Assembly (NCBI RefSeq): GCF_014640195.1
Contig: NZ_BMGM01000001.1
Span: forward strand, 310,001-374,000
Length of the DNA: 64,000 bases
Reading direction: 5' to 3'
DNA from: Psychroflexus planctonicus
GTDB lineage: Bacteria; Bacteroidota; Bacteroidia; Flavobacteriales; Flavobacteriaceae
Shown: positions 1-64,000 of the stretch, one piece after another
How positions within the stretch are numbered: the stretch's first letter is position 1
Layout: the number at the start of each line of letters is the position of its first letter
Translations under genes and position numbers: made by a program
Notes under the pieces: model-generated
Told to the model about the DNA's origin: nothing
Databases searched by the model: none
What the model saw: only the letters and a program-made list of their open reading frames with translations

Positions 1-160
1 TGAGCCTGCCTGACGGCAAAGGCAGGTGGTTTTGATGAAGCAGAGCGAAATCAAAATTGTATCGAGAATTAATTTAGCAAGTCTCACAACTCACTTCTCG
101 ATACAAATCCTGCGCATTCCATTCGCAGAATTCACTCGAAGAGACAGTGAAATCGTATTA
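1..160. repeat. Chain of intergenic hairpins
   Basis: No convincing gene is seen here. The stretch holds consecutive inverted repeats: CCTGCCT (5-11) with AGGCAGG (20-26), TTTTGAT (30-36) with ATCAAAA (50-56), and TTGTATCGAGAA (57-68) with TTCTCGATACAA (95-106). The first resembles the hairpin at 47697-47719. This looks like a dispersed repeat or structured non-coding element; its function is unknown. Confidence 0.5.
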
Positions 161-165
161 AAAAT

Positions 166-200
166 AAAAAATCCGAACTCTCTTACGAAAATTCGGACTT
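166..200 (-). terminator. Duplicate copy of the tRNA-Gln terminator
   Basis: Read on the minus strand, a GTCCGAA / TTCGGAT stem is followed by six T residues. It is almost identical to the hairpin at 275-312. It is followed on the plus strand by a second copy of the tRNA-Gln 3' tail (about 209-224), so it belongs to a roughly 60-bp direct repeat. Confidence 0.55.
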
Positions 201-274
201 GCATTTTGTTGGCCTACTAGGGCTTACTTCGGCAAGCCCAGCATGAACTTCATCGCCCTACAACATTTTCAATC

Positions 275-312
275 AAAAAAAAATCCGAACTCTCTTACGA
301 AAATTCGGACTT
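275..312 (-). terminator. Rho-independent terminator of tRNA-Gln
   Basis: Immediately downstream of the tRNA on the minus strand, the arms AAGTCCGAA and TTCGGATTT (one G-T pair) flank a 14-nt loop and run into about nine T residues. Position and shape fit an intrinsic terminator for the tRNA. Confidence 0.7.
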
Positions 313-319
313 GCATTTG

Positions 320-392
320 TTGGCCTACTAGGGCTCGAACCTAGACTCTTCTGGACCAAAACCAGACGTGTTGCCAGTTACACCATAGGCCA
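320..392 (-). tRNA. tRNA-Gln (anticodon TTG)
   Basis: The minus strand folds as a 73-nt cloverleaf. The acceptor stem pairs TGGCCTA with TAGGCCA and has discriminator A. The anticodon stem TCTGG/CCAGA encloses the loop TTTTGGT, giving anticodon TTG (glutamine, CAA/CAG codons). The T-arm is TAGG-TTCGAGC-CCTA. CCA is not encoded. A terminator follows directly at 275-312. Confidence 0.93.
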
Positions 393-590
393 ATTTGTCA
401 ATGCGGGTGCAAATTTATAACATACTTTCTTTACTGCAAAACATTACTGATAAATTTTCTTCATCTTTTTTAAAAATAAAAAACATCTACAAGTATTTGA
501 TTCATTATTCGTTCCAGCTTAGAATCACAAAAAAAATTCAACACCCAATTACAATATAATCCTTATTTTCGCTTTCTTAAATAAAAAAGA

Positions 591-3500
591 ATGCCAAAAC
601 TAAACTTTAAACAACTCAACCTTTTACTGGGATGGTTTGCTTTTTTCATAGCTTTAATTACGTATTGGCTAACCGTAGAGCCAACGGCTAGTTTTTGGGA
701 TGCCGGGGAATACATTTCTACATCATCAAAATTACAAGTCGGTCATCCGCCGGGTGCTCCGCTGTACCAAATTTTTGGAGCTTTCTTTTCCTTGTTTGCT
801 TCAGGTCCAGACCAAATTGCATTAATGGTAAATTTAATGTCTGTTTTATCTAGCGCATTTGCTGTTTTGTTTTTGTTTTGGTCCATCACTTTATTGCTTC
901 GTAAGATTATTCCTAATTTCGAAAATGCTTCCACTTCCACTCAATTTGCTGTTTTATCTAGTAGTTTTGTAGGTGCGCTTGCGTTTACCTTTACCGATAG
1001 CTTTTGGTTTTCAGCAGTTGAAGCTGAAGTCTACGCTATGGCAGCTTGCATCATGGCGGCCATGTTTTATTTGGGCTTGCTTTGGGAACGCGATATGCAT
1101 AAACCCCGCGGACATCGTTGGGTTATTTTAATCGCTTTTTTAGTTGGGCTTTCTTTTGGTGTTCACTTTATGGGATTGCTTACTATTCCTGCAATTGGGT
1201 TTTTATATTACTTTAAAAACACCAAAAAAGTTACCGTCAAAAACTTCATAATTGCTAATTTTATAGTGGTTGGTATTTTGTTGTTTATCTTCAAATTACT
1301 GCTTCCGTATACCATGACTTTTTTCGCTGAAGCGGAATTGCTTTTTGTGAATAGTTTCGGGCTTCCATTTAACTCAGGAACTATTTTCGCTGGCATTGTA
1401 GTGGTTGCGCTGTTTGTATTTCTGTTGAAATATACGCGTTCAAAAAAATATTTTCAACTCAACACCTTAGTGCTTTGCATCTTATTCATTTTAATTGGTT
1501 TTTCCAGTTGGATCATGCTGCCAATTCGTGCCAATGCAGGAACCGTTATCAATGAAAATGATCCAAACAACGCCAGAGAATTATTAGCCTATTACAACAG
1601 AGAACAATATCCCGAAACCAAATTGTTTTATGGTCCACAGTTTACTGCTCGATTTGCAGACTTAGACGCAGCCGAACCTTATATAGACGATAAGCCTAAA
1701 TACGAAAAAGACGAAGAAGCTGGAAAATACATTGTAGTTAATAAATACGAAGATGTAAAACAAAACTTAAGTGGCGAGCATAAAACCATTTTACCACGCA
1801 TGTGGTCTTGGGATCATATTGAAAATTATCTTTCTTACACAGGTCCGTTAGAAATTAGCATTAAATCAGAATATCGTGGAGAACAAGAATTGGTTGCCAT
1901 GGTTAACGATTTAAACCTTCGATACGAAAATGGTGAGATTGAAACTTCAGAATACATTAGTTACCTCAGTGAACTGGAACGCTACATCAATGTAGAAAAA
2001 CCGGAATATATAGACAACATTAGCTTTATGTTGGACTTCCAAATGGGTTATATGTACTGGCGATATTTCATGTGGAATTTTGCAGGAAGACAAGACGATG
2101 TTCAAGGCAGAAAAAACGATTTACACGGAAATTGGATCAGCGGTATTCCTTTTATAGATGAAATGCGATTGGGCAACCAAAGTGAACTTACCACCGATGC
2201 CTTGACCAATCCAGCAAGAAACACCTATTACTTTTTGCCCTTAATTTTAGGTCTAATCGGTATCTTTTTTCACTTGGCTAAAGACCAAAAAACCTTTTGG
2301 GCACTAACGGTACTTTTCTTATTTACCAGTATTGCATTAAAAATATATTTGAATGAAAGGCCCTTCGAACCCAGAGAACGAGATTATGCTGTAGTTGGCT
2401 CCTTTTATGTTTTTGCCATGTGGATAGGTCTAGGGGTTTACGGTTTATTTGAAACTTTCCAAAAATACATTCCCCCAAAAGTTGCTGCTCCTGTAGTTTT
2501 GGTAGCCTGTTTAATGGGTGTTCCTTTTTTAATGGCAAGCCAAAATTGGGACGACCATGATCGCTCAAATCGATACACTGCCTTAGCGATGGCTAAAAAA
2601 TACTTAGATTCGGTTGACGAAAATGGAATTTTATTTACTATTGGTGATAACGACACCTTCGCATTGTGGTATGCACAAGAAATTGAAGGCTACCGAACCG
2701 ATGTGCGAACCATCAACACCAGTTTGTTTGCTACCGATTGGTACATCGACCAAATGCGAAGAAAGTCCTACGAAAGCGAAGCCATAAAAACTTTACTTGA
2801 ACACGAAGACTATCGCTACGGAACCAATGATGCTGTTTTGTATAACAAAGATGAGCGATTAGCAGACACGCTAGACATCATGCAGTTCATGAAATACATC
2901 AAAAGCGATAACAGAACTACGAGAGCAGAATTACAAAATGGCGAAATAATTAACACTTTCCCTACTCGTCACGTACGCGTTCCGGTAAACAAAGAAAATG
3001 TAATTAAAAATGGTATTGTAAAAGAAGAAGATGCCGACTTAATTGAAGATACTTTATACTTAGAAATCAATACCAACCAAATTTCGAAACACCGCTTGAT
3101 GATGTTGGATTTATTGGCAAACAACAACTGGGAACGCCCGATTGCATTTACCGGCGGAAGTTTTGGAGACGATGATTATTTATGGTTAAAAGACTACCTA
3201 CAAATGGACGGTGTGGTGTATCAATTGGTGCCCATTAAAACGCCTGTCGACCCTAGAATTCCATTTGATATGGGAAGAGTTGATGTGGACAAAAATTTTG
3301 AAATCATGACCAATTGGTATTGGGGCAATAGCGGTAGCGATGATATTTACCATGACCCTGAAACCAGAAAAAATTCAATAACCTACCGAAGCAACATAGC
3401 TAGAGTAGTTGAAAAATTGTTGCAACAAGATGATGAAGAACGCGCTAAAATACTAATGGATTTAGCCATGGAAAAAATGCCGATAGATAAGTTTGGTTTT

Positions 3501-3905
3501 TACACTTTAACCGAACCCTTTATTTCTGGTTATTACAAAATTGGTGAAACCGAAAAAGCCCGCACATACTGGAATCAAGTGGTGAAAAAATACCAAGAAC
3601 AACTCGACTATTTTGCGAGTTTAGATTTGCCCAGACAATACTATTACATTGAAGATATTGTTACGGACATAGAGCGATATAGAACTTTTGTTGATATTGC
3701 CATTATGAATGAAGAAAAGGAATTTTCAGAAGAAAAAGCCTTAGAATTCAATGAATACATTCAACTGTTTTCTCATTTTTATGAAGGTGAAGAGCAGGAT
3801 TTAGACCAAGAACTTTTAAACGAAATTGATGCAGAAAATTTAGATGAAGCTGAAGTAGATTCGGTTGAAATGGATGCCAATTTAAACGAACTGCTTCAAC
3901 CCTAG
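591..3905 (+). CDS. DUF2723 (GT117-type) membrane glycosyltransferase-like protein
   Basis: This 1104-residue protein has an N-terminal multi-helix membrane half and a large soluble C-terminal half. Near residue 35 it carries SFWDAGEYI followed by GHPPGAPLYQ, the acidic first-loop signature of the DUF2723 family, which resembles protein O-mannosyltransferases. RERDYAVVG near residue 592 closes the membrane part, and GDNDTFALWYAQE near residue 683 begins the soluble part. The last 40 residues are very acidic. The family is common in Bacteroidota and is assigned to glycosyltransferase family GT117. Transfer of sugar from a lipid donor to exported proteins is a family-based inference. The start ATG has AT-rich upstream sequence and the gene stands alone. 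Confidence 0.9.
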   Translation: MPKLNFKQLNLLLGWFAFFIALITYWLTVEPTASFWDAGEYISTSSKLQVGHPPGAPLYQIFGAFFSLFASGPDQIALMVNLMSVLSSAFAVLFLFWSITLLLRKIIPNFENASTSTQFAVLSSSFVGALAFTFTDSFWFSAVEAEVYAMAACIMAAMFYLGLLWERDMHKPRGHRWVILIAFLVGLSFGVHFMGLLTIPAIGFLYYFKNTKKVTVKNFIIANFIVVGILLFIFKLLLPYTMTFFAEAELLFVNSFGLPFNSGTIFAGIVVVALFVFLLKYTRSKKYFQLNTLVLCILFILIGFSSWIMLPIRANAGTVINENDPNNARELLAYYNREQYPETKLFYGPQFTARFADLDAAEPYIDDKPKYEKDEEAGKYIVVNKYEDVKQNLSGEHKTILPRMWSWDHIENYLSYTGPLEISIKSEYRGEQELVAMVNDLNLRYENGEIETSEYISYLSELERYINVEKPEYIDNISFMLDFQMGYMYWRYFMWNFAGRQDDVQGRKNDLHGNWISGIPFIDEMRLGNQSELTTDALTNPARNTYYFLPLILGLIGIFFHLAKDQKTFWALTVLFLFTSIALKIYLNERPFEPRERDYAVVGSFYVFAMWIGLGVYGLFETFQKYIPPKVAAPVVLVACLMGVPFLMASQNWDDHDRSNRYTALAMAKKYLDSVDENGILFTIGDNDTFALWYAQEIEGYRTDVRTINTSLFATDWYIDQMRRKSYESEAIKTLLEHEDYRYGTNDAVLYNKDERLADTLDIMQFMKYIKSDNRTTRAELQNGEIINTFPTRHVRVPVNKENVIKNGIVKEEDADLIEDTLYLEINTNQISKHRLMMLDLLANNNWERPIAFTGGSFGDDDYLWLKDYLQMDGVVYQLVPIKTPVDPRIPFDMGRVDVDKNFEIMTNWYWGNSGSDDIYHDPETRKNSITYRSNIARVVEKLLQQDDEERAKILMDLAMEKMPIDKFGFYTLTEPFISGYYKIGETEKARTYWNQVVKKYQEQLDYFASLDLPRQYYYIEDIVTDIERYRTFVDIAIMNEEKEFSEEKALEFNEYIQLFSHFYEGEEQDLDQELLNEIDAENLDEAEVDSVEMDANLNELLQP

Positions 3906-4004
3906 TTAATGATGCTGTATTAGCTTGATTAAAATCAAATGAGTTTGTTTACGGAGTTGTAACTAATCAGTATCCAAAACATGTTCTACTAAACTTTTTT
4001 AGAA

Positions 4005-4646
4005 ATGGATGTCTTTCCACATAAAACCCCATTTTGGGTGAAGCAGTTATATCCTAAACGAATTTGGGATATGCATGGAAAAGAAAATGTGCAAAAAACA
4101 ATCTACCTTAGTTTTGATGATGGTCCCATTCCCAAAGTAACTCCTTGGGTACTAAAAACACTCAAAGAATTTAATGCAAAAGCAAGTTTTTTCTGCATTG
4201 GAGAAAACCTTCAAAAGCATCCTGAAATTGCTGAACGTGCTTTAAATGAAGGACATGCATTAGGAAATCACACCTTTCATCATGTAAACGGCTGGAAAAC
4301 TTCGTTTGAAACCTATGCTGAAGAAGTGCAACAAACCGCAGACTTATTTACTCAACTTGAACTTAAGACCCATTTATTTCGTCCGCCATATGGAAAAATG
4401 AATTCCAAACAAGCTGATTTTATTTTGAAGAAAAACTATAAAATCATCATGTGGGACGTACTTACCAAGGATTACAATCAAGGATTGCAAGCCGAAGATT
4501 TACTTTCAAAAAGCATTGCCGCAACACGTAATGGAAGTATTGTTATTTTTCATGATAGCGAGAAAGCTTTTGAAAACTTAACCTACATCTTGCCCAAATA
4601 CTTGCAACACTTTAGGCAACTTGGCTTTAGTTTTAAGAAACTTTAA
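4005..4646 (+). CDS. Polysaccharide deacetylase family protein
   Basis: This is a 213-residue NodB-fold carbohydrate deacetylase (carbohydrate esterase family 4). Motif 1 SFDDGP is at about residues 34-39, the metal-binding HTFHH near 88-92, RPPYGK near 125-130, and the final HD of IVIFHDS near 183. All key catalytic and metal-ligand motifs are therefore present. No signal peptide or membrane segment is visible, so a cytoplasmic or unconventional location is possible. The likely reaction is removal of acetyl groups from an N-acetylated polysaccharide such as peptidoglycan or a surface glycan; the substrate is not readable. Its stop codon overlaps that of the convergent thioredoxin-like gene. 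Confidence 0.9.
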   Translation: MDVFPHKTPFWVKQLYPKRIWDMHGKENVQKTIYLSFDDGPIPKVTPWVLKTLKEFNAKASFFCIGENLQKHPEIAERALNEGHALGNHTFHHVNGWKTSFETYAEEVQQTADLFTQLELKTHLFRPPYGKMNSKQADFILKKNYKIIMWDVLTKDYNQGLQAEDLLSKSIAATRNGSIVIFHDSEKAFENLTYILPKYLQHFRQLGFSFKKL

Positions 4647-4939
4647 GCGGTGGTTTGCAATTTGGCTACCAAAGTATTGGCATCCATCACACCTGATTTT
4701 CGCCAGACCATTTCGCCATCTTTGTACAAAACAAAAGTAGGGAGGCTTTTAATTCGCAGGACTTCGGCTAGCTCTTGATTTTTATCAATATCAATTTTAA
4801 TCACCTTCGCTTGATCTCCCAAAGCAGCTGCAACATCCTTTAAAATAGGATGCATGGCTTGAGAATCTTCATCCCATTCTGTATAAAAATTCAACAGTAT
4901 TGGGATTTTTAAATTGATTAAATCTCCAAATTTTGACAT
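4643..4939 (-). CDS. Thioredoxin-fold protein lacking the CxxC active site
   Basis: This 98-residue protein is full length for a thioredoxin domain. It keeps the fold landmarks: FYTEW at residues 18-22, a KIDIDK strand near 48-53, and the cis-proline segment LPTFVLYKDG with Pro67. The active-site stretch reads W-D-E-D-S instead of W-C-x-x-C, and the protein has no cysteine at all. It cannot do dithiol-disulfide exchange, so a binding or chaperone role is more likely. Similar cysteine-free members are, to my knowledge, found in Flavobacteriaceae. It converges with the deacetylase gene and the two stop codons share TTAA. Confidence 0.85.
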   Translation of the reverse strand: MSKFGDLINLKIPILLNFYTEWDEDSQAMHPILKDVAAALGDQAKVIKIDIDKNQELAEVLRIKSLPTFVLYKDGEMVWRKSGVMDANTLVAKLQTTA

Positions 4940-5289
4940 AACTCTTGGTTTAGTTTTTTAAAAGTAAGCATTTTGATAAAATTTAAATAATTTTTACAAA
5001 ATATTGTTGATAAATTAATACCGAATGTTATTTTAAAGTATGTTATGAATAGTTTATTTCCATATTATAAATCCAAGCATCTATTACTTAATTACTTTGC
5101 TGCGAAGTCTTAGACTTCGAAGAGCACAACTTCGCAGAGCGCAAAGACAAAAGACTAAAGCTATGCGAAGTTTGAAACTTCGCATCATGAATTATCTAGT
5201 TTCTACATTACAAGTCCAAGCTATTTTCACCTAATTGCTTTGCTGCGAAGTCTTAGACTTCGCAGAGCTCAACTTCGCATAACCTACTT
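4940..5289. repeat. Intergenic region with three GCGAAGT palindromes
   Basis: No gene is visible. The region carries hairpins built from GCGAAGTC-TTA-GACTTCGC: an imperfect copy at 5101-5120, ATGCGAAGTTT/AACTTCGCAT at 5163-5185, and a perfect copy with 10-bp arms at 5243-5265. About 30 bp including the hairpin are directly repeated (5091-5120 and 5233-5262). The hairpins share the short loop and stem layout of the REP-like elements elsewhere in the window. They lie 3' of the RND operon. Confidence 0.75.
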
Positions 5290-8200
5290 TTAAGCAACAA
5301 CTTCCTTTTTCTTTAATCTCAATTTTGCTCTGGCTACCAAATAAAACATCACCGGCACCACCACTAAAGTTAAGAATGTTGCGAAAATAAGTCCGTAAAT
5401 TACCGTCCAAGCTAGAGGTCCCCAGAAAATTACGTTGTCTCCACCGATGTAAATACCAGGTTCATAATCTACAAACAAACCAAAAAAATCGATATTGAAA
5501 CCAACTGCTAACGGAATTAACCCACCAATAGTCGTAATGGCCGTTAACAAAACAGGACGCAGTCGCGATTTCCCACCAGCTACAATTTCTTCAAAATATT
5601 GCTTTTTGGTCAGCATTTGGTCAAAATCTAAATTGAGTTTTTCTTTTCTTCTATCGATTAATATTTGGGTATAGTCTACCAAAACAATGGCGTTGTTCAC
5701 CACAATTCCCGCTAAGGAAATTACCCCCATCATGGTCATGATGATTACAAAATCCATTTTGAAAATGACCATTCCGAAGAAAACGCCTGCTAAACTCAAC
5801 ACCACCGCAGTTACGATAATGATGGGTTTGGAAAGCGAATTGAATTGACCTACCAAAATCAATAAAATTCCGCCAACGGCTATCAATAAAGCCTTTAACA
5901 AAAACGCCATGTTTTCTTCTTGCTTTTCTTGTTCGCCTGTAAACTTATAATTGATGTCTTTGTGAAGATCAAAATATTTCATTTCATCTTCAATCATTTC
6001 TACGATTTCATTTCCATTGTACCCTTCCAAGACATTGGAATATAAAGTGATCACTCGTTTTAAATCCTTCCGTTTAATAGCGGAAAAAGTAGTAGTAGGC
6101 TTGGTTTCAATTAAAGCTGAAATAGGTACTTGCACAATTTGTCCTTGAATGTTTCTAAACGTAATGGGCTGATCGAAAATGGCATTTTCATCGTACCTGA
6201 ATTCTTCATTAAAGCGAACGTTAATCGGGTAATCGTCATCTGCATCTTTATAGGTTGAAGCTTCTTCGCCAAAAACTGCTCTTCGGATAGTTTGACCTAC
6301 TTGTGCCGTGGTAATACCTAATCTTCCGGCTTTGTCTCGGTCTACTTCAATATCCAATTCGGGTTTGGATTTATTGATGTCAATTTTCAATTCTTCAATT
6401 CCTTCAATGCCGGTATTGTTGATGAATTGGCGTAAACGTTCCGTTTCATCTAGCATTTTGTCATAATCTTCACCACTGATTTCAATATTGATGGGATAAC
6501 CCGACGGTGGTCCATTTTCATCTTTTTCAACTGAAATACTAACTCCAGCAAATCCTTTTAAGGCATCTCGAATTTCTGTTTGAACGGTCGAACTTAACAC
6601 ACCGCGCCTCAATTTGAATTCGCGCATAGACAAAGTAACTTTTCCGCGATGTGGCATGTCATTCACCATTCCACCATCGGTATTTGGGTTTCCAGAACCT
6701 TTCCCGACTAAGGCAATAGCTGACTCGACCATGAAATTGTAACCGTCTTCATCTTCATATTTTTCAATGGTTTCATAAATGCGTTCTTCTACTCGTCTTA
6801 CCAATTCATTGGTTTTTTCAATATCCGTTCCTTCAGGATATTCAATATAGGTAATGATTTGGTTGGGTTCGTTTTCAGGAAAAAACAAGACTTTTGGTTG
6901 AACAATTGCTATCAATATGAAGGAAAATATCAGTAAAACAATCGTACCAAAAAAGGTGAAATACGCCATTTTTTTAGACAAGGCAAACTTCAATGTATTT
7001 TCGTATAAACTTTCTAACTTTTTCAAAAAGGTAAACTGAAAATAATCTACCGCTTTGGCTAAAATCAGTTTGTAAATGAAAATTAAAATAGCAGCAAGAA
7101 TACTTAGGTTTCCGATGGCTCTAAAAGCGCCGTAATCTTGAATGAATCCAATGGCTAAAAATATTCCCCCGATAACCAACAGGCTTAAACTAATGCGGAT
7201 GGTTTTTTTGGTAGTCAACTTTTTTTCTTCTACTTTCATAAAAGTGGAAGTAAGCATAGCGTTGATAATCAATGCCACAAAAAGTGAAGAACCCAAAACT
7301 ACAGAAAGTGTAATCGGGAAATAAATCATGAATTTACCAATGGTTCCCGGCCATAAACCCAATGGAAAGAAAGCAGCTAAGGTAGTGGCTGTTGAAGCAA
7401 TAATCGGCCAAGCAATTTCGCCTACACCGAGTTTGGCCGCTTCCATTCTACTTTTGCCTTGCGCCATGAGCGAATACACGTTTTCTACAACTACAATACC
7501 GTTGTCTACCAACATTCCCAAGCCCATTACCAAGCCGAATAAAACCATGGTATTTAAGGTGAAACCGAAAGATGACAAAATAATCAACGCCATTAACATG
7601 GATAAGGGAATAGCAATTCCCACGAAAAGTGCATTTCTAAATCCAAGGAAAAACATCAAAACCACCACCACTAGAATCACTCCAAAAATGATGTTGTTTA
7701 CCAAATCGTCTACCTGATTGTTGGTTTTAATGGATTGATCGTTACTTAGGCTGATGTGTAAACCTTCAGGAAATTCAGTTTCCAATTCCGTTTCCACCAT
7801 GGCTTTAATTTGGTCCACCGCTTCAATCATGTTTTTGCCCGCTCTTTTTTTAACGTCGAGCGTAACTACGGGGTCGCCATATTCTCTAGCGTAAGTAGTG
7901 GCATCTTGCATTTGAAAATTGACTTTGGCGATATCGCGCAAGTACACTTGTCCGCCATCGTCTTTCACAACAATATTTTCCAGTTCACTTGGGTCTTTTA
8001 CTTCGCCAAGAATGCGGATGTTTTTTTGAAATCCATTGGTGACAATGTTACCACCGGAGATGGTTTTGTTTTCATTGCGAATGGAATTGATGACATCGTT
8101 AAAACTTACTTTGGTAGCTGCCATTTTGTAAATGTCTACCGCTACTTCTACTTCTCTATCTTCTACTCCACGGATGGAAGCTTCTTTGATTTGGGGAAGC

Positions 8201-8742
8201 AATTCAATTTTTTCCTGAAGGTATTCTGCATGTTCTTTGAGCTTCAGAATAGGAAAATTTCCCGTTAAGTTGATATTCAAAATGGGCATTTCTTCCGAAA
8301 TATTCAAATCGAATACATTGGGTTCTACTTTGGCACCATTGTCTAAGGTAGGCCAAGTGGTAGCCGATTTCACTTGGTCTACTTTGTCTTTTACTAGTTG
8401 TTTGGCGTTTTGAACCGCAACGTCTTCTTCAAATTCAACAATCACCATGGAGAAATCCTGTTGCGTAGTAGAAGTGATTTCGCGTACGCCTTTTACATCC
8501 TTGAATTCTTCTTCCAGCGCTTCGGTAATGAACTTTTCAACATCTTCAACGGAGTTTCCAGGGTTTATTGAACTCACATATATTTTGGTCTCTACAATCT
8601 CCGGAAAAGCTTCCCTAGGCATGTTGAAGTAGGAAACAATTCCGCCTAGTAGAATAATGGCAATGATGACGTAAACCGTCATTTTATTGTCAATCGCCCA
8701 AGAAGATAAACCGAATTCTTTGTACGTATTTTTCTTTGCCAT
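5290..8742 (-). CDS. RND efflux transporter permease (AcrB/HAE1-like)
   Basis: This 1150-residue inner-membrane proton-driven exporter has the duplicated RND layout: TM1 near residues 15-35, a periplasmic porter half, a TM block with GMLVDNGIVVVENV near residue 412, a second porter half, and the final TM block. The aspartate in LVDN is the expected proton-relay position. The protein is about 100 residues longer than AcrB; the extra material is largely two additional hydrophobic segments near residues 515-575, between the halves. It is the last gene of tetR-tolC-adaptor-RND, 1 nt after the adaptor stop. Substrates may be drugs, bile-type compounds or lipids and cannot be read from sequence. 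Confidence 0.93.
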   Translation of the reverse strand: MAKKNTYKEFGLSSWAIDNKMTVYVIIAIILLGGIVSYFNMPREAFPEIVETKIYVSSINPGNSVEDVEKFITEALEEEFKDVKGVREITSTTQQDFSMVIVEFEEDVAVQNAKQLVKDKVDQVKSATTWPTLDNGAKVEPNVFDLNISEEMPILNINLTGNFPILKLKEHAEYLQEKIELLPQIKEASIRGVEDREVEVAVDIYKMAATKVSFNDVINSIRNENKTISGGNIVTNGFQKNIRILGEVKDPSELENIVVKDDGGQVYLRDIAKVNFQMQDATTYAREYGDPVVTLDVKKRAGKNMIEAVDQIKAMVETELETEFPEGLHISLSNDQSIKTNNQVDDLVNNIIFGVILVVVVLMFFLGFRNALFVGIAIPLSMLMALIILSSFGFTLNTMVLFGLVMGLGMLVDNGIVVVENVYSLMAQGKSRMEAAKLGVGEIAWPIIASTATTLAAFFPLGLWPGTIGKFMIYFPITLSVVLGSSLFVALIINAMLTSTFMKVEEKKLTTKKTIRISLSLLVIGGIFLAIGFIQDYGAFRAIGNLSILAAILIFIYKLILAKAVDYFQFTFLKKLESLYENTLKFALSKKMAYFTFFGTIVLLIFSFILIAIVQPKVLFFPENEPNQIITYIEYPEGTDIEKTNELVRRVEERIYETIEKYEDEDGYNFMVESAIALVGKGSGNPNTDGGMVNDMPHRGKVTLSMREFKLRRGVLSSTVQTEIRDALKGFAGVSISVEKDENGPPSGYPINIEISGEDYDKMLDETERLRQFINNTGIEGIEELKIDINKSKPELDIEVDRDKAGRLGITTAQVGQTIRRAVFGEEASTYKDADDDYPINVRFNEEFRYDENAIFDQPITFRNIQGQIVQVPISALIETKPTTTFSAIKRKDLKRVITLYSNVLEGYNGNEIVEMIEDEMKYFDLHKDINYKFTGEQEKQEENMAFLLKALLIAVGGILLILVGQFNSLSKPIIIVTAVVLSLAGVFFGMVIFKMDFVIIMTMMGVISLAGIVVNNAIVLVDYTQILIDRRKEKLNLDFDQMLTKKQYFEEIVAGGKSRLRPVLLTAITTIGGLIPLAVGFNIDFFGLFVDYEPGIYIGGDNVIFWGPLAWTVIYGLIFATFLTLVVVPVMFYLVARAKLRLKKKEVVA

Positions 8743-8743
8743 C

Positions 8744-9925
8744 CTATTTATTGGTATTAGCTATTCTTACTTTTTCGTCTCTCTTTAAGGTGCGAGCGCC
8801 TTCGGTAACAATGAAGTCTCCTGCTTGTAAACCTTCTAAAATTTCGATTTTCCCTTGGTAGTTTCTACCCGGTATAACTTTTTGATATACCGCTTTGGCA
8901 ACATTGTCTTCTTGTTTTTCTAATTTGAAAACAAAAAACTCTCCCGTAGCGGTTTCTTGCAACACATTTTCTGAAACCTTGATGGCTTCATTATTGGTGT
9001 AGTCATTCAATTGAAGCGTTGCTATTAAGTTGGGTTTCACGTATTCAATAGAATCGGGAACACTTACACGAACTCTAAAATTACGGTTGCTGTCTTCAAT
9101 AAAACTGGAAACGCGATCTACTTTGGCTTCAAATGAAGTTTCCAAAGCTCTAAGGTTTACAATACTTTCAGTGTCTTTATCAATTTTGCCTACGTAGGTT
9201 TCGGGTACGTTGGCTTCAATGTACATATTGCGCAAATTCACAACTCTAAAAAGCGCATTTTGGTTTTGCATCACTACTTGACCGCGGTCGGTAATTACTT
9301 CATCAACTACGCCATCAAAAGGAGCTCTTATTTCGGCTTTTGCCAATTGCTGCTGCATTTGTTTAACCGAATTGTCGATTTGCTCAAAACCAGTTTTGGC
9401 TTCCAAAAATTGAATTTCAGAACCGATGTTTTCATCCCATAAACGTTCTTGGCGTTCGAATCTAGTTTTTACCAATTCGCGTTGAGCCCTTAATTCTTGC
9501 AATTGATTTTGCATACCGCCATCGTCAATTCTAGCTAACAATTGTCCTTTTTTTACGCGGTCGCCTTCTTGAATGTAGATGTTTGTTAACACACCTGTGA
9601 ACTCTGGATAAATTAAAAGATTTTCATCTGTGGTAACATTTCCTTGTACTTTGATGTAGTGTTTGAAATTGGACTTTTCAACTTGTTCTGCTTCCACTAA
9701 GGAATATTTACTTTTGTCTTCAAAAGCCAACAATTTTTCGTTTACGCGTTCTAAATCGGTAGTTACTTTGCGTTGTTCTGCGTACAACTCTTCCTTTAAC
9801 TGCTGAATTTCTTCCTTGTTGTTGTTCTCAAGGATTTCATCGATATTTCTTTCGTTTTCCTTGTCGCCACAAGCAATTAACATCAAGGCGAAAAAAAGGA
9901 AGTATATGGTGTTTTTTGTTTTCAT
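8744..9925 (-). CDS. RND efflux periplasmic adaptor (membrane fusion lipoprotein)
   Basis: This 393-residue HlyD/AcrA-like adaptor bridges the RND pump and the TolC channel. A lipobox (LMLIAC, Cys19) shows anchoring as a lipoprotein. A heptad-rich helix (residues about 25-65) is followed by a lipoyl half-motif (VQGNVTTDENLLIYPEF), a coiled-coil hairpin (about 130-190), the second lipoyl half IRAPFDGVVDEV, and beta-barrel and membrane-proximal domains. I chose the ATG at 9925 over the upstream TTG at 9931 because it begins a normal lipoprotein signal. It sits 9 nt after the TolC gene and 1 nt before the pump. Confidence 0.92.
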   Translation of the reverse strand: MKTKNTIYFLFFALMLIACGDKENERNIDEILENNNKEEIQQLKEELYAEQRKVTTDLERVNEKLLAFEDKSKYSLVEAEQVEKSNFKHYIKVQGNVTTDENLLIYPEFTGVLTNIYIQEGDRVKKGQLLARIDDGGMQNQLQELRAQRELVKTRFERQERLWDENIGSEIQFLEAKTGFEQIDNSVKQMQQQLAKAEIRAPFDGVVDEVITDRGQVVMQNQNALFRVVNLRNMYIEANVPETYVGKIDKDTESIVNLRALETSFEAKVDRVSSFIEDSNRNFRVRVSVPDSIEYVKPNLIATLQLNDYTNNEAIKVSENVLQETATGEFFVFKLEKQEDNVAKAVYQKVIPGRNYQGKIEILEGLQAGDFIVTEGARTLKRDEKVRIANTNK

Positions 9926-9934
9926 GGTCAAATA

Positions 9935-11293
9935 TTATCGGGTGATGGGTTTGTTAAGTATGGTTTCTAATTCTGCTTTAGCGGTGATGATGTTGAGCAT
10001 GGCTTGCAAATATTCGTTTTGAGCTGAATACAGTTGTTGTTGGGCCTGGCGTAATTCAAAACTAGTGGCGATGCCTTCTTTAAATTTCACATCGTTTTTA
10101 TGTTCGATGCGTTCGGCTAAATCTAAATTACGTTGCGATGTAATGTAAGATTCCGCTGCATATTTAAAATCTGATTTGGCTCTGCTAGCATCTAACTTGA
10201 GTTGTTGGGTAGATTGTTCTAAATCTACTTCGGCTTGTTCTAGAGCAATTTCGGCACGTTGACTTCTAGCGCTTCGCTTCAATGAACTAAAAATGGGAAC
10301 ATTTAAACTCACTCCTACGGTTGAAAAATCGAACCAATCGGCATCAGAACTCAAAAAATTGAAGTCATCATTAAATGACAAATAGCCATAATTAGCAAAA
10401 GCACTTAAAGTTGGGAGCGCCTTGCTGCGTTCTAATTTCCACTCCAATTCGCGTTGTCTTACTAAATTGTCTGCAATTTTAAAATCGATATTGCTCTCTA
10501 CATTTAGCTCTTCATCTAGTAAATCTTCTTCCATTAAGTTTTGTTGAGCTAATTCGGTTAAACCGTCTGTCAATTCAACCGAAACATCAATAGGAATACC
10601 CAAGACAAAATTCAAGGTTTCTTTGGTGATTTGCTGATTTCTTTTGGCATTTCGCAACTCGTTTTCCAATTGCAAAACCGTAATTTCCAATTGTTCAACA
10701 TCTTCTTCTTCGGCTAAACCGTTTTCAAAAATGGCTTTGGTTTCTTGAAAGTTGCTTTGCGCATTGGCTAAGTTTCGTTCGATAATGGCAAGAGATTCTT
10801 CCATCAACAAAACGTTTCCATAGGCGTCAACTACGGCTTTTCTGACTTCTAATTGAGTTTTTTCTTCAAAGTTGGCAGAATACTTCAAGAAGGTTTTGGC
10901 TGCCCGCAATGCCACAATGTACGAACCATCAAAAATCAATTGGTTTAAGGTTGCTGTAGCATTGACGTTTTGCCTTGTAGAAAACTGAACAGGCACAAAA
11001 GTTCCAGGTTCTCCGCCCGTAATTTCTGCTGGCAGCGGCGTAACTTGAATAATGGGATTGTATTGGTAATCTACATTGGCATTAATTTGCGGCAATCCAT
11101 CTGCTGTGGTTTCCCATTTTTGTTTCATGGCTGCCAAGACGTCTTTTCTGGCGTTGATGGCATTGTAGCTGCTGTCTACTGCAAATGCAATAGCTTCTTG
11201 CAAAGAAAATTGATAGGATTTTTGGTTTTCTTCTTGCGAATAGCCCAAAAAACCCATCAACAGCATGAGTGTAATTATGTAATTTTTGTACAT
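9935..11293 (-). CDS. TolC family outer-membrane efflux protein
   Basis: This 452-residue outer-membrane factor provides the exit duct for the RND pump encoded downstream. It has an N-terminal signal (MYKNYIITLMLLMGFLGYS, cleaved near AQ-like SQEEN) and two long helical repeats rich in Q, A, E and L, typical of OEP domains. The closing repeat ends with QAMLNIITAKAELETILNK. The ATG at 11293 overlaps the TGA of the upstream tetR gene by one base (TGATG), which implies translational coupling; a GTG at 11296 is an alternative start. Confidence 0.92.
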   Translation of the reverse strand: MYKNYIITLMLLMGFLGYSQEENQKSYQFSLQEAIAFAVDSSYNAINARKDVLAAMKQKWETTADGLPQINANVDYQYNPIIQVTPLPAEITGGEPGTFVPVQFSTRQNVNATATLNQLIFDGSYIVALRAAKTFLKYSANFEEKTQLEVRKAVVDAYGNVLLMEESLAIIERNLANAQSNFQETKAIFENGLAEEEDVEQLEITVLQLENELRNAKRNQQITKETLNFVLGIPIDVSVELTDGLTELAQQNLMEEDLLDEELNVESNIDFKIADNLVRQRELEWKLERSKALPTLSAFANYGYLSFNDDFNFLSSDADWFDFSTVGVSLNVPIFSSLKRSARSQRAEIALEQAEVDLEQSTQQLKLDASRAKSDFKYAAESYITSQRNLDLAERIEHKNDVKFKEGIATSFELRQAQQQLYSAQNEYLQAMLNIITAKAELETILNKPITR

Positions 11294-11892
11294 CACGTGG
11301 TTATTTCTATTTGTTTTAATATTTCTAATCCTTTTGGCGTTACGATACTGCGTAAATGATAAGCTAAAAACTCTTCATACAATTGCTTTGGTGTTAAATC
11401 TGTATTCTTAAACAATTCTTCGTTTTTAAGATTCAGCATTCCTGAAATGTACAGTCTAGTTATAAAGGTTTCGTTTAAGTTTGCTCTGTAATATCCTTTT
11501 TTAATACCGCGCGTAAGGTTTACACTGCAACATTCGTCCATTTTGCAAACCTGATTATCTCGAAGGCGTTGGTATATTTCAGGATAATATTTCTGCATCT
11601 GAAATTGCGGAGAAGCTTTTTCGTCTTTCAGGCGTTTCAACACGCAGCGTTTGATTTCAAACAATTCTTCTATGGGATTGAAGTCTGCTTTCATAATGGC
11701 ATCAATTTCCTGTTGAATTTCATCACTGATAAATCGAGCAACTTCTTCAATTAAATGCGCTTTGTTGTTGAAGTATTCGTAGATGGTTTTTTTGGAAACG
11801 CCCATTTCTGATGCTATGTAATCCATAGTTACGCTCTTGAAACCATATTCCAAAAACAACTCCGAAGACTTATGTATAATTTTATCTTTCAT
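11293..11892 (-). CDS. TetR/AcrR family transcriptional regulator
   Basis: This 199-residue one-component regulator is the first gene of the efflux operon. The N-terminal helix-turn-helix covers residues about 16-50, with MDYIASEMGVSKKTIYEYF as the helix-turn-helix and recognition core. The rest is the variable all-helical ligand domain. The ATG at 11892 is preferred over a TTG at 11901, because the TTG lies within the -7 box TACTTTTG. By family analogy it represses its own operon and is released by a pump substrate. The matching candidate operator is the palindrome at 11908-11941. Confidence 0.92.
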   Translation of the reverse strand: MKDKIIHKSSELFLEYGFKSVTMDYIASEMGVSKKTIYEYFNNKAHLIEEVARFISDEIQQEIDAIMKADFNPIEELFEIKRCVLKRLKDEKASPQFQMQKYYPEIYQRLRDNQVCKMDECCSVNLTRGIKKGYYRANLNETFITRLYISGMLNLKNEELFKNTDLTPKQLYEEFLAYHLRSIVTPKGLEILKQIEITT

Positions 11893-11898
11893 CGGGCA

Positions 11899-11906
11899 CA
11901 AAAGTA
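11899..11906 (-). promoter_or_regulatory. -7 box of the tetR-efflux operon
   Basis: TACTTTTG on the minus strand matches the Bacteroidota -7 consensus TAnnTTTG and ends six bases before the tetR ATG. The transcript would therefore be leaderless or nearly so. No good -33 TTTG is visible at the usual spacing. Confidence 0.5.
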
Positions 11907-11907
11907 A

Positions 11908-11941
11908 TTCGGAAACTTTGAATACTTTTAAAGTTTCCGAA
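11908..11941. promoter_or_regulatory. Candidate TetR operator palindrome
   Basis: TTCGGAAACTTT (11908-11919) and AAAGTTTCCGAA (11930-11941) are perfect 12-bp inverted repeats around a 10-bp spacer. The element starts 2 bp upstream of the -7 box and covers the spacer and -33 region. Bound regulator there would block RNA polymerase, consistent with autorepression of the efflux operon. The sequence is seen; the binding is inferred. Confidence 0.65.
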
Positions 11942-12059
11942 GTTTTAATGTTAGTTTAACATTGATAGTTTATCAAGTAAGTGAATTTGAAATGCAGTAA
12001 AAAGTAGCTTTATGTATAGCTAAATTTTAGGTTGTTAAGTTAGATTGAAGCAGACGGAT

Positions 12060-12360
12060 GAAAAAAATGTCAGGGCGCTGCCCCTTAAATTTATTATCTT
12101 GGCTTCTTTAATTATTAACATATCAGGGCTATCGCCCCTTAGATTTGAAAAATCAAAAATGGTTTTACTGATTTATTGTCATTCCTTTTTTAAAATGATA
12201 TTTAATAATACCTAGCAAAAAAACATATAATCTATTCAAATGTTCGGTTTAATGAAGACATTTTTTTATTCAATATAAAAATTTGGGGGCAGCGCCCACA
12301 AATCTTAATAATTTAGCTTGCGTACTTACATCAAGGGGCAGCGCCCTGAAATCTTGAAAT
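12060..12360. repeat. Four GGGCGCTGCCCC-type repeats in inverted arrangement
   Basis: Two copies face one way, CAGGGCGCTGCCCCTT (12071-12086) and a variant with CTAT in the centre (12124-12140). Two face the other way, GGGGGCAGCGCCCACA (12285-12300) and AAGGGGCAGCGCCCTG (12333-12348). Each is itself a short palindrome, and they are strikingly GC-rich against the AT-rich surroundings. The same core recurs at about 58816 and 59071. No gene is visible in this part of the interval. Confidence 0.7.
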
Positions 12361-12419
12361 CACATCAATTGTAATAAGATGTTTTTATTTTATAATGAAT
12401 GCTGTTTAGTCAACTGAAA

Positions 12420-12560
12420 ACTCCTAGCCCCGGTAGTAGTGGAAATCTATTTTGGCTTATGGGCAAGTAGGAAACGAACAAAAGAGCGACCCTAGAAGCT
12501 CCTTTTGTGAAGATTGAATACGCCCATAAGCCAAAAAAATTAAAACGGATAACGGGTTCT
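12420..12560 (+). ncRNA. Structured RNA candidate (resembles the Flavo-1 motif)
   Basis: TAGCCCCGGTAGTAGTGG opens the element and CGGATAACGGG closes it, so CCCG (12429-12432) can pair with CGGG (12553-12556). Inside, TTTTGGCTTATGGGC (12450-12464) pairs perfectly with GCCCATAAGCCAAAA (12522-12536), giving a 15-bp stem. From memory, the pattern AGCCCCG...AG.GG...GGATAGCGGG is characteristic of a conserved RNA widespread in Flavobacteriia (Rfam Flavo-1), whose function is unknown. It lies about 100 nt upstream of the polyprenyl synthetase gene on the same strand. The overlapping minus-strand open frame has no recognisable protein character. Confidence 0.5.
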
Positions 12561-12660
12561 TGGCTTCTGATTGAATTTTTATAAATGGATGCCAATTTTT
12601 TATTTTGTTTTAGAATTTTGTTGAAAAAAAAGCTTTGTTTTGCCTTCAAAGCAAAGTAGA

Positions 12661-13635
12661 ATGAAATCAGTGTCCAAATACCAGCAGGCGTTTTTAACTT
12701 ATATGAAGGCTCAAAATTTTGAGAAAAAACCTGAGGGTCTTTACGAACCCATAGATTACATCTTGCATTTGGGCGGAAAACGCTTGCGTCCTGTATTGGT
12801 TTTGATGGCTGCAGAAGCTTTTGGTGCCGATGTAAAAAAAGCTTTGCCTGCTGCAATGGCCATTGAAACATTTCATAACTTTAGTTTGGTTCATGATGAC
12901 ATTATGGACGATGCGCCTTTGCGGCGTGGAAAAGATACGGTACATGAAAAATGGGATGTGAACACAGGAATTTTATCGGGTGATGCCATGCTTATACAAG
13001 CTTATCAGCAATTTGAAACTTATGATGCTGAATTGTTTAAAGCTTTGATGCAATTGTTTTCTAAAACAGCTCAAGAAGTCTGCGAAGGCCAACAATACGA
13101 TGTAGATTTTGAAGAGCGAGACGATGTTACTATAGCCGAATATTTGCACATGATTGAATACAAAACCGCAGTTTTGGTTGCGGCGGCTATGCAAATGGGA
13201 AGTATGATTGCAGGTGCAAATGAAGCTAACCAAGAATTGATTTATCAATTTGGTTTGCAATTGGGCATTGCTTTTCAGCTGCAGGATGATTACTTAGATG
13301 CTTTTGGAAATCCAGAAAACTTTGGTAAAAAAGTAGGTGGCGATATTGCTGAAAACAAAAAAACCTATTTGTACTTAAAAGCGCTTGAGTTAGCAAGTAA
13401 AGATGAAGCACAGCAATTAAGACATTTATACAGCTTACAACCCGAAGATGATTCTGCTAAAATTGAAAATGCAAAGCAGATTTTTGAAGACAGCGGTGCA
13501 GCAAAAGCAAGTTTGGATGCCATTGAAAAATACACCACTTCTGCTTTTGAAAATTTGAATAAACTAGACATTGCTTCTCCTTATAAAGAAGCCTTTACCG
13601 ATTTTGGAAACTGGTTGATGAATAGAAAACATTGA
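12661..13635 (+). CDS. Polyprenyl synthetase (isoprenyl diphosphate synthase)
   Basis: This 324-residue enzyme elongates allylic diphosphates with isopentenyl diphosphate in isoprenoid synthesis (quinone side chains or carrier lipids). GGKRLRP near residues 36-42 binds diphosphate. The first aspartate-rich motif DDIMDDAPLRRG begins near residue 79, and the second, QLQDDYLDAFG, lies near 207-217. A GQQYDVDFE region sits between them. I placed the start at ATG 12661 (MKSVSKYQ) rather than the in-frame TTG at 12640. Product chain length cannot be decided by eye; geranylgeranyl or longer products are typical for Bacteroidota homologues of this size. Confidence 0.92.
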   Translation: MKSVSKYQQAFLTYMKAQNFEKKPEGLYEPIDYILHLGGKRLRPVLVLMAAEAFGADVKKALPAAMAIETFHNFSLVHDDIMDDAPLRRGKDTVHEKWDVNTGILSGDAMLIQAYQQFETYDAELFKALMQLFSKTAQEVCEGQQYDVDFEERDDVTIAEYLHMIEYKTAVLVAAAMQMGSMIAGANEANQELIYQFGLQLGIAFQLQDDYLDAFGNPENFGKKVGGDIAENKKTYLYLKALELASKDEAQQLRHLYSLQPEDDSAKIENAKQIFEDSGAAKASLDAIEKYTTSAFENLNKLDIASPYKEAFTDFGNWLMNRKH

Positions 13636-13672
13636 TTTGAAATCTGAGTTATCATCTAGCGATTAATAACAA

Positions 13673-13703
13673 TTGTATAACACAGTGTTATTTGTTATAT
13701 TTG
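13673..13703 (+). promoter_or_regulatory. Promoter of the YafQ-type toxin-antitoxin operon
   Basis: TTG at 13673-13675 and TATATTTG at 13696-13703 are 20 bp apart and match the Bacteroidota -33/-7 arrangement. The antitoxin ATG follows at 13717. A perfect palindrome fills the spacer (13677-13691). Confidence 0.6.
13677..13691. promoter_or_regulatory. Operator palindrome of the toxin-antitoxin operon
   Basis: ATAACAC-A-GTGTTAT is a perfect 7+1+7 palindrome lying entirely between the -33 and -7 boxes. Ribbon-helix-helix antitoxins normally bind such sites to repress their own operon, so this is the best candidate operator. The binding itself is inferred. Confidence 0.65.
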
Positions 13704-13716
13704 AAAAAAATTCATC

Positions 13717-13944
13717 ATGAGTAACAAGATTCAAACCGCTGTGAGATTAGATAAAGATTTGTTGAAACTTTTAAAAGAAAAAGCAAAAGCGAATCAAAGA
13801 AGCCTGAATAACTACATAGAATGGTTATTGTATGAAGATGTAGGGAAAATTCCAAATGATTTAACTAAAGCAGCTATAGAAGAAGCTCAAACAGGAAAGT
13901 TAGAATCAGTAGAAGATGTAGATGATTTTCTTGCTAAATTTTAG
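13717..13944 (+). CDS. Antitoxin, ribbon-helix-helix type (partner of YafQ-like toxin)
   Basis: This 75-residue protein starts with an Arc-like ribbon-helix-helix: strand QTAVRLD followed by two helices, DLLKLLKEKAKANQ and SLNNYIEWLLY. Its acidic C-terminal tail (residues about 45-75, ending VEDVDDFLAKF) resembles the toxin-wrapping segment of type II antitoxins. The toxin gene starts 8 nt downstream, so the two form one operon. It should neutralise the toxin and autoregulate through the palindrome in its promoter. Confidence 0.85.
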   Translation: MSNKIQTAVRLDKDLLKLLKEKAKANQRSLNNYIEWLLYEDVGKIPNDLTKAAIEEAQTGKLESVEDVDDFLAKF

Positions 13945-13952
13945 ATAAGAAA

Positions 13953-14234
13953 ATGTATCGCTTAGAAGTTACAGGTCAATTTAAAAAGGATTTGAAAAAA
14001 GTCAAAAAAAGAGCAAAGGATTTTGAACTTACTCGGCATCTACTTTTAAATTTGCAATCCAAAGGAAAAGATGGAGTTCCTCCAAAAATGAAGCCCAATC
14101 AATTAATTGGAAATTATAAAAATCATTGGGAATGTCACATCAAACCCGATTTGTTAATTATCTGGTTTCAAATTGAAAATCCAAAAACCATCAAGTTGAT
14201 TAGAATTGGATCACATTCTGATTTATTCAACTAG
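13953..14234 (+). CDS. YafQ-family mRNA interferase toxin
   Basis: This 93-residue RelE-superfamily toxin starts with MYRLEVTGQFKKDLKKVKKR. It has the YafQ signature LIGNYKNHWECHIKPDLLI and ends with RIGSHSDLF, whose His88 corresponds to the catalytic histidine of E. coli YafQ. Members cleave mRNA on the ribosome. The length is normal and no residue looks damaged. It is paired with the ribbon-helix-helix antitoxin 8 nt upstream. Confidence 0.9.
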   Translation: MYRLEVTGQFKKDLKKVKKRAKDFELTRHLLLNLQSKGKDGVPPKMKPNQLIGNYKNHWECHIKPDLLIIWFQIENPKTIKLIRIGSHSDLFN

Positions 14235-14286
14235 AAAAAAACTCAGGTTTGAATTCAGAAAAATATGAAATAGCTAAATATTAAAA

Positions 14287-14907
14287 ATGAACACGTATTT
14301 TATATCAGGCATCGGAACCGAAGTAGGGAAGACTTTAATTTCTGCCATTGTGGTGGAAGCTTTGCAAGCAGATTACTGGAAACCCATTCAGGCAGGCGAT
14401 TTACAAAACAGCGACACACACAAAGTGAAAAACTTAGTGAGCAACTCCACTTCTCATTTTTTTGAAAATGCCTATGCATTGCAAACACCTATGAGTCCAC
14501 ATGCAGCTGCTGAAATAGACAACATACGAATTGATTTAGCTAACATAAAACGTCCAAAAATCAACAATAATCTAGTAATTGAAGGCGCTGGCGGTTTGCT
14601 GGTTCCGTTGAATGATGAAGACTGCATTATCGATTTAATGCAAGCTGAAGACAAAATCATTTTGGTTTCTAGGCATTATTTGGGAAGCATTAATCATACT
14701 TTACTTTCTATTGAAGCCTTACAACAACGTGGATTCATACAAATAGGAATTATTTTTAGTGGTGATGAGCATCCTACTACAGAATCGATTATTTTGCAAA
14801 AAACCAACGCAAAGTTTTTAGGAAGAATTCCTGAGTTAAAAACCATCAACAAAGAACGAGTTGCCACTGAAGCTGCAAAATTGCGAAATAGTTTAATGGA
14901 GTTTTAG
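14287..14907 (+). CDS. bioD: Dethiobiotin synthase BioD
   Basis: This 206-residue ATP-dependent enzyme converts 7,8-diaminopelargonate and CO2 to dethiobiotin, the penultimate step of biotin synthesis. The P-loop SGIGTEVGKT lies at residues 7-16, followed by the substrate-binding WKPIQAGD near 34-41. EGAGGLLVPL near 99-108 contributes the metal and carboxylate site. No bioA, bioF or bioB gene lies beside it, so the pathway is split or the rest lies elsewhere. It follows the toxin-antitoxin pair by about 50 nt but need not be co-transcribed with it. Confidence 0.93.
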   Translation: MNTYFISGIGTEVGKTLISAIVVEALQADYWKPIQAGDLQNSDTHKVKNLVSNSTSHFFENAYALQTPMSPHAAAEIDNIRIDLANIKRPKINNNLVIEGAGGLLVPLNDEDCIIDLMQAEDKIILVSRHYLGSINHTLLSIEALQQRGFIQIGIIFSGDEHPTTESIILQKTNAKFLGRIPELKTINKERVATEAAKLRNSLMEF

Positions 14908-15242
14908 TTTTGCTTGGAAAACTCGGATTTGTAATCGGATAGCTCGGATTTGAAATCCGAGACATCAAACCTTTGCTTTAGGCATTATCTCAACGTATAA
15001 CTCAGAAATTTTATATGGTTAAATTTCTGAAAAATATAAAATGCTAAACTAATAGCAAAGTCGATAATTCGGATAGCTCGGATTTGTAATCCAAGACAAC
15101 AAACAAAGTAATATAAATTTAAGCTGCTACTTTCCGAGTAAACTTTAAAAAACACCCTTTGCCTTTCGGCATTTCCCTCCAGGGAAAAATATTCGGATAG
15201 CTCGGATTTGTAATCCGAGACAACAAACAAAGTATTATAAAT
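14908..15242. repeat. Intergenic repeats with CTCGGATT hairpins and a duplicated gene tail
   Basis: Three hairpins of the CTCGGATT...AATCCGAG type occur at 14943-14961, 15077-15095 and 15201-15219. The stretch around the last two is a direct repeat with a 124-bp period (from about 15068 and 15192). The repeat contains the last codons and stop of the metallophosphoesterase gene: CTGCTACTTT at 15248 recurs at 15124. Apart from this duplicated tail, no gene is seen. Confidence 0.75.
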
Positions 15243-16463
15243 TTAAACTGCTACTTTGCGCTTTAACTTGATCACCGTAATTTCTGGCCAAATACCTAAA
15301 CGACCGGGATAAGCTAAATAGCCAAATCCACGGTTTACATTCAAAAATTGTCCTGCTTCTTTATAAATTCCAGCCCATTGTGGATAGCGAAATTGGACGG
15401 GAGAGAATTTAAACCAACCTGGAATTTCAATTCCAAATTGCATTCCGTGTGTGTGACCGCTTAAAGTCAATTGAAATTTTTTAGGGTGATTTTTGACTTT
15501 TGCATCCCAATGCGATGGGTCATGACTCATCAACACTTTGAAATCATTTTCGTTTAAATTTGCAGTTGCTTTGTCTAAATCTCCTTTTTGTTTAAAGCCA
15601 CCTTTTCCCCAATTTTCTACTCCAACGATGGCAATTTTTTCATTAGCTCTGTTAATTTCGTGAGCTTCATCTAACAACAATTTCCAACCCATTTCGTGTT
15701 GAATTTGCTTTATCGAATTGAAGTTATTTAATTTTTCTCTGTCCGATTCCCAGTTGTAATAATCTCCATAATCGTGGTTTCCTAAAATAGAAAACACACC
15801 GTCTTTGGCTTTCAATTTAGCAAAAGACGATTTCCAATTGTCCATTTCAGCAGCGGTATTATTCACCAAATCGCCTGTAAACAAAATGGCATCGCTTTGT
15901 TGCTGGTTAATTAAATCAATGCCGTAGTTTACCATTTCATTATTATCGAAACTTCCACAATGCAAGTCGCTAATTTGGGTGATTTGATACCCATCAAATG
16001 AAGCAGGTAAATCCTCAAATTCCAATTCGTAGGTCAGTACTTTGTAGTTGTATTTGCCTTTGTACATTCCGTAGAGCAAACCCAAAAAAGGAATGCTGCC
16101 TATGCCGATGGCCAAAGTACTTATGAATTTCCTTCGACTAGGAATTTCGAAAGAATTAGTTGTAAATAGCTTCTGAAATAACGCCGAAAAGAACCGAAAT
16201 AGGTCTTCACCAAAAAGAATAAACACAATGCTAATTTTTAATGCAGCCATACTCAACATTAAGCCGATAGCAAAGGAACGCAATCCTGTAAAAGAACCAT
16301 TTGGATTGGGAGTATTGAAACTGTAGATGATAAATGCAATTAAAGTAAGGCTAACCAAAATGTAAATGGTTAAACTCCATTTGAATTTAAAAAGCGTCCT
16401 GAAAGCTTGAAATGCGTAGACTTCAATAAGCAAGAGAATAAAAATCGGGATAATCCAGCGCAT
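15243..16463 (-). CDS. Membrane-anchored metallophosphoesterase (YkuE/YaeI-like)
   Basis: This 406-residue protein has three or four N-terminal membrane helices (residues about 1-95) and a calcineurin-like phosphoesterase domain. The dimetal motifs are ISDLHCG (about 164), LFTGDLVNN (about 195), GNHDYGDYYN (about 226), LMSHDPSHWD (about 315) and LSGHTHGMQ (about 338). All expected ligands are present. Relatives act on lipids or lipid-linked phosphates at the membrane; the substrate is unknown here. The -7 box TATATTTG lies 11 bases upstream of the ATG on the minus strand. Its 3' end is partly duplicated downstream (see repeat at 14908-15242). Confidence 0.88.
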   Translation of the reverse strand: MRWIIPIFILLLIEVYAFQAFRTLFKFKWSLTIYILVSLTLIAFIIYSFNTPNPNGSFTGLRSFAIGLMLSMAALKISIVFILFGEDLFRFFSALFQKLFTTNSFEIPSRRKFISTLAIGIGSIPFLGLLYGMYKGKYNYKVLTYELEFEDLPASFDGYQITQISDLHCGSFDNNEMVNYGIDLINQQQSDAILFTGDLVNNTAAEMDNWKSSFAKLKAKDGVFSILGNHDYGDYYNWESDREKLNNFNSIKQIQHEMGWKLLLDEAHEINRANEKIAIVGVENWGKGGFKQKGDLDKATANLNENDFKVLMSHDPSHWDAKVKNHPKKFQLTLSGHTHGMQFGIEIPGWFKFSPVQFRYPQWAGIYKEAGQFLNVNRGFGYLAYPGRLGIWPEITVIKLKRKVAV

Positions 16464-16474
16464 TTTTTTTGCTG

Positions 16475-16482
16475 CAAATATA
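16475..16482 (-). promoter_or_regulatory. -7 box upstream of the metallophosphoesterase
   Basis: TATATTTG on the minus strand matches TAnnTTTG and leaves only about 11 bases to the ATG, implying a very short leader. No -33 box is evident. Confidence 0.45.
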
Positions 16483-16594
16483 GTTTTAATAGCAGCTGCA
16501 GAAAGACTTTTAATTATTCATTAACCTATAATTAAATAGGCTAAAAGCTTCCTTTGAACTAAAGATTTTGTTTTTTTGTTGAAAATTTTTCAAT

Positions 16595-18271
16595 TTGAAA
16601 AAGCAATCCGATCAAACTTGTTTTCATTTGTTTTCCACATCGGTTTCGGGGTATGAGATTCCGAATAAATTTACTTTTCCCTTTTATTACCAAGCGCATC
16701 CCTTAGCTCAACTTGCAGCCAAAGAAGTGCAGCAATATTTAGCCACCCAAAGCGATTTTCAACATCAGTTTGGTTTAAATGAAGATGAAAAAGATCCCAT
16801 CGGAAAAATGTTTGGGGTTTTGGTGGTGAAAAACGAAAAAGATGAATTGGGTTTTCTAGCTGCCTTTTCAGGAAAGTTAGCCAACAGCAATGAACATGCT
16901 TATTTTGTACCACCTGTATTTGATTTACTGGCAGAAAACAGTTTTTTTAAAGCGGAAGAAGTTGAACTAAATAATATTAATGCTGAAATAGAAAAACTTC
17001 AATTACAACCAGAATACCTTGAACTGAAAAAAGAAAAAAAAGCGCTTCAATTGGAAGCTGAACAAGATATAGCGCAACAGAAAATTCGCATTCAACTAGA
17101 AAAGCAAAAACGCGATCAAGTTCGAGCAGAACAAAAAAAACACAAAACTGAAGCTGAACTTGAAGAGTTGAATTTCCGCTTAAGCGAAGACAGTAAAAAG
17201 GAAAGCATCTTGCTAAAGAAGATGAAGAAATTCTGGAAATATACACTTCAAGAAAAAGAAGAAAAACTTCAACAATTTGAACAGCTTATTCAGGAATTAA
17301 AACAAAGTAGAAAACTGAAATCAGCTGCCTTACAGCAAAAGATATTCAGGCAGTATGCTTTTTTAAATGCAGCAAAACAAGAAAAAAGTTTAGGTGCTAT
17401 TTTTCAAGACAATCCACCTGCTGGTGCTGGCGAATGTGCAGCGCCTAAATTGCTTCAATATGCCTATTTACAAAATTTACAACCCATTTGTATGGGTGAA
17501 TTTTGGTGGGGAACATCGCTACAATCTCAAATTAGAAAACACGCTAATTTTTATCCAGCATGCCGTAGTAAATGCGAACCCATTTTAGGACATATGCTAG
17601 AAGGTTTACAAGTAGATGAAAATCCTTTGCTTACCAATCCCGCAGAAGGAAAAGAACTGAGTATAATTTACGAAGATACGTTTTATGCTGCCATTTCAAA
17701 ACCAGCTGAATTTCTTTCAGTTCCTGGGAAAACTTTGGAAGATTCGGTATTAACTCGCGCTAAAAAACTCTTCCCAGATGCCAGCGGACCATTGTTGGTG
17801 CATCGATTAGATATGAGTACATCGGGTATTTTATTAATTGCCAAAACCGAAAAAGCGCATAAAAAATTGCAAGCTTTGTTTATTCAGCGTAAAGTAAAAA
17901 AACGCTATGTGGCTTTGTTGGAAGGTATTGTAAAAGAAGAATCAGGAAGCATCAACTTGCCTTTGCGGGTAGACTTAGATAACCGTCCGCATCAATTGGT
18001 GTGTTACGAATATGGTAAACCAGCAGAAACACATTGGAAGCGGATCGAAATTAAAAACGCACAAACCCGAGTTCATTTTTTCCCAATTTCAGGAAGAACG
18101 CATCAATTACGAGTTCATGCAGCACATCAATTAGGATTGAACACTCCTATTGTCGGTGATGATTTGTACGGAAAACGTGCGGAACGTTTGTACTTGCATG
18201 CAGAAGAAATTCAATTTACGCATCCGTTTACCAAGGAAACAATCACGATTTATTCGCCTTCAGAATTTTGA
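16595..18271 (+). CDS. RluA-family pseudouridine synthase with inserted coiled coil
   Basis: This 558-residue protein is much longer than typical RluA enzymes (about 220-320 residues). The C-terminal third is the catalytic domain, with HRLDMSTSGILLIAKT near residue 403 (catalytic Asp about 406), RYVALLEG and GRTHQLRVHAAH. The N-terminal part begins FHLFSTSVSGYEIPNKFTFPF. It is followed by a charged coiled coil (about 125-250) and the motif NPPAGAGECAAPKLLQYA near 270. That architecture is known from large Bacteroidota/Vibrio members. It isomerises uridines in rRNA or tRNA; the target site is unknown. TTG at 16595 is the likely start, as no ATG precedes the conserved N-terminus. Its end overlaps the convergent CPBP gene by 22 bp. 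Confidence 0.87.
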   Translation: MKKQSDQTCFHLFSTSVSGYEIPNKFTFPFYYQAHPLAQLAAKEVQQYLATQSDFQHQFGLNEDEKDPIGKMFGVLVVKNEKDELGFLAAFSGKLANSNEHAYFVPPVFDLLAENSFFKAEEVELNNINAEIEKLQLQPEYLELKKEKKALQLEAEQDIAQQKIRIQLEKQKRDQVRAEQKKHKTEAELEELNFRLSEDSKKESILLKKMKKFWKYTLQEKEEKLQQFEQLIQELKQSRKLKSAALQQKIFRQYAFLNAAKQEKSLGAIFQDNPPAGAGECAAPKLLQYAYLQNLQPICMGEFWWGTSLQSQIRKHANFYPACRSKCEPILGHMLEGLQVDENPLLTNPAEGKELSIIYEDTFYAAISKPAEFLSVPGKTLEDSVLTRAKKLFPDASGPLLVHRLDMSTSGILLIAKTEKAHKKLQALFIQRKVKKRYVALLEGIVKEESGSINLPLRVDLDNRPHQLVCYEYGKPAETHWKRIEIKNAQTRVHFFPISGRTHQLRVHAAHQLGLNTPIVGDDLYGKRAERLYLHAEEIQFTHPFTKETITIYSPSEF

Positions 18272-18858
18272 TCTGCTTGCTGATTGGCATTTCGCATTAA
18301 ATACGAAAACATAATGACATCATACACAAAATGTGCAGCCATAGCGGTGTAGATGCTCATCCATTCGAAAGCATACCCAAAAGCAGCTGCCACAAAAACC
18401 AAGAAAAAGCCGTAAATACTTTTTGGCAAATCTTTTAGACTGATGTATCCGTGTAACAACACAAACAACAAAGCCGTAACCCAAATGCCTAAAAACGGCT
18501 GAATGGCACCACGGAATAAAATTTCTTCTCCTACTCCAGCACAAAACGAATAAAACAAAATATCAGGCCAGGTTAAATGGATTTTGGTAAAGATTTGCTG
18601 ATAAAATTCACCTACTTTTTTTAAAGCTGGAATTTGCAAAACCGCTAAACCCAATGCAGCCAAAACACTTCCGCCTACCAAACCATAAACGATATCTACG
18701 TATGGACTTTCAGCTTCAAAAATTGCAGCATAACTATGCATATCACTAAAACTCAAAATAAAATATCCTATTCCGCTAAAACCAAATAAGGTGAAAATGG
18801 ATAGAAAAGTGAGTTGGTTTTTAGTAAGCATATATTGAATTTCGGTAAAGGTAAGCAT
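18250..18858 (-). CDS. CPBP family intramembrane metalloprotease
   Basis: This 202-residue polytopic membrane protein carries the Abi/CAAX-protease-and-bacteriocin-processing signature. GVGEEILFRGAIQPFLG, with the EExxxR motif near residue 111, is followed by a helix with LLFVLLHG supplying the histidine, and a later HFVYD segment. These residues form the glutamate-histidine metal site of the Rce1-like fold. Its substrate is unknown. A second in-frame ATG (MLTKNQLTF) ten codons in may be the true start. It converges with the RluA-family gene and the coding ends overlap. Confidence 0.85.
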   Translation of the reverse strand: MLTFTEIQYMLTKNQLTFLSIFTLFGFSGIGYFILSFSDMHSYAAIFEAESPYVDIVYGLVGGSVLAALGLAVLQIPALKKVGEFYQQIFTKIHLTWPDILFYSFCAGVGEEILFRGAIQPFLGIWVTALLFVLLHGYISLKDLPKSIYGFFLVFVAAAFGYAFEWMSIYTAMAAHFVYDVIMFSYLMRNANQQADQNSEGE

Positions 18859-19072
18859 TGCATAGAGAAAGGGAATGGAATGCTTGGACTTTGAAATATG
18901 TTGTTTAAAATAATGTATATTTGTTTGAATTCAAATTTTGAAAAATGGATTTAGAAGTGATAAAAAAGCGATTTGCTTAACAGTTTTACATTGAACTTAA
19001 TTAAATTCACTTTCGCTTCTATTAATCACTTAACTCCCAATTTCTTTTAGCCTTTGTCTCCCTTTATGTTTT

Positions 19073-19474
19073 TTAATCGGTTGTCCAATCTTCAATTACA
19101 ATGTTATCTAGTCTAACAAAATCTTTCACATTTCTTGTCACTAAGGTCAGATTATTATGAATTGCAGTCGCTCCTATTAGTAAATCAAAATCATCTATTA
19201 TTCTCCCTTTTGTTTTTAATTTAGCTTTTTCTTTAGCGTAAATATCAAGTGCTGGAAATACAGGAAGGATTTTAAATTTGGCAAGAAATTCTTCATTATT
19301 CTTTCTGTTTTTTTCTTTTTGTTTGCTGTTTTCGGCACCATATTTAAGTTCAGCTATAGTTATTTCTGACAGATAAAAGTTTTGTTCTCCAATTTGTTCA
19401 ATTTTCCTGTGTAATTCAAATTGTCCTTTGAGGAAATAAATACAAATATTAGTGTCGAGAAGATATTTTTTCAC
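19073..19474 (-). CDS. VapC-type PIN-domain toxin
   Basis: This 133-residue PIN-domain ribonuclease has its acidic site visible: Asp7 in LLDTNICIY, Glu42 in ITIAELKYG, Asp97 in DDFDLLIGATA, and Asp118 in TRNVKDF. All core residues are intact. Members cut tRNA or rRNA when freed from the antitoxin. Its ATG overlaps the TGA of the upstream antitoxin gene (19471-19474), the usual coupled order for this class. Confidence 0.9.
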   Translation of the reverse strand: MKKYLLDTNICIYFLKGQFELHRKIEQIGEQNFYLSEITIAELKYGAENSKQKEKNRKNNEEFLAKFKILPVFPALDIYAKEKAKLKTKGRIIDDFDLLIGATAIHNNLTLVTRNVKDFVRLDNIVIEDWTTD

Positions 19475-19719
19475 AATATTTCTCTTTCACGATTAAAATT
19501 TCTGGCGCTTTTTAATTCAGCAATTATATCATCGGCTGATTTATCGGATTCCCAAGATCCATAGAGAGAATTTAATGAAACTTCTTTCTTTGCTTTTTTT
19601 GAAGTTTTCATCGATTTTGATAGTCGGGCAATAAGTTCCAATTTAGCATCAGCGCTTAAATCCTTCAAAAAAGAAAAATAATTATCTATCAATGTTGTAT
19701 TTATGTCTGCTGCTTTCAT
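19471..19719 (-). CDS. VapB-like antitoxin
   Basis: This 82-residue protein lies directly upstream of, and overlaps, the PIN toxin gene. The N-terminal half is helical (LIDNYFSFLKDLSADAKLEL) and the tail contains SLYGSWESDKSADDIIAEL, a pattern typical of short antitoxins paired with PIN toxins in Bacteroidota. A minus-strand TATTTTTG at 19745-19752 could be its -7 box. The assignment rests mainly on gene arrangement and the tail motif. Confidence 0.75.
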   Translation of the reverse strand: MKAADINTTLIDNYFSFLKDLSADAKLELIARLSKSMKTSKKAKKEVSLNSLYGSWESDKSADDIIAELKSARNFNREREIL

Positions 19720-19766
19720 TTTGATTTATTTTATTACGAATTTACAAAAATATCAAATACTTTTGA

Positions 19767-20021
19767 TTGATAATGTTACGTATTCAACTTCACATCATTT
19801 CATTAGTTCAATTTTTCTTCTGTAATTCGAAATTTTATCTTTTTTTTATAGCAGGCAACGAAAATAGTTTAGCAACATTAGAGCTTGTTTTAAAGCGGAA
19901 AAAAGAAGAACTCCAAGAAATTTCTACAAATCATAAAAGAGAATTAGACAACCGAATGGATAATTACAAACAAAATCCTGATGATGTTTTAGATTGGGAA
20001 GATGTAAAAAACGACTGGTAA
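19767..20021 (+). pseudogene. Probable remnant of an addiction-module antitoxin
   Basis: This 84-codon frame ends in KRELDNRMDNYKQNPDDVLDWEDVKNDW. That matches the C-terminal pattern of the addiction-module antitoxin family PF09720 (an arginine-rich helix, then NPxxxxxWEDVK). The first 30 codons are hydrophobic and unlike that family, so the N-terminus appears replaced or lost. No toxin gene follows. I regard it as a decayed antitoxin rather than a working gene; the start is uncertain. Confidence 0.4.
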
Positions 20022-20152
20022 TAAACTTATGCAGATCAACACTTTGCGTTTCCTTTTCGTGAAATAAAAACAACAATGGAGTACTTCTTTTGTGCTTACT
20101 GATTGGTTACTTTGATATCTGATTATACTCTATTTCTTCAATTAAAAAAATT

Positions 20153-20761
20153 CTAATTAAACTTGATTGGTTTTCTCGACTTCCGATTGGTAGGAACCCA
20201 ACCTATGGTTATGTTGAGTAAAAAACCGTGACCGCTTGCATATTCATTCGCCGAATTAAAAACTCCATATGCATCGTACCAACCATATCCGAGTTCTGCG
20301 GTAATGTTTAAGTTTTTACTATTGGTACGCTGAAATCCGTAGGTTGGTCCGTAAAAAGTAATCGATCCATTTTTGTCAAAATCCAAATCGGTCGTTATTT
20401 GAATGGGTTGAAAAAAAACCGTTCGAGCAAACGAAACAAAGTTGGCCGAATTGCCCATTACATTTTTTTCTAAATCGTAGCGTTTTTTAAAATTATGGTA
20501 ATAGCGAATTTGCGTATGCCAAGCGAACCCAAAGGTATATCCTTCAGAATAATAAGCAAGTGCCGAATTAATTCCAGAAGACAAACTTACGTTTTTGATT
20601 AAGCCCAACTCATACCGAATTCCAGGATTGATCAAATTTAAAGTGAGTTGGTGCCGTTCTAAATTGGGTGTATTGTCCCAACTTTCTACAAATTGTTGCG
20701 CCTTAGCTGAGAAACCAAATAGTAAAACTATACCTAAAACCCAATAAGTTTGTTTGATCAT
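20153..20761 (-). CDS. Hypothetical exported protein, likely outer-membrane beta-barrel
   Basis: This 202-residue protein has a clear signal peptide (MIKQTYWVLGIVLLFGFSAKA, cleaved before QQF). The mature part alternates polar and hydrophobic residues with many aromatic and Gly/Asn turns (for example GYGWYDAYG and GHGFLLNITIGWV), typical of small Bacteroidota outer-membrane barrels. I do not recognise a specific family. It stands alone on the minus strand. Confidence 0.75.
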   Translation of the reverse strand: MIKQTYWVLGIVLLFGFSAKAQQFVESWDNTPNLERHQLTLNLINPGIRYELGLIKNVSLSSGINSALAYYSEGYTFGFAWHTQIRYYHNFKKRYDLEKNVMGNSANFVSFARTVFFQPIQITTDLDFDKNGSITFYGPTYGFQRTNSKNLNITAELGYGWYDAYGVFNSANEYASGHGFLLNITIGWVPTNRKSRKPIKFN

Positions 20762-20915
20762 GTTCTTATTTTAAAACGAAATAAAAGTAAGCAAAAGCCC
20801 TGTAAGTAGAATTCAAACTGATCGATTAATTTTCACATATCAAAACCACTATCAACAAAATATGCATTTACAATTACCGTAAGATTTTTGTATTTTAGAT
20901 GCTAAAACAATTTTT

Positions 20916-21674
20916 ATGGCAGGACATAGCAAATGGGCTAACATAAAACATAGAAAAGGAGCTCAAGACAAGAAAAGAGCCAAACAATTTACACGCGCCA
21001 TTAAGGAAATTACGGTGGCCATTAAAGAAGGCAATAGTGCCGATCCGGAGACCAATCCAACTTTGCGCAACGCCATAGCAAATGCTAAAGGCGTCAACAT
21101 GCCAAAAGACACCATTGAACGAGCCATCAAAAAAGCTTCTGGTGCGGATGCTGATAATTACGAACAAGTTACTTTTGAAGGCTATGGCCCCTATGGAATT
21201 GCCATTTTTGTAGAATGCACCACAGACAACACCAATCGAACTGTAGCTTCTGTTCGCTCTATTTTCAGTAAGAATGATGGAAGCTTAGGCACCAATGGTT
21301 CGTTGGAATTTTTATTCGATAAAAAAGGCGTGTTTAATATTGAAACAACAGATTTGGAAATTTCTTTAGAAGAATTGGAATTGGAACTAATTGAAGCTGG
21401 TGCAACCGATTTTGAAAAAGAAGATGAAATGCTCACTATTTTTACTGAGTTTGAAAGCTTCGGAAGCCTTTCTGCTAAGTTAGAAGAATTCAATATTGAA
21501 GTGAAGAATGCTGAAGTTCAACGTATACCGTTGAATACAACTGAACTTCCTTTAGACCAAGGAATACGGATATTAGCATTAATCAATAAGTTTGAAGAAG
21601 ACGATGATGTACAAAATGTTTATCATACTTTAGCACTAACCGATGAGCTGATGCAAGCTTATGAAGCAGAATAA
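20916..21674 (+). CDS. YebC/PmpR family regulator
   Basis: This 252-residue protein has the invariant N-terminus MAGHSKWANIKHRKGAQDKKR and the conserved GYGPYGIAIFVECTTDN and FSKNDGSLGTNGSLEFLF segments, and is full length. The family was first described as DNA-binding regulators. More recent work on relatives points to relief of ribosome stalling on difficult peptides. It acts in the cytoplasm. No co-transcribed ruvC lies beside it, unlike in many other bacteria. Confidence 0.93.
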   Translation: MAGHSKWANIKHRKGAQDKKRAKQFTRAIKEITVAIKEGNSADPETNPTLRNAIANAKGVNMPKDTIERAIKKASGADADNYEQVTFEGYGPYGIAIFVECTTDNTNRTVASVRSIFSKNDGSLGTNGSLEFLFDKKGVFNIETTDLEISLEELELELIEAGATDFEKEDEMLTIFTEFESFGSLSAKLEEFNIEVKNAEVQRIPLNTTELPLDQGIRILALINKFEEDDDVQNVYHTLALTDELMQAYEAE

Positions 21675-21721
21675 ATAGCATTGAATCAAACATCATTTTA
21701 TAATAAGTAACGATTCATAAA

Positions 21722-21749
21722 ACGTATATTTTTTCAAAATAAAATACGT
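21722..21749. promoter_or_regulatory. Candidate operator of the second PIN toxin-antitoxin operon
   Basis: ACGTATATTTTTT-CA-AAATAAAATACGT is an inverted repeat with 13-bp arms, 11 of 13 positions pairing. It lies 50 bp upstream of the antitoxin ATG. Its placement fits autoregulation by the ribbon-helix-helix-like antitoxin; function is inferred. Confidence 0.4.
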
Positions 21750-21798
21750 ACAACAATACAATTGATTATCTTCGTTAATCGAATTAAGTCGTATTACA

Positions 21799-22053
21799 AT
21801 GAATACAAAACTCACTTTAAGTATTGAACAAGAAGTAATTCAACAAGCAAAAAAATATGCAAAAGCTCAAAACAGAAGCTTGTCTGATCTTATTGAAAAC
21901 TATTTAAAGCAACTCACAGCTGTAGAAAATATAACCGAAGAAAAGAAAAAACTGAAGCCCATCGTAAAATCTTTAAAAGGTTCTTTTAAAATGCCTGAAA
22001 ATATGGACTATAAAAAAGAACTCAGAAAAAGAGTAGAAGAAAAATACGATTGA
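21799..22053 (+). CDS. Antitoxin (DUF6364-like, ribbon-helix-helix type)
   Basis: This 84-residue protein has an N-terminal strand-helix-helix (KLTLSIEQEVIQQAKKYAKA, then SLSDLIENYLKQL), typical of DUF6364-type antitoxins. Its basic-acidic tail contains LKGSFKMPENMDYKKEL, a segment common in antitoxins paired with PIN toxins in Bacteroidota. Its TGA overlaps the ATG of the toxin gene by one base, so translation is coupled. Confidence 0.85.
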   Translation: MNTKLTLSIEQEVIQQAKKYAKAQNRSLSDLIENYLKQLTAVENITEEKKKLKPIVKSLKGSFKMPENMDYKKELRKRVEEKYD

Positions 22054-22475
22054 TGGATAGAGTTTTACTTGATACAGACGTAATCATGGATTTCTTCTTT
22101 AATCGAGAGCCATTTGCTGAATTTGCTATTGAAGTATTGAATCGTTGTGAAGAAGGTAAAATCAAAGGATTTATCACTCCTGTTATAATTTGCAACGTAT
22201 ATTATTTATTACGAAAAACAGCACAACATCAACTGATTATAGAAAAAATAAAACAACTTTTAAGCATAATCGATATTGTACAAATGGATAAAGAAGTGGT
22301 TTTAGATGCGCTAAATTCAGAATTTAATGATTTTGAAGATGCTTTACAAAATTATGCTGCCATACAAAACAGTACATTAAATATCATTCTAACAAGAAAT
22401 ATAAAAGACTTTAAAAAAAGTGACTTAGGCGTATTCACACCTGAAACTTATTTGAAATTAAACACATCAGATTAA
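22053..22475 (+). CDS. PIN-domain toxin
   Basis: This 140-residue PIN ribonuclease has acidic site residues in VLLDTDVIMDFFF (Asp7, Asp9, Asp13), in NDFEDALQNYAA, and in LTRNIKDFKKSD. It starts at ATG 22053 overlapping the antitoxin stop (TGATG); a TTG one codon upstream is also in frame. The next gene starts inside its TAA (TAATG at 22473-22477). The transcript may therefore run on into the exported protein gene downstream, although function probably does not. Confidence 0.88.
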   Translation: MDRVLLDTDVIMDFFFNREPFAEFAIEVLNRCEEGKIKGFITPVIICNVYYLLRKTAQHQLIIEKIKQLLSIIDIVQMDKEVVLDALNSEFNDFEDALQNYAAIQNSTLNIILTRNIKDFKKSDLGVFTPETYLKLNTSD

Positions 22476-23206
22476 TGTCAAAAAACTGGATATTTCGCCT
22501 TTCTTTAGTTTCAATTCTTCTTTTAAGCAAAAGCTTATTTGCACAAACAGATGTGCCTTTAACTTCAGAAGAAATTACCAAACTAGTAAATCCCGATCAA
22601 AAAAAATGGCGGAATCTTTTTGTGAACGTAGGAGGTGAATTTGTAGATGATTATGCTATAAATTCTGTTTTATTTGCACAAGATGTTCCTGTAATACCCA
22701 CAAATCTTTTTTATCTAGGAGTTGGTTTTTCGTATCGAAACCAAGAATTTAAAGATACCTTTGAAGTAGAATTGGGTTTCAACTTGGCAACAAGTGAAGA
22801 AGAAGAATTCAATTATGGTAACAATTACAACGAAGTTCAATTTCAACTCCGTTATGAACGAAGATTTTTAGATGTTAAATCTGCTTTTTTTTCCGCAGGA
22901 TTACAAGCCAAGTATCTCTTTGCCAATTTAGATATCTATCCAATTGAAACTTCAGTAAATATAGACGAGCTAACTACTTCAGCAAATAACACATCCATAC
23001 AAAACCAAGCTTTATTTTTGGGACCTTCATTTTCATTTAATTGGATTAATCCAAATTCAGACCGTTTGATGTTGCGGGTTATTTTGAATTACGATTTTAA
23101 TTTATATAACACTGATTGGGAAGCGCAATACGGAACTACTATCAATTCATTTAATGAAGATGCATCAAGATCGAGTATTAGATTACTAATTCCTTTGTAT
23201 TTTTAA
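22475..23206 (+). CDS. Hypothetical exported protein, likely outer-membrane barrel
   Basis: This 243-residue protein has a signal peptide (LSLVSILLLSKSLFA, cleaved before QTD). The mature part is rich in alternating beta-strand patterns and aromatic residues (FYLGVGFSYRNQEF, VQFQLRYERRF, LMLRVILNYDFNLY) and ends in a strand with terminal Phe (LIPLYF), the classical outer-membrane barrel ending. I do not recognise the family. The start codon overlaps the toxin gene stop. Confidence 0.75.
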   Translation: MSKNWIFRLSLVSILLLSKSLFAQTDVPLTSEEITKLVNPDQKKWRNLFVNVGGEFVDDYAINSVLFAQDVPVIPTNLFYLGVGFSYRNQEFKDTFEVELGFNLATSEEEEFNYGNNYNEVQFQLRYERRFLDVKSAFFSAGLQAKYLFANLDIYPIETSVNIDELTTSANNTSIQNQALFLGPSFSFNWINPNSDRLMLRVILNYDFNLYNTDWEAQYGTTINSFNEDASRSSIRLLIPLYF

Positions 23207-23215
23207 TGGAAAGCT

Positions 23216-23842
23216 ATGAAACTTCAAATCCAACATCAACAATTTGAATTGCATTCGTCAGGTGCTATTTATTGGTTAGAAAAACAAATTTTGTTGGTAG
23301 CCGATGTACATTTGGGAAAATCGACTCATTTCAGAAAAAATGGAAGCGCCATACCTAGTTTTACAGATGTAGAGAATTACAACAGCCTTGATCGATTAAT
23401 TCAAGAATACAACATAAAGCAACTGATTTTCTTAGGCGATTTGTTTCATTCGGTGTACAATTCTTCTTGGAATGCATTTTCAGAATGGGTGAAAAGGCAA
23501 GACTTTCAAATTGATTTAGTAGTGGGAAATCACGATGTTATTCCATCAATACATTTTGAAAAAATAGGCATACAAACCCATCAACATTTGCAGATAAACG
23601 ATTTCAGTTTCACACATCATCCACAAAAAGAACCTGCATTTTTTAATTTTTGCGGGCATTTGCATCCGGGTTATCGCTTACGTGGAAGTGGTCGTCAAGT
23701 GCTCAACTTACCTTGCTTTTACCAACAAGAGAATCAGTTGATACTACCTGCTTTTGGAAATTTTACCGGGCACTTTTATGTTACTCCAGAACTTAACGAA
23801 CGTGTTTTTGTTTTAGCTGAAGATGAAGTTTTCGAAGTGTGA
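23216..23842 (+). CDS. pdeM: Ligase-associated DNA damage response endonuclease PdeM
   Basis: This 208-residue calcineurin-like metallophosphoesterase has LLVADVHLGKSTHFRKNG near residue 27, FLGDLFHS near 72, VVGNHD near 101 and CGHLHPGYRL near 145. The HLGK...FR spacing is typical of PdeM. PdeM usually sits with an ATP-dependent DNA ligase and a DEXH helicase in a repair operon. Those partners are absent from this window, so the gene is isolated here. The likely role is nuclease processing in DNA repair. Confidence 0.88.
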   Translation: MKLQIQHQQFELHSSGAIYWLEKQILLVADVHLGKSTHFRKNGSAIPSFTDVENYNSLDRLIQEYNIKQLIFLGDLFHSVYNSSWNAFSEWVKRQDFQIDLVVGNHDVIPSIHFEKIGIQTHQHLQINDFSFTHHPQKEPAFFNFCGHLHPGYRLRGSGRQVLNLPCFYQQENQLILPAFGNFTGHFYVTPELNERVFVLAEDEVFEV

Positions 23843-23896
23843 AAATTTAATCAAGCAATTAGTTTTTCGTATCTTCATCATTCAAAAATTCATTAT

Positions 23897-24763
23897 ATGA
23901 AGATCCGTTATCTTTTGCTTTTTGTTTTTGCATTAAGCTTATGCCATTCTGGTTTTGCGCAAAAAAAACCAGCCTATCAACTGTACAAATCCAACGGTAA
24001 AAAAACCAAGTATAAACGCATGTTTAAAAAAGCTCCTAAAGCAGATGTGGTTTTGTTTGGGGAGTTTCACAACAATCCGATTAGTCATTGGCTTCAATTG
24101 GAATTGATTCAAGATTTACACCAAAAAGAGATTCAGCTTAGCCTAGGAGCAGAAATGTTCGAAGCTGATAATCAAGAAGCTTTAAATGATTATTTAGCAG
24201 GAGAAATCAATTCAAAAGAATTCAAAGAAAAAACCAGATTATGGCCAAATTATTCAACTGATTATGCACCGCTGGTCGATTTTGCTAAACAACATGATAT
24301 TGCTTTTACAGCAACAAACATTCCCAGAAGATATGCTAGCAAAGTGTATAAAGAAGGTGGATTTGCAGCACTAGATTCTTTAAGCAAAGAAGAGCAAAGT
24401 TGGATGGCTCCCTTGCCTATTCCGTTTGATATTGAATTAAAAACCTATCAAAATATGCTTAAGATGATGGGCGACCATGCTACCGAAGATATTGCGAAAG
24501 CACAAGCCATCAAAGATGCTAGCATGGCACATTTTATTTTACAGAATAGAGAAAAGGATAAACTATTTGTGCATTTCAACGGCTCGTATCATTCTAATTA
24601 TTACGAAGGCATTGTTTGGTACTTGCAAACTTACCAAGAAGATGTAGAAATCATGACCATTACTACTGTAGAACAAGCCGATATTAGCAAATTAGAAGAA
24701 ATTCATAAGAATATAGCAGACTTTATTATCTGCGTTCCTACTAGCATGACAAAAACCTATTGA
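23897..24763 (+). CDS. ChaN family protein (haem-binding-like)
   Basis: This 288-residue exported protein has a signal peptide (MKIRYLLLFVFALSLCHSGFA, cleaved before QKK) and the ChaN (DUF399) core. VVLFGEFHNNPISHW lies near residue 51, LGAEMFEADNQ near 89, and a C-terminal HFNGSYHS. Members bind haem or are linked to iron uptake; in this case that is a family inference only. Its TGA overlaps the start of the nitrilase-type gene, implying coupling. Confidence 0.85.
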   Translation: MKIRYLLLFVFALSLCHSGFAQKKPAYQLYKSNGKKTKYKRMFKKAPKADVVLFGEFHNNPISHWLQLELIQDLHQKEIQLSLGAEMFEADNQEALNDYLAGEINSKEFKEKTRLWPNYSTDYAPLVDFAKQHDIAFTATNIPRRYASKVYKEGGFAALDSLSKEEQSWMAPLPIPFDIELKTYQNMLKMMGDHATEDIAKAQAIKDASMAHFILQNREKDKLFVHFNGSYHSNYYEGIVWYLQTYQEDVEIMTITTVEQADISKLEEIHKNIADFIICVPTSMTKTY

Positions 24764-25545
24764 TGATGCAAAACTTAAATCTAGCCATTTTACAAGCCGA
24801 TTTAGCTTGGGAAAATCCACAAGAAAATATCGATTATTTTACGAAGGAAATAATAAGCTTAGCAGAAAATGTAGACGTAATTGTGCTACCCGAAATGTTT
24901 ACAACCGGTTTTAGTATGAATGCAACACATTTGGCTGAGCCGCAAAATGGAAAAAGCTTATCTTGGATGCAACAAATGGCAAAAGAAAAACAAGCTTGTG
25001 TTACAGGCAGTTTAATTGTTGAAGAAAAAGGTAATTACTATAATCGACTGTATTGGGTTTTTCCAGATGAAACTTTAAAAACGTACGATAAAAAGCACTT
25101 ATTCACTTTAGCTAAAGAAGAACAAACCTACACCGCTGGAAATCAAAAATTAATTGTGGAATATAAAGGCTGGAAATGTTGCCCATTGATTTGTTACGAT
25201 TTACGCTTTCCAGTTTGGGCGAGAAATACAGAAGATTACGATGTATTGCTATACGTAGCCAACTGGCCCGAAATGAGAACATCGGCTTGGGATGCTTTAT
25301 TAAAAGCCAGAGCTATCGAAAATATGGCGTATTGCGTAGGGGTAAATCGAGTTGGTGAAGATGGAAATGGCTATCCCTACAGCGGTCACTCTGCAGTGTA
25401 TGATGCGTTAGGAAAGCAAATCACCAAAAGTGAAAATCATCATGAAGTTTTTACCGAAATACATGAATTAGATTACAAAAAGCTTCACGAAACTAGAAAA
25501 AAAATCGGTTTTTTATACGATAGAGATAGGTTTTCAATAAGTTGA
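24763..25545 (+). CDS. Nitrilase-family amidase (omega-amidase-like)
   Basis: This 260-residue carbon-nitrogen hydrolase has its catalytic triad visible: Glu44 in LPEMFTTGFS, Lys near 110 in YDKKHLF, and Cys near 143 in CPLICYDLRFPVW. The motif set and length match YafV-type omega-amidases, which hydrolyse 2-oxoglutaramate or 2-oxosuccinamate in methionine salvage and metabolite repair. The ATG at 24763 overlaps the upstream TGA; a TTG one codon earlier is in frame. It converges with the lipoprotein gene 7 bp away. Confidence 0.88.
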   Translation: MMQNLNLAILQADLAWENPQENIDYFTKEIISLAENVDVIVLPEMFTTGFSMNATHLAEPQNGKSLSWMQQMAKEKQACVTGSLIVEEKGNYYNRLYWVFPDETLKTYDKKHLFTLAKEEQTYTAGNQKLIVEYKGWKCCPLICYDLRFPVWARNTEDYDVLLYVANWPEMRTSAWDALLKARAIENMAYCVGVNRVGEDGNGYPYSGHSAVYDALGKQITKSENHHEVFTEIHELDYKKLHETRKKIGFLYDRDRFSIS

Positions 25546-25552
25546 ATCTATA

Positions 25553-27178
25553 CTAATCAGGAAGTGAAATTACATGCGAGTCGTCCCAATTGGCTCTAAT
25601 CTTAATCGGCTCCATATAATAATCTACTGCTTCGGGTTGTATTTTTTCTAAGTAATCTCCGGTATCCCACTTTTGATTTTTATTTTCATCGTAAATTACA
25701 CGAATATAATATTCAGCTGGTTCTAGGTAATTGAATTCAAAAACCTGCGCATTTTCAGAAAACTGCTCGTATTTTACTTCATCTTCTGCAGTAATAAGTT
25801 GCACAATTATTGGATAGCTTTTTATATTCTGTAGCGTCAACACTAAATTTCCATAATCTGAATATTTTTTGGTACTTACTTTGAGACTTAAAGTATCGTT
25901 TACTTCATCAAAAAAACTAGTTACTCCACCAGGTAAAATTTGCAATTCATAACTTTTTTGTTCATTTTTTTCAAATTGAACTTCCAATTGATTCCGATAT
26001 TTATCTAAAGCAAGCGAAAAGTCTACTGCTACAGAATCTTTGGTATTCATAAGCAACATGCTATCTTTTTCAAATTCAACCAAAGGTATGTTGGCCGTTA
26101 TTTTTATCGGCTCATCATAATATATGTTTCCCTTTGGCTCAAAAGCTATTTTTAAAGAATCTGGTATTTCCAGTTCTTTAGGGTAAAAGTATACTGTATC
26201 AAACTTTTTTTCATTTCCAAAAACAAATAGTAAAGAATCTCTTTCTAAGTAAGGTTTAAACCAATAATTAAGCGTGTCTGCGTCTTTTTCTTTCCAAATT
26301 TGATACGTGAAATCATCCGGTTTTTCGCCTAATAATTCTATGCTGTGGTTTTCTTTAGTAATTTCTCCTCGGTAACCAAAGATAATTTTGTTTAAATTAT
26401 CTTGCTCGGGTCGCTCCGCTTTAAAGTCAACTGCTTCTTTAAAAAGTGAAAGAGAGAAAGATTCTTCATGGTCTCTAGGCAAAACAATGGTGTCTTGTAG
26501 GAAACCAATTTCATCTTGAGCTGCTTCAAATTTATAATTGTTGTTTTTATCTGAAATAGCTACCAATTTGTATTTGCCAGCTTTCATATTTTCCAACTGA
26601 AACGTGTTGGTTGAATCTTGTGTATAAGATATATAAGTTGGCATTTTTTGATACACCACAGAATCTGAATATACAGAATCTATTTGATAAAGTAAAATTG
26701 AAATAAACTCGTCTGCAACTCTTTTGCTGGGTTGGTAAACCTTTCCTTGAATGGCTAAAGAATCTAAATAGCTTCCTGTTGAAAATACATATTTGTAAAA
26801 TGGAAAGGTATTGCCTTCGTTGTTATCTTCAATGCTTTTTCCAAAATTAATGGTATAAGTTGTTTCCTTTTGAAGCGAATCTAAGTCGAATTTAATACTA
26901 AGGGTTTTTGAAGCCAATCCCATTGGTAAAATTTGTGGTCTTGGCTCAATAGGAGGAGAAAAAATAATTTGATTTCTTGGATCGTCTAATTTAATGAATT
27001 CATTAAATGTAATCTCCAGTTCTTCTTTATCAAAAAAATTAGAAAAATTAGCTGGACGTTCTGTAACTATTTTCGGCGGATCTTCGTCAATGGGTCCACC
27101 ATCCGGTCTGCCGCGTTGGGCACAAGCATAGACCAAAAGCGAAACAAATAATATAGCTAAGAATTCACGTATTTTCAT
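25553..27178 (-). CDS. Lipoprotein with N-terminal Ig-like (Big_5) domain
   Basis: This 541-residue lipoprotein has lipobox LLVYAC (Cys20) followed by AQRGRPDGGPIDEDPPKI. The segment near residues 40-115 (EITFNEFIKLDDPRNQIIFSPP... TYTINFG) is the SbsA/Big_5 Ig-like domain found in many Bacteroidota lipoproteins. The remainder is beta-rich with repeated GKYKLVAISDKNNNYKF-like segments. It is likely surface or periplasmic. The start ATG overlaps the last base of serS, so it is co-transcribed. Confidence 0.83.
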   Translation of the reverse strand: MKIREFLAILFVSLLVYACAQRGRPDGGPIDEDPPKIVTERPANFSNFFDKEELEITFNEFIKLDDPRNQIIFSPPIEPRPQILPMGLASKTLSIKFDLDSLQKETTYTINFGKSIEDNNEGNTFPFYKYVFSTGSYLDSLAIQGKVYQPSKRVADEFISILLYQIDSVYSDSVVYQKMPTYISYTQDSTNTFQLENMKAGKYKLVAISDKNNNYKFEAAQDEIGFLQDTIVLPRDHEESFSLSLFKEAVDFKAERPEQDNLNKIIFGYRGEITKENHSIELLGEKPDDFTYQIWKEKDADTLNYWFKPYLERDSLLFVFGNEKKFDTVYFYPKELEIPDSLKIAFEPKGNIYYDEPIKITANIPLVEFEKDSMLLMNTKDSVAVDFSLALDKYRNQLEVQFEKNEQKSYELQILPGGVTSFFDEVNDTLSLKVSTKKYSDYGNLVLTLQNIKSYPIIVQLITAEDEVKYEQFSENAQVFEFNYLEPAEYYIRVIYDENKNQKWDTGDYLEKIQPEAVDYYMEPIKIRANWDDSHVISLPD

Positions 27179-28449
27179 TAATCAATCATATCAAATCCAG
27201 TATACGGCACTAAAACTTCAGGAATTTTGATGCCATCTGGAGTTTGGTAATTCTCTAAAATACCTGCCAAAACGCGTGGTAAAGCTAAAGCGCTTCCGTT
27301 TAAAGTATGCACCAAATGTTTCTTTTTATCCTTTGTTTTATATCGAATTTTCAACCGATTGGCTTGAAACGTTTCAAAATTAGAAACCGATGAGATTTCT
27401 AACCAACGGTCTTGTGCTGTAGAAAATACTTCAAAATCGTAAGTAAGTGCAGAAGTAAAGCCCAAGTCTCCACCACACAGTCGTAAAACACGATAAGGCA
27501 GCTTTAATTCGCGTAAAATTTCTTTAACGTGTGCTACCATTTCATCTAAAACTTGATACGAATCTTCTGGTTTAACCACGTTTACAATTTCTACTTTATC
27601 AAATTGATGCAGTCTATTTAAACCACGAACGTGCGCACCATACGAACCTGCTTCTCTTCTGAAACAAGGTGTATAACCGGTACATTTTATAGGCAATTGA
27701 TCTTCAGTAAGCAAATCTTCCCGAAAAATATTGGTTACCGGAACCTCTGCAGTAGGAATTAAATATAAATCGTCTTCAGTTACATGGTACATTTGCCCTT
27801 CTTTATCGGGCAACTGTCCTGTACCAAATCCAGAAGCAGCATTTACTAAATGCGGAACTTGATATTCTGTGTAACCAGCTTTTGTGTTTTTATCTAAAAA
27901 ATAAGTGATTAAAGCACGTTGCAATCGCGCTCCTTTTCCTTTGTAAACAGGAAAACCAGCACCCGTAATTTTATTGCCCAATTCAAAATCGATGATATCG
28001 TATTTTTTGGCCAATTCCCAATGCGGCAGTGCGTTTTTGTCTAAGGCGGGAACTTCACCTTCGCTAAAAATCTCTTCGTTATCATCTTCAGAGTTTCCTG
28101 TGGGCACACTTAGGTGTGGAACGTTAGGAATACTGTGCAACAATTCATCTAAAGCTTTGCTTACCTTTTCCATTTCTGTTGAAATGCTTTTGGTATTCGC
28201 TTTTATCGAAGCTGTTTTTTCTTTTAAAATATTGGCCTTTTTTTGCTCTCCACTTTTGAAAAGCATACCTATTTCTTTTGATAGTTGATTAGATTCGGCT
28301 AGCAATTGGTCCAACTCCGTTTGCATGCTTCTGCGTTGCTCGTCTAATTGAAGCACTTCAGGAAGCACTTTTGAAGCATCAAAATTTCTTTTTTGTAGGG
28401 CTTCTTGGTATTCAGCTAAATGCTGCTTTATATTTTTAACTTCTAACAT
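27178..28449 (-). CDS. serS: Seryl-tRNA synthetase
   Basis: This 423-residue class II synthetase charges tRNA-Ser. Residues about 25-100 form the long coiled-coil arm that holds the tRNA variable arm. Motif 2 is CFRREAGSYGAHVRGLNR, followed by LHQFDKVE. Motif 3 is GSALALPRVLAGILENYQ near the C-terminus. The length is normal. TAACTTTG at 28478-28485 (minus) is a good -7 box, giving a leader of about 20 nt. Confidence 0.96.
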   Translation of the reverse strand: MLEVKNIKQHLAEYQEALQKRNFDASKVLPEVLQLDEQRRSMQTELDQLLAESNQLSKEIGMLFKSGEQKKANILKEKTASIKANTKSISTEMEKVSKALDELLHSIPNVPHLSVPTGNSEDDNEEIFSEGEVPALDKNALPHWELAKKYDIIDFELGNKITGAGFPVYKGKGARLQRALITYFLDKNTKAGYTEYQVPHLVNAASGFGTGQLPDKEGQMYHVTEDDLYLIPTAEVPVTNIFREDLLTEDQLPIKCTGYTPCFRREAGSYGAHVRGLNRLHQFDKVEIVNVVKPEDSYQVLDEMVAHVKEILRELKLPYRVLRLCGGDLGFTSALTYDFEVFSTAQDRWLEISSVSNFETFQANRLKIRYKTKDKKKHLVHTLNGSALALPRVLAGILENYQTPDGIKIPEVLVPYTGFDMID

Positions 28450-28477
28450 GCGAAAATCCTTTGGCGTAAATGAAGCG

Positions 28478-28485
28478 CAAAGTTA
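28478..28485 (-). promoter_or_regulatory. -7 box of serS
   Basis: TAACTTTG on the minus strand matches TAnnTTTG and lies 28 bases upstream of the serS ATG. No clear -33 box is visible. Confidence 0.45.
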
Positions 28486-28542
28486 GCAAAAGCATTTTGT
28501 TTGTAGTGTTATTTTTTAGTAGTAAAAATTGGTGGATAAATA

Positions 28543-28938
28543 TTAAACTTCAAAGTTCTGTGCTATGGATTGAGCTAATTCAGCTAATTGGTTATTGTCC
28601 ATTTCTACCTTATGTTGAAAGGTCATTTCTTTCATATCGTTCAACGGAATTAGATGAACGTGCACATGTGGTACTTCTAAACCCACTACCGCCATTCCAA
28701 CGCGTTTACAAGCAATGGTTTTTTCTAAAGCATGAGCCACTTTTTTCGAGAATTTCATCAAATGGAGATAGGTAGCTTCATCTAAGTCGAAAATTTTGTT
28801 CACTTCTTTTTTAGGAATGCACAAGGTGTGTCCTTTGGCGTTTGGATTGATATCTAAAAAAGCTAAAAAATCTTCGTTTTCAGCTACTTTATGTGCTGAA
28901 ATTTCTCCGTTAATGATTTTGGTAAATAAGGTAGACAT
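28543..28938 (-). CDS. HIT family protein
   Basis: This 131-residue histidine-triad nucleotide hydrolase starts with STLFTKIINGEISAHKVAE and carries the triad HVHVHLIPL near residue 97. The length is typical of Hint-like enzymes, which split AMP from amidates and acyl adenylates. It lies upstream of serS on the same strand; about 90 nt separate the two genes. Confidence 0.93.
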   Translation of the reverse strand: MSTLFTKIINGEISAHKVAENEDFLAFLDINPNAKGHTLCIPKKEVNKIFDLDEATYLHLMKFSKKVAHALEKTIACKRVGMAVVGLEVPHVHVHLIPLNDMKEMTFQHKVEMDNNQLAELAQSIAQNFEV

Positions 28939-28941
28939 GGT

Positions 28942-29466
28942 TTAAAAATTGGTGAGTATCCCTAAATTGAATACCACTTGGTTTATATCGTTTACAATGT
29001 ATTTCGATTCTGCAAATAAAAACAGATTATTACTGAGTGCGTATCGAAATCCACCACCGAGATTTGCTCCTACTCCTGATTCTTGCAATTCAAAAAAGTC
29101 GATTTCATCCGATTCAAATCCATCTACATCATTATTTGCTTCTGTATAATTGAAACCTGCTAAAGCGTAAATCTCTAAGTTTTTAATGTATAAATCGAAA
29201 GTGTAATGCACATCTGCATTAAAAAGAATCATATTGGTTGTAGCTTCAAATGTCTGGTTTCCGTCGATACTTACATCTTGCTCCTTGGGTAAAAAAGCTA
29301 CAATTTCTGGAACAAAAGAAAAACTTTCATTAATAACAATTACTCCGCGGAGTCCTGCTCCTATGGTTTCTATTTCTGTTCCATAAACTGCACTCAAACC
29401 CAATTGGTTTTGAGAAAAACTTAAACTTGAAACGAATAGAGCTAAACCTAAAATTATTTTTTTCAT
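28942..29466 (-). CDS. Outer-membrane beta-barrel protein
   Basis: This 174-residue protein has a signal peptide (MKKIILGLALFVSSLSFS, cleaved before QNQ). It has regularly alternating strands such as ADVHYTFDLYIKNLEIYALAGFNY and GANLGGGFRYAL, and ends with LGILTNF and terminal Phe. This is the OmpW/porin-like small barrel type common in Flavobacteria. It ends 3 nt before the HIT gene and may share its transcript. Function is unknown. Confidence 0.8.
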   Translation of the reverse strand: MKKIILGLALFVSSLSFSQNQLGLSAVYGTEIETIGAGLRGVIVINESFSFVPEIVAFLPKEQDVSIDGNQTFEATTNMILFNADVHYTFDLYIKNLEIYALAGFNYTEANNDVDGFESDEIDFFELQESGVGANLGGGFRYALSNNLFLFAESKYIVNDINQVVFNLGILTNF

Positions 29467-29531
29467 ACAGTAAATGTAAAAATTATTTAACTACTTAGAA
29501 AGTAAATTTAAAACAGAAACTAAATTGTAAT

Positions 29532-30047
29532 TTAAAAATGATAAGTTGCCCCTAAACCAACAGATGAATAATTTGGAAAACGCGTATCGGTATATATTTT
29601 TTGATAGTATACAAAAAATGAAAATTTCCCAGAATTGAAACCGATTTTAGGTTGATAAAAACCTCCGCCTTCAATATCATCTAAACCTATGGCGTAACCC
29701 AAATCTACTATAAGGTATACATTAGCATTAAAATTGATTCTCCCTAAACCACCAACACGTAAAAAAGAAGCATCAGGTAAAGCCAAATTTGCAGATTCGC
29801 TGGTTAAAACTTGATCTCCATTAAAATTGATATAACCACCTGTAAAACCAAAGTTTAAAACTTCTGCTATATTGATAAAATAATAGTTGAAATCTATACC
29901 ATAAACCAGATTTACTGCATCTTCAATATCTTCTGTAGGAATTCCTAGATGAACACTAGCTTCTAAACCATTGCTATTTTGTGCATTAGCATTGAAACCT
30001 GACAAGCTTATAAAAGCAGCTAAAATGATGAGTTTATAATATTTCAT
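29532..30047 (-). CDS. Outer-membrane beta-barrel protein
   Basis: This 171-residue protein has a signal peptide (LIILAAFISLSGFNANA, cleaved before QNS) and barrel strands. Examples are YGIDFNYYFINIAEVLNFGFTG and VYLIVDLGYAIGLDD, and the closing strand is SVGLGATYHF with terminal Phe. It resembles the neighbouring 174-residue barrel in size and style but not clearly in sequence. It starts 7 nt after the peptidase gene on the same strand. Confidence 0.8.
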   Translation of the reverse strand: MKYYKLIILAAFISLSGFNANAQNSNGLEASVHLGIPTEDIEDAVNLVYGIDFNYYFINIAEVLNFGFTGGYINFNGDQVLTSESANLALPDASFLRVGGLGRINFNANVYLIVDLGYAIGLDDIEGGGFYQPKIGFNSGKFSFFVYYQKIYTDTRFPNYSSVGLGATYHF

Positions 30048-30054
30048 AATTCAA

Positions 30055-32871
30055 TTATTCTTCTGTTAAATCGTATCCTAAATCTTTTCCTTTTTGGGTT
30101 CTAGGCAATCCTTCTTTCATCCAAACGGGCTGTGGTGTATCTTTTAAAAAATGGTCGAAAAACTGCATCATGCGTATAGATAAATCCTGTTTATTTTTCA
30201 TTTTTCGCAAGTTATGGGCTTCATTATTATAGACCAACAACCATGCTGGTTTTTGTAAACGTCTTAAACCCATAAAAAATTCAATTCCTTGATAATAAGG
30301 CACGGCTCCATCAGCATCGTTGTGCATTATTAAAACCGGAGTGTTTATATTTGGTACACCAAATAAAGGAGAATTTTCTAAATACAAATCTAAATCGTCC
30401 CACAGATTTGTGCCAATTCTACTTTGGGTGCGTTCATATTGAAACTGCCTGCTTAAACCTGAATCCCAGCGTATTCCGCCATAGGCGGAGGTCATATTGC
30501 TTACCGGCGCACCACTTCCTGCTGCTGCAAATTTATCGGTTTTAGTAATGAGATGCGCGACTTGATAACCACCCCAAGATTGTCCTTGTATGGCAAGCTT
30601 TTCTGAATCTACATAGGGTAATTTTTCCATAGCTTCAACACCCGATAAAATACAATTTTCTGCACTGCCACCAGGTTTTCCGTCTTGATAAACAATATCT
30701 GGAACAAAAACCAAATAGTCATTACTTACCAAATAACTCATATTTACGATGGATGCACTGGGTTGTGGCGAAATATATCGGTGTAAATTATCGCTTCTTT
30801 TTTCATAGAAATAGGTAATCATTGGGTATTTTTTACTTTCGTCGAAGTTTTCTGGCTTATACAACAAACCTTGCAGTTCGGTGCCATCGAAAGCAGTCCA
30901 CTTAACCAATTCTACACTTCCCCATAAAAAGTCTTTTTGCTGCGGATTAACTTCGGTGATTTTTTGATGTTCTTGATTGGTTTTCAACACAAACACATCG
31001 GGATACGTATTGAAATCTTGCTTTCTAAAAATCATTTTTTCCTCTTCTTCTGCTTTATTAAAACTTGATAAAGCGTAATCGCCTTCACTCACCAAACTTT
31101 TTATTTCTCCATTAGCGTCTACAGCAAACAAGGCTTGTTTTTTGTTGAATTTCCCAAAAGAAGTTAGCAATAATTTATTTTGGTAATAGGATGCTAAACT
31201 TCGGTCTTCCGCATCCAATCGAAGTGTTCTAAATTCTTGGGAATTTGCTCTTCCTTTGGTCATTTTTTCTGGCTGATTAACACCCGACAAATCCAATTTC
31301 CAAACATCAAAGGCATCATAAACCAAAGCTTCTCCTTTTTGGGTAAAACCGCCAAATCCGTAAGCTCTTGGTGCACTTGGCGTATCGTTTTCTTCATCAA
31401 AAAAGTTAACATCTAAATTGTGCGTAAGTTTTATTTTTTCTTGTTTTGCTAAATTTAAACTCCACCAGTTTTGGTCTTCGGTGTTGTAATACAATGCATA
31501 TTTTCCGTTAGGAGCAAGATAAGGACGTTGAGCTAAAGCTTCCAATACAAATGTTTTTTCGCCTGTTTCTGTATTCACCACAAACCAATCAGTTAGCCAT
31601 GGGTAACTCCATGAACGCTGTAAGCGGTAAGCTTTGTCTGTATAACCCAAAACCCATTTTTGCACTTTATCTTTATCAAATACAATTCCGTCTAATTCTT
31701 CATCTTGCAAGTTTACCAGCTGGTTTTCGACCAAGTTGTAATACGAAATATAAGCTTGGTTTTCCAGTTGCTTTGCTCTTGCTTTTTGTTCAGGTTGAAT
31801 GCGTTTGTCTTTATACGTCCATACATCTACTTCAGGAATTTCTTCTTTTAGCAAAGTAGTGTCTATGCTAAATTTAGGAATGGGTTTAGAATGGAAATAC
31901 AAGCTTTTTTCATCTTCAGAAAAACTAGGTTTTTGATAAGTACTTACCTGCCAATTTTCACGAAGATTTGTACCTAAAGTATCGGTGATTTGTGAAATAA
32001 CCTGCTGATTAAAAAGCAATAATTCAAATTGAAGCGAATCTTTTTCAACCGAATCTTTTGCTGCATAATAAGCTAGTTGTTCACCCGATTTGGATGCGCT
32101 TAATTTCTGATAGCGAAAGTAGGTAGAATCGATTACTTCAGCTTTCAAGTTAGCCACATCATATTTGTAAATTCCTAAAGCTGGCTTTTTCTTGCCTTGA
32201 GATTTCGAAAAATAAAAATGATTGGCTTCTTTGGCTAATTCAATTTCATCAATTTGAAAAATGCTGTCTTTTTCTTGTGAAGCTAGATTATAAACAATGG
32301 CATAATCCGCCTCTTGACGAAGTGGTTTTGCCTTTGGCTTTTCATCTTCTTTCTTCTTTTTCTTTCTTTTTTTCTTTGATGTAGTGTCTTTTTTAGACTT
32401 TTTCTTTTCGTCTTTAAATTTTTCAATAACCACCCAAGCATCTGCTTCTTCTGGAATATGAAACTTTTTCACCCTACTTAGACTGTCTACAATTTGTTGT
32501 TGTGCAACGCTAAAAATTTTTAGTTTTGGTTTAGACTGTTTGTCTTTTTTAACTTCTCGTTTTTTTTCTGCTCGTAAACTATCGTAAGCGGGTTGTTCTA
32601 AAAACACAATGTATTTTTCGTCTTGAGTAATTTTAGCATTGGTGCCATTGAAAAACTGTGCAGAATATTTGTTGTTTAATAAGTTGATTTGCAAGTAGCC
32701 ATTGCCTCTACTGGTAGAAGTTTTTACTTCATTAAGTAAAATATTTCCCGACTTGCTTATTTGCGTAGAAGAAATGCTTTGCCATAAATCGTAATCATCG
32801 TGAGTTAGGGCTTTTTTTTCTTGCGAAAAACCAATACAACATAAGCTAAAAAAGAAAAAGAAATACTTCAT
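30055..32871 (-). CDS. S9 family prolyl oligopeptidase-like peptidase
   Basis: This exported serine peptidase of about 938 residues has a signal peptide MKYFFFFFSLCCIGFS, a long beta-propeller-like N-terminal part and a C-terminal alpha/beta-hydrolase. The nucleophile elbow is GQSWGGYQ (Ser near 765), the aspartate is in HNDADGAVPYYQG (near 851), and the histidine is in NNEAHNLRK (near 885). Residues about 160-185 are an unusual run of lysines within a proline-poor loop. I chose ATG 32871 over upstream ATG 32880 and TTG 32883 because it starts directly at the signal peptide. It probably degrades peptides in the periplasm. Confidence 0.9.
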   Translation of the reverse strand: MKYFFFFFSLCCIGFSQEKKALTHDDYDLWQSISSTQISKSGNILLNEVKTSTSRGNGYLQINLLNNKYSAQFFNGTNAKITQDEKYIVFLEQPAYDSLRAEKKREVKKDKQSKPKLKIFSVAQQQIVDSLSRVKKFHIPEEADAWVVIEKFKDEKKKSKKDTTSKKKRKKKKKEDEKPKAKPLRQEADYAIVYNLASQEKDSIFQIDEIELAKEANHFYFSKSQGKKKPALGIYKYDVANLKAEVIDSTYFRYQKLSASKSGEQLAYYAAKDSVEKDSLQFELLLFNQQVISQITDTLGTNLRENWQVSTYQKPSFSEDEKSLYFHSKPIPKFSIDTTLLKEEIPEVDVWTYKDKRIQPEQKARAKQLENQAYISYYNLVENQLVNLQDEELDGIVFDKDKVQKWVLGYTDKAYRLQRSWSYPWLTDWFVVNTETGEKTFVLEALAQRPYLAPNGKYALYYNTEDQNWWSLNLAKQEKIKLTHNLDVNFFDEENDTPSAPRAYGFGGFTQKGEALVYDAFDVWKLDLSGVNQPEKMTKGRANSQEFRTLRLDAEDRSLASYYQNKLLLTSFGKFNKKQALFAVDANGEIKSLVSEGDYALSSFNKAEEEEKMIFRKQDFNTYPDVFVLKTNQEHQKITEVNPQQKDFLWGSVELVKWTAFDGTELQGLLYKPENFDESKKYPMITYFYEKRSDNLHRYISPQPSASIVNMSYLVSNDYLVFVPDIVYQDGKPGGSAENCILSGVEAMEKLPYVDSEKLAIQGQSWGGYQVAHLITKTDKFAAAGSGAPVSNMTSAYGGIRWDSGLSRQFQYERTQSRIGTNLWDDLDLYLENSPLFGVPNINTPVLIMHNDADGAVPYYQGIEFFMGLRRLQKPAWLLVYNNEAHNLRKMKNKQDLSIRMMQFFDHFLKDTPQPVWMKEGLPRTQKGKDLGYDLTEE

Positions 32872-32872
32872 A

Positions 32873-33341
32873 TCAATCATCAATTAATTCGGTTAAACTA
32901 TTTTGGTCTGCTTTGCGTTTTAGTTTGGCTACTTCTTTGGCATGTTCATTTGGAACAATAAGCGAAAGTACGTAGTGTTTTATCTTCCAAGTCTTGTTTT
33001 CTAAAATCATAACTCCAGAACCTCGGCAAACACCTAAGTGTTCGGAGTTTAAAATTTCATCGAACCAAGCTAATTTTCCAATTGCGTTGCACGGGAATAA
33101 ACTCCCAAGCAGGCGCAGTTTCAAAATGCGGCTTAGCAAAGTTTTTAAATTGTTTTACAGACCAACGTTCGCTGGCATCGGTACCCAAAAAATAGGCGTC
33201 TTCAGCAAAACTGGAGAAGTATTCTTCAAAATTTGCTGTACTTGCCGCTTCATGCCAAGTATCTAACGTAGCTTCAATGGTTTTTTGAGCTTGCAGTAAG
33301 TTAAAACAAAAAAGACAACTCAATAGTATTAATTGCTTCAT
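32873..33341 (-). pseudogene. Frameshifted NTF2/SnoaL-like exported protein
   Basis: The first part (33341 down to about 33070) encodes a signal peptide and the start of an NTF2-like domain, ending VQRNWKISLVR then stop. The remainder continues in another frame as AWFDEILNSEHLGVCRGSG...WKIKHYVLSL, the expected second half, to a stop at 32873. The frames switch in GGAAAATTAGCTTGG near 33070. Homologues normally have a few more residues here, so a small deletion is likely. Either the gene is broken or the assembly has an error. The ATG overlaps the upstream lipoprotein gene's stop. Confidence 0.75.
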
Positions 33342-33871
33342 TTTTCTAGATTTTCTATTTCGGGCATTTCTATAAAGACTTCATTCAATTGAATATTTAG
33401 GTTGTAAAAATCAATTGGAATTTCTTCAGCTACTTTCTTTACTTCATCTAAGTCTTTTTGTTGTTTATTACATAATTGATTGAGTACACTTGCCTTGGTA
33501 TGCAAAACTTTTATTCTAGATTCTACGGGCTTAATTCTAAATTGTTTTGGAATAGTTTGAACCAATGTATCGGTTGCTCTAAGAATGCTGGGTGCATTAT
33601 TAATTACATCGTCCAATGTATAATTTTCCATGCGCGTTACTTCAGCTTCCATGGCAGTGTAAAGCATCCATTTTTCAGTTTCATTTTGAGCATTTTCATT
33701 TAAAGCAATTTCATTTTTAGGGTAGTTAAGCTTTACCTGAAGTAAACTATCGTTTTGATTAGTTTGCGCTAATTCTGTTTTATTTTGTTGATTTTGATCC
33801 TTCTGGCAAGCCGTAAAAAAAGACAATGAAATGAAGGTGAATACAATACAAGTAAATTTGTGCATTTTCAT
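33338..33871 (-). CDS. Hypothetical lipoprotein
   Basis: This 177-residue protein starts MKMHKFTCIVFTFISLSFFTAC, a lipoprotein signal with a lipobox ending at TAC. The mature part is glutamine/asparagine-rich at first and then helical, with no family I recognise. An upstream in-frame TTG at 33883 is less likely. Its TGA overlaps the ATG of the frameshifted NTF2-like gene, suggesting that the lipoprotein, the NTF2-like protein and the S9 peptidase once formed a coupled operon. Confidence 0.7.
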   Translation of the reverse strand: MKMHKFTCIVFTFISLSFFTACQKDQNQQNKTELAQTNQNDSLLQVKLNYPKNEIALNENAQNETEKWMLYTAMEAEVTRMENYTLDDVINNAPSILRATDTLVQTIPKQFRIKPVESRIKVLHTKASVLNQLCNKQQKDLDEVKKVAEEIPIDFYNLNIQLNEVFIEMPEIENLEK

Positions 33872-34026
33872 AAAATGAAGCAATTTTTAGGCTAATTTAA
33901 AACATTTCAAAAACTTAATCTACAATTCCCTTAAAATTAAGGTTTAACTAAATTTTGGAACAATTTATTAAGAATGTTTCATTTAAGAAAGGACATTATC
34001 TGTATTTTCGCAGAAATTCACATGTA

Positions 34027-34983
34027 ATGAAACCAAGGATTTTAATTATTGGCGCATGCGGCCAAATAGGAAGCGAATTAACTTTTACTTTACGTGAAAA
34101 ACACGGTGCTGATCATGTAATTGCAAGCGACATTAGAGAAGGCAGTGCAAGTTTAATGCAATCTGGCCCTTTTGAAATTCTTGACGCTACTAATTACAAT
34201 GCTTTAGAAGATTTGATTTTGCATTACGATGTAAATGAAGTATATTTAATGGCTGCCATGTTAAGTGGTACTGCCGAGAAATTTCCGATGAAGGCTTGGG
34301 ATTTAAACATGAACACCTTATTTCATGTTTTAAATCTAGCCAAAGATGGAAAAATAAATAAAATATTTTGGCCTTCTAGTATTGCTGTTTTTGGACCCTC
34401 TACGCCAAAAGACAATACACCACAAAAAACAATAATGGAACCTTCTACCGTTTATGGAATTAGCAAACAAACCGGAGAACGCTGGTGCGAATATTACTTT
34501 AAACGTTATGGAGTAGATGTAAGAAGCATTAGATATCCAGGCTTAATTAGCTATAAAACACCACCAGGTGGCGGCACAACAGATTATGCAATCGAAATTT
34601 TTCATGAAGCCATAAAGGAAGAAAAGTATACTTGTTTTCTTAGTGAAAACACGGCTTTACCGATGATGTATATGGATGATGCTATAAATGCTACCATTGC
34701 CATTATGGAAGCACCAAAAGAACAAATTGAAATTCGATCTTCTTACAATTTAGGTGGAATTAGTTTTACTCCTAAAGAGATTAGCGAAAAGATACAAAAA
34801 CACATTCCCAATTTTTCCATTTCTTATGATCCCGATTTTAGACAAGCTATTGCTGATTCTTGGCCAAGTAGTATTAATGACGAAGCTGCTCAGAATCATT
34901 GGAATTGGAAACATTCTTTTCAACTTGAAGATATTATTGAAACCATGCTTAATGGCATTAAACAAGAATTGAAAGCAAACTGA
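34027..34983 (+). CDS. L-threonine 3-dehydrogenase-like NAD-dependent epimerase family protein
   Basis: This 318-residue short-chain dehydrogenase/epimerase has the Rossmann motif GACGQIGSEL (residues about 8-17) and the active-site VYGISKQTGE with Tyr about 143 and Lys about 147. SIAVFGPSTPKDNTPQ and YPGLISYKTPPGGGTTDYA are typical of the epimerase-type threonine dehydrogenases of Bacteroidota and animals, not of the zinc type. The reaction is threonine + NAD+ to 2-amino-3-ketobutyrate. ATG 34027 starts exactly at the nucleotide-binding strand; a TTG at 33955 would add 24 unrelated residues. No kbl gene is adjacent. Confidence 0.9.
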   Translation: MKPRILIIGACGQIGSELTFTLREKHGADHVIASDIREGSASLMQSGPFEILDATNYNALEDLILHYDVNEVYLMAAMLSGTAEKFPMKAWDLNMNTLFHVLNLAKDGKINKIFWPSSIAVFGPSTPKDNTPQKTIMEPSTVYGISKQTGERWCEYYFKRYGVDVRSIRYPGLISYKTPPGGGTTDYAIEIFHEAIKEEKYTCFLSENTALPMMYMDDAINATIAIMEAPKEQIEIRSSYNLGGISFTPKEISEKIQKHIPNFSISYDPDFRQAIADSWPSSINDEAAQNHWNWKHSFQLEDIIETMLNGIKQELKAN

Positions 34984-35048
34984 TTTAGGTCATTGTTTAG
35001 CATGTGTTAATGTAGAATATTTGTATCTACAATTTAAAACACAAGAAG

Positions 35049-35468
35049 ATGAAACCTACCGTACCCGTATCTAACATAATGACCAAAAACTTAGTTAAAT
35101 TGAATTTAGACGATTCTTTAACCAAAGCAGAGTCCTTATTTAAAAAACACAAAATAAGACATATTCCTGTTGTTAAAGGAAAAAAAATTGTTGGCATTCT
35201 TAGTTATACCGACTTACTCAGAATTTCTTTTGCAGATGCAACCGATGATGATGGAACAGAAGTAGAAACCACTATTTACGACATGTTTTCTATTGAACAA
35301 GTAATGACCAGCCAAATTGTAAGCTTAGATGCCGATGATTATATTAAAGATGCTGCTGAAATTTTTACTAAAGCAGAATTTCATGCACTTCCAGTACTCA
35401 AAAATGAATCTTTAGTGGGTATTGTTACCACTACAGATGTTATTAAGTATTTATTGAAGCAATACTAG
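35049..35468 (+). CDS. CBS-domain protein
   Basis: This 139-residue protein consists of two CBS repeats (about 10-60 and 80-137). The motifs are VSNIMTKNLVKL, HKIRHIPVVKGKKIVGILSY, EQVMTSQIVSL and FHALPVLKNESLVGIVTTTDV. Stand-alone CBS pairs bind adenosine nucleotides and regulate partner proteins; the partner is not evident here. It follows the threonine dehydrogenase-like gene by 65 nt. Confidence 0.9.
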   Translation: MKPTVPVSNIMTKNLVKLNLDDSLTKAESLFKKHKIRHIPVVKGKKIVGILSYTDLLRISFADATDDDGTEVETTIYDMFSIEQVMTSQIVSLDADDYIKDAAEIFTKAEFHALPVLKNESLVGIVTTTDVIKYLLKQY

Positions 35469-35484
35469 TAAACTTCAACATATT

Positions 35485-35523
35485 AAAAAAGACAACGCCC
35501 AAGCAAAAATGCTCGGGCGTTGT
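35485..35523 (-). terminator. Terminator of the T9SS protease gene
   Basis: On the minus strand ACAACGCCCGAGCA pairs with TGCTTGGGCGTTGT (one G-T pair) around a short T-rich loop and runs into TTTTTT. On the plus strand the same position is an A-C mismatch and no strong T-run follows, so it chiefly serves the minus-strand gene. It lies between convergent genes. Confidence 0.75.
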
Positions 35524-35556
35524 GTTTGTTGAGATATAATTAAGCTTTAAAAGCCG

Positions 35557-37830
35557 TTATTTTACAATCAATTTTTGGGTAGAAGTAACTTGCGTTTCTT
35601 GGTCCGTTAACTTCACTAAATAAATTCCTGCATTGGCTTGATTCAAATTAATTTGAGTTTCATTTGCTCGAGCTTCTCCTTTACTAATTAGTCTTCCTGA
35701 AATGGTATAGATCTGATAATCTACAAGGTTGCCAGATGTATTGGAAATGTATGCTGTTCCATTTGTTGGATTAGGATACAGTTTCACATTATTATTCAGT
35801 TCAAAGGTGTCGTTGCTAAGTGAAATAAAATTATTAAAGTCAACCGATTCTGATGCATCAAAATCACCACCGCTAATTATTTCATCTCCGGCATCCGTTT
35901 CTAAAGTATAACTACCTGAGCCAAATCCACAACAAATTCCATCGCCATAAGCATCAAAAATGGTAAACGTGTAGCAATCATCATTATCTAAGCTAATATC
36001 TTCAGTTATAGAATCATCAGTATCTGAGTAAGGACCTCCACTTGCCACAACTGTTTCGCTAGAATTAACAACCTCCCATGTAGTTTCGTCTGGAAAATTA
36101 TCTAACTCAATAGTTAAAACAAGGTTTGAAGAACCTACTGTTTCTGCAACTACAAAATCAGTAGTAGCTTGATTGTTGTTTATATCTTCATCTCCATTTA
36201 AGTCTATATCAACTACAAACGTATTTTCTTCTACTTGTAAAGTATATTGTGGTACTGAAATAGTTTCTGTTTCTCCTGCTAAAAGATTACCGCTCCAGTC
36301 TATATTGGTGGGAGCATCTTCGTTAAAAGCATAATTTATTGAGAGTGAAGTAATGGGATCATTCCCTGCATTTGTTAATACAATTTCTGGGCTTACATTA
36401 TTGTCACAAACATCATCTAATCCGTTAATACTAACCGCAGCATCTACATCTAAAACTTCCATAGCTGGATACACATCTAAAGTAGTTTGGCCTGTGTTGT
36501 TTGGATCAAGCCAGTTACTTAATCGCGTACTGTTTGTATTTCCAAAATCCCAAGATGTAGCAAAGCGACCGTAAAAGTCTATTTGACCATTGTTAGATGT
36601 GCCAGAACATGCAGCGCCGCCACCAGCTAGTTGACCAATAATTCTTCCGTTTTGATCGAATAAAGCAGAACCAGATGAACCAGGTTCAGTAACGCCTTCT
36701 TCCCAATTGTTTACTAACCACATCTGCATAGAAGGATCGCCATTAAAAGGAGTTGTACTTTGAGTTGCGCCATCATCATCTCGGCAAACTTTCATGATGT
36801 CTCCACTTGGGTGGTGAATACCTACTTCAAAAGTGGGATTGGTATTAGACCTGTCCCAACCAGCCCAAACCAAATCCCAACTGTCAGGTAAGTTTGGATT
36901 AATTTCGAGCAATGCCATATCAGATTTAGAATTACTAGCTCTTAATACGGCACCACTAGCAGTTTGGTCAAAAGTTCCGTTTTGTGAGTTTGTAAAAGAC
37001 GCACACACCGGATTTGGGCTCGTCCAATTGAAACGAAATGCCCAACTTCCAACTCCACCGCCTAAACAATGGTTAGCTGTTAAAAAATACTGAGCTCCAT
37101 TATTAGATGTATTATTTATTAATGTTCCTGTACAAAAACCATTACCACCAACTACCGTCATCGCTACGGATTTCTTCAAATAGTCTTTCATATCTTCGAA
37201 ATCGTCACCTATAGGACAATCTACATCTAAATTACAAGCACCAGAATCATTCAAGGCTTTTTGCATTGCATCGTTTTCAGTAACAGAACGGTAACCATGA
37301 ACTACTTGGCTTATATTCAAATCGCCTTTCCCCATAGCTTCTTTGGGTTCGTAGTATTCAACAAAAACTTGCTCACCTTCAATTAACCATGAGCCAAAAA
37401 CCATTTCATCTGAATTTTGGGTATGCGTATATGCACCCAAAAGGTCTGTTCTATCTTCATTATAAAAATACAACTTAGCTCCTTCAGGTAAGTAAAATTG
37501 GTCAAAAATAAAGTTGAGTGTTTTTGCTCCTTCCGATTTGAAACTGACTAACCAGATTCGATCGCCATTAGGTAAAGTTTCCCAAGTTCCGGTATTATCT
37601 AAGCCATAACTTACAGAATGTTCGTAACCAAATCTCCACGGAACATCATCTCGTTCATCGTTTACTTGATCTTCTTTTTGTAATTTTTTCAAATCGAAAT
37701 CAGGTAAATCAATTGGGTCTAAATTTTGGACATCAAGTTTCCAACTAATTGGTTTCCCTTCATTAGTTACTTGACTCCAAGACAACGTAGTACATAAAAT
37801 TAAAAGTAAAAGTGTATAGGTTTTGTTCAT
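35557..37830 (-). CDS. T9SS-exported trypsin-like serine protease (lysyl endopeptidase-like)
   Basis: This 757-residue secreted protein starts with a signal peptide (LLLLILCTTLSWS, cleaved before QVT) and a pro-region. The chymotrypsin-fold protease domain has a catalytic His in FLTANHCLGG (near 252), Asp in SKSDMALLEI (near 302) and Ser in PGSSGSALFD (near 386). Adhesion-like beta domains follow. The last 75 residues, LYPNPTNGTAYIS to STQKLIVK, are a type A sorting domain, so it is exported by the type IX secretion system and cell-attached or released. A minus-strand terminator follows at 35485-35523. Cleavage specificity after lysine is a family inference. Confidence 0.9.
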   Translation of the reverse strand: MNKTYTLLLLILCTTLSWSQVTNEGKPISWKLDVQNLDPIDLPDFDLKKLQKEDQVNDERDDVPWRFGYEHSVSYGLDNTGTWETLPNGDRIWLVSFKSEGAKTLNFIFDQFYLPEGAKLYFYNEDRTDLLGAYTHTQNSDEMVFGSWLIEGEQVFVEYYEPKEAMGKGDLNISQVVHGYRSVTENDAMQKALNDSGACNLDVDCPIGDDFEDMKDYLKKSVAMTVVGGNGFCTGTLINNTSNNGAQYFLTANHCLGGGVGSWAFRFNWTSPNPVCASFTNSQNGTFDQTASGAVLRASNSKSDMALLEINPNLPDSWDLVWAGWDRSNTNPTFEVGIHHPSGDIMKVCRDDDGATQSTTPFNGDPSMQMWLVNNWEEGVTEPGSSGSALFDQNGRIIGQLAGGGAACSGTSNNGQIDFYGRFATSWDFGNTNSTRLSNWLDPNNTGQTTLDVYPAMEVLDVDAAVSINGLDDVCDNNVSPEIVLTNAGNDPITSLSINYAFNEDAPTNIDWSGNLLAGETETISVPQYTLQVEENTFVVDIDLNGDEDINNNQATTDFVVAETVGSSNLVLTIELDNFPDETTWEVVNSSETVVASGGPYSDTDDSITEDISLDNDDCYTFTIFDAYGDGICCGFGSGSYTLETDAGDEIISGGDFDASESVDFNNFISLSNDTFELNNNVKLYPNPTNGTAYISNTSGNLVDYQIYTISGRLISKGEARANETQINLNQANAGIYLVKLTDQETQVTSTQKLIVK

Positions 37831-37996
37831 TATTTAATATTTTAAACCGCAATCTATTGTTTTGAATTGAAAAAAAGAAATTATATCGAGCTTTAACAGG
37901 TTGATTAAAATTACGTAAACAATGTTAACAATATAATAACAAAAAGTTTTTGTAACATTTTGGTAAATCTTCAGTCATATAAGCAAAGTATATTAC

Positions 37997-38698
37997 ATGA
38001 TTGAAATTAAAGACTTACACAAATCTTACCAAATTGGTAAAAATTCGCTTCACGTATTAAAAGGAATTAACTTTAGCGTAAAAGAAGGAGAATTGGTTTC
38101 AATCATGGGTTCTTCAGGTTCTGGAAAATCTACCTTATTGAATATTTTAGGCATTCTTGATGAAGCAGATTCAGGTTCATATAACCTAGATGGAGTTCCA
38201 ATTAAAAACCTAAATGAACGTATTGCTGCTAATTACAGAAATAAGTTTTTAGGATTCATCTTTCAATCTTTCAACTTAATCAATTATAAATCTGCTTTAG
38301 ATAATGTGGCTTTACCTTTATATTACCAAGGTATTTCAAGAGGCGAAAGAACCGACCGCGCTATGAGTTACTTAGAGAAAGTTGGACTAGCCGATTGGGC
38401 TTCTCACAAACCCAATGAACTTTCTGGTGGTCAAAAACAAAGGGTTGCTATAGCGCGCGCTTTAGCCAGCCAACCCAAAGTTTTACTTGCGGATGAGCTA
38501 ACAGGAGCTTTAGACACTAAGACTTCTTATGAAATTATGGATTTAATCCAGCAAATTAATGATGAAGGAAAAACAATTTTAGTGGTAACCCACGAAGAAG
38601 ATATTGCACAAATGACTAAGCGCATTGTTCACTTAAAAGATGGTGTAATTATAAATGACGAAAAAGTTGAACAAGTAAGAGCAATCGAGAATGTTTAG
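37997..38698 (+). CDS. MacB/LolD-type ABC transporter ATP-binding protein
   Basis: This 233-residue ATPase has Walker A GSSGSGKST at residues 38-46, a Q-loop FIFQSFNL near 92, signature LSGGQKQR near 142, Walker B VLLADELTG near 160 and an H-loop VVTHEEDIA near 196. Walker B continues DEL rather than the common DEP. It is the first gene of an ATPase-permease-permease-adaptor-TolC operon and its end overlaps the next gene by 8 bp. Confidence 0.93.
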   Translation: MIEIKDLHKSYQIGKNSLHVLKGINFSVKEGELVSIMGSSGSGKSTLLNILGILDEADSGSYNLDGVPIKNLNERIAANYRNKFLGFIFQSFNLINYKSALDNVALPLYYQGISRGERTDRAMSYLEKVGLADWASHKPNELSGGQKQRVAIARALASQPKVLLADELTGALDTKTSYEIMDLIQQINDEGKTILVVTHEEDIAQMTKRIVHLKDGVIINDEKVEQVRAIENV

Positions 38699-39932
38699 TT
38701 TAGAACGTTGGCAAGAGATTTTTGAAACCATTAGCAAAAACAAACTCCGTACTTTTTTAACTGGGGTTTCTGTTGCTTCGGGTATCTTCATTTTAATTAT
38801 ATTATTAGGAGTAAGCGTTGGAATGCAAAACGGGATTGAAAAACAGTTTCAAAACGATGCATCTAACATTATTAATATTTATCCCGGTTATACAACCTTA
38901 GAATACAAAGGCTTAAACCCTAAACGAAGAATTCAATTTACCAATGAAGATTACGAATTGGCTTTAGGCGACAAAGAAGAAGTAGTACATAAATCTTCCG
39001 ATTTTCAGATTTGGAGCCGTTTAATTTCCTATAAAAAAGAATTTGGCAGCTACCGAATTCAAGGTGTAATGCCCGATTTTCAATACTTAGAAAATGCTTC
39101 GATTATTGAAGGCAGGTTTATCAATCAACTCGATTTAGATCATTTAGAAAAACATATAATTATTGGTAATCGCGTAAAAAAAGATTTATTTAAAGATAAT
39201 TCACCCTTAGGAGAATACATCAGTTTGTCTGGTTTAAATTTTAAGGTTGTAGGAGTTTACACCGATCCAGGTGGCGATAGAGAAGAAGCTAGAGTGTACA
39301 TCCCACTTACAACAGCTCAGGTAGTTTTTGGTGCAGGCATCAATATTCGTTCTATGGGATTTACCCTACCAAAGGTAGATGATTATGACGAAGCTTTAGC
39401 CGAATCGAATAAATTTACAGCTAAAATTGAACGCCAACTAAAAGCTAAACTTCTCGTAAATCCTTTAGATACCAGTGGGATTTTCATCAGTAATAATATT
39501 GAAAATACCAAAGAAATTTATCAGCTCATTTCTGCTATGAAAATATTTTTCTGGTTTGTAGGTATTGCTACTTTGCTAGCTGGAATAATTGGTGTAAGCA
39601 ACATTATGCTAATTATTGTAAAAGAACGTACTAAAGAAATTGGAATCCGAAAAGCGCTAGGAGCAAAACCCATGTCTATTGTTGCCATGGTATTGCATGA
39701 GTCGGTTTTTGTTACCGCTTTTTCAGGATTGATAGGCTTAATTTTAGCATTAGCATTATTAGAATTTGTAGGACCAATGGTTGAATTAGATTTCTTAATC
39801 AATCCTTCAGTTAACTTTAATATCGCCATGACTACCGTTGTTATTTTAATTGTAGCAGGAGCAGTTGCTGGATTTTTTCCAGCTTGGCGTGGAGCAAAAA
39901 TTAAACCCATAGACGCATTAAGAGACGAATAA
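38691..39932 (+). CDS. MacB/FtsX-type ABC permease (first paralogue)
   Basis: This 413-residue permease has one N-terminal TM helix (about 19-42), a large periplasmic MacB_PCD domain, and three C-terminal TM helices in the FtsX domain. The FtsX domain includes LAGIIGVSNIMLIIVKERTKEIGIRKALGA and ends FFPAWRGAKIKPIDALRDE. It works with the ATPase upstream as a mechanotransmission pump extruding periplasmic substrates through TolC. It is paralogous to the next gene, 1 nt downstream, so the transporter is probably a heterodimer. Confidence 0.92.
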   Translation: MFSLERWQEIFETISKNKLRTFLTGVSVASGIFILIILLGVSVGMQNGIEKQFQNDASNIINIYPGYTTLEYKGLNPKRRIQFTNEDYELALGDKEEVVHKSSDFQIWSRLISYKKEFGSYRIQGVMPDFQYLENASIIEGRFINQLDLDHLEKHIIIGNRVKKDLFKDNSPLGEYISLSGLNFKVVGVYTDPGGDREEARVYIPLTTAQVVFGAGINIRSMGFTLPKVDDYDEALAESNKFTAKIERQLKAKLLVNPLDTSGIFISNNIENTKEIYQLISAMKIFFWFVGIATLLAGIIGVSNIMLIIVKERTKEIGIRKALGAKPMSIVAMVLHESVFVTAFSGLIGLILALALLEFVGPMVELDFLINPSVNFNIAMTTVVILIVAGAVAGFFPAWRGAKIKPIDALRDE

Positions 39933-39933
39933 T

Positions 39934-41193
39934 ATGTTTAGTAGAGACAAATGGAATGAAGTAATCGAGTCGCTGTCTTCTAATTTATTTAGAACAGTAC
40001 TTACTGCTTTTGGCGTATTTTGGGGAATTTTTATTCTCGTAATATTATTGGCTGCAGGAAATGGTTTAGAAAATGGAGTGAAGCAAATTTTCTCTGGTAT
40101 TTCATCCAATTCTATGTTTATGTGGACACAAACCGCATCTAGACCTTATGATGGTTTGCCCAAAGGCAGACGCTATAATTTTGACGTTAACGATGTTACT
40201 GCCATCAAACAAAAAGTAAACGGCTTAAAATACGTTTCCCCAAGAAACCAATTGGGTGGATTCGGTGGCGAAAATAATGTAGTTCGGGGTTTAAAAAATG
40301 GAGCTTTTAACGTGTACGGAGATTATCCTGATATTCAGGAGCAAGAACCCATGAAAATTGTACGAGGTCGATTTATTAACCAAAACGACATTGAAAACAA
40401 ACGCAAAGTAGCTGTTATTGGCGAAGGCGTACAAAAAGAATTATACGGAATAGATGAAAACCCACTTGGAACCTACGTAAAAATTCAAGGGGTTAATTTT
40501 ATGGTGATTGGTATTTACAAAAAGCGAGGCTTTGGTGGCGGTAATGCAGAAGAAGACCAAAAACAAATTTATACACCTTTTACTTCCTTTTCACAAGCTT
40601 TCAATTTTGGTGAAGTAGTTGGTTGGATGGCCATAACCGCTAATGATAATTATTCTATCACCAACTTAAAAGAACAAATATTTGATGTAATAAAAGCTAA
40701 TCACAGAATTCATCCAGAAGATGACCGAGCAATTGGCAATTTTGATTTATACGAACAGTTCTCTAAAATTCAAGGTTTATTCATTGCTTTAAATGCAGTA
40801 GCTTACTTTGTGGGAATTTTAATTTTACTTTCTGGAGTTATTGGCATCAGTAATATTATGCTTATTGTAGTAAAGGAAAGAACTAACGAAATTGGTGTTC
40901 GTCGCGCATTAGGTGCAACGCCTTGGAACATACGCGGACAAGTTCTGTTTGAATCTGTTTTTTTAACCTTAATTGCTGGAATGGCAGGAATTGTATTTGC
41001 TACAGGAATTTTAGCCATTATTAACCAAGTTTTACCTGAAGATAGCGACATACCATTTGTAAACCCAAGTGTAGATTTACCAACCGTTGTTACCGCTTTA
41101 GTTATATTGATCATTGCTGGATTGTTTGCAGGATTTATTCCAGCCCAAAATGCTATAAAAGTAAAACCTGTAGACGCTTTAAGAACCGAATAA
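39934..41193 (+). CDS. MacB/FtsX-type ABC permease (second paralogue)
   Basis: This 419-residue permease has the same layout as its upstream paralogue: a TM near 20-43, a periplasmic domain with a glycine-rich KKRGFGGGNAEEDQ loop near 195, then three TM helices. LLSGVIGISNIMLIVVKERTNEIGVRRALGA is the FtsX core and the tail is KVKPVDALRTE. Conserved ends but divergent periplasmic parts suggest a specialised heterodimer. It sits 1 nt after the first permease. Confidence 0.92.
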   Translation: MFSRDKWNEVIESLSSNLFRTVLTAFGVFWGIFILVILLAAGNGLENGVKQIFSGISSNSMFMWTQTASRPYDGLPKGRRYNFDVNDVTAIKQKVNGLKYVSPRNQLGGFGGENNVVRGLKNGAFNVYGDYPDIQEQEPMKIVRGRFINQNDIENKRKVAVIGEGVQKELYGIDENPLGTYVKIQGVNFMVIGIYKKRGFGGGNAEEDQKQIYTPFTSFSQAFNFGEVVGWMAITANDNYSITNLKEQIFDVIKANHRIHPEDDRAIGNFDLYEQFSKIQGLFIALNAVAYFVGILILLSGVIGISNIMLIVVKERTNEIGVRRALGATPWNIRGQVLFESVFLTLIAGMAGIVFATGILAIINQVLPEDSDIPFVNPSVDLPTVVTALVILIIAGLFAGFIPAQNAIKVKPVDALRTE

Positions 41194-41223
41194 AAACCAA
41201 AAGACCTAATACCTAAATAAAAA

Positions 41224-42348
41224 ATGAAAAAAGCTCTTACCATCATTGTTCTCTTAATCATCGTTGCGCTCTTTGGCGGATCATTGTATTATTTGTATCA
41301 AAAAAACCAAGAAAACCCAGAAGTTTTCAAAACTGAACAAGCTTCAGAAGAAACCATCATTAGAAAAACAGTTGCTACGGGAACTTTAATCCCACGTGAA
41401 GAAGTGGAAGTAAAACCCAACATTTCTGGAATTGTAGATCAATTACTAGTAAAACCTGGCGATACCGTGCAAGTTGGAGATTTAGTTGCTAAACTGAAAG
41501 TTGTTCCTAATATCAACAATTTAAATTCAGCTAAAAACCAATTGCGTCAAGCTAAAATTAATCTTGAAAACGAAAAAAGAATTTTCGAACGTCAAGAAGA
41601 ATTATTCGAAAAGGGAGTGATTTCTGCAAACGATTATGATTTGGCAAAAAACGCCTTCGATAATGCAAAGCAAACTGTTCTTGCTGCAGAAGAAAATTAC
41701 GAAATAATTCAAACTGGTACTACGCAAGATGCAGGAAATGCAGCTACTACCGAGATTAAAGCTCGAATTTCTGGAATGGTACTCGATGTCCCTATTAAAG
41801 TTGGAAATCAGGTAATTGAAGCCAATAACTTTAACGAAGGAACAACCATTGCTACCATTGCTAAAGTAGATGATATGATTTTTGAAGGAAAGGTAGACGA
41901 ATCTGAAGTTGGAAAAATTAAAGAAAGTCTTCCACTAGAAATTACAGTTGGTGCAATCGAGAACACCAAATTCGATGCTATCTTAGATTACATTGCGCCA
42001 CAAGGTGTAGAAGAAAACGGAGCGGTTCAATTTGAAATTGAAGGAAGTTTAAAAGATACAAAAGGAATTTTTATCAGAGCAGGATTGAGTGCAAATGCAT
42101 CGATTATTCTTGAAAAAGTAGAAAATGTTTTAGCTATTAAAGAAGCTTTAGTTCAATTTGATAAAGAAACAAAAGCTCCTTACGTTGAAGTTGAAGTAGG
42201 AGACCAAAAGTTTGAAAGACGTGATATTGAACTAGGCTTAAGCGATGGAATCAACGTTGAAATAAAGTCTGGAATTGACAAAGACGATAAGATAAAAGTC
42301 TGGAATAAAGTTGAAGAACCTATTGCTAAAGATAGAAGAAGAAGATAA
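41224..42348 (+). CDS. Periplasmic adaptor of the ABC efflux system (MacA-like)
   Basis: This 374-residue membrane fusion protein has an N-terminal TM anchor (LTIIVLLIIVALFGGSLYYL) rather than a lipobox. Its lipoyl halves are GTLIPREEVEVKPNISGIVDQL and EIKARISGMVLDVPIKVG. They flank a helical hairpin (about 95-155) with INLENEKRIFERQEELFEKG. The C-terminus is very basic (KDRRRR). It links the paired ABC permeases to the TolC-like protein downstream. Confidence 0.9.
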   Translation: MKKALTIIVLLIIVALFGGSLYYLYQKNQENPEVFKTEQASEETIIRKTVATGTLIPREEVEVKPNISGIVDQLLVKPGDTVQVGDLVAKLKVVPNINNLNSAKNQLRQAKINLENEKRIFERQEELFEKGVISANDYDLAKNAFDNAKQTVLAAEENYEIIQTGTTQDAGNAATTEIKARISGMVLDVPIKVGNQVIEANNFNEGTTIATIAKVDDMIFEGKVDESEVGKIKESLPLEITVGAIENTKFDAILDYIAPQGVEENGAVQFEIEGSLKDTKGIFIRAGLSANASIILEKVENVLAIKEALVQFDKETKAPYVEVEVGDQKFERRDIELGLSDGINVEIKSGIDKDDKIKVWNKVEEPIAKDRRRR

Positions 42349-42370
42349 ATAATATCCCAAATTGAAGTTT

Positions 42371-43816
42371 ATGAAAATTATATATAGTCTTATTCTTGTT
42401 GTGTTTGTTTTCTGTACGAGCACAACTTCTTTCGCACAAGAACAACCTACAGAGTGGACATTAGAAGCCTGTATTAAACATGCACTAGAAAATAACATTA
42501 CCGTAAAACAAACACAACTCGATTTAGAAAATGCAGAAATAGACATTAAAGATGCTGTTGGAAACTATTTACCAAGCTTAAATGTTGGTGCTAACAATCA
42601 ATGGGTTTCTGGTTTAACGCAAAATGTAACTACGGGTGTGTTAGAGCAGCAAGTTAACCGAAATTTTAGTGCAAATGCCACTTCTACAGTTTCTATTTTT
42701 AATGGTTTATCTAATTTACGCCAGTTTGAAAGAGCAAAAATAAATAGGTTGGCTAGTACGTATAACCTCAACCAAATTAAAGACGATATTTCACTTGCTG
42801 TAGCCAATTCGTATTTGCAAGTTCTGGTAAGCAAACAAAGCCTTGCTATTTTAGAAGAACAAAACAAAGTAACCCAAGAGCAATTACAGCAAACTCAATC
42901 TTTAGTAGATGCAGGCACGCTACCAGAAGGTGAAATCTTACAGATTAGAGCTCAAAATGCTGATGAAGTTCGTCAAATTGCTGTTGCTGAAAATGATGTA
43001 CAAGTAAGCTTAATTGGTTTAGCACAAAACTTATTGATTAAAGATTACGAAAACTTTGATATTGCAGATGAAGAATACGATATTCCCATCACTGAAATCT
43101 TAGAGAAAAATCCTGACGAAATTATTGAAAAAGCAAAACAAGAGCGTTATGAAGTTCTTCTTGCAGAGCAAGATGTAGAATTAGCTAAAAAAGATTTACA
43201 ATTGGCTAAAAGTCAATATTACCCAACGTTGAATGCTTTTTTTAATTACAACACCCGAGAAAGTGACAGAGAACGAGTTATTTCTGGTGGACTAGATCCA
43301 GACAACCCAACGCAACAAATAGGAGTTGTAGAAAATACTGGGCAAGCGGTAGTTTCTCCCAATTTCTTATTAGAAACAGTAAGTGCAGATCCATTTTTCG
43401 ATCAATTGAGAAATAACGATGGATATGCTTTTGGACTTCAATTAAACATTCCCGTTTTCAATGGTTTTTCGGTACGCAACCAAGTAGCTAGAAATAAAAT
43501 TAATGTAGAACGCAGCGAATATCAATTAGAGCAAATTGAACTTAACTTAGAATCAAATGTGTATCAAGCTTACTTAGATGCACGCGGAGCGGCAAAAGCA
43601 TACGATGCAGCACTTTCTGCAGTAGAGTCTCAGCAAACTGCTTTTGATTATGCTAAAGAACGTTTTAATGTTGGCGTTTCTAATGGATTTGAGTTTACCC
43701 AATCTAAATTTAGGCTAACCAATGCTGAAAATCAACTAATTCAAGCCAAATACAATTTTATTTTTCAGATAAAAGTCTTAGAATTGTTCTTTGGAATTCG
43801 CCCAATTGAATATTAA
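42371..43816 (+). CDS. TolC family outer-membrane protein of the ABC efflux operon
   Basis: This 481-residue outer-membrane factor has a signal peptide (MKIIYSLILVVFVFCTSTTSFA, cleaved before QEQ) followed by WTLEACIKHALENNITVKQTQLDLENAEID, a standard TolC opening. Two long helical OEP repeats follow, with the closing QAKYNFIFQIKVLELFFGI. ATG 42371 is preferred to a TTG at 42362. It completes the MacAB-TolC-type set and is distinct in sequence from the TolC protein of the RND operon. Confidence 0.92.
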   Translation: MKIIYSLILVVFVFCTSTTSFAQEQPTEWTLEACIKHALENNITVKQTQLDLENAEIDIKDAVGNYLPSLNVGANNQWVSGLTQNVTTGVLEQQVNRNFSANATSTVSIFNGLSNLRQFERAKINRLASTYNLNQIKDDISLAVANSYLQVLVSKQSLAILEEQNKVTQEQLQQTQSLVDAGTLPEGEILQIRAQNADEVRQIAVAENDVQVSLIGLAQNLLIKDYENFDIADEEYDIPITEILEKNPDEIIEKAKQERYEVLLAEQDVELAKKDLQLAKSQYYPTLNAFFNYNTRESDRERVISGGLDPDNPTQQIGVVENTGQAVVSPNFLLETVSADPFFDQLRNNDGYAFGLQLNIPVFNGFSVRNQVARNKINVERSEYQLEQIELNLESNVYQAYLDARGAAKAYDAALSAVESQQTAFDYAKERFNVGVSNGFEFTQSKFRLTNAENQLIQAKYNFIFQIKVLELFFGIRPIEY

Positions 43817-43831
43817 TTAGAATTTAAAAAA

Positions 43832-44503
43832 TTGGCATATATATTAAGTATTGAAAGCGCAAGCACCAATTGCTCGGTTGCAGTTTCTGAAGATGGAAAA
43901 ACAATTTCAGTAAAAGAATTGAATGCGGCTAATTATAGTCACGCAGAAAATTTACACGATTTTATTCAGCAAGTTGTAAACGAAGCAAATCTAGATTTAA
44001 ACCAAATTCATGCGGTTTCGGTAAGCAAAGGTCCTGGGTCTTATACTGGACTTCGTATTGGTGTTTCTGCAGCAAAAGGATTGGCTTTTGGCATAGGAGT
44101 TCCGTTGATTTCAATAGGAACTTTAGAAGCGCTAGCTCTTCAAATTAAAACTGAATCTGCTGTGATTATTCCAATGTTAGATGCACGAAGAATGGAAGCC
44201 TATACACAAGTATTTTCAGCTAAACATCAACATTTAAGTGCTGTTGAAGCCACAATTTTAAAAGAAGATTCATTTGAAAATTACTTAAAAGAAAATCAAG
44301 TTCATTTTATAGGTTCGGGCGCAGCTAAATTTGGTGAAATCTGCTCACATTCCAACGCGCATTTTCACCCTAATTTGGTTCCTTCAGCAAAAGAACAAGC
44401 TGAATTAGCGTTCAACAAATTTCAACAAGGAGATTTTGAAGATACTGCTTACTTTGAACCCTTTTACTTAAAAGATTTTGTAGCAGGTAAGCCCAAAAAA
44501 TAA
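43832..44503 (+). CDS. tsaB: tRNA threonylcarbamoyladenosine synthesis protein TsaB
   Basis: This 223-residue ASKHA-fold protein scaffolds the TsaD-TsaE complex that makes the t6A37 modification of tRNAs. Conserved features are AYILSIESASTNCSVAV at the start, SKGPGSYTGLRIGVSAAKGLAFG near residues 70-90 and the later PMLDARRMEAYTQVF. The start is a TTG at 43832, strongly supported because the conserved N-terminus begins right there and no ATG is near. It follows the TolC gene by 15 nt and is ended by the terminator at 44522. Confidence 0.92.
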   Translation: MAYILSIESASTNCSVAVSEDGKTISVKELNAANYSHAENLHDFIQQVVNEANLDLNQIHAVSVSKGPGSYTGLRIGVSAAKGLAFGIGVPLISIGTLEALALQIKTESAVIIPMLDARRMEAYTQVFSAKHQHLSAVEATILKEDSFENYLKENQVHFIGSGAAKFGEICSHSNAHFHPNLVPSAKEQAELAFNKFQQGDFEDTAYFEPFYLKDFVAGKPKK

Positions 44504-44521
44504 TTTTGAAACCATTCAATA

Positions 44522-44557
44522 AAAAAAGCTGCTTCCGTTTAAGTGGAGCAGCTTTTT
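44522..44557 (+). terminator. Terminator after tsaB
   Basis: AAAAAAGCTGCT and its complement in GGAGCAGCTTTTTT form a strong hairpin with a short loop, followed by a T-rich tract. It lies between convergent tsaB and the MscS gene and can work in both directions, since both flanks are A/T runs. Confidence 0.8.
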
Positions 44558-44581
44558 TATTTTAATGTATTGAGTTGAATT

Positions 44582-45421
44582 CTATTGTTCCTTATCCATG
44601 TTGTACAAATGCACATCGCGTTGTGGGAAAGGGAAGGATACTCCTGCTGCTTCTAATTCTACTTTCATTTTTTCCATAAAATCGAAGTGCAGCCCCCAGA
44701 AATCTTCGTTAGTTGCCCAGAAACGAACTGATAAATCTACTGAATTATCTCCCAAACCTCCAAGAAGTACAACAGGAGCAGGGTCTTTAAGTGTTCGTTT
44801 GTCGTTATTTAATATATCAAGCAAAACCTCTCTTGCTTTTTTAATATCACTATCATAAGAAATACCTACGGTAACAACGTCTCTTCGGGTTGGCTCGTAA
44901 CTGTAATTGGTCACTTTGTTATTAGACAACTGTCCATTAGGAATGACAATACGCTGATTGTTGATGGTAGTAATATGGGTGTAAAAAATAGTGATTTCAG
45001 TTACTGTACCCGACTCACCTTGCGCGTCTATAAAATCACCAACTTTAAATGGTTTTAATAAAATAATAAGTACACCACCGGCAAAATTGGATAAAGAACC
45101 TTGTAATGCCAAACCTATTGCTAAACCTGCAGCCGCTAAAATAGCTGCAAATGAAGTTGTTTCAACTCCTAATTTTGAAATAACGAAGATGAATAATAGG
45201 ATTTTTAAGACAATACCTAAAATACTGAGTGTAAATCCACGAACACCGGGATCTACTTCCCGTTTTTCCATTATTTTTCTAATTCTCCCTGTAATGAGTT
45301 TTATAACCCACCAACCAAGAATTAAAATTACTAATGCACCTACTACACTTGGCAGGTAACTAATTAAAGTTTCTAAGCCTTCTTTGGCTAAGCTTGATAA
45401 ATTTTCTACTGAATCATTCAT
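44582..45421 (-). CDS. MscS-family mechanosensitive channel
   Basis: This 279-residue small-conductance channel has three membrane helices (about 20-42, 65-83, 90-125). The pore helix region is AAGLAIGLALQGSLSNFAGGV, followed directly by the family motif KPFKVGDFIDAQGESGTVTEI. A beta domain and alpha/beta C-terminal cage domain follow. It releases solutes on hypo-osmotic shock. The length matches E. coli MscS (286). Confidence 0.95.
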   Translation of the reverse strand: MNDSVENLSSLAKEGLETLISYLPSVVGALVILILGWWVIKLITGRIRKIMEKREVDPGVRGFTLSILGIVLKILLFIFVISKLGVETTSFAAILAAAGLAIGLALQGSLSNFAGGVLIILLKPFKVGDFIDAQGESGTVTEITIFYTHITTINNQRIVIPNGQLSNNKVTNYSYEPTRRDVVTVGISYDSDIKKAREVLLDILNNDKRTLKDPAPVVLLGGLGDNSVDLSVRFWATNEDFWGLHFDFMEKMKVELEAAGVSFPFPQRDVHLYNMDKEQ

Positions 45422-45446
45422 GTTTAGTTAATTTTAAAATGCAATA

Positions 45447-47510
45447 TTAAGAAATAATTTTACCATTTTTAACATTTTTTTGTTCAGAACTTACAAAAAC
45501 CAATTGACCTTCAGTGTCTTCAGTCATTAAAATCATGCCTTCGCTTAAAGTACCACGCAATTTTACAGGTTTTAAATTCACAACTACGGAAACTTTTTTT
45601 CCAAGAATTTCTTCTGGCGTGTAATGTTCTGCTATTCCAGAAACTACACTCCTAACATCAATGCCTGTATCAACTTTTAGATGCAGTAATTTCTTAGCTT
45701 TTGCTATTTTTTCAGCAGAAACAATGGTTCCAATTCGTATATCTAACTTAGAGAAATCTTCAAAATTTATCGTTTCCTTTGCTGGTTCAACTGGTGTTTT
45801 TTCTGTTGAATTTGCTTTTTTGGTCGCTTCCAATTTATCCAATTGCTTTTGTATTTCGTCATCTTCTACTTTAGCAAAAAGCAATTCAGCTGTATTGATT
45901 TGATGTCCTTCTGAAAGCAATTCTTCCGCTTCTGCTAAATCATTCCAATAAATTTTTCCCACTTCATCTTGATTTAGCATCTTGCGTAATTTTTCACTGG
46001 TAAAAGGTAAAAATGGTTCAGCAATTACCGCTAAAGCCGAAGCAATTTGCAAACCAACATACATGATAGTTTGTGTTCTAGCTGGATCGGTTTTGGCTTT
46101 TTTCCAAGGCTCTTCATCGGCTAAATATTTGTTGCCTAAGCGCGCTAAATTCATCATTTCAGCTTGGGCTTCTCTAAATCGGTATTTTTCCAAAGCATTG
46201 GAAATGGTATTGGTAAACTTCTTGATTTCACTTAGCACATTTATATCTACAGCTTCTAAGTTTCCTTTTGCTGGAATTTTGCCTTCGTAATATTTGTTGG
46301 TCAACACCACTACTCTATTTACGAAGTTTCCAAAAATTCCGACCAATTCAGAATTGTTTCTCGTTTGGAAATCCTTCCATGTAAAATCGTTGTCTTTGGT
46401 TTCGGGTGCGTTGGCAGTTAAACAATAGCGCAAAACATCTTCTTTTCCAGGGAAATCTTCCAAATATTCATGCAACCAAACCGCCCAATTTTTAGAAGTG
46501 GAAAGCTTCTGCCCTTCTAAATTTAAAAATTCGTTTGCCGGAACATTTTCGGGTAAAATGTAGCTTCCTTCGGCTTTTAACATCACTGGGAAGATGATGC
46601 AATGAAACACAATATTGTCTTTTCCAATAAAATGAACCAATTTGGTTTCTTTATCTTTCCAATAAGGTTCCCAATCTTTTCCTTCGCGTTTTGCCCATTC
46701 TTTGGAAGCTGAAATGTATCCGATAGGCGCATCAAACCACACATACAATACTTTTCCGTCGGCTCCTTCAACGGGAACGGGAATGCCCCAATCTAAATCG
46801 CGGGTTACGGCTCTGGGTCGCAAACCATCGTCTATCCAAGATTTACATTGCCCATAAACATTGGGTTTCCAGTCCATTTTATGGTCTTTCAAAATCCATT
46901 CTTTCAGCCAATCGTTGTATTGGTCTAGCGGCAAATACCAATGTTTGGTTTCTTTGGTGATGGGTTTGTTTCCTGTTATTGCTGAAACCGGATTGATTAA
47001 ATCGTTAGCACTTAGTGAAGTTCCACATTTTTCACACTGATCGCCATAAGCTTCTTCGTTACCACATTTAGGGCAAGTTCCCGTTACAAATCGATCGGCT
47101 AAAAATTGCTTGGCTTCTTCGTCATATAATTGTTCTGAAGTTTCTTCAACAAACTTGTTGTTTTGGTATAAATTTTTGAAAAATTCGGATGCCGTTTCAT
47201 GATGAATCTGCGCTGAAGTTCTAGAATAATTATCAAATTGAATTCCGAAATCTGCAAAAGATTGCTTGATGATTCCGTTATATTTATCGACCACATCTTG
47301 AGGTGAAACGCCTTCTTTTTTGGCTTTTATGGTAATGGGCACGCCGTGTTCATCACTTCCACAGACAAAAAGTACATCTTCGCCTTTCAATTTTAAGTAG
47401 CGCGAATAAATATCGGCAGGAATATACACACCAGCTAAATGACCAATGTGAATCGGTCCGTTGGTGTACGGCAAAGCAGCAGTTATGGTATAGCGTTTGG
47501 GTTGATTCAT
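45447..47510 (-). CDS. metG: Methionyl-tRNA synthetase
   Basis: This 687-residue class I synthetase has the HIGH motif ([10 protein letters not shown]) near residue 15, a zinc knuckle [18 protein letters not shown] near 145, and the KMSKS equivalent KLSTSKNW near 338. It has an anticodon-binding helical domain and a C-terminal tRNA-binding (EMAP/Arc1p-like) domain from about 575 ([18 protein letters not shown]), making it the long dimeric form. I placed the start at ATG 47510; TTG 47516 is two codons upstream. TACCTTTG at 47528-47535 is its probable -7 box. Confidence 0.96.
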
Positions 47511-47949
47511 CTTCAAAATTTAAGCTGCAAAGGTAGGTATTTTTGGAGATTGAGCATAAGCATCGCATCGCTTGATTGTTGAATTTCTAAAAGAAACCTG
47601 TACCAAGAACATGTTTTTCGCCATTGTGTAAAAAAACCACTAGCATTTGCATCTTTTATCTAGTACTGGATAATCCGGTTATTGTTTAAGCATCAAGCCT
47701 GCCTGAAGACTAGGCAGGCGAAGTCGAGATGTAGGTGGTTCTCGACTTCGCTCGAACTTGAAACAAAAAACAATGTCACTTCTCATTAAATGGAATTTTC
47801 AGAGGTTAAATACACCGATATTTTGTTTAACTATTTGTGATAGTAAACTAGCGGACAAACAAAGCATTGTTAAGATAGAATTTTGATGATGCATTAAGGA
47901 AAAAACGCTTTAATTAAGCTAAATTTGCAACTTGAATTAAATGCAAATT
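47511..47949. repeat. Intergenic region between metG and hemE with twin hairpins
   Basis: The two genes are divergent. Besides their -7 boxes (47528-47535 minus, 47920-47927 plus), the region holds two adjacent hairpins. GCCTGCCT (47697-47704) pairs with AGGCAGGC (47712-47719), and CGAAGTCGAGA (47719-47729) pairs with TCTCGACTTCG (47740-47750). Both are much richer in GC than the surroundings and resemble the hairpins at the window start. No gene is seen. Confidence 0.65.
47920..47927 (+). promoter_or_regulatory. -7 box of hemE
   Basis: TAAATTTG fits TAnnTTTG and leaves a leader of roughly 10-20 nt to the hemE start codons. No clear -33 box is visible at 20 bp. Confidence 0.45.
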
Positions 47950-48975
47950 ATGCTTAAAAACGATTTATTTCTTCGCGCTTTAAAAGGAGAAACCGTAGAA
48001 CGTCCACCCGTTTGGATGATGCGTCAAGCTGGAAGGTACCTGCCTGATTTCATGAAGTTGAAAGAAAAATACGACTTTTTTACTCGCTGCCGAACTCCAG
48101 AATTAGCCACCGAAATTACGGTGATGCCAATTCATCAAGTGGGAACCGATGCAGCTATTTTATTCAGTGATATTTTGGTGATTCCACAAGCTATGCAAAT
48201 TGAAGTAGAAATGAGACCTGGCGTTGGACCGTGGTTACCAAATCCTATTCGAGATAAAAAAGCAGTTGACCAAGTGGTTATACCGAATGTGTATGAAGAA
48301 TTGAATTATGTTTTGGAAGCCATAAAAATGACCAAAAAGGAATTGAATAACGAAGTTCCTTTAATTGGCTTTGCAGGCTCACCTTGGACTATTCTGTGTT
48401 ATTGCGTACAAGGTCAAGGCTCCAAAAACTTTGATAAAGCCAAGGAATTTTGCTTTACCCAACCTGAATTAGCACATCAATTATTGCAAAAAATTACCGA
48501 TACGACCATTGCCTACCTAAAAGCCAAAGTAGAAGCTGGTGTAGATGCCGTTCAAGTATTCGATTCGTGGGGCGGAATGCTTTCGCCTGCAGATTACCAA
48601 GTATTTTCTTGGAAATACATGCAGCAAATTATCGATGCTTTAAAAGATGAAATTCCTGTAATTGCTTTTGGAAAAGGTTGCTGGTTTGCTTTAGACACGA
48701 TGGCCAAATCGGGTGCTTCCGCTTTAGGTGTAGACTGGACATGTTCACCAAAAAATGCACGTTATTTAACCGGTGGCAACATTACGTTACAAGGTAATTT
48801 TGATCCATCGCGATTGTTTTCACCACCTGCTGAAATTACCAAAATGGTGCACCAAATGATCTATGAATTTGGAAAAGACAAGTATATTGTAAATTTAGGA
48901 CACGGCATTTTACCCAACATTCCTGTTGAAAATGCTAAGGCATTTGTAGATGCTGTAAAATCGTATAAAGGTTAA
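47950..48975 (+). CDS. hemE: Uroporphyrinogen decarboxylase
   Basis: This 341-residue enzyme converts uroporphyrinogen III to coproporphyrinogen III in haem synthesis by removing four acetate carboxyls. The substrate-binding signature [16 protein letters not shown] is near residue 19. The active-site aspartate is in [13 protein letters not shown], and [26 protein letters not shown] and NLGHGILPN are all conserved. ATG 47950 aligns with the usual [13 protein letters not shown] start; ATG 47941 adds three residues. Other haem genes are not adjacent. Confidence 0.96.
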
Positions 48976-48993
48976 TCCTTCAATTTTAAAATA

Positions 48994-49383
48994 ATGCTAC
49001 TTCAAAGCTTTAGAAATACCACTTTCGTCAGATTCTTTTGGGGTTTCATGGCATTGTATTTTCTAAATATTTGTGTAGATGCTTCCGATATTCAGCATAA
49101 CTCGATTGCAGAAGATTTGGCATTGAATGAACAAGAAAGCATTATAGAAATCGTCGTTGAAAAAGTTTTTGATTTAGGCGACGTTATTCAAGAACAAAAT
49201 GATGAAGACCATGAAGATTATAGCAAAAAGGGGATTTCAAAATTCGATTTAAGTTTTCTGAAACTCGATTTTTCAATTCAAGTTTCCGCTATTTTTTCAA
49301 CTTTAAAAAATAATTTTACACTACGTAAATCCTTCTTTTCAGAACCACACTACCAACTCGAAAAACCACCACCAGAAGTTTAG
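48994..49383 (+). CDS. Hypothetical protein upstream of the HAEPLYID gene
   Basis: This 129-residue protein starts with a hydrophobic segment (FVRFFWGFMALYFLNICVDASD) that may be a signal or anchor. A very acidic middle (QEQNDEDHEDYSK) and a tail ending HYQLEKPPPEV follow. I do not recognise a named family. It lies 18 nt after hemE and 225 nt before the HAEPLYID-family gene. Co-occurrence with the HAEPLYID gene in relatives is plausible but not checked. Confidence 0.65.
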   Translation: MLLQSFRNTTFVRFFWGFMALYFLNICVDASDIQHNSIAEDLALNEQESIIEIVVEKVFDLGDVIQEQNDEDHEDYSKKGISKFDLSFLKLDFSIQVSAIFSTLKNNFTLRKSFFSEPHYQLEKPPPEV

Positions 49384-49390
49384 TCCTAAA

Positions 49391-49418
49391 TTATGCAATT
49401 AAAAATTTAATTGCATAA
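49391..49418. repeat. Perfect AT-rich palindrome
   Basis: TTATGCAATTAAA-AA-TTTAATTGCATAA is a perfect inverted repeat with 13-bp arms and a 2-nt centre, just after the stop of the 129-residue protein gene. No T-run follows, so it is not a standard terminator. It could be a transcript-stabilising hairpin or a DNA-binding site. Confidence 0.55.
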
Positions 49419-49608
49419 CGACTAAGAAAATTCAACCATTTTCTTGTTTTTACAAAACACTAAAATGGTGTTTTTCTAAATCGGGATTAAGCCTTACTAA
49501 AGCAGCTAGTTCTGCTCAAACTTCGCTTCCTACTGCATAAGTCGGGTTTAATTTATTACTCCGTTTTTCATCAATAGCTGAATAAACTTTTTTAATAAAT
49601 TAAATTTT

Positions 49609-50466
49609 ATGAATACAAAACCATTATGGTTGGTATGTTGTTTATGCATACTAAGCCTTTGCACCAATGCACAAGAAAATAAAACCACAAAAGACAGCCT
49701 TTATATTGAAGAAATAGAAGCTAAAAAAGAACCTGTAAAAGTACTTCACGCCGAGCCATTGTACATCGACCTAATTCGAGATTTGGGCGCTAGAAAAGGC
49801 GAAAGAGAATGGAACCTAGGTTTAGGATTAACAGACAACCTTCGCTTTGATGCTTACGAAGCTTTAATAGAATACGAATGGGCACCGATTGACCGATTAG
49901 GATTGGAAGTTGAATTACCTTTCACTTTTTACAGTCCCATCAACGGAAATGGAAATACAGCATTACCATCAAACGAACTCAATAGTTTGAAAATTGCTGG
50001 GCAGTGGTCGTTTTATGTGAATGAAAAAATGGCCACTTCTATGGCAGTGGGTTATATCAATGAATTTGAATTTAGTGACTTTGGCAATTTCGGCAAACCA
50101 CTCATCGATGGCAATGTGTACAATCCGTTTTTTATCGTTGCCAAGCGTTGGGGAAATAACTTACATTCGCTCTTATACACCGGCCCAAGAATTGAACAGC
50201 ATTTTAGCAACAACCAATTTAGAACTAGTTACGAAGCCAATACCAGTTTTCATTACATGATTTCAGGCACACGGAATTTTATTGGCGTAGAATTCAATAA
50301 AGAAATGAATAAAGACGATTTTGATATGACCATAAGACCCCAATTGCGGGTGGGCATTGCAGATAATTTGTTAATCGGAATTGTAGCTGGAATTCCCATC
50401 AGCAGAGAAAATGAAAGATTAAGCTCTTTTGTAAGATTAATTTGGGAGCCAAAGCATAAATTCTAG
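49609..50466 (+). CDS. HAEPLYID family outer-membrane protein
   Basis: This 285-residue protein has a signal peptide (LWLVCCLCILSLCTNA, cleaved before QEN). The family-defining segment VLHAEPLYIDLIRDLGARKGEREWN lies near residues 45-70. The remainder is beta-strand rich (EWNLGLGLTDNLRFDAYE, LGLEVELPFTFYS, RPQLRVGIADNLLIG), ending in a barrel-type strand (FVRLIWEPKHKF). To my knowledge the family is named after this motif and has no known function; an outer-membrane location is inferred. Confidence 0.82.
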   Translation: MNTKPLWLVCCLCILSLCTNAQENKTTKDSLYIEEIEAKKEPVKVLHAEPLYIDLIRDLGARKGEREWNLGLGLTDNLRFDAYEALIEYEWAPIDRLGLEVELPFTFYSPINGNGNTALPSNELNSLKIAGQWSFYVNEKMATSMAVGYINEFEFSDFGNFGKPLIDGNVYNPFFIVAKRWGNNLHSLLYTGPRIEQHFSNNQFRTSYEANTSFHYMISGTRNFIGVEFNKEMNKDDFDMTIRPQLRVGIADNLLIGIVAGIPISRENERLSSFVRLIWEPKHKF

Positions 50467-50754
50467 TAAGTTTTGAAAAAATTTAAATCTACGACAACTC
50501 GATTGCAAATCTGAGTTGTCGTTTATTATTCGTGTTCATTAGTGAACCTGCCTACTGATAAGTAGGTTCGTGGCATTTTTATAAAGTAGCTTAGTACGCG
50601 CGATACAATCGCGCGACAGCAATAGTGTAAGCTAACTTGATTTTAAAATCAATTTTATTATGCTCCGAAGTTGCAAACTTCGGAGAGCTTGTCCAGATAA
50701 TATATTTAGATATTTATTGAAATAAATTATTAAATTTGACACGAACTTATTAGA
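50467..50754. repeat. Intergenic REP-like hairpins upstream of the TIG-domain lipoprotein
   Basis: No gene is seen. ACGACAACTC / GAGTTGTCGT after the HAEPLYID gene could act as its terminator. CGCGCGAT-ACA-ATCGCGCG (50597-50615) and CTCCGAAGTT-GCA-AACTTCGGAG (50663-50685) are perfect hairpins with 3-nt loops, of the same type as those around the RAYT gene. TAAATTTG at 50731-50738 may be the -7 box of the next gene. Confidence 0.7.
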
Positions 50755-52746
50755 ATGAAAAAAGTATTATTTCTCTTAACTATTTTTTTAGTTTGGTCTT
50801 GTGAAAATGACGACGATTTACCAATAATTGTAGAAACAGTAAACGCTGTTTTGCTCGAAGATGGCGGGGTAGAGTTATTTGGTAAAATTGAAAACCTACC
50901 GCAAGAATCTTTATATGGCTTTGTCATATCAACAACACCAGATGCATCATATTTTAATACAAATAGTATTCTAGTTTCAGAATTTGGTTTTAGCCCTGGA
51001 GAATTCTCAGAATTGATAAGAAATGATTTAGATAATGGTCAGACTTATTACTACAAGGTATTCCTAAATTTAAATGGTGAGACTAGAACTGGTGAAGAAA
51101 AATCATTTATTTCAAATGGAAGTGCATCACCAAAAATTTTAGAAGTCAATCCTCGTTCAGCACATATAGGAGATACCATTCGTATTTCAGGGAAACATTT
51201 TTCAAGTAATTTTAAATTATATTTCAATGAAAGAGAAATTGAATTGACAACAAAATCTGATACTTTAGCGGAGGCAGTTGTTCCATATCTGCCATTTAGA
51301 GAAGAACCTTTCGATAACTTAAAAATAAGAAAATCTACATCCGAGTCTGCCGTATTTGAAAATTTTGAACTTTACACTCCGATTGTAGATTCTGTAGAAC
51401 CTTATCAAGCACATGAAAATGATACCATAACCATTACTGGTAATCATTTTGATTTAATCAAAGAGCAGAATAAGTTAACAATGCTTGATACATGGGGTAA
51501 CTATCAACCACTGCAAATACTAGAAAGTTCAAGAAACCATATCAAATTTGTAATTCCTAATTCTTTCTACCACGTGTTCCCGAAAATGAGATTAAAAAGT
51601 CAATACCACACCTTAGACTTTGATGATAAATATAGAGTTATTGCTCCAGAGATAACCAGCTTTCCGGAATGCTTAAAATTCAATGAGCAATACACGATAA
51701 CTGGACAGAATTTTCCATATCTAATGAACTTCACAATTGGAGATTATGCATATACAGCTCAATCCATTTCAGAAAATGAAGCCATATTTACTTTTGAAAA
51801 AGATTTTTTTACAGACTTTAACCTTGGAAACCTTAGTCTTGATCTTTACGGTGAATTAATTACTTATGATAATGAAATTTGTATCGATGAACCTTGGATA
51901 AAAGTTGGTATAGCCCAAGTTTTAAATAAAATACATAACTATCAAAACGAAACGTATGCAATAGTTTATTCAGGCTATAATTCTTCACAGACAATAGCAA
52001 AGTTTAATGAGAATACATTTGAATTTGAAAGCGTCTTAAACCAATCCTTGCCAGATTTAGTGAATAACGGAAGCCTAAAAACCTGGCATGAAGATAAATT
52101 GTATCACTATGATTCAAACGATGAGTTTTTTTATAGTTACAACTTTATAACCGGTCAAGTTACACAGTTGAGTTCATTCCCAGGAACACCACGAACTGAA
52201 TGTTTTATTACTACAGTTGGCGACTACATTTATTTGGGTTTTGGACGAGATATTCAGAATTATCACAACCCTCCTGACGATATTTGGCGCTATTCTATAG
52301 CTAATAATACTTGGGAATTTGTACTTACGTTCCCCGGTATTAATTTTGGTCAGGACAGAATTGTTGATCCGTTGGTTTTTGCGTTCGATAATCGATTATT
52401 GTTTAGTGGTCGAAATTCCAACAACCAATCCAATACATTATGGGAAATAAATTTGAACGATTTTAGCCTGATACAAAGAGCAGATGTTCCTGTAAATGGC
52501 TCCTCAGAAAAAAGAGGAATTACAGTTGGGAATACTGGTTACTTTGAAAGTTCCCATCTCTACGAATACGATTCGGTTAATGATCAATGGAAAGTGCATT
52601 TGGACATAAATCTTTCAGAGCAAGTATATCCGTCTCAATTGGAAAGTTTCTTTTACCAATCGGGAAATTTCTATAGAACTATAAACAGTTCCTTTTACGA
52701 TTATTCCCCGATGTATAAAATGAATATGGATTACTTAAACGACTAG
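50755..52746 (+). CDS. IPT/TIG-domain surface lipoprotein with kelch-like propeller
   Basis: This 663-residue lipoprotein (MKKVLFLLTIFLVWSC, Cys16, followed by acidic ENDDD that may favour surface export in Bacteroidota) has at least two TIG domains. The first starts near 126 (SPKILEVNPRSAHIGDTIRISGKHF) and the second near 212 (VDSVEPYQAHENDTITITGNHF). From about 400 on, repeats with YxFNxxTxxxxxL and IWRYSIANNTWEF patterns look like a kelch-type beta-propeller. It is probably a cell-surface binding protein. REP-like repeats flank the gene on both sides. Confidence 0.83.
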   Translation: MKKVLFLLTIFLVWSCENDDDLPIIVETVNAVLLEDGGVELFGKIENLPQESLYGFVISTTPDASYFNTNSILVSEFGFSPGEFSELIRNDLDNGQTYYYKVFLNLNGETRTGEEKSFISNGSASPKILEVNPRSAHIGDTIRISGKHFSSNFKLYFNEREIELTTKSDTLAEAVVPYLPFREEPFDNLKIRKSTSESAVFENFELYTPIVDSVEPYQAHENDTITITGNHFDLIKEQNKLTMLDTWGNYQPLQILESSRNHIKFVIPNSFYHVFPKMRLKSQYHTLDFDDKYRVIAPEITSFPECLKFNEQYTITGQNFPYLMNFTIGDYAYTAQSISENEAIFTFEKDFFTDFNLGNLSLDLYGELITYDNEICIDEPWIKVGIAQVLNKIHNYQNETYAIVYSGYNSSQTIAKFNENTFEFESVLNQSLPDLVNNGSLKTWHEDKLYHYDSNDEFFYSYNFITGQVTQLSSFPGTPRTECFITTVGDYIYLGFGRDIQNYHNPPDDIWRYSIANNTWEFVLTFPGINFGQDRIVDPLVFAFDNRLLFSGRNSNNQSNTLWEINLNDFSLIQRADVPVNGSSEKRGITVGNTGYFESSHLYEYDSVNDQWKVHLDINLSEQVYPSQLESFFYQSGNFYRTINSSFYDYSPMYKMNMDYLND

Positions 52747-53007
52747 TTTATTAAAAACTACTTCTGGTTCTTTCATAAAAAACATAAGCGTGCTACCGCA
52801 CGATTGCATCGTGTGGATTATTGAATCAATTTTGAGCCAAAATACTGAAAACCCCCGCTACCGCACGAATCCTTTCGTGTGGTAATATGAATCTGAAAAT
52901 GAATAGCCTAAGACTAACAACCAAAATCTAAATCGCTACCGCACGATTGCATCCCCCCGCTACCGGACGATTGCATCGTGTGGTTTTCTGTTAATAGTTC
53001 AAATTTC
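52747..53007 (+). repeat. REP hairpin cluster, left of the RAYT gene
   Basis: GCTAC followed by CGCACGAT-TGC-ATCGTGTGG stems occurs at 52792-52816, 52857-52882 (stem changed to CGAA...TTCG), 52935-52953 (a half copy) and 52959-52983 (CCGGACGA variant). In the second copy GAT/ATC is replaced by GAA/TTC, so both arms changed together. All copies face the same way, towards the transposase gene's 3' end. Confidence 0.85.
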
Positions 53008-53571
53008 TTAGCCAAAATACTGAAAAACAATAATATTATCTAACAATCCTTTATTTTCTGCATAATCAGCTGCACTACTGTATACATAATCTTCTGGATG
53101 ATAAACTAAACCGGCAGCTACGGGATTCTTATGCACATAACTAATTTTTTCTTGAATTACTTTATTACTCCATAGCTCGATAGGTTTATTATCGTGTCTC
53201 CAAAATTGAAATTTATCTACATTTGAAGACTTACTAGCTGCTTTTTTAAACTGGGCTAATAAAAATTCTTTCCTGCTTTCCCTAGGATTTTCCTGAATTG
53301 CTTTAACAATAGCTTTACTGGTAAAACGTTTAAAATCTCCTAATAAATTTGCTGGGTTTAATCCATCGATGCTTCTAAAAACCAAGTGAACATGATTAGT
53401 CATTATACACCAAGCAAAAATCTCCATTCCTTTGTTCTTTTGGCAGAAATGCAGACTTTCAACAAGTATATCTTTGTATTCATTTCTAGTGAAAACATCA
53501 AGCCATTCTACTACAGCAAAACTCACAAAATATAGACCTTCTGGATTATGAAATTTATAATTCCTGCTCAT
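53008..53571 (-). CDS. REP-associated tyrosine transposase (RAYT, Y1/HUH family)
   Basis: This 187-residue single-strand DNA transposase is related to IS200/IS605. The metal-binding HUH motif is His60 and His62 in MTNHVHLVF, and the catalytic tyrosine is Tyr145 in KISYVHKNPVAAGLV. LNPANLLGDFKRFTSKAIVK and QFWRHDNKPIELWS are typical of RAYTs, and all key residues are intact. It is bounded by REP hairpins in inverted orientation (52792-52983 and 53627-53687), consistent with action on these repeats. It has no IS-type terminal structure, so it is likely a domesticated single-copy gene. Confidence 0.93.
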   Translation of the reverse strand: MSRNYKFHNPEGLYFVSFAVVEWLDVFTRNEYKDILVESLHFCQKNKGMEIFAWCIMTNHVHLVFRSIDGLNPANLLGDFKRFTSKAIVKAIQENPRESRKEFLLAQFKKAASKSSNVDKFQFWRHDNKPIELWSNKVIQEKISYVHKNPVAAGLVYHPEDYVYSSAADYAENKGLLDNIIVFQYFG

Positions 53572-53626
53572 TTCATAAAATTACTTATTTTTTTGAATTA
53601 CAGCAACAAGCAAGTTTAGTCTTTAC

Positions 53627-53687
53627 GCCACACGCGATACAATCGCTCGGCAGCTGAGTTACACACGCGATTTAATCGCACGGTAGC
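53627..53687 (-). repeat. REP hairpins, right of the RAYT gene (inverted)
   Basis: Two copies, CACGCGAT-ACA-ATCGCTCGGCAGC and CACGCGAT-TTA-ATCGCACGGTAGC, are the reverse orientation of the GCTACCG hairpins on the left side. Stem bases differ from the left copies (TGCGAT/ATCGCG against CACGAT/ATCGTG) while the GCTACC/GGTAGC end is kept. Together they bracket the transposase gene. Confidence 0.8.
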
Positions 53688-53723
53688 AGTGGTTAACATC
53701 CAAACCAAGTTATTTCTTTCAAT

Positions 53724-55244
53724 TTATAAATGCTGCCCACTGACATGCAAGGGCTTCAACAAATCATTAACCGATTTTACAGGGCAAAACGTGCTAGACG
53801 GAACTTCTACAAAAAGCGTGTTCCAATATTCCATGGCGCCGTTCCATAAACCAGGAAGCTCCAATGCTTTTAAGGCTTTTCCTTCTACCGATTTTTCAGT
53901 TATAAAGCCACGGTCTGGATTTACATATTCCAATAAATTGAATTTCTCCCCTTGGTAATTCTTTACTCCACAAACCAAATCGACTGGATTAAAATGCGTG
54001 GCATCGGTTAAAATACTGGCTTGTTCGGGATTGTTTAAATCAATTTGCGATTTTTCTACAATTTGCAAGGAAGTGTTTCCTTTTCCATTGACCATCCAAT
54101 ACGGACCGCCGCCGGGTTCGCCTTCGTTTTTTACCATTCCACAAACGCGAATCGGTTTGTTTAAATGATGAATCATTTTTTGTGCGTCTTCTAAATCTTG
54201 GTCAACATTCAAGGAATCTTGTAGAAAATGAGCCGCTTTGTCCAATATTTCTTGACTTGGATTGTTCTGTAAAGCTTGGATTAATTCAAAGGTTTTTTCT
54301 TGAATTTCCAACAAGTATCCAGCTAAAGCTTTTTTGTAAAACGCATTGCTTTCTAAGTTGTTTCGATGCGAAATATTATCGATGTTTTTAATGAAAATGA
54401 CATCGGCATCTACATCGTTTAAATTTTCAATTAACGCACCATGACCGCCAGGACGGAATAATAATTTTCCATTGGCTAAGCGAAAAGGCTGATTTTGCAT
54501 ATCTACCGCCAAGGTATCGGTGGCTTTCTTCTGAAAGGAAAATGAAACTTCAAATTCCACTTGGGTTTCTTTTGAAATACGGTTTTTGATGTCGTTGAAT
54601 TCAGCTTCAAATTTAGTGAGGTGTTCTTCTGAAATGGTAAAATGCAAATGTGCTTTTCCTTCTTTTGAAGCATAAGCGGCAGCCTCGTAAAAATGTTCTT
54701 CAAAGGCAGAAACAGTGGTTTTGTTGTAATCGTGAAACGGAATTAATCCTTTAGGTAATGCATCCAATCCCAAGCCATTTTCAGCTAACATGAGTTGAAA
54801 AGCTTGATAAGCTTGTTCAGTTTGATTTAAACTTTCAAAATTTTCGATGCCGCTTTCAATGGCATCATAAAAAGGAAGCTCATCTAATTGATTTGCCATT
54901 TTTTGCAAACCCGCATATTTTTCTTTTTGCAATAAGTTGCTAAATTCTTCAACTGAATTAGCTTTTTCCATCAATTGATGCATGGCTTTGAACATTCGGG
55001 TTGCTGCACCACTAGCTGGAGTAAATTTTACTACTTTTAGTTGAGATTCGGCATCGTATTTTTCAACAAAATCATGTAGTTTTTCATCTGTAAAGGCTTC
55101 AATTCCTTGGTTGATATTAGCAGCAGAGCAGACTTCAGAAAAAGGAATTCCTTCTTCAAAAATTTCGAGATACCGATTTACCTTTTCTTGGCTTATGTTT
55201 AGTGCTTTAAGTTGTTGTTGATCATTTTCATTGAATTGAAACAT
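53724..55244 (-). CDS. DUF4301 family protein, nucleotidyltransferase-like
   Basis: This 506-residue cytoplasmic protein of the DUF4301 family has no assigned function that I know of. It contains TPASGAATRMFKAM (near residue 80), FRPGGHGALIENL (near 262) and IFIKNIDN (near 282). In order and spacing these resemble the LxGGxGTRM loop, the PGGHGD segment and the NxDN metal motif of UDP-sugar pyrophosphorylases, so a GT-A-type nucleotidyltransferase is inferred. ATG 55244 is the probable start; ATG 55256 would overlap the upstream gene by 8 bp. It is the last gene of the PnuC operon. Confidence 0.85.
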   Translation of the reverse strand: MFQFNENDQQQLKALNISQEKVNRYLEIFEEGIPFSEVCSAANINQGIEAFTDEKLHDFVEKYDAESQLKVVKFTPASGAATRMFKAMHQLMEKANSVEEFSNLLQKEKYAGLQKMANQLDELPFYDAIESGIENFESLNQTEQAYQAFQLMLAENGLGLDALPKGLIPFHDYNKTTVSAFEEHFYEAAAYASKEGKAHLHFTISEEHLTKFEAEFNDIKNRISKETQVEFEVSFSFQKKATDTLAVDMQNQPFRLANGKLLFRPGGHGALIENLNDVDADVIFIKNIDNISHRNNLESNAFYKKALAGYLLEIQEKTFELIQALQNNPSQEILDKAAHFLQDSLNVDQDLEDAQKMIHHLNKPIRVCGMVKNEGEPGGGPYWMVNGKGNTSLQIVEKSQIDLNNPEQASILTDATHFNPVDLVCGVKNYQGEKFNLLEYVNPDRGFITEKSVEGKALKALELPGLWNGAMEYWNTLFVEVPSSTFCPVKSVNDLLKPLHVSGQHL

Positions 55245-55248
55245 GGTT

Positions 55249-55812
55249 TTATTCATTTAATAGGTTCTGCAAAATGGGCTTACATTGCGCCAAACGCTGT
55301 GCTAAACTTCCGGTAGTTTTAATGTAAGGTAAATTGCGCTTAGTTAGTTCGTTAGCAAATATAGCAAACATTTTTTCTCTTTCGTTGGGTTTGTCGCGTA
55401 AGTCGTCAGGCTTCCAAGGGACATCGATGTCACATAAAATATACAATTGATATTCGTGTTTTTCGACGTGTTTTTCCAGCAAAGGATTGGTATAATTTTC
55501 AAAATACACATTGGCATACACCCAATTTTGAAGCAAATTGGTATCGCAAAACAAGATTTTATTCGCTTTTTTAGCTTCTTTATTTTCCAAGGCAATTTGT
55601 CCTTTGGCAATGGGAATCATGTCTTCTTCGGTACAGATTTCGTTATGCTGATCCCATTTTTTTTGCAGATACGTCCGCATGTATTCGGGTACCCAGCGCG
55701 TATTAAATAGTTCGGCTAAAGCTTTTGCTAAAGTAGATTTCCCGCTGCTTTCCGGACCAAATAAAACTACTTTAATAATTCCGTTTTGGGCTTGTTCAAG
55801 TTCTTTTTCCAT
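55249..55812 (-). CDS. NadR-like ribosylnicotinamide kinase / AAA family ATPase
   Basis: This 187-residue P-loop protein has GPESSGKSTLAKAL near residues 19-32, then WVPEYMRTYL, an FCDTNLLQNWVY segment and YILCDIDVPWKPDDLRD. This is the nicotinamide riboside kinase domain of NadR, here without the NMN adenylyltransferase or repressor domains of enteric NadR. The start is ATG 55812; the longer upstream reading is just the pnuC region in another frame. It overlaps the end of pnuC by 46 bp, which fits kinase trapping of the transported nucleoside. Confidence 0.88.
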   Translation of the reverse strand: MEKELEQAQNGIIKVVLFGPESSGKSTLAKALAELFNTRWVPEYMRTYLQKKWDQHNEICTEEDMIPIAKGQIALENKEAKKANKILFCDTNLLQNWVYANVYFENYTNPLLEKHVEKHEYQLYILCDIDVPWKPDDLRDKPNEREKMFAIFANELTKRNLPYIKTTGSLAQRLAQCKPILQNLLNE

Positions 55813-56405
55813 GCGTAGTAAGCAAATATAGCAATTAAGCCGAAGATAAAATATTGAATGGCGGTAAGCAGCAAACCTTTGTAAATGTACATGGGAATGG
55901 AAACAAAATCGCCAACAATCCAGAAAAGCCAATTTTCGATTTTCTTTTTGGCCATGAGCCACATGCCGACGAAAAAGATGCCTGTGGTGACCACATCTGC
56001 ATACGAAACCCAATTTTCCCATTTGTTGAATACTTGGTACACCAAAGCCACACCTACCAAAGTAGCCATAAACAAAATCAAGCTGGTACGTTGTTCATTT
56101 TTAGTCCACGAAGTAATGGGCAAATAGGCTTCATTTGAAACTTTTCTAGTCCACATATACCAACCGTACACACTCATGATAAAATAGTACACATTAATGA
56201 GCATATCGCCCAGCAAACCATACACCAATAAAATATAAACAAAAATCAAAGTACTGATGATGCCCGTTGGAAAAACCAAAATGTTATCCCGTTTAGAAAA
56301 GAGAACACTGAGCAGTCCGAAAAACACCCCAAGGATTTCTAATACTAGTAAATGCGTTTCTACACCTTGGTAAGGTTCGAGTAACTGATTAAAAATGGGG
56401 TTCAT
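55767..56405 (-). CDS. pnuC: PnuC-family vitamin/nucleoside transporter
   Basis: This 212-residue membrane protein has seven predicted helices, including the family core INVYYFIMSVYGWYMWTRK near residues 68-88 and WLFWIVGDFVSIPMYIYKG near 155. PnuC proteins facilitate diffusion of nicotinamide riboside, which a NadR kinase then traps as NMN; related PnuT proteins carry thiamine. The kinase gene downstream favours nicotinamide riboside, whereas the thiamine-binding-like gene upstream keeps thiamine possible. It overlaps both neighbours (17 bp upstream, 46 bp downstream). Confidence 0.88.
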   Translation of the reverse strand: MNPIFNQLLEPYQGVETHLLVLEILGVFFGLLSVLFSKRDNILVFPTGIISTLIFVYILLVYGLLGDMLINVYYFIMSVYGWYMWTRKVSNEAYLPITSWTKNEQRTSLILFMATLVGVALVYQVFNKWENWVSYADVVTTGIFFVGMWLMAKKKIENWLFWIVGDFVSIPMYIYKGLLLTAIQYFIFGLIAIFAYYAWKKNLNKPKTELLK

Positions 56406-56649
56406 AGTCCGCTCGATTGGATTTAACGATTTTTACGTACAACAAACCCCGCTCAATGGCTTCAAAAGCTACTTTCATTTCTTTGTTGAGCACTTGCATT
56501 ACTTCATCGTATTCGCCATAAACTTGGGTGCTTAACGGATTTTCCTTCATGGCTAAACCCGAATCGCGCAAAGCTTGTATAAATTGAATAATAGCCGGCT
56601 CGTAATCGTCTTGAATGGGTGTTAGGGTTAATTCTACTGAAATTTGCAT
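56389..56649 (-). CDS. Thiamine-binding-like protein (MTH1187/YkoF family)
   Basis: This 86-residue ferredoxin-like-fold protein (DUF77) starts QISVELTLTPIQDDYEPAI, has PLSTQVYGEYDEVMQVL in the middle, and ends VKIVKSNRADYEPHF. YkoF relatives bind thiamine. ATG 56649 starts directly at the conserved strand; an upstream start at 56667 would add six residues. It is the first gene of the operon. The -7 box TACATTTG (56665-56672) leaves a leader of about 10 nt, too short for a TPP riboswitch. Confidence 0.8.
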   Translation of the reverse strand: MQISVELTLTPIQDDYEPAIIQFIQALRDSGLAMKENPLSTQVYGEYDEVMQVLNKEMKVAFEAIERGLLYVKIVKSNRADYEPHF

Positions 56650-56664
56650 GTTTGTTTTTAGGAA

Positions 56665-56672
56665 CAAATGTA
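56665..56672 (-). promoter_or_regulatory. -7 box of the PnuC operon
   Basis: TACATTTG on the minus strand fits TAnnTTTG, 15 bases before the first start codon. No -33 box is clear. Confidence 0.45.
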
Positions 56673-56809
56673 AGGAAATAGAAATGTACTCATGTTGAAA
56701 TGTGTTATTAAGCTATTAGCCAGTAGCTCTTGGCTCTTGGCTATCCGCCAAAAGCTATCAAATTAAAAGCAGAATTTCGGCATTTTTATGCTGAGCCTTG
56801 CAAATAGTT

Positions 56810-56817
56810 TATATTTG
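56810..56817 (+). promoter_or_regulatory. -7 box of lepA
   Basis: TATATTTG matches TAnnTTTG about 45 bases before the lepA ATG. It is part of the small palindrome TTGCAAA...TTTGCAA (56798-56820). Confidence 0.45.
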
Positions 56818-56861
56818 CAAAAAATTAGACGGCGGAAGCAGTTGAAGCATGAATTTTGTGT

Positions 56862-58658
56862 ATGAAAAACATTAGAAACTTTTGTATTATAGCCCATATC
56901 GACCACGGAAAAAGCACCTTGGCAGATCGTTTGTTGGATTCAACCAATTCGGTTACCTCTCGCGAAAAACAGGAGCAATTGCTGGACAGTATGGACTTAG
57001 AGCGTGAACGTGGAATTACCATTAAAAGTCACGCTATACAAATGGTGCATACACATGAAGGTGTAGAATACACACTGAATTTAATCGACACCCCAGGTCA
57101 TGTTGATTTTTCCTACGAAGTGTCGCGTTCCATCGCGGCTTGCGAAGGCGCTTTGCTTATTGTAGACGCCGCACAAAGTATTCAGGCACAAACCATTTCC
57201 AACTTATACTTGGCTTTAGAAAACGATTTGGAAATTATTCCTGTGTTGAATAAAGTAGATTTACCCAGTGCCAATCCAGAAGAAGTAACCGACGATATAG
57301 TAGATTTACTGGGTTGCGATGCTTCGGATGTAATTCCTGCCAGCGCCAAAACAGGCTTGGGCATCGATGAAATTTTAAAAGCCATTATCGAACGTGTTCC
57401 CGCTCCAAAAGGAGATCCTGATGCACCTTTGCGTGCTTTGGTTTTCGATTCGGTGTACAATCCGTTTCGGGGTGTGGAAACCTATTTTCGGGTTTTTGAT
57501 GGAAGCATAAAAAAGAACCAGAAAATTAAGTTTGTTGCTACCAACAAATCTTATGGCGCTGATGAAATCGGCACCTTAAAGTTAAAGCAATTCCCCAGAA
57601 ATGAAATAAAAGCAGGTGATGTTGGTTACCTCATCACGGGTATTAAAGATGCCCGCGAAGTAAAAGTAGGCGATACCATAACCGATTCAGAAATACCAAC
57701 AACGGCGGTAATTTCTGGTTTTGAAGATGTAAAACCCATGGTTTTTGCTGGAATTTATCCAGTGGATACCGAAGAATATGAAGATTTGCGTGCTTCCATG
57801 GAAAAACTACAATTGAATGATGCTTCTTTGGTTTTTCAACCAGAAAGTTCGGCTGCATTAGGATTTGGTTTCCGCTGTGGATTTTTAGGCATGTTGCATT
57901 TGGAAATCATTCAAGAACGTTTAGAACGTGAATTTGATATGACGGTCATTACCACCGTTCCTAACGTTTCGTATTTGGCATACACCACCAAAAATCCTGA
58001 TGAAGGAATTATAGTGAGCAATCCAAGTGATTTACCTGAACCTTCGACTTTAAGTCATGTAGAAGAACCTTACATTAAAGCCAGCATCATTACCAAAGCC
58101 GATTTTGTTGGACCTGTAATGGGTTTATGTATCGAAAAACGTGGGGAAATCACCAACCAAAGTTACTTGACTACCGAGCGCGTAGAATTGAGTTTCGATA
58201 TGCCGCTAGCGGAAATTGTATTCGATTTTTACGATCGTTTGAAAACTGTTTCCAAAGGCTATGCTTCATTTGATTATTCGCCTATTGGAATGCGCAAATC
58301 GAAATTGGTAAAAGTAGATGTACTCTTAAACGGAAACACAGTAGATGCGCTTTCGGCATTAATTCACCAAGACAATGCTTACAACATTGGTAAGAAAATG
58401 TGTGAAAAGTTGAAAGAACTCATTCCAAGACAACAATTTGATATCCCGATTCAAGCGGCAATTGGCGCCAAAATCATCGCTCGTGAAACCGTAAAAGCTT
58501 TACGTAAAGATGTTACTGCCAAATGTTATGGTGGAGATATTTCACGTAAACGAAAACTGTTAGAAAAACAGAAAAAAGGAAAAAAACGCATGCGCCAAGT
58601 TGGTAATGTAGAAATTCCGCAAGAAGCTTTTATGGCGGTGTTGAAGCTGAATGATTAG
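56862..58658 (+). CDS. lepA: Translation elongation factor 4 (LepA)
   Basis: This 598-residue GTPase has the G1 motif [10 protein letters not shown] near residue 10, ERGITIKS (switch I) near 49, DTPGHVDF (G3) near 76 and [10 protein letters not shown] (G4) near 130. EF-G-like domains II, III and V follow, and the LepA-specific C-terminal domain ends [17 protein letters not shown]. It binds ribosomes and back-translocates or aids initiation under stress. ATG 56862 is used; a TTG two codons upstream is unlikely. Confidence 0.96.
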
Positions 58659-59336
58659 GTTTGGTTTAGAAGTTAGACCGTTTCAATTAAAATAAAACAG
58701 AGATAGCTCGGATTTGCAATCCGAAAAGATAATGCTATACTTCAATAATTATAGATACAGATAATTCGGATTTGCAATCCGAAAAAATAATGCTACAATT
58801 CAATAATTATAGATTTCAGGGCGCTGCCCCTTTTCTTCTTTTTAGGTCTACACAATATTAGGAAGATTTGTGAGCCATGCTCCCAAAAATAAAGATAGCT
58901 CGGATTTGCAATCCGAGCGAAAGTAAAATACTCAAATCCCATAAGTAAGGCTATCCGAAGTTTGCAACTTCGGATTACGCTAAACTCTAACAAACCGAAT
59001 AACAGATAACAGAGATAGCTCGGATTTGCAATCCGAGCAGAGAATGTTACACTTCAATAATTATAGATTTCAGAGCGCTGCCCCTTTTCTTCTTTTTAGG
59101 TCTACACAATATTATGAAGATTTGTGAGCCATGCTCCCAAAAATAAAGATAGCTCGGATTTGCAATCCGAGCAGAAATAAAATACTAAACTACCCTGTAG
59201 GTAACGCTATCCGAAGTTTGCAACTTCGGATTACACTAAACTCTTATAAGCCGAATATCTTTTTTGTGAACAAAATAAACTTTAAATTTGTTGTAGTTAA
59301 TACGCTAAAATCTTGATTTTTACTTCTTTTAATATA
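58659..59336. repeat. Tandem 254-bp repeat array of REP-like hairpins
   Basis: No gene is seen. A unit of about 254 bp is present twice (about 58758-59010 and 59012-59260). Each unit contains CTCGGATT-TGC-AATCCGAG, the GGGCGCTGCCCC core (about 58816 and 59071), a stretch around TTTAGGTCTACACAATATTA, and ATCCGAAGTT-TGC-AACTTCGGAT (58953-58975 and 59209-59231). A shorter 60-bp repeat precedes it (58701-58800). Further hairpins are at 58765-58783, 58898-58918, 59018-59038 and 59152-59172. TAAATTTG at 59283-59290 may be the -7 box of the next gene. Confidence 0.85.
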
Positions 59337-60227
59337 ATGAGAAACACGTTACTTTTAAGCTTTTTTATCTTTGGACTTGGAGCCACAGCTCAAGATTACA
59401 CGCCATTATTGGACGAATTGAATGAGTGGCAATTTACCAGTTGTTATTTTGGTTGTGGAACAGACATATATTATACCGATGGAGATACCATAGTAAATGG
59501 CAAAGAATACAAAATCTTAGATGGTTATCATTATATAAATCGAAATGTATTAATTCGAGAAGATGTAAATGAGAAAAAAGTATTTCTCACCATTACGCAA
59601 CCTCAATATGCTGAAGACATCTTATTATACGATTTTTCTTTAGAAGAAGGAGATTCGATAAATATGAAAAATCCGTTGACACCTTTTCCAACTAATGCAG
59701 GTTATTTTATGCTGGATTCCATCAGGTTGCAACAAAATGAAAACGGAAATAACAACAAGTATTTTTATTTTACCCCGACACCAAACAACTCAACTTATAT
59801 TGAAAGTGCAAAATGGATAGAAGGTGTTGGATCGATATCATTAATCAATGCGCCTGGGGGTGAACCTGATATTAATCAAGTTGGCGAATTGAGCTGTGCA
59901 TTTAAAAATACTGAATTGTTTTACTCCAATTTAGATTCTATATCTAGCTGTGACCCTATGCTTTTAAGTATTGATGAAATAATCAACGCTCCAATAGAAA
60001 TTGAATTGTTACCCCAACCCGAAAGAAATCATTTTTTATTAACCAATGCAAAAGATGTCAGAGAAGTTTTAGTTTATGGTATCAATGGAATGCTTTATAA
60101 AAACATTCTTTCTCACAACCAAACTGAGTTTAAATTGGATTTAAGCGATTTAGAAACGGGTATTTTTATTTTAAAATTAAGTTTACACCATCGCAAAGCT
60201 GAAACTTTTAAAGTGGTAGTAAAATAA
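59337..60227 (+). CDS. T9SS cargo protein with C-terminal sorting domain
   Basis: This 296-residue secreted protein has a signal peptide (RNTLLLSFFIFGLGATA, cleaved before QDY) and a middle part of unknown family with paired cysteines (TSCYFGCGTD, SSCDP). Its C-terminal type A sorting domain of about 75 residues runs from IELLPQPERNHFLLTNAK to ETFKVVVK. It is therefore exported by the type IX system. The start is ATG 59337, not the upstream in-frame TTG/ATT region at 59313. It sits between copies of the same repeat (58.7-59.3 kb and 60.27-60.35 kb). Confidence 0.85.
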   Translation: MRNTLLLSFFIFGLGATAQDYTPLLDELNEWQFTSCYFGCGTDIYYTDGDTIVNGKEYKILDGYHYINRNVLIREDVNEKKVFLTITQPQYAEDILLYDFSLEEGDSINMKNPLTPFPTNAGYFMLDSIRLQQNENGNNNKYFYFTPTPNNSTYIESAKWIEGVGSISLINAPGGEPDINQVGELSCAFKNTELFYSNLDSISSCDPMLLSIDEIINAPIEIELLPQPERNHFLLTNAKDVREVLVYGINGMLYKNILSHNQTEFKLDLSDLETGIFILKLSLHHRKAETFKVVVK

Positions 60228-60265
60228 AAAAACACCTAACGGGATAAAGGTATAACTAAACATAT

Positions 60266-60349
60266 GCTATCCGAAGTTTGCAACTTCGGATTATGCTAAA
60301 CTCTTACAAACCGAATAACAGATAATTCGGATTTGCAATCCGAGCAGAA
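60266..60349. repeat. Partial copy of the 254-bp repeat unit
   Basis: ATCCGAAGTT-TGC-AACTTCGGAT (60269-60291), then ACAAACCGAATAACAGATAA and TCGGATT-TGC-AATCCGA (60327-60343), reproduce about 85 bp of the unit at 58949-59040 in the same orientation. The T9SS cargo gene is thus flanked by direct repeats. Confidence 0.8.
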
Positions 60350-60387
60350 AAAATACAGATTTAGCTAAGTTAAAAGTAATAAACTAA

Positions 60388-62850
60388 TCAATTGATTTCA
60401 TAAAACAAAATGGAATCTTCTTCGCCCATTAACATCAGTTGAATTTTACTAGCCTCTGTGCTAAAATAATCTACAGCAGAATTTCCGTAAACAGGAAAGC
60501 CTTTCAATGCATTTCCAAACTCATCAAAAACATAGAGCTTTTTAGCTTGCGTATCGGTTACACTTACCCAAGTTTTGTCTTGACTTTGTATGATTTGCGG
60601 AGCAGTGTACAAGCCATAATCTAATTCAATTTGTACTTCATTTATTTGAAGTATGTTTTCAGAAAGCGTGACCAAAAGTCGGTTGTTTGCTGAAATAAAA
60701 TGCGTGGGCAATAAATCTTTTTCGGTGATTTCTAATTTTCCTTCTTCTGAAATTTGCACTAAATTTCCATCTTTGGTAGTGGAAGTAAATTTACCATCGT
60801 AGAGAAACCAAGGATTTCCAGAAAATTCAACATCGGTTGTATAAGAAACCCGTTCTTTCCCAGTTCGGTCTAAAATATGAAGTTTCCCTGAAGCTTCTTG
60901 CACTAACAAATAATCTTTTCTACCAATCCTAAAGTGCTTGGGTGGATGGCTAATGGCTGAATTATCAGTTGTAAAGGCAAAACCTTTTACCTGTTTTCCT
61001 TCTTTGTTAAAGGCTTTCATTTTGTTGCCTTGACAAATAATAAATCGGTGTTTACCATTATTGTCGTAATCAAAAATTTGCAGGGGTTGCGTGATTTTTT
61101 CTTTTAATTGAATTGGAAATGGCGCTACATTATTTCCGTTTTTATCCAATACATAAATCTTATTTTCAGTAGCAAAAGCCAATTGAAGTCTTGTATTTCG
61201 GTAAATATCAAATTCAATGGCTTGACCTAAAATAACTTCATTCAATTTTTTATCCCATATCAGGTTACCGTTATCATCTAAAAGTTGGGTCTGTAAATTT
61301 TGGTCTTGTAAAAAAACATCGCGTTGCTTGGTACGCCAATTGGTAAAAAACTGGGGTTTATTTAAGGTTTTTGTTTCTAATTTAAATCTGCCTTTTTGCT
61401 TAACCACAGCCGTTTCAATATCTTGTTTTGTTTCTTGTAAAACGGCGTTTAAATAAGCGTATTCTTCATCTACATTCATTTGCAGTGCCAAACCTTTGTA
61501 ATCTGAAAACGAAAGTGCCTTTACATTTTGTTTAAAAGTTGAATGACTCTTGGTTTGCATGTAATCTGCCCAATTTTCTGACAATGCGTATAACAAAGCG
61601 GTAGACTCGTTGCTTAATTTTTCTACTTGCGTTTGGTAACTGCTTTGTTGATGTAAACTTAAGCGATTAACGTGATTTATAATGGTATTTTCAAGGGCTT
61701 CAACAGAAGTGGAAAACACAAAGAAATCTTCAATTTGCGTTACAAAATTAGCTTGCTTCAACACGATAAGCGGTGCATAAATTTGAAGCAAATCCGTTTC
61801 GTTCAATTGAAAAATTTCAAAATTTCTAAAATTCTTTTGAAACTCCATTAAAGGTTTTAAATCTTCTAAAGTTGTTGCTGCTTTCTTGCTTCGCAACACT
61901 ACTAAATCTTGATTAGTAAAGTGAATTTTACTTACTTCGCTTAAGTGTTCTAAAATGGGTTGATACTTGGTTTTATCTGGTAAACCAAGTGTTTTTCGTT
62001 GTGCTAAATAAGCTTCAAAATCAGTAATGGCATAACTTTCAAAACCTATGGCATTTAACGGGACTAGCTTGGCAATTTCATGCTGAATACGCTTTTGGTT
62101 TTTCAACAAACCTACTTTTCTTTTTTGAGCATGATTATTTATACCTACGCCGCTTAATTGTAATTTATCTGAATTTATCTTTACATCTAATGCAACCCAA
62201 TCGGTTAAGTTACTAAACAAAAAATAGGTATGTTCTGCAAAAGCTTTATTGTATATATTTTTAAATTCATCTAAGTGTAAAAACAAGCTTGGCGAATCAC
62301 CATCTACCGTTTTGAGCACATCAGTAAAAGCTTCATCTATAGGAATTTGGTTTTCGATATCTCGAATTTTATTTTCTACAATTAATTTTGAATCGCTAAC
62401 CAAAATATTATTTTCAAACCAAACTGCATACAGATTTTTCTCTTTCCAAGTGAACTCGTGTATTTGTTTGCCTTCGTAATTGAAGGTTTTATGATTGGAA
62501 ATTTCAGCTTTTAATCCTTGAAAATTTACATCTTCAGATGAAGCAATAAAGCTGGCAGCAATATCTTTCTTTCCTACTGCAGAAAAACAAAACACGCCAT
62601 TTGCAGCCGTTTCAAACTGATTAAAAAATTCAACTTGATTTGCCACTTCTTTAAAAATAGGTAAGTCTTGATTTTCTTCAAAAAAAGAATTTTTTAATAA
62701 TGTTGAAGAAGTGCTTGCCAAATCTTCACTTTGAAATATCAAGATGGAGGAAGACGGAATTAAATCGATTGGACGCCATGCTGATGGTTGCGTAGATGAA
62801 GTACAAGACAGAAGTAAAAAGGTAAGAAAGAGACTGAAAACAAACTTCAT
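60388..62850 (-). CDS. Large lipoprotein with C-terminal propeller-like repeats
   Basis: This 820-residue lipoprotein (lipobox FLLLSC, Cys16) begins with a region around PIDLIPSSSILIFQSEDL, reminiscent of DUF3352-type proteins. A C-terminal half from about 490 is made of repeats such as RTKQRDVFLQDQNLQTQLLDDNGNLIWDK, KIYVLDKNGNNVAPFPIQ and KMKAFNKEGKQVKGFAF. These resemble PQQ/FG-GAP-type beta-propeller blades. I do not recognise a specific function. It lies downstream of rnhB on the same strand, an order I believe is common in Flavobacteriaceae. Confidence 0.75.
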   Translation of the reverse strand: MKFVFSLFLTFLLLSCTSSTQPSAWRPIDLIPSSSILIFQSEDLASTSSTLLKNSFFEENQDLPIFKEVANQVEFFNQFETAANGVFCFSAVGKKDIAASFIASSEDVNFQGLKAEISNHKTFNYEGKQIHEFTWKEKNLYAVWFENNILVSDSKLIVENKIRDIENQIPIDEAFTDVLKTVDGDSPSLFLHLDEFKNIYNKAFAEHTYFLFSNLTDWVALDVKINSDKLQLSGVGINNHAQKRKVGLLKNQKRIQHEIAKLVPLNAIGFESYAITDFEAYLAQRKTLGLPDKTKYQPILEHLSEVSKIHFTNQDLVVLRSKKAATTLEDLKPLMEFQKNFRNFEIFQLNETDLLQIYAPLIVLKQANFVTQIEDFFVFSTSVEALENTIINHVNRLSLHQQSSYQTQVEKLSNESTALLYALSENWADYMQTKSHSTFKQNVKALSFSDYKGLALQMNVDEEYAYLNAVLQETKQDIETAVVKQKGRFKLETKTLNKPQFFTNWRTKQRDVFLQDQNLQTQLLDDNGNLIWDKKLNEVILGQAIEFDIYRNTRLQLAFATENKIYVLDKNGNNVAPFPIQLKEKITQPLQIFDYDNNGKHRFIICQGNKMKAFNKEGKQVKGFAFTTDNSAISHPPKHFRIGRKDYLLVQEASGKLHILDRTGKERVSYTTDVEFSGNPWFLYDGKFTSTTKDGNLVQISEEGKLEITEKDLLPTHFISANNRLLVTLSENILQINEVQIELDYGLYTAPQIIQSQDKTWVSVTDTQAKKLYVFDEFGNALKGFPVYGNSAVDYFSTEASKIQLMLMGEEDSILFYEIN

Positions 62851-62973
62851 AGCACAAATATATTATATTGCAAAGCAACAGAATTTTTTTAAAACTAATT
62901 GAATAAAGTAAGGCTTTAATAAAAGAAAATTGATGGAATCCGATTCCCTTTTTATTTCTAACCGAAAAAAGCA

Positions 62974-63573
62974 TCAAAATGAAAAAGCCAACTGGTCGGG
63001 CAATAATTTGAAGCTTTTTCTATGGTATTTTGTAATGCCGTATTTCTGGATGGCCGCCCGATGTTCTTTAGTAGGATAACCTTTGTTTTTTATCCAATTG
63101 TACATGGGGAATTCTTCATGAATCTTTGCCATAAAAGCATCGCGTTCAGTTTTAGCTAAAACAGAAGCTGCTGCAATGCTTAAATATTTTGCATCGCCTT
63201 TTACAATACATTGATGTGGGATTTTTCCGTAATTGTGGAATTTGTTGCCATCTACCAAAATAAATTCAGGCTGGGGTTGCAATTGGCTTATGCTTTTGTG
63301 CATGGCTTTAATAGAAGCTTGAAGAATATTAATTTGGTCTATCTCTTCCATCATGATGTGTGCGATTCCATAAGCAATTGCTTCTTGTAAAATTACTTCT
63401 CTTAATTGATTGCGTTTCAACAAGTTTAATTGCTTAGAATCGTTAAGCACTTCATTAACAAAGTTTTCAGGTAAGATTACAGCAGCGGCCGTAACAGGTC
63501 CAGCTAAGCAACCACGACCAGCTTCGTCTGTACCGCATTCTAAAAAATCAGGATTTAAAAAAGCTTTCAGCAT
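62974..63573 (-). CDS. rnhB: Ribonuclease HII
   Basis: This 199-residue enzyme cuts RNA in RNA-DNA hybrids, removing misincorporated ribonucleotides. The active site is visible: [15 protein letters not shown] (Asp and Glu near 16-17), DSKQLN near 45, ILVDGNKF near 106 and the final Asp of [12 protein letters not shown] near 138. The length is typical. The -7 box TACTTTTG (63579-63586 on the minus strand) ends only five bases from the ATG, so the mRNA may be leaderless. Confidence 0.95.
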
Positions 63574-63578
63574 AGCTT

Positions 63579-63655
63579 CAAAAGTAGTAATTTTCAGTTT
63601 AGTGTTAAGAAGTGCTTCAATTGAAAAATCATTCCTTAAAATAATGCTACTTTTG
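63579..63655. promoter_or_regulatory. Divergent promoter region of rnhB and putative porin
   Basis: Minus-strand TACTTTTG at 63579-63586 serves rnhB and plus-strand TACTTTTG at 63648-63655 serves the porin-like gene (ATG 63676). The two identical boxes point away from each other. Confidence 0.5.
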
Positions 63656-63675
63656 CGGCTATTGTTTACAAATCT

Positions 63676-64000
63676 ATGTATCGCTATTTAATTTATATTT
63701 TTTTTCTACTCTTTTTGGGCTCAATGCAGGCTCAAACTTTAAAGAAAACCAACGATGGTCGAGCTTCTGGAGAAAGGGTTAATCGAGCCGATCGAGAAGA
63801 AAGCTCCCAAAGAGTGAACAAAAAAGACGACATGCCACCTGCATCAGAATACAAGATTATTGATCGGGAAAGAGATACAACTGTGGTAGATACTTCTTTG
63901 AGTATACAAAAATACTTTAAAGCCAATTATTTACGTCAAGATAATTTTGAGTTAATTCAATTTCATAACGTAGGAATGACCTACAATAAATTGGGGTACA
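63676..64000 (+). CDS. Putative porin (Porin_10-like), 5' part
   Basis: The frame is open to the end of the window (108 codons). It begins [19 protein letters not shown], a signal peptide cleaved before QTL, followed by a charged linker and [25 protein letters not shown]. That segment is characteristic of the start of Bacteroidota putative porins of the Porin_10 type, which are often encoded next to rnhB. The gene is truncated by the window edge, so the barrel itself is not visible. Confidence 0.8.

What the first reader, a model, noticed from the sequence alone, without database searches (positions are those of the whole stretch)
52747..53690. RAYT gene bracketed by inverted REP hairpins with covarying stems
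The transposase has an intact HUH motif (H60, H62) and catalytic Y145. On the left are GCTACCGCACGAT...ATCGTGTGG hairpins; on the right the same element appears inverted, with different stem bases but the GCTACC/GGTAGC foot kept. Copy 52857-52882 changed both arms together (GAT/ATC to GAA/TTC). This is the layout expected of a RAYT and its substrate repeats, and the paired changes suggest selection for the hairpin. Family knowledge: RAYTs bind REP DNA in other phyla; a Bacteroidota case with such stem diversity is worth describing.
Basis: partly seen in the sequence, partly recalled or inferred. Interest (0 to 1): 0.7.

Follow-up and report, generated by a model that had tools for sequence, protein, structure and literature searches.

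The report
Bacteroidota REPtron with GCTR-footed wobble hairpins
A small gene for a DNA-cutting enzyme sits between the short DNA hairpins it probably acts on; it belongs to a little-described branch of a known family, and near-identical copies in some related bacteria suggest that in this branch the gene and its hairpins can still jump together.

Summary
The observation largely holds. An intact RAYT/TnpA-REP gene (53008-53571, minus strand; H60, H62, Y145) is bracketed by inverted hairpins: three on the left plus a truncated one, two imperfect ones on the right. It fits TnpA-REP subclass 2.6 (RAYT group 5), already described in Bacteroidetes with "atypical" hairpins lacking the GT[AG]G guide. 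I define that hairpin: a C tract, guide GCTR, a 9-bp stem with G.T at pair 3, variable pairs 5-9, loop starting with T. In 77 independent named loci, 74 of 86 motif matches chosen without regard to pairs 5-9 were fully paired there; pair 3 was G.T in 96 of 102 GCYR-footed hairpins. A model finds such hairpins in 82 of 199 family genomes (reversed control 0 of 199); they track the RAYT (37 of 44 versus 27 of 137, training genomes dropped). In four relatives (G123, G249, G127, G094) REP-RAYT-REP units (88-99.9% identical) occur in 2-3 copies, ending mostly about 5 nt outside the feet; G123 also has MITE-like derivatives. [quoted passage not shown] this branch apparently does. No activity was tested.

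The parts
53008..53571 (-). RAYT / TnpA-REP gene, 187 aa, HUH (H60, H62) and Y145
52792..52816 (+). REP, GCTA + 9-bp stem, GAT subtype, loop TGC
52830..52851 (-). probable remnant of an older RAYT 3' end (encodes FQYFG), cut off by the next C5-REP
   Evidence: 17 nt exact match, E 4e-5; 19 of 22 identical, best of 40 shuffles 17
52852..52882 (+). C5 tract plus REP, GAA subtype, loop TCCT; 52853-52931 is shared at 81% with a dispersed copy on contig C2
52935..52953 (+). truncated REP, cut off by the next C5-REP
52954..52983 (+). C5 tract plus REP nearest to the gene end, one stem mismatch
53630..53654 (-). REP, decayed (2 mismatches), foot GCTG
53663..53687 (-). REP, imperfect (1 mismatch), foot GCTA, no C tract outside it
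52954..53687 (.). proposed REP-RAYT-REP unit, 734 nt (unit in G094: 735 nt)
   Evidence: inference by analogy with duplicated units in relatives

Best explanation
The locus is a REPtron of TnpA-REP subclass 2.6 (RAYT group 5). Shown by sequence: an intact HUH-Y1 protein flanked by inverted hairpins with guide GCTR and a 9-bp stem whose third pair is a G.T wobble; stem type changes with protein distance; in some relatives the REP-RAYT-REP segment is the duplicated unit and short deletion derivatives exist. Inferred mechanism: on single-stranded DNA, for instance at a replication fork, the foot strand folds with a full helix while its complement has an A.C mismatch and the foot on the other side. 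The protein reads GCTR, the wobble and the variable upper stem, nicks through Y145 near the C tract about 5 nt outside the foot, and joins the ends elsewhere, sometimes at existing REPs. In this genome the element looks near the end of its active life: one copy of this clade, imperfect right ends, a few dispersed hairpins.
For: Protein family and catalytic residues; nearest PDB profile hit is E. coli TnpA-REP 4er8, E 3.9e-7; constraint on the protein. Hairpin plan in independent loci: 74 of 86 fully paired, 53 of 57 within 500 nt with the foot outward, 96 of 102 with G.T at pair 3. Model: 82 of 199 genomes, reversed control 0 of 199. Link with the RAYT. Stem distance against RAYT distance rho 0.47, 0 of 1000 permutations. 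Two RAYT clades in the own genome have different hairpins. Duplicated units with ends near the feet.
Against: No activity was measured. In the own genome the unit is single-copy and only 9 hairpins reach E<=1, far from the >100 quoted for classical REPs (abstract of PMC2817692). 20 of 199 genomes have hairpins without a RAYT match by either search, including G120 with 26. The right ends are imperfect and lack a C tract. No base-exact empty site was found. Common descent contributes to the stem-RAYT correlation.
Confidence: 0.72

Rival explanations
1. A domesticated, vertically inherited RAYT that at most copies short REPs; the gene itself does not move, as published for other groups.
For: Single copy of this clade in the own genome; dispersed own copies are hairpins with at most about 79 nt of shared sequence; published view (PMC8049555 and PMC6006769 passages).
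Against: Near-identical REP-to-REP units in G123, G249, G127 and G094. This view may still hold for the window genome itself.
Confidence: 0.2
2. An ordinary IS200/IS605 insertion sequence.
For: Y1 domain; multi-copy near-identical units in some relatives.
Against: Y motif is YVHKNP (Y---NP), not the Y---Q that PMC6006769 gives for class 1; the IS200 model scores 26.6 against a cut-off of 55 bits; hairpins are inverted at the two ends.
Confidence: 0.04
3. The hairpins are transcription terminators or mRNA structures with no link to the protein.
For: They are intergenic in the window and can fold.
Against: Orientation is tied to the RAYT (53 of 57), the conserved part is a 5' unpaired GCTR with a C tract, positions after the stem show no T run, and presence tracks the RAYT.
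Confidence: 0.03

Closest known systems
TnpA-REP subclass 2.6 = RAYT group 5 (PMC6006769)
   Same: Bacteroidota; NHVH and Y-H-NP type motifs, SS tail, HUH-Y spacing near 82; flanked by hairpins without GT[AG]G, copies elsewhere in the genome
   Different: W motif is WR in the window protein, not WQ; here the hairpin has a defined plan (GCTR, pair-3 G.T); units are multi-copy in some relatives. The paper's Table S1 could not be read and may list such hairpins.
E. coli TnpA-REP and its REPs (group 2; PMC8266576)
   Same: HUH-Y1 protein, 5' tetranucleotide guide, inverted REPs around the gene, strand-specific imperfection in the stem
   Different: Guide GCTR in place of GTAG; one G.T wobble in place of a two-base mismatch bulge; shorter stem; few copies per genome
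IS200/IS605 insertion sequences
   Same: HUH-Y1 enzyme, hairpins near the ends, near-identical multi-copy units in some relatives
   Different: Inverted ends, Y---NP motif, C-rich outer ends
REPINs / MITEs
   Same: Pairs of inverted REPs with a short interior in G123 and G019
   Different: The interior derives from the two ends of the RAYT gene

Membership tests
TnpA-REP subclass 2.6 / RAYT group 5 | HUH motif NH[LIV]H and catalytic Tyr | tested here: met
   NHVH, H60/H62, Y145 invariant in 28 and 48 sequences
TnpA-REP subclass 2.6 / RAYT group 5 | Y motif YIH[QN]NP (class 2: Y---NP) | tested here: inconclusive
   YVHKNP in the window: class 2 pattern met, consensus residues differ; most relatives read YIHNNP
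TnpA-REP subclass 2.6 / RAYT group 5 | WQ motif | tested here: not met
   window clade reads WR, the other relatives mostly WQ; a motif consensus in the paper, so membership is claimed as a fit and not as proven
TnpA-REP subclass 2.6 / RAYT group 5 | HUH-Y spacing, median 82 aa, and SS in the tail | tested here: met
   H62 to Y145 is 83 residues; S165 S166 invariant in 28 sequences; values for 2.6 from PMC6006769
TnpA-REP subclass 2.6 / RAYT group 5 | Flanking hairpins without the GT[AG]G guide | tested here: met
   GCTR feet
TnpA-REP subclass 2.6 / RAYT group 5 | Position in the published TnpA-Y1 tree | not tested
Canonical REP (GTAG class) | 5' GT[AG]G next to the hairpin | tested here: not met
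   foot is GCTR
Canonical REP (GTAG class) | High copy number (>100 per genome in PMC2817692 abstract) | tested here: not met
   9 matches at E<=1 in the own genome
REPtron | tnpA-REP gene flanked by inverted REPs | tested here: met
REPtron | Cleavage and joining of the cognate single-stranded REP | not testable with these tools
   needs the protein
IS200/IS605 insertion sequence | Y---Q motif and IS200 model above cut-off | tested here: not met
   Y---NP; 26.6 of 55 bits

The most novel reading that the evidence does not exclude
In Bacteroidota the REPtron is still a transposon: the REP-RAYT-REP segment, bounded by inverted C-tract/GCTR wobble hairpins, moves as a unit and spawns MITEs, and in some hosts such units and hairpins sit among RHS-type toxin-immunity cassettes and may help to shuffle them. 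The near-invariant G.T wobble would be the strand-discrimination mark that takes the place of the E. coli bulge.
Probability: 0.5. Interest if true: 0.78.

Novelty: new variant of a known kind. Interest (0 to 1): 0.6.

Why it matters
RAYTs are discussed as domesticated transposases whose gene no longer moves. A branch in which gene plus hairpins is duplicated with defined ends gives a natural system to ask how REPs spread and how domestication happens. A fixed foot and wobble with a varying upper stem makes RAYT-hairpin specificity directly testable, since many RAYTs with their own flanking stems are now listed and can be swapped in vitro.

Tried and rejected
A strict pattern (GCTACCGNRCGAT...ATCG) found only 3 copies in the genome, all at the locus, which looked like no repeat family until the stem was relaxed. 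Terminator and IS200 readings were rejected (see rivals). Empty sites were sought for the window unit through its DUF4301 neighbour in 60 relatives (15 of the loci inspected for neighbours), for the C2 hairpin in 27 genomes of the genus and for the G123 MITEs in 40 relatives. Shared neighbours were found in the first and third search (in the second only the gene on one side matched), but no base-exact empty site; after the fetched flanks were not aligned further. A general link between REPs and RHS genes was tested by recalled motifs: 0 of 30 REP loci, 1 of 80 named RAYT loci, 3 of 20 hand-picked regions, so it is reported as local only. That the split REP continues as GTGG beyond 53687 was considered and not claimed. 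Covariation on the training alignment is biased by selection for pairing and is not used as evidence. The single protein found no PDB relative at E<=0.001; the profile did. Structure prediction never ran.

Full report
Check of the observation. The minus-strand ORF 53008-53571 encodes 187 aa and matches REP_Tyr_transpos (NF047646, 86.9 bits, cut-off 80) and Y1_Tnp. H60, H62 and Y145 are invariant in alignments of 28 and 48 sequences. Against five relatives pN is 0.09-0.13 while pS is 0.77-1.03, that is, saturated: the protein is under constraint. One of those five, L136, does not read from ATG to the expected end. Left hairpins: 52792-52816, 52857-52882, 52959-52983 and a truncated copy, 52935-52953; right, other strand, imperfect: 53663-53687 and 53630-53654. 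The matches are more than chance. DNA folding favours the foot strand over the complement for the left copies (-7.8 vs -5.6, -9.6 vs -7.8, -6.1 vs -5.0) but hardly for the right ones (-4.2 vs -4.0, -5.2 vs -5.0).

Anatomy of the hairpin. The flanks of relatives found by protein search in 199 family genomes (62 with a match) showed a common plan: GCTR, then 9 bp, mostly S-C-G-C opposite G-T-G-S, so that pair 3 is G.T, then pairs 5-9 that vary, and a 3-4 nt loop. Those elements were picked for pairing, so their covariation is biased. Of 86 matches to GCTRSCGC-N5-N3..5-N5-GTGS, taken without regard to the N5 arms, 74 pair at all five inner positions, 8 at four and 4 at three or fewer. 41 of 77 loci have a fully paired one; within 500 nt, 53 of 57 have the foot pointing away from the gene. 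Conversely, of 316 hairpin readings chosen only for Watson-Crick pairs 4-9, GCTA (55) and GCTG (46) are the commonest feet, and pair 3 is G.T in 96 of 102 with a GCYR foot. In 254 distinct strict elements from all loci then held (training loci included, G.T at pair 3 required), positions -5 to -1 before the foot are 61-78% C, 34% at -6, and the loop starts with T in 248. Around 108 RAYT loci a looser scan (NNTR foot, one mismatch, 400 nt, no random control) found elements on both sides in 46, on one side in 30, on neither in 32.

In the 20 loci whose protein is at least 70% identical to the window's, stems are of two kinds: [AG]CGAT with loop TG[CT] (TAC once) and [AG]CGAA with loop TCCT (TCT once). 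The window has both, so the 52857 copy is a second subtype. In the own genome the strict dispersed copies are of that second kind: C2:125196, C15:233, C15:2950 (loop TACT) and, with a mismatch, C12:247; two weaker matches (E about 0.04) were not classified. The C2 copy shares 79 nt with 52853-52931 at 81%, so more than the hairpin was copied.

Link with the RAYT. A covariance model of 25 flank hairpins from 18 loci matches at E<=0.01 in 82 of 199 genomes; the reversed model matches in 0 of 199 (the tool warns that an empty answer alone shows nothing). Elements occur in 55 of 62 genomes with a match to this RAYT and 27 of 137 without; dropping the 18 training genomes, 37 of 44 versus 27 of 137, p 1.6e-14. 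With the broader profile NF047646 (78 of 199; it also reports weak Y1 matches) the figures are 42 of 60 versus 22 of 121, p 1.6e-11, training dropped. At most 37 candidates per genome were scored, so counts are lower bounds. Of the seven RAYT genomes without an element, G057, G175 and G180 have hairpins with G.T at pair 3 but another foot (GTTA, ACTG, TCTG); G007 has hairpins without G.T at pair 3; G003, G100 and G158 show only partial or broken RAYT matches. Against a strict link: 20 genomes have elements and no RAYT match by either search, among them G120 (26), G018 (11) and G023 (11, one contig); loss of the RAYT is a guess. Stem difference grows with RAYT distance (rho 0.47, 0 of 1000 permutations, 61 of 108 loci that had a strict element); common descent contributes. 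The own genome gives a matched comparison: its second RAYT (C3:280319, 42% identical) has GATA, GAGA and GAGT feet on GCGCGGAAT or TCGCGGATT stems, the window RAYT GCTA on CCGCACGAW.

Mobility. In G123 (one contig) a 718-730 nt segment occurs three times at 99.2-99.9% identity, and a second RAYT's 665-nt segment twice at 99.85%. In G249, same genus, the first segment also occurs three times, at a locus with shared neighbours; copies differ by 0.1-0.6% between the two genomes, while the longest shared host stretch is 92% identical over 5.7 kb. G094, whose RAYT is the closest full-length match found (85%), has two units at 96%, and G127 two at 88%. In 26 pairwise comparisons the left end lies 4-8 nt outside the foot (5-6 in 22); the right end lies 3-6 nt outside in 18, 7-11 in 7, and has no foot in range in 1 (comparisons share copies and are not independent). 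A 243-253 nt element made of two RAYT ends plus hairpins occurs in at least five copies in G123; G019 has two hairpin pairs 211 nt apart around a RAYT 5' fragment. Of nine multi-hit genomes looked at, four (G123, G249, G127, G094) show REP-to-REP units; G036 and G010 show longer duplications, G138 similarity over about the gene only, G157 two different clades, and in G069 several RAYT pieces stop at contig ends. I saw no target duplication by eye in the flanks; no systematic test was made. In the window two C5-REP starts (52852, 52954) abut truncated older pieces, an RAYT 3' end and a REP, and G249 has a cut REP next to a unit. Repeated insertion at existing units is my inference.

What is known. 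PMC6006769 (passages and section 13 read) places subclass 2.6 / group 5 mostly in Bacteroidetes, with atypical hairpins that lack GT[AG]G, were found by manual inspection, have weaker structure, and have copies elsewhere in the genome; [quoted passage not shown] PMC8049555 (passages) calls RAYTs single-copy and vertically inherited. PMC8266576 (passages) reports that in E. coli the GTAG guide and the bulge matter and that only the REP strand is processed. PMC3733652 (one passage) reports CGTC repeats in Bacteroidetes among other phyla. Seven paper searches listed no title on a GCTR hairpin or on unit mobility in this branch, but none used such letters as a term and supplements could not be read, so it may be in print. 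The host family is inferred as Flavobacteriaceae: contigs of G044, G084 and G138, same family as the window's genome, equal named Flavobacteriaceae, Algibacter or Tamlana records in length and RAYT sequence. The link of DUF6443 with RHS proteins is recalled.

Noticed in passing
window 5160, 58950, 59206, 60266: A second GCTA-footed hairpin family (TCCGAAGTT-TGC-AACTTCGGA, one TGCGAAGTT variant) without wobble at pair 3; the exact form has 3 copies in the genome, all in this window. A similar stem flanks a different RAYT clade in G050; the own genome has a decayed RAYT at C7:161254, perhaps its former partner.
   Followed up: partly
L086, L087 (G120 C3 and C6): 16 GCTR hairpins of nine stem kinds in 15 kb, and 4 more on another contig, among small ORFs next to an RHS-like ORF (recalled motifs; no Pfam hit), in a genome without a RAYT match.
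   Followed up: partly
L258, L277, L103 (G249, G123): REPtron copies sit directly after a gene with a DUF6443 domain and between variable small ORFs; in G123 two MITEs flank a stretch with RHS-like motifs, and in G254 the same flanking genes lie close together without it.
   Followed up: partly
L213 (Aggregatibacter segnis HK_296): A RAYT of this Bacteroidota type, about 50% identical to the window's, next to a metK-like gene in a gammaproteobacterial record, without a detectable GCTR hairpin: transfer or assembly error.
   Followed up: partly
L091-L096 (G023): Eleven elements in a one-contig genome with no RAYT match; in six stretches read, one hairpin type (GCTG GCGCGAGCY) dominates: orphan REPs.
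   Followed up: partly
L238, L240, L244, L246, L247, L249, L251, L256: Other RAYT clades keep a 9-bp stem with G.T at pair 3 but show other feet (GATA, ACTG, TCTG, TTTA, GTTA), roughly NNTR: a possible guide-specificity series.
   Followed up: partly
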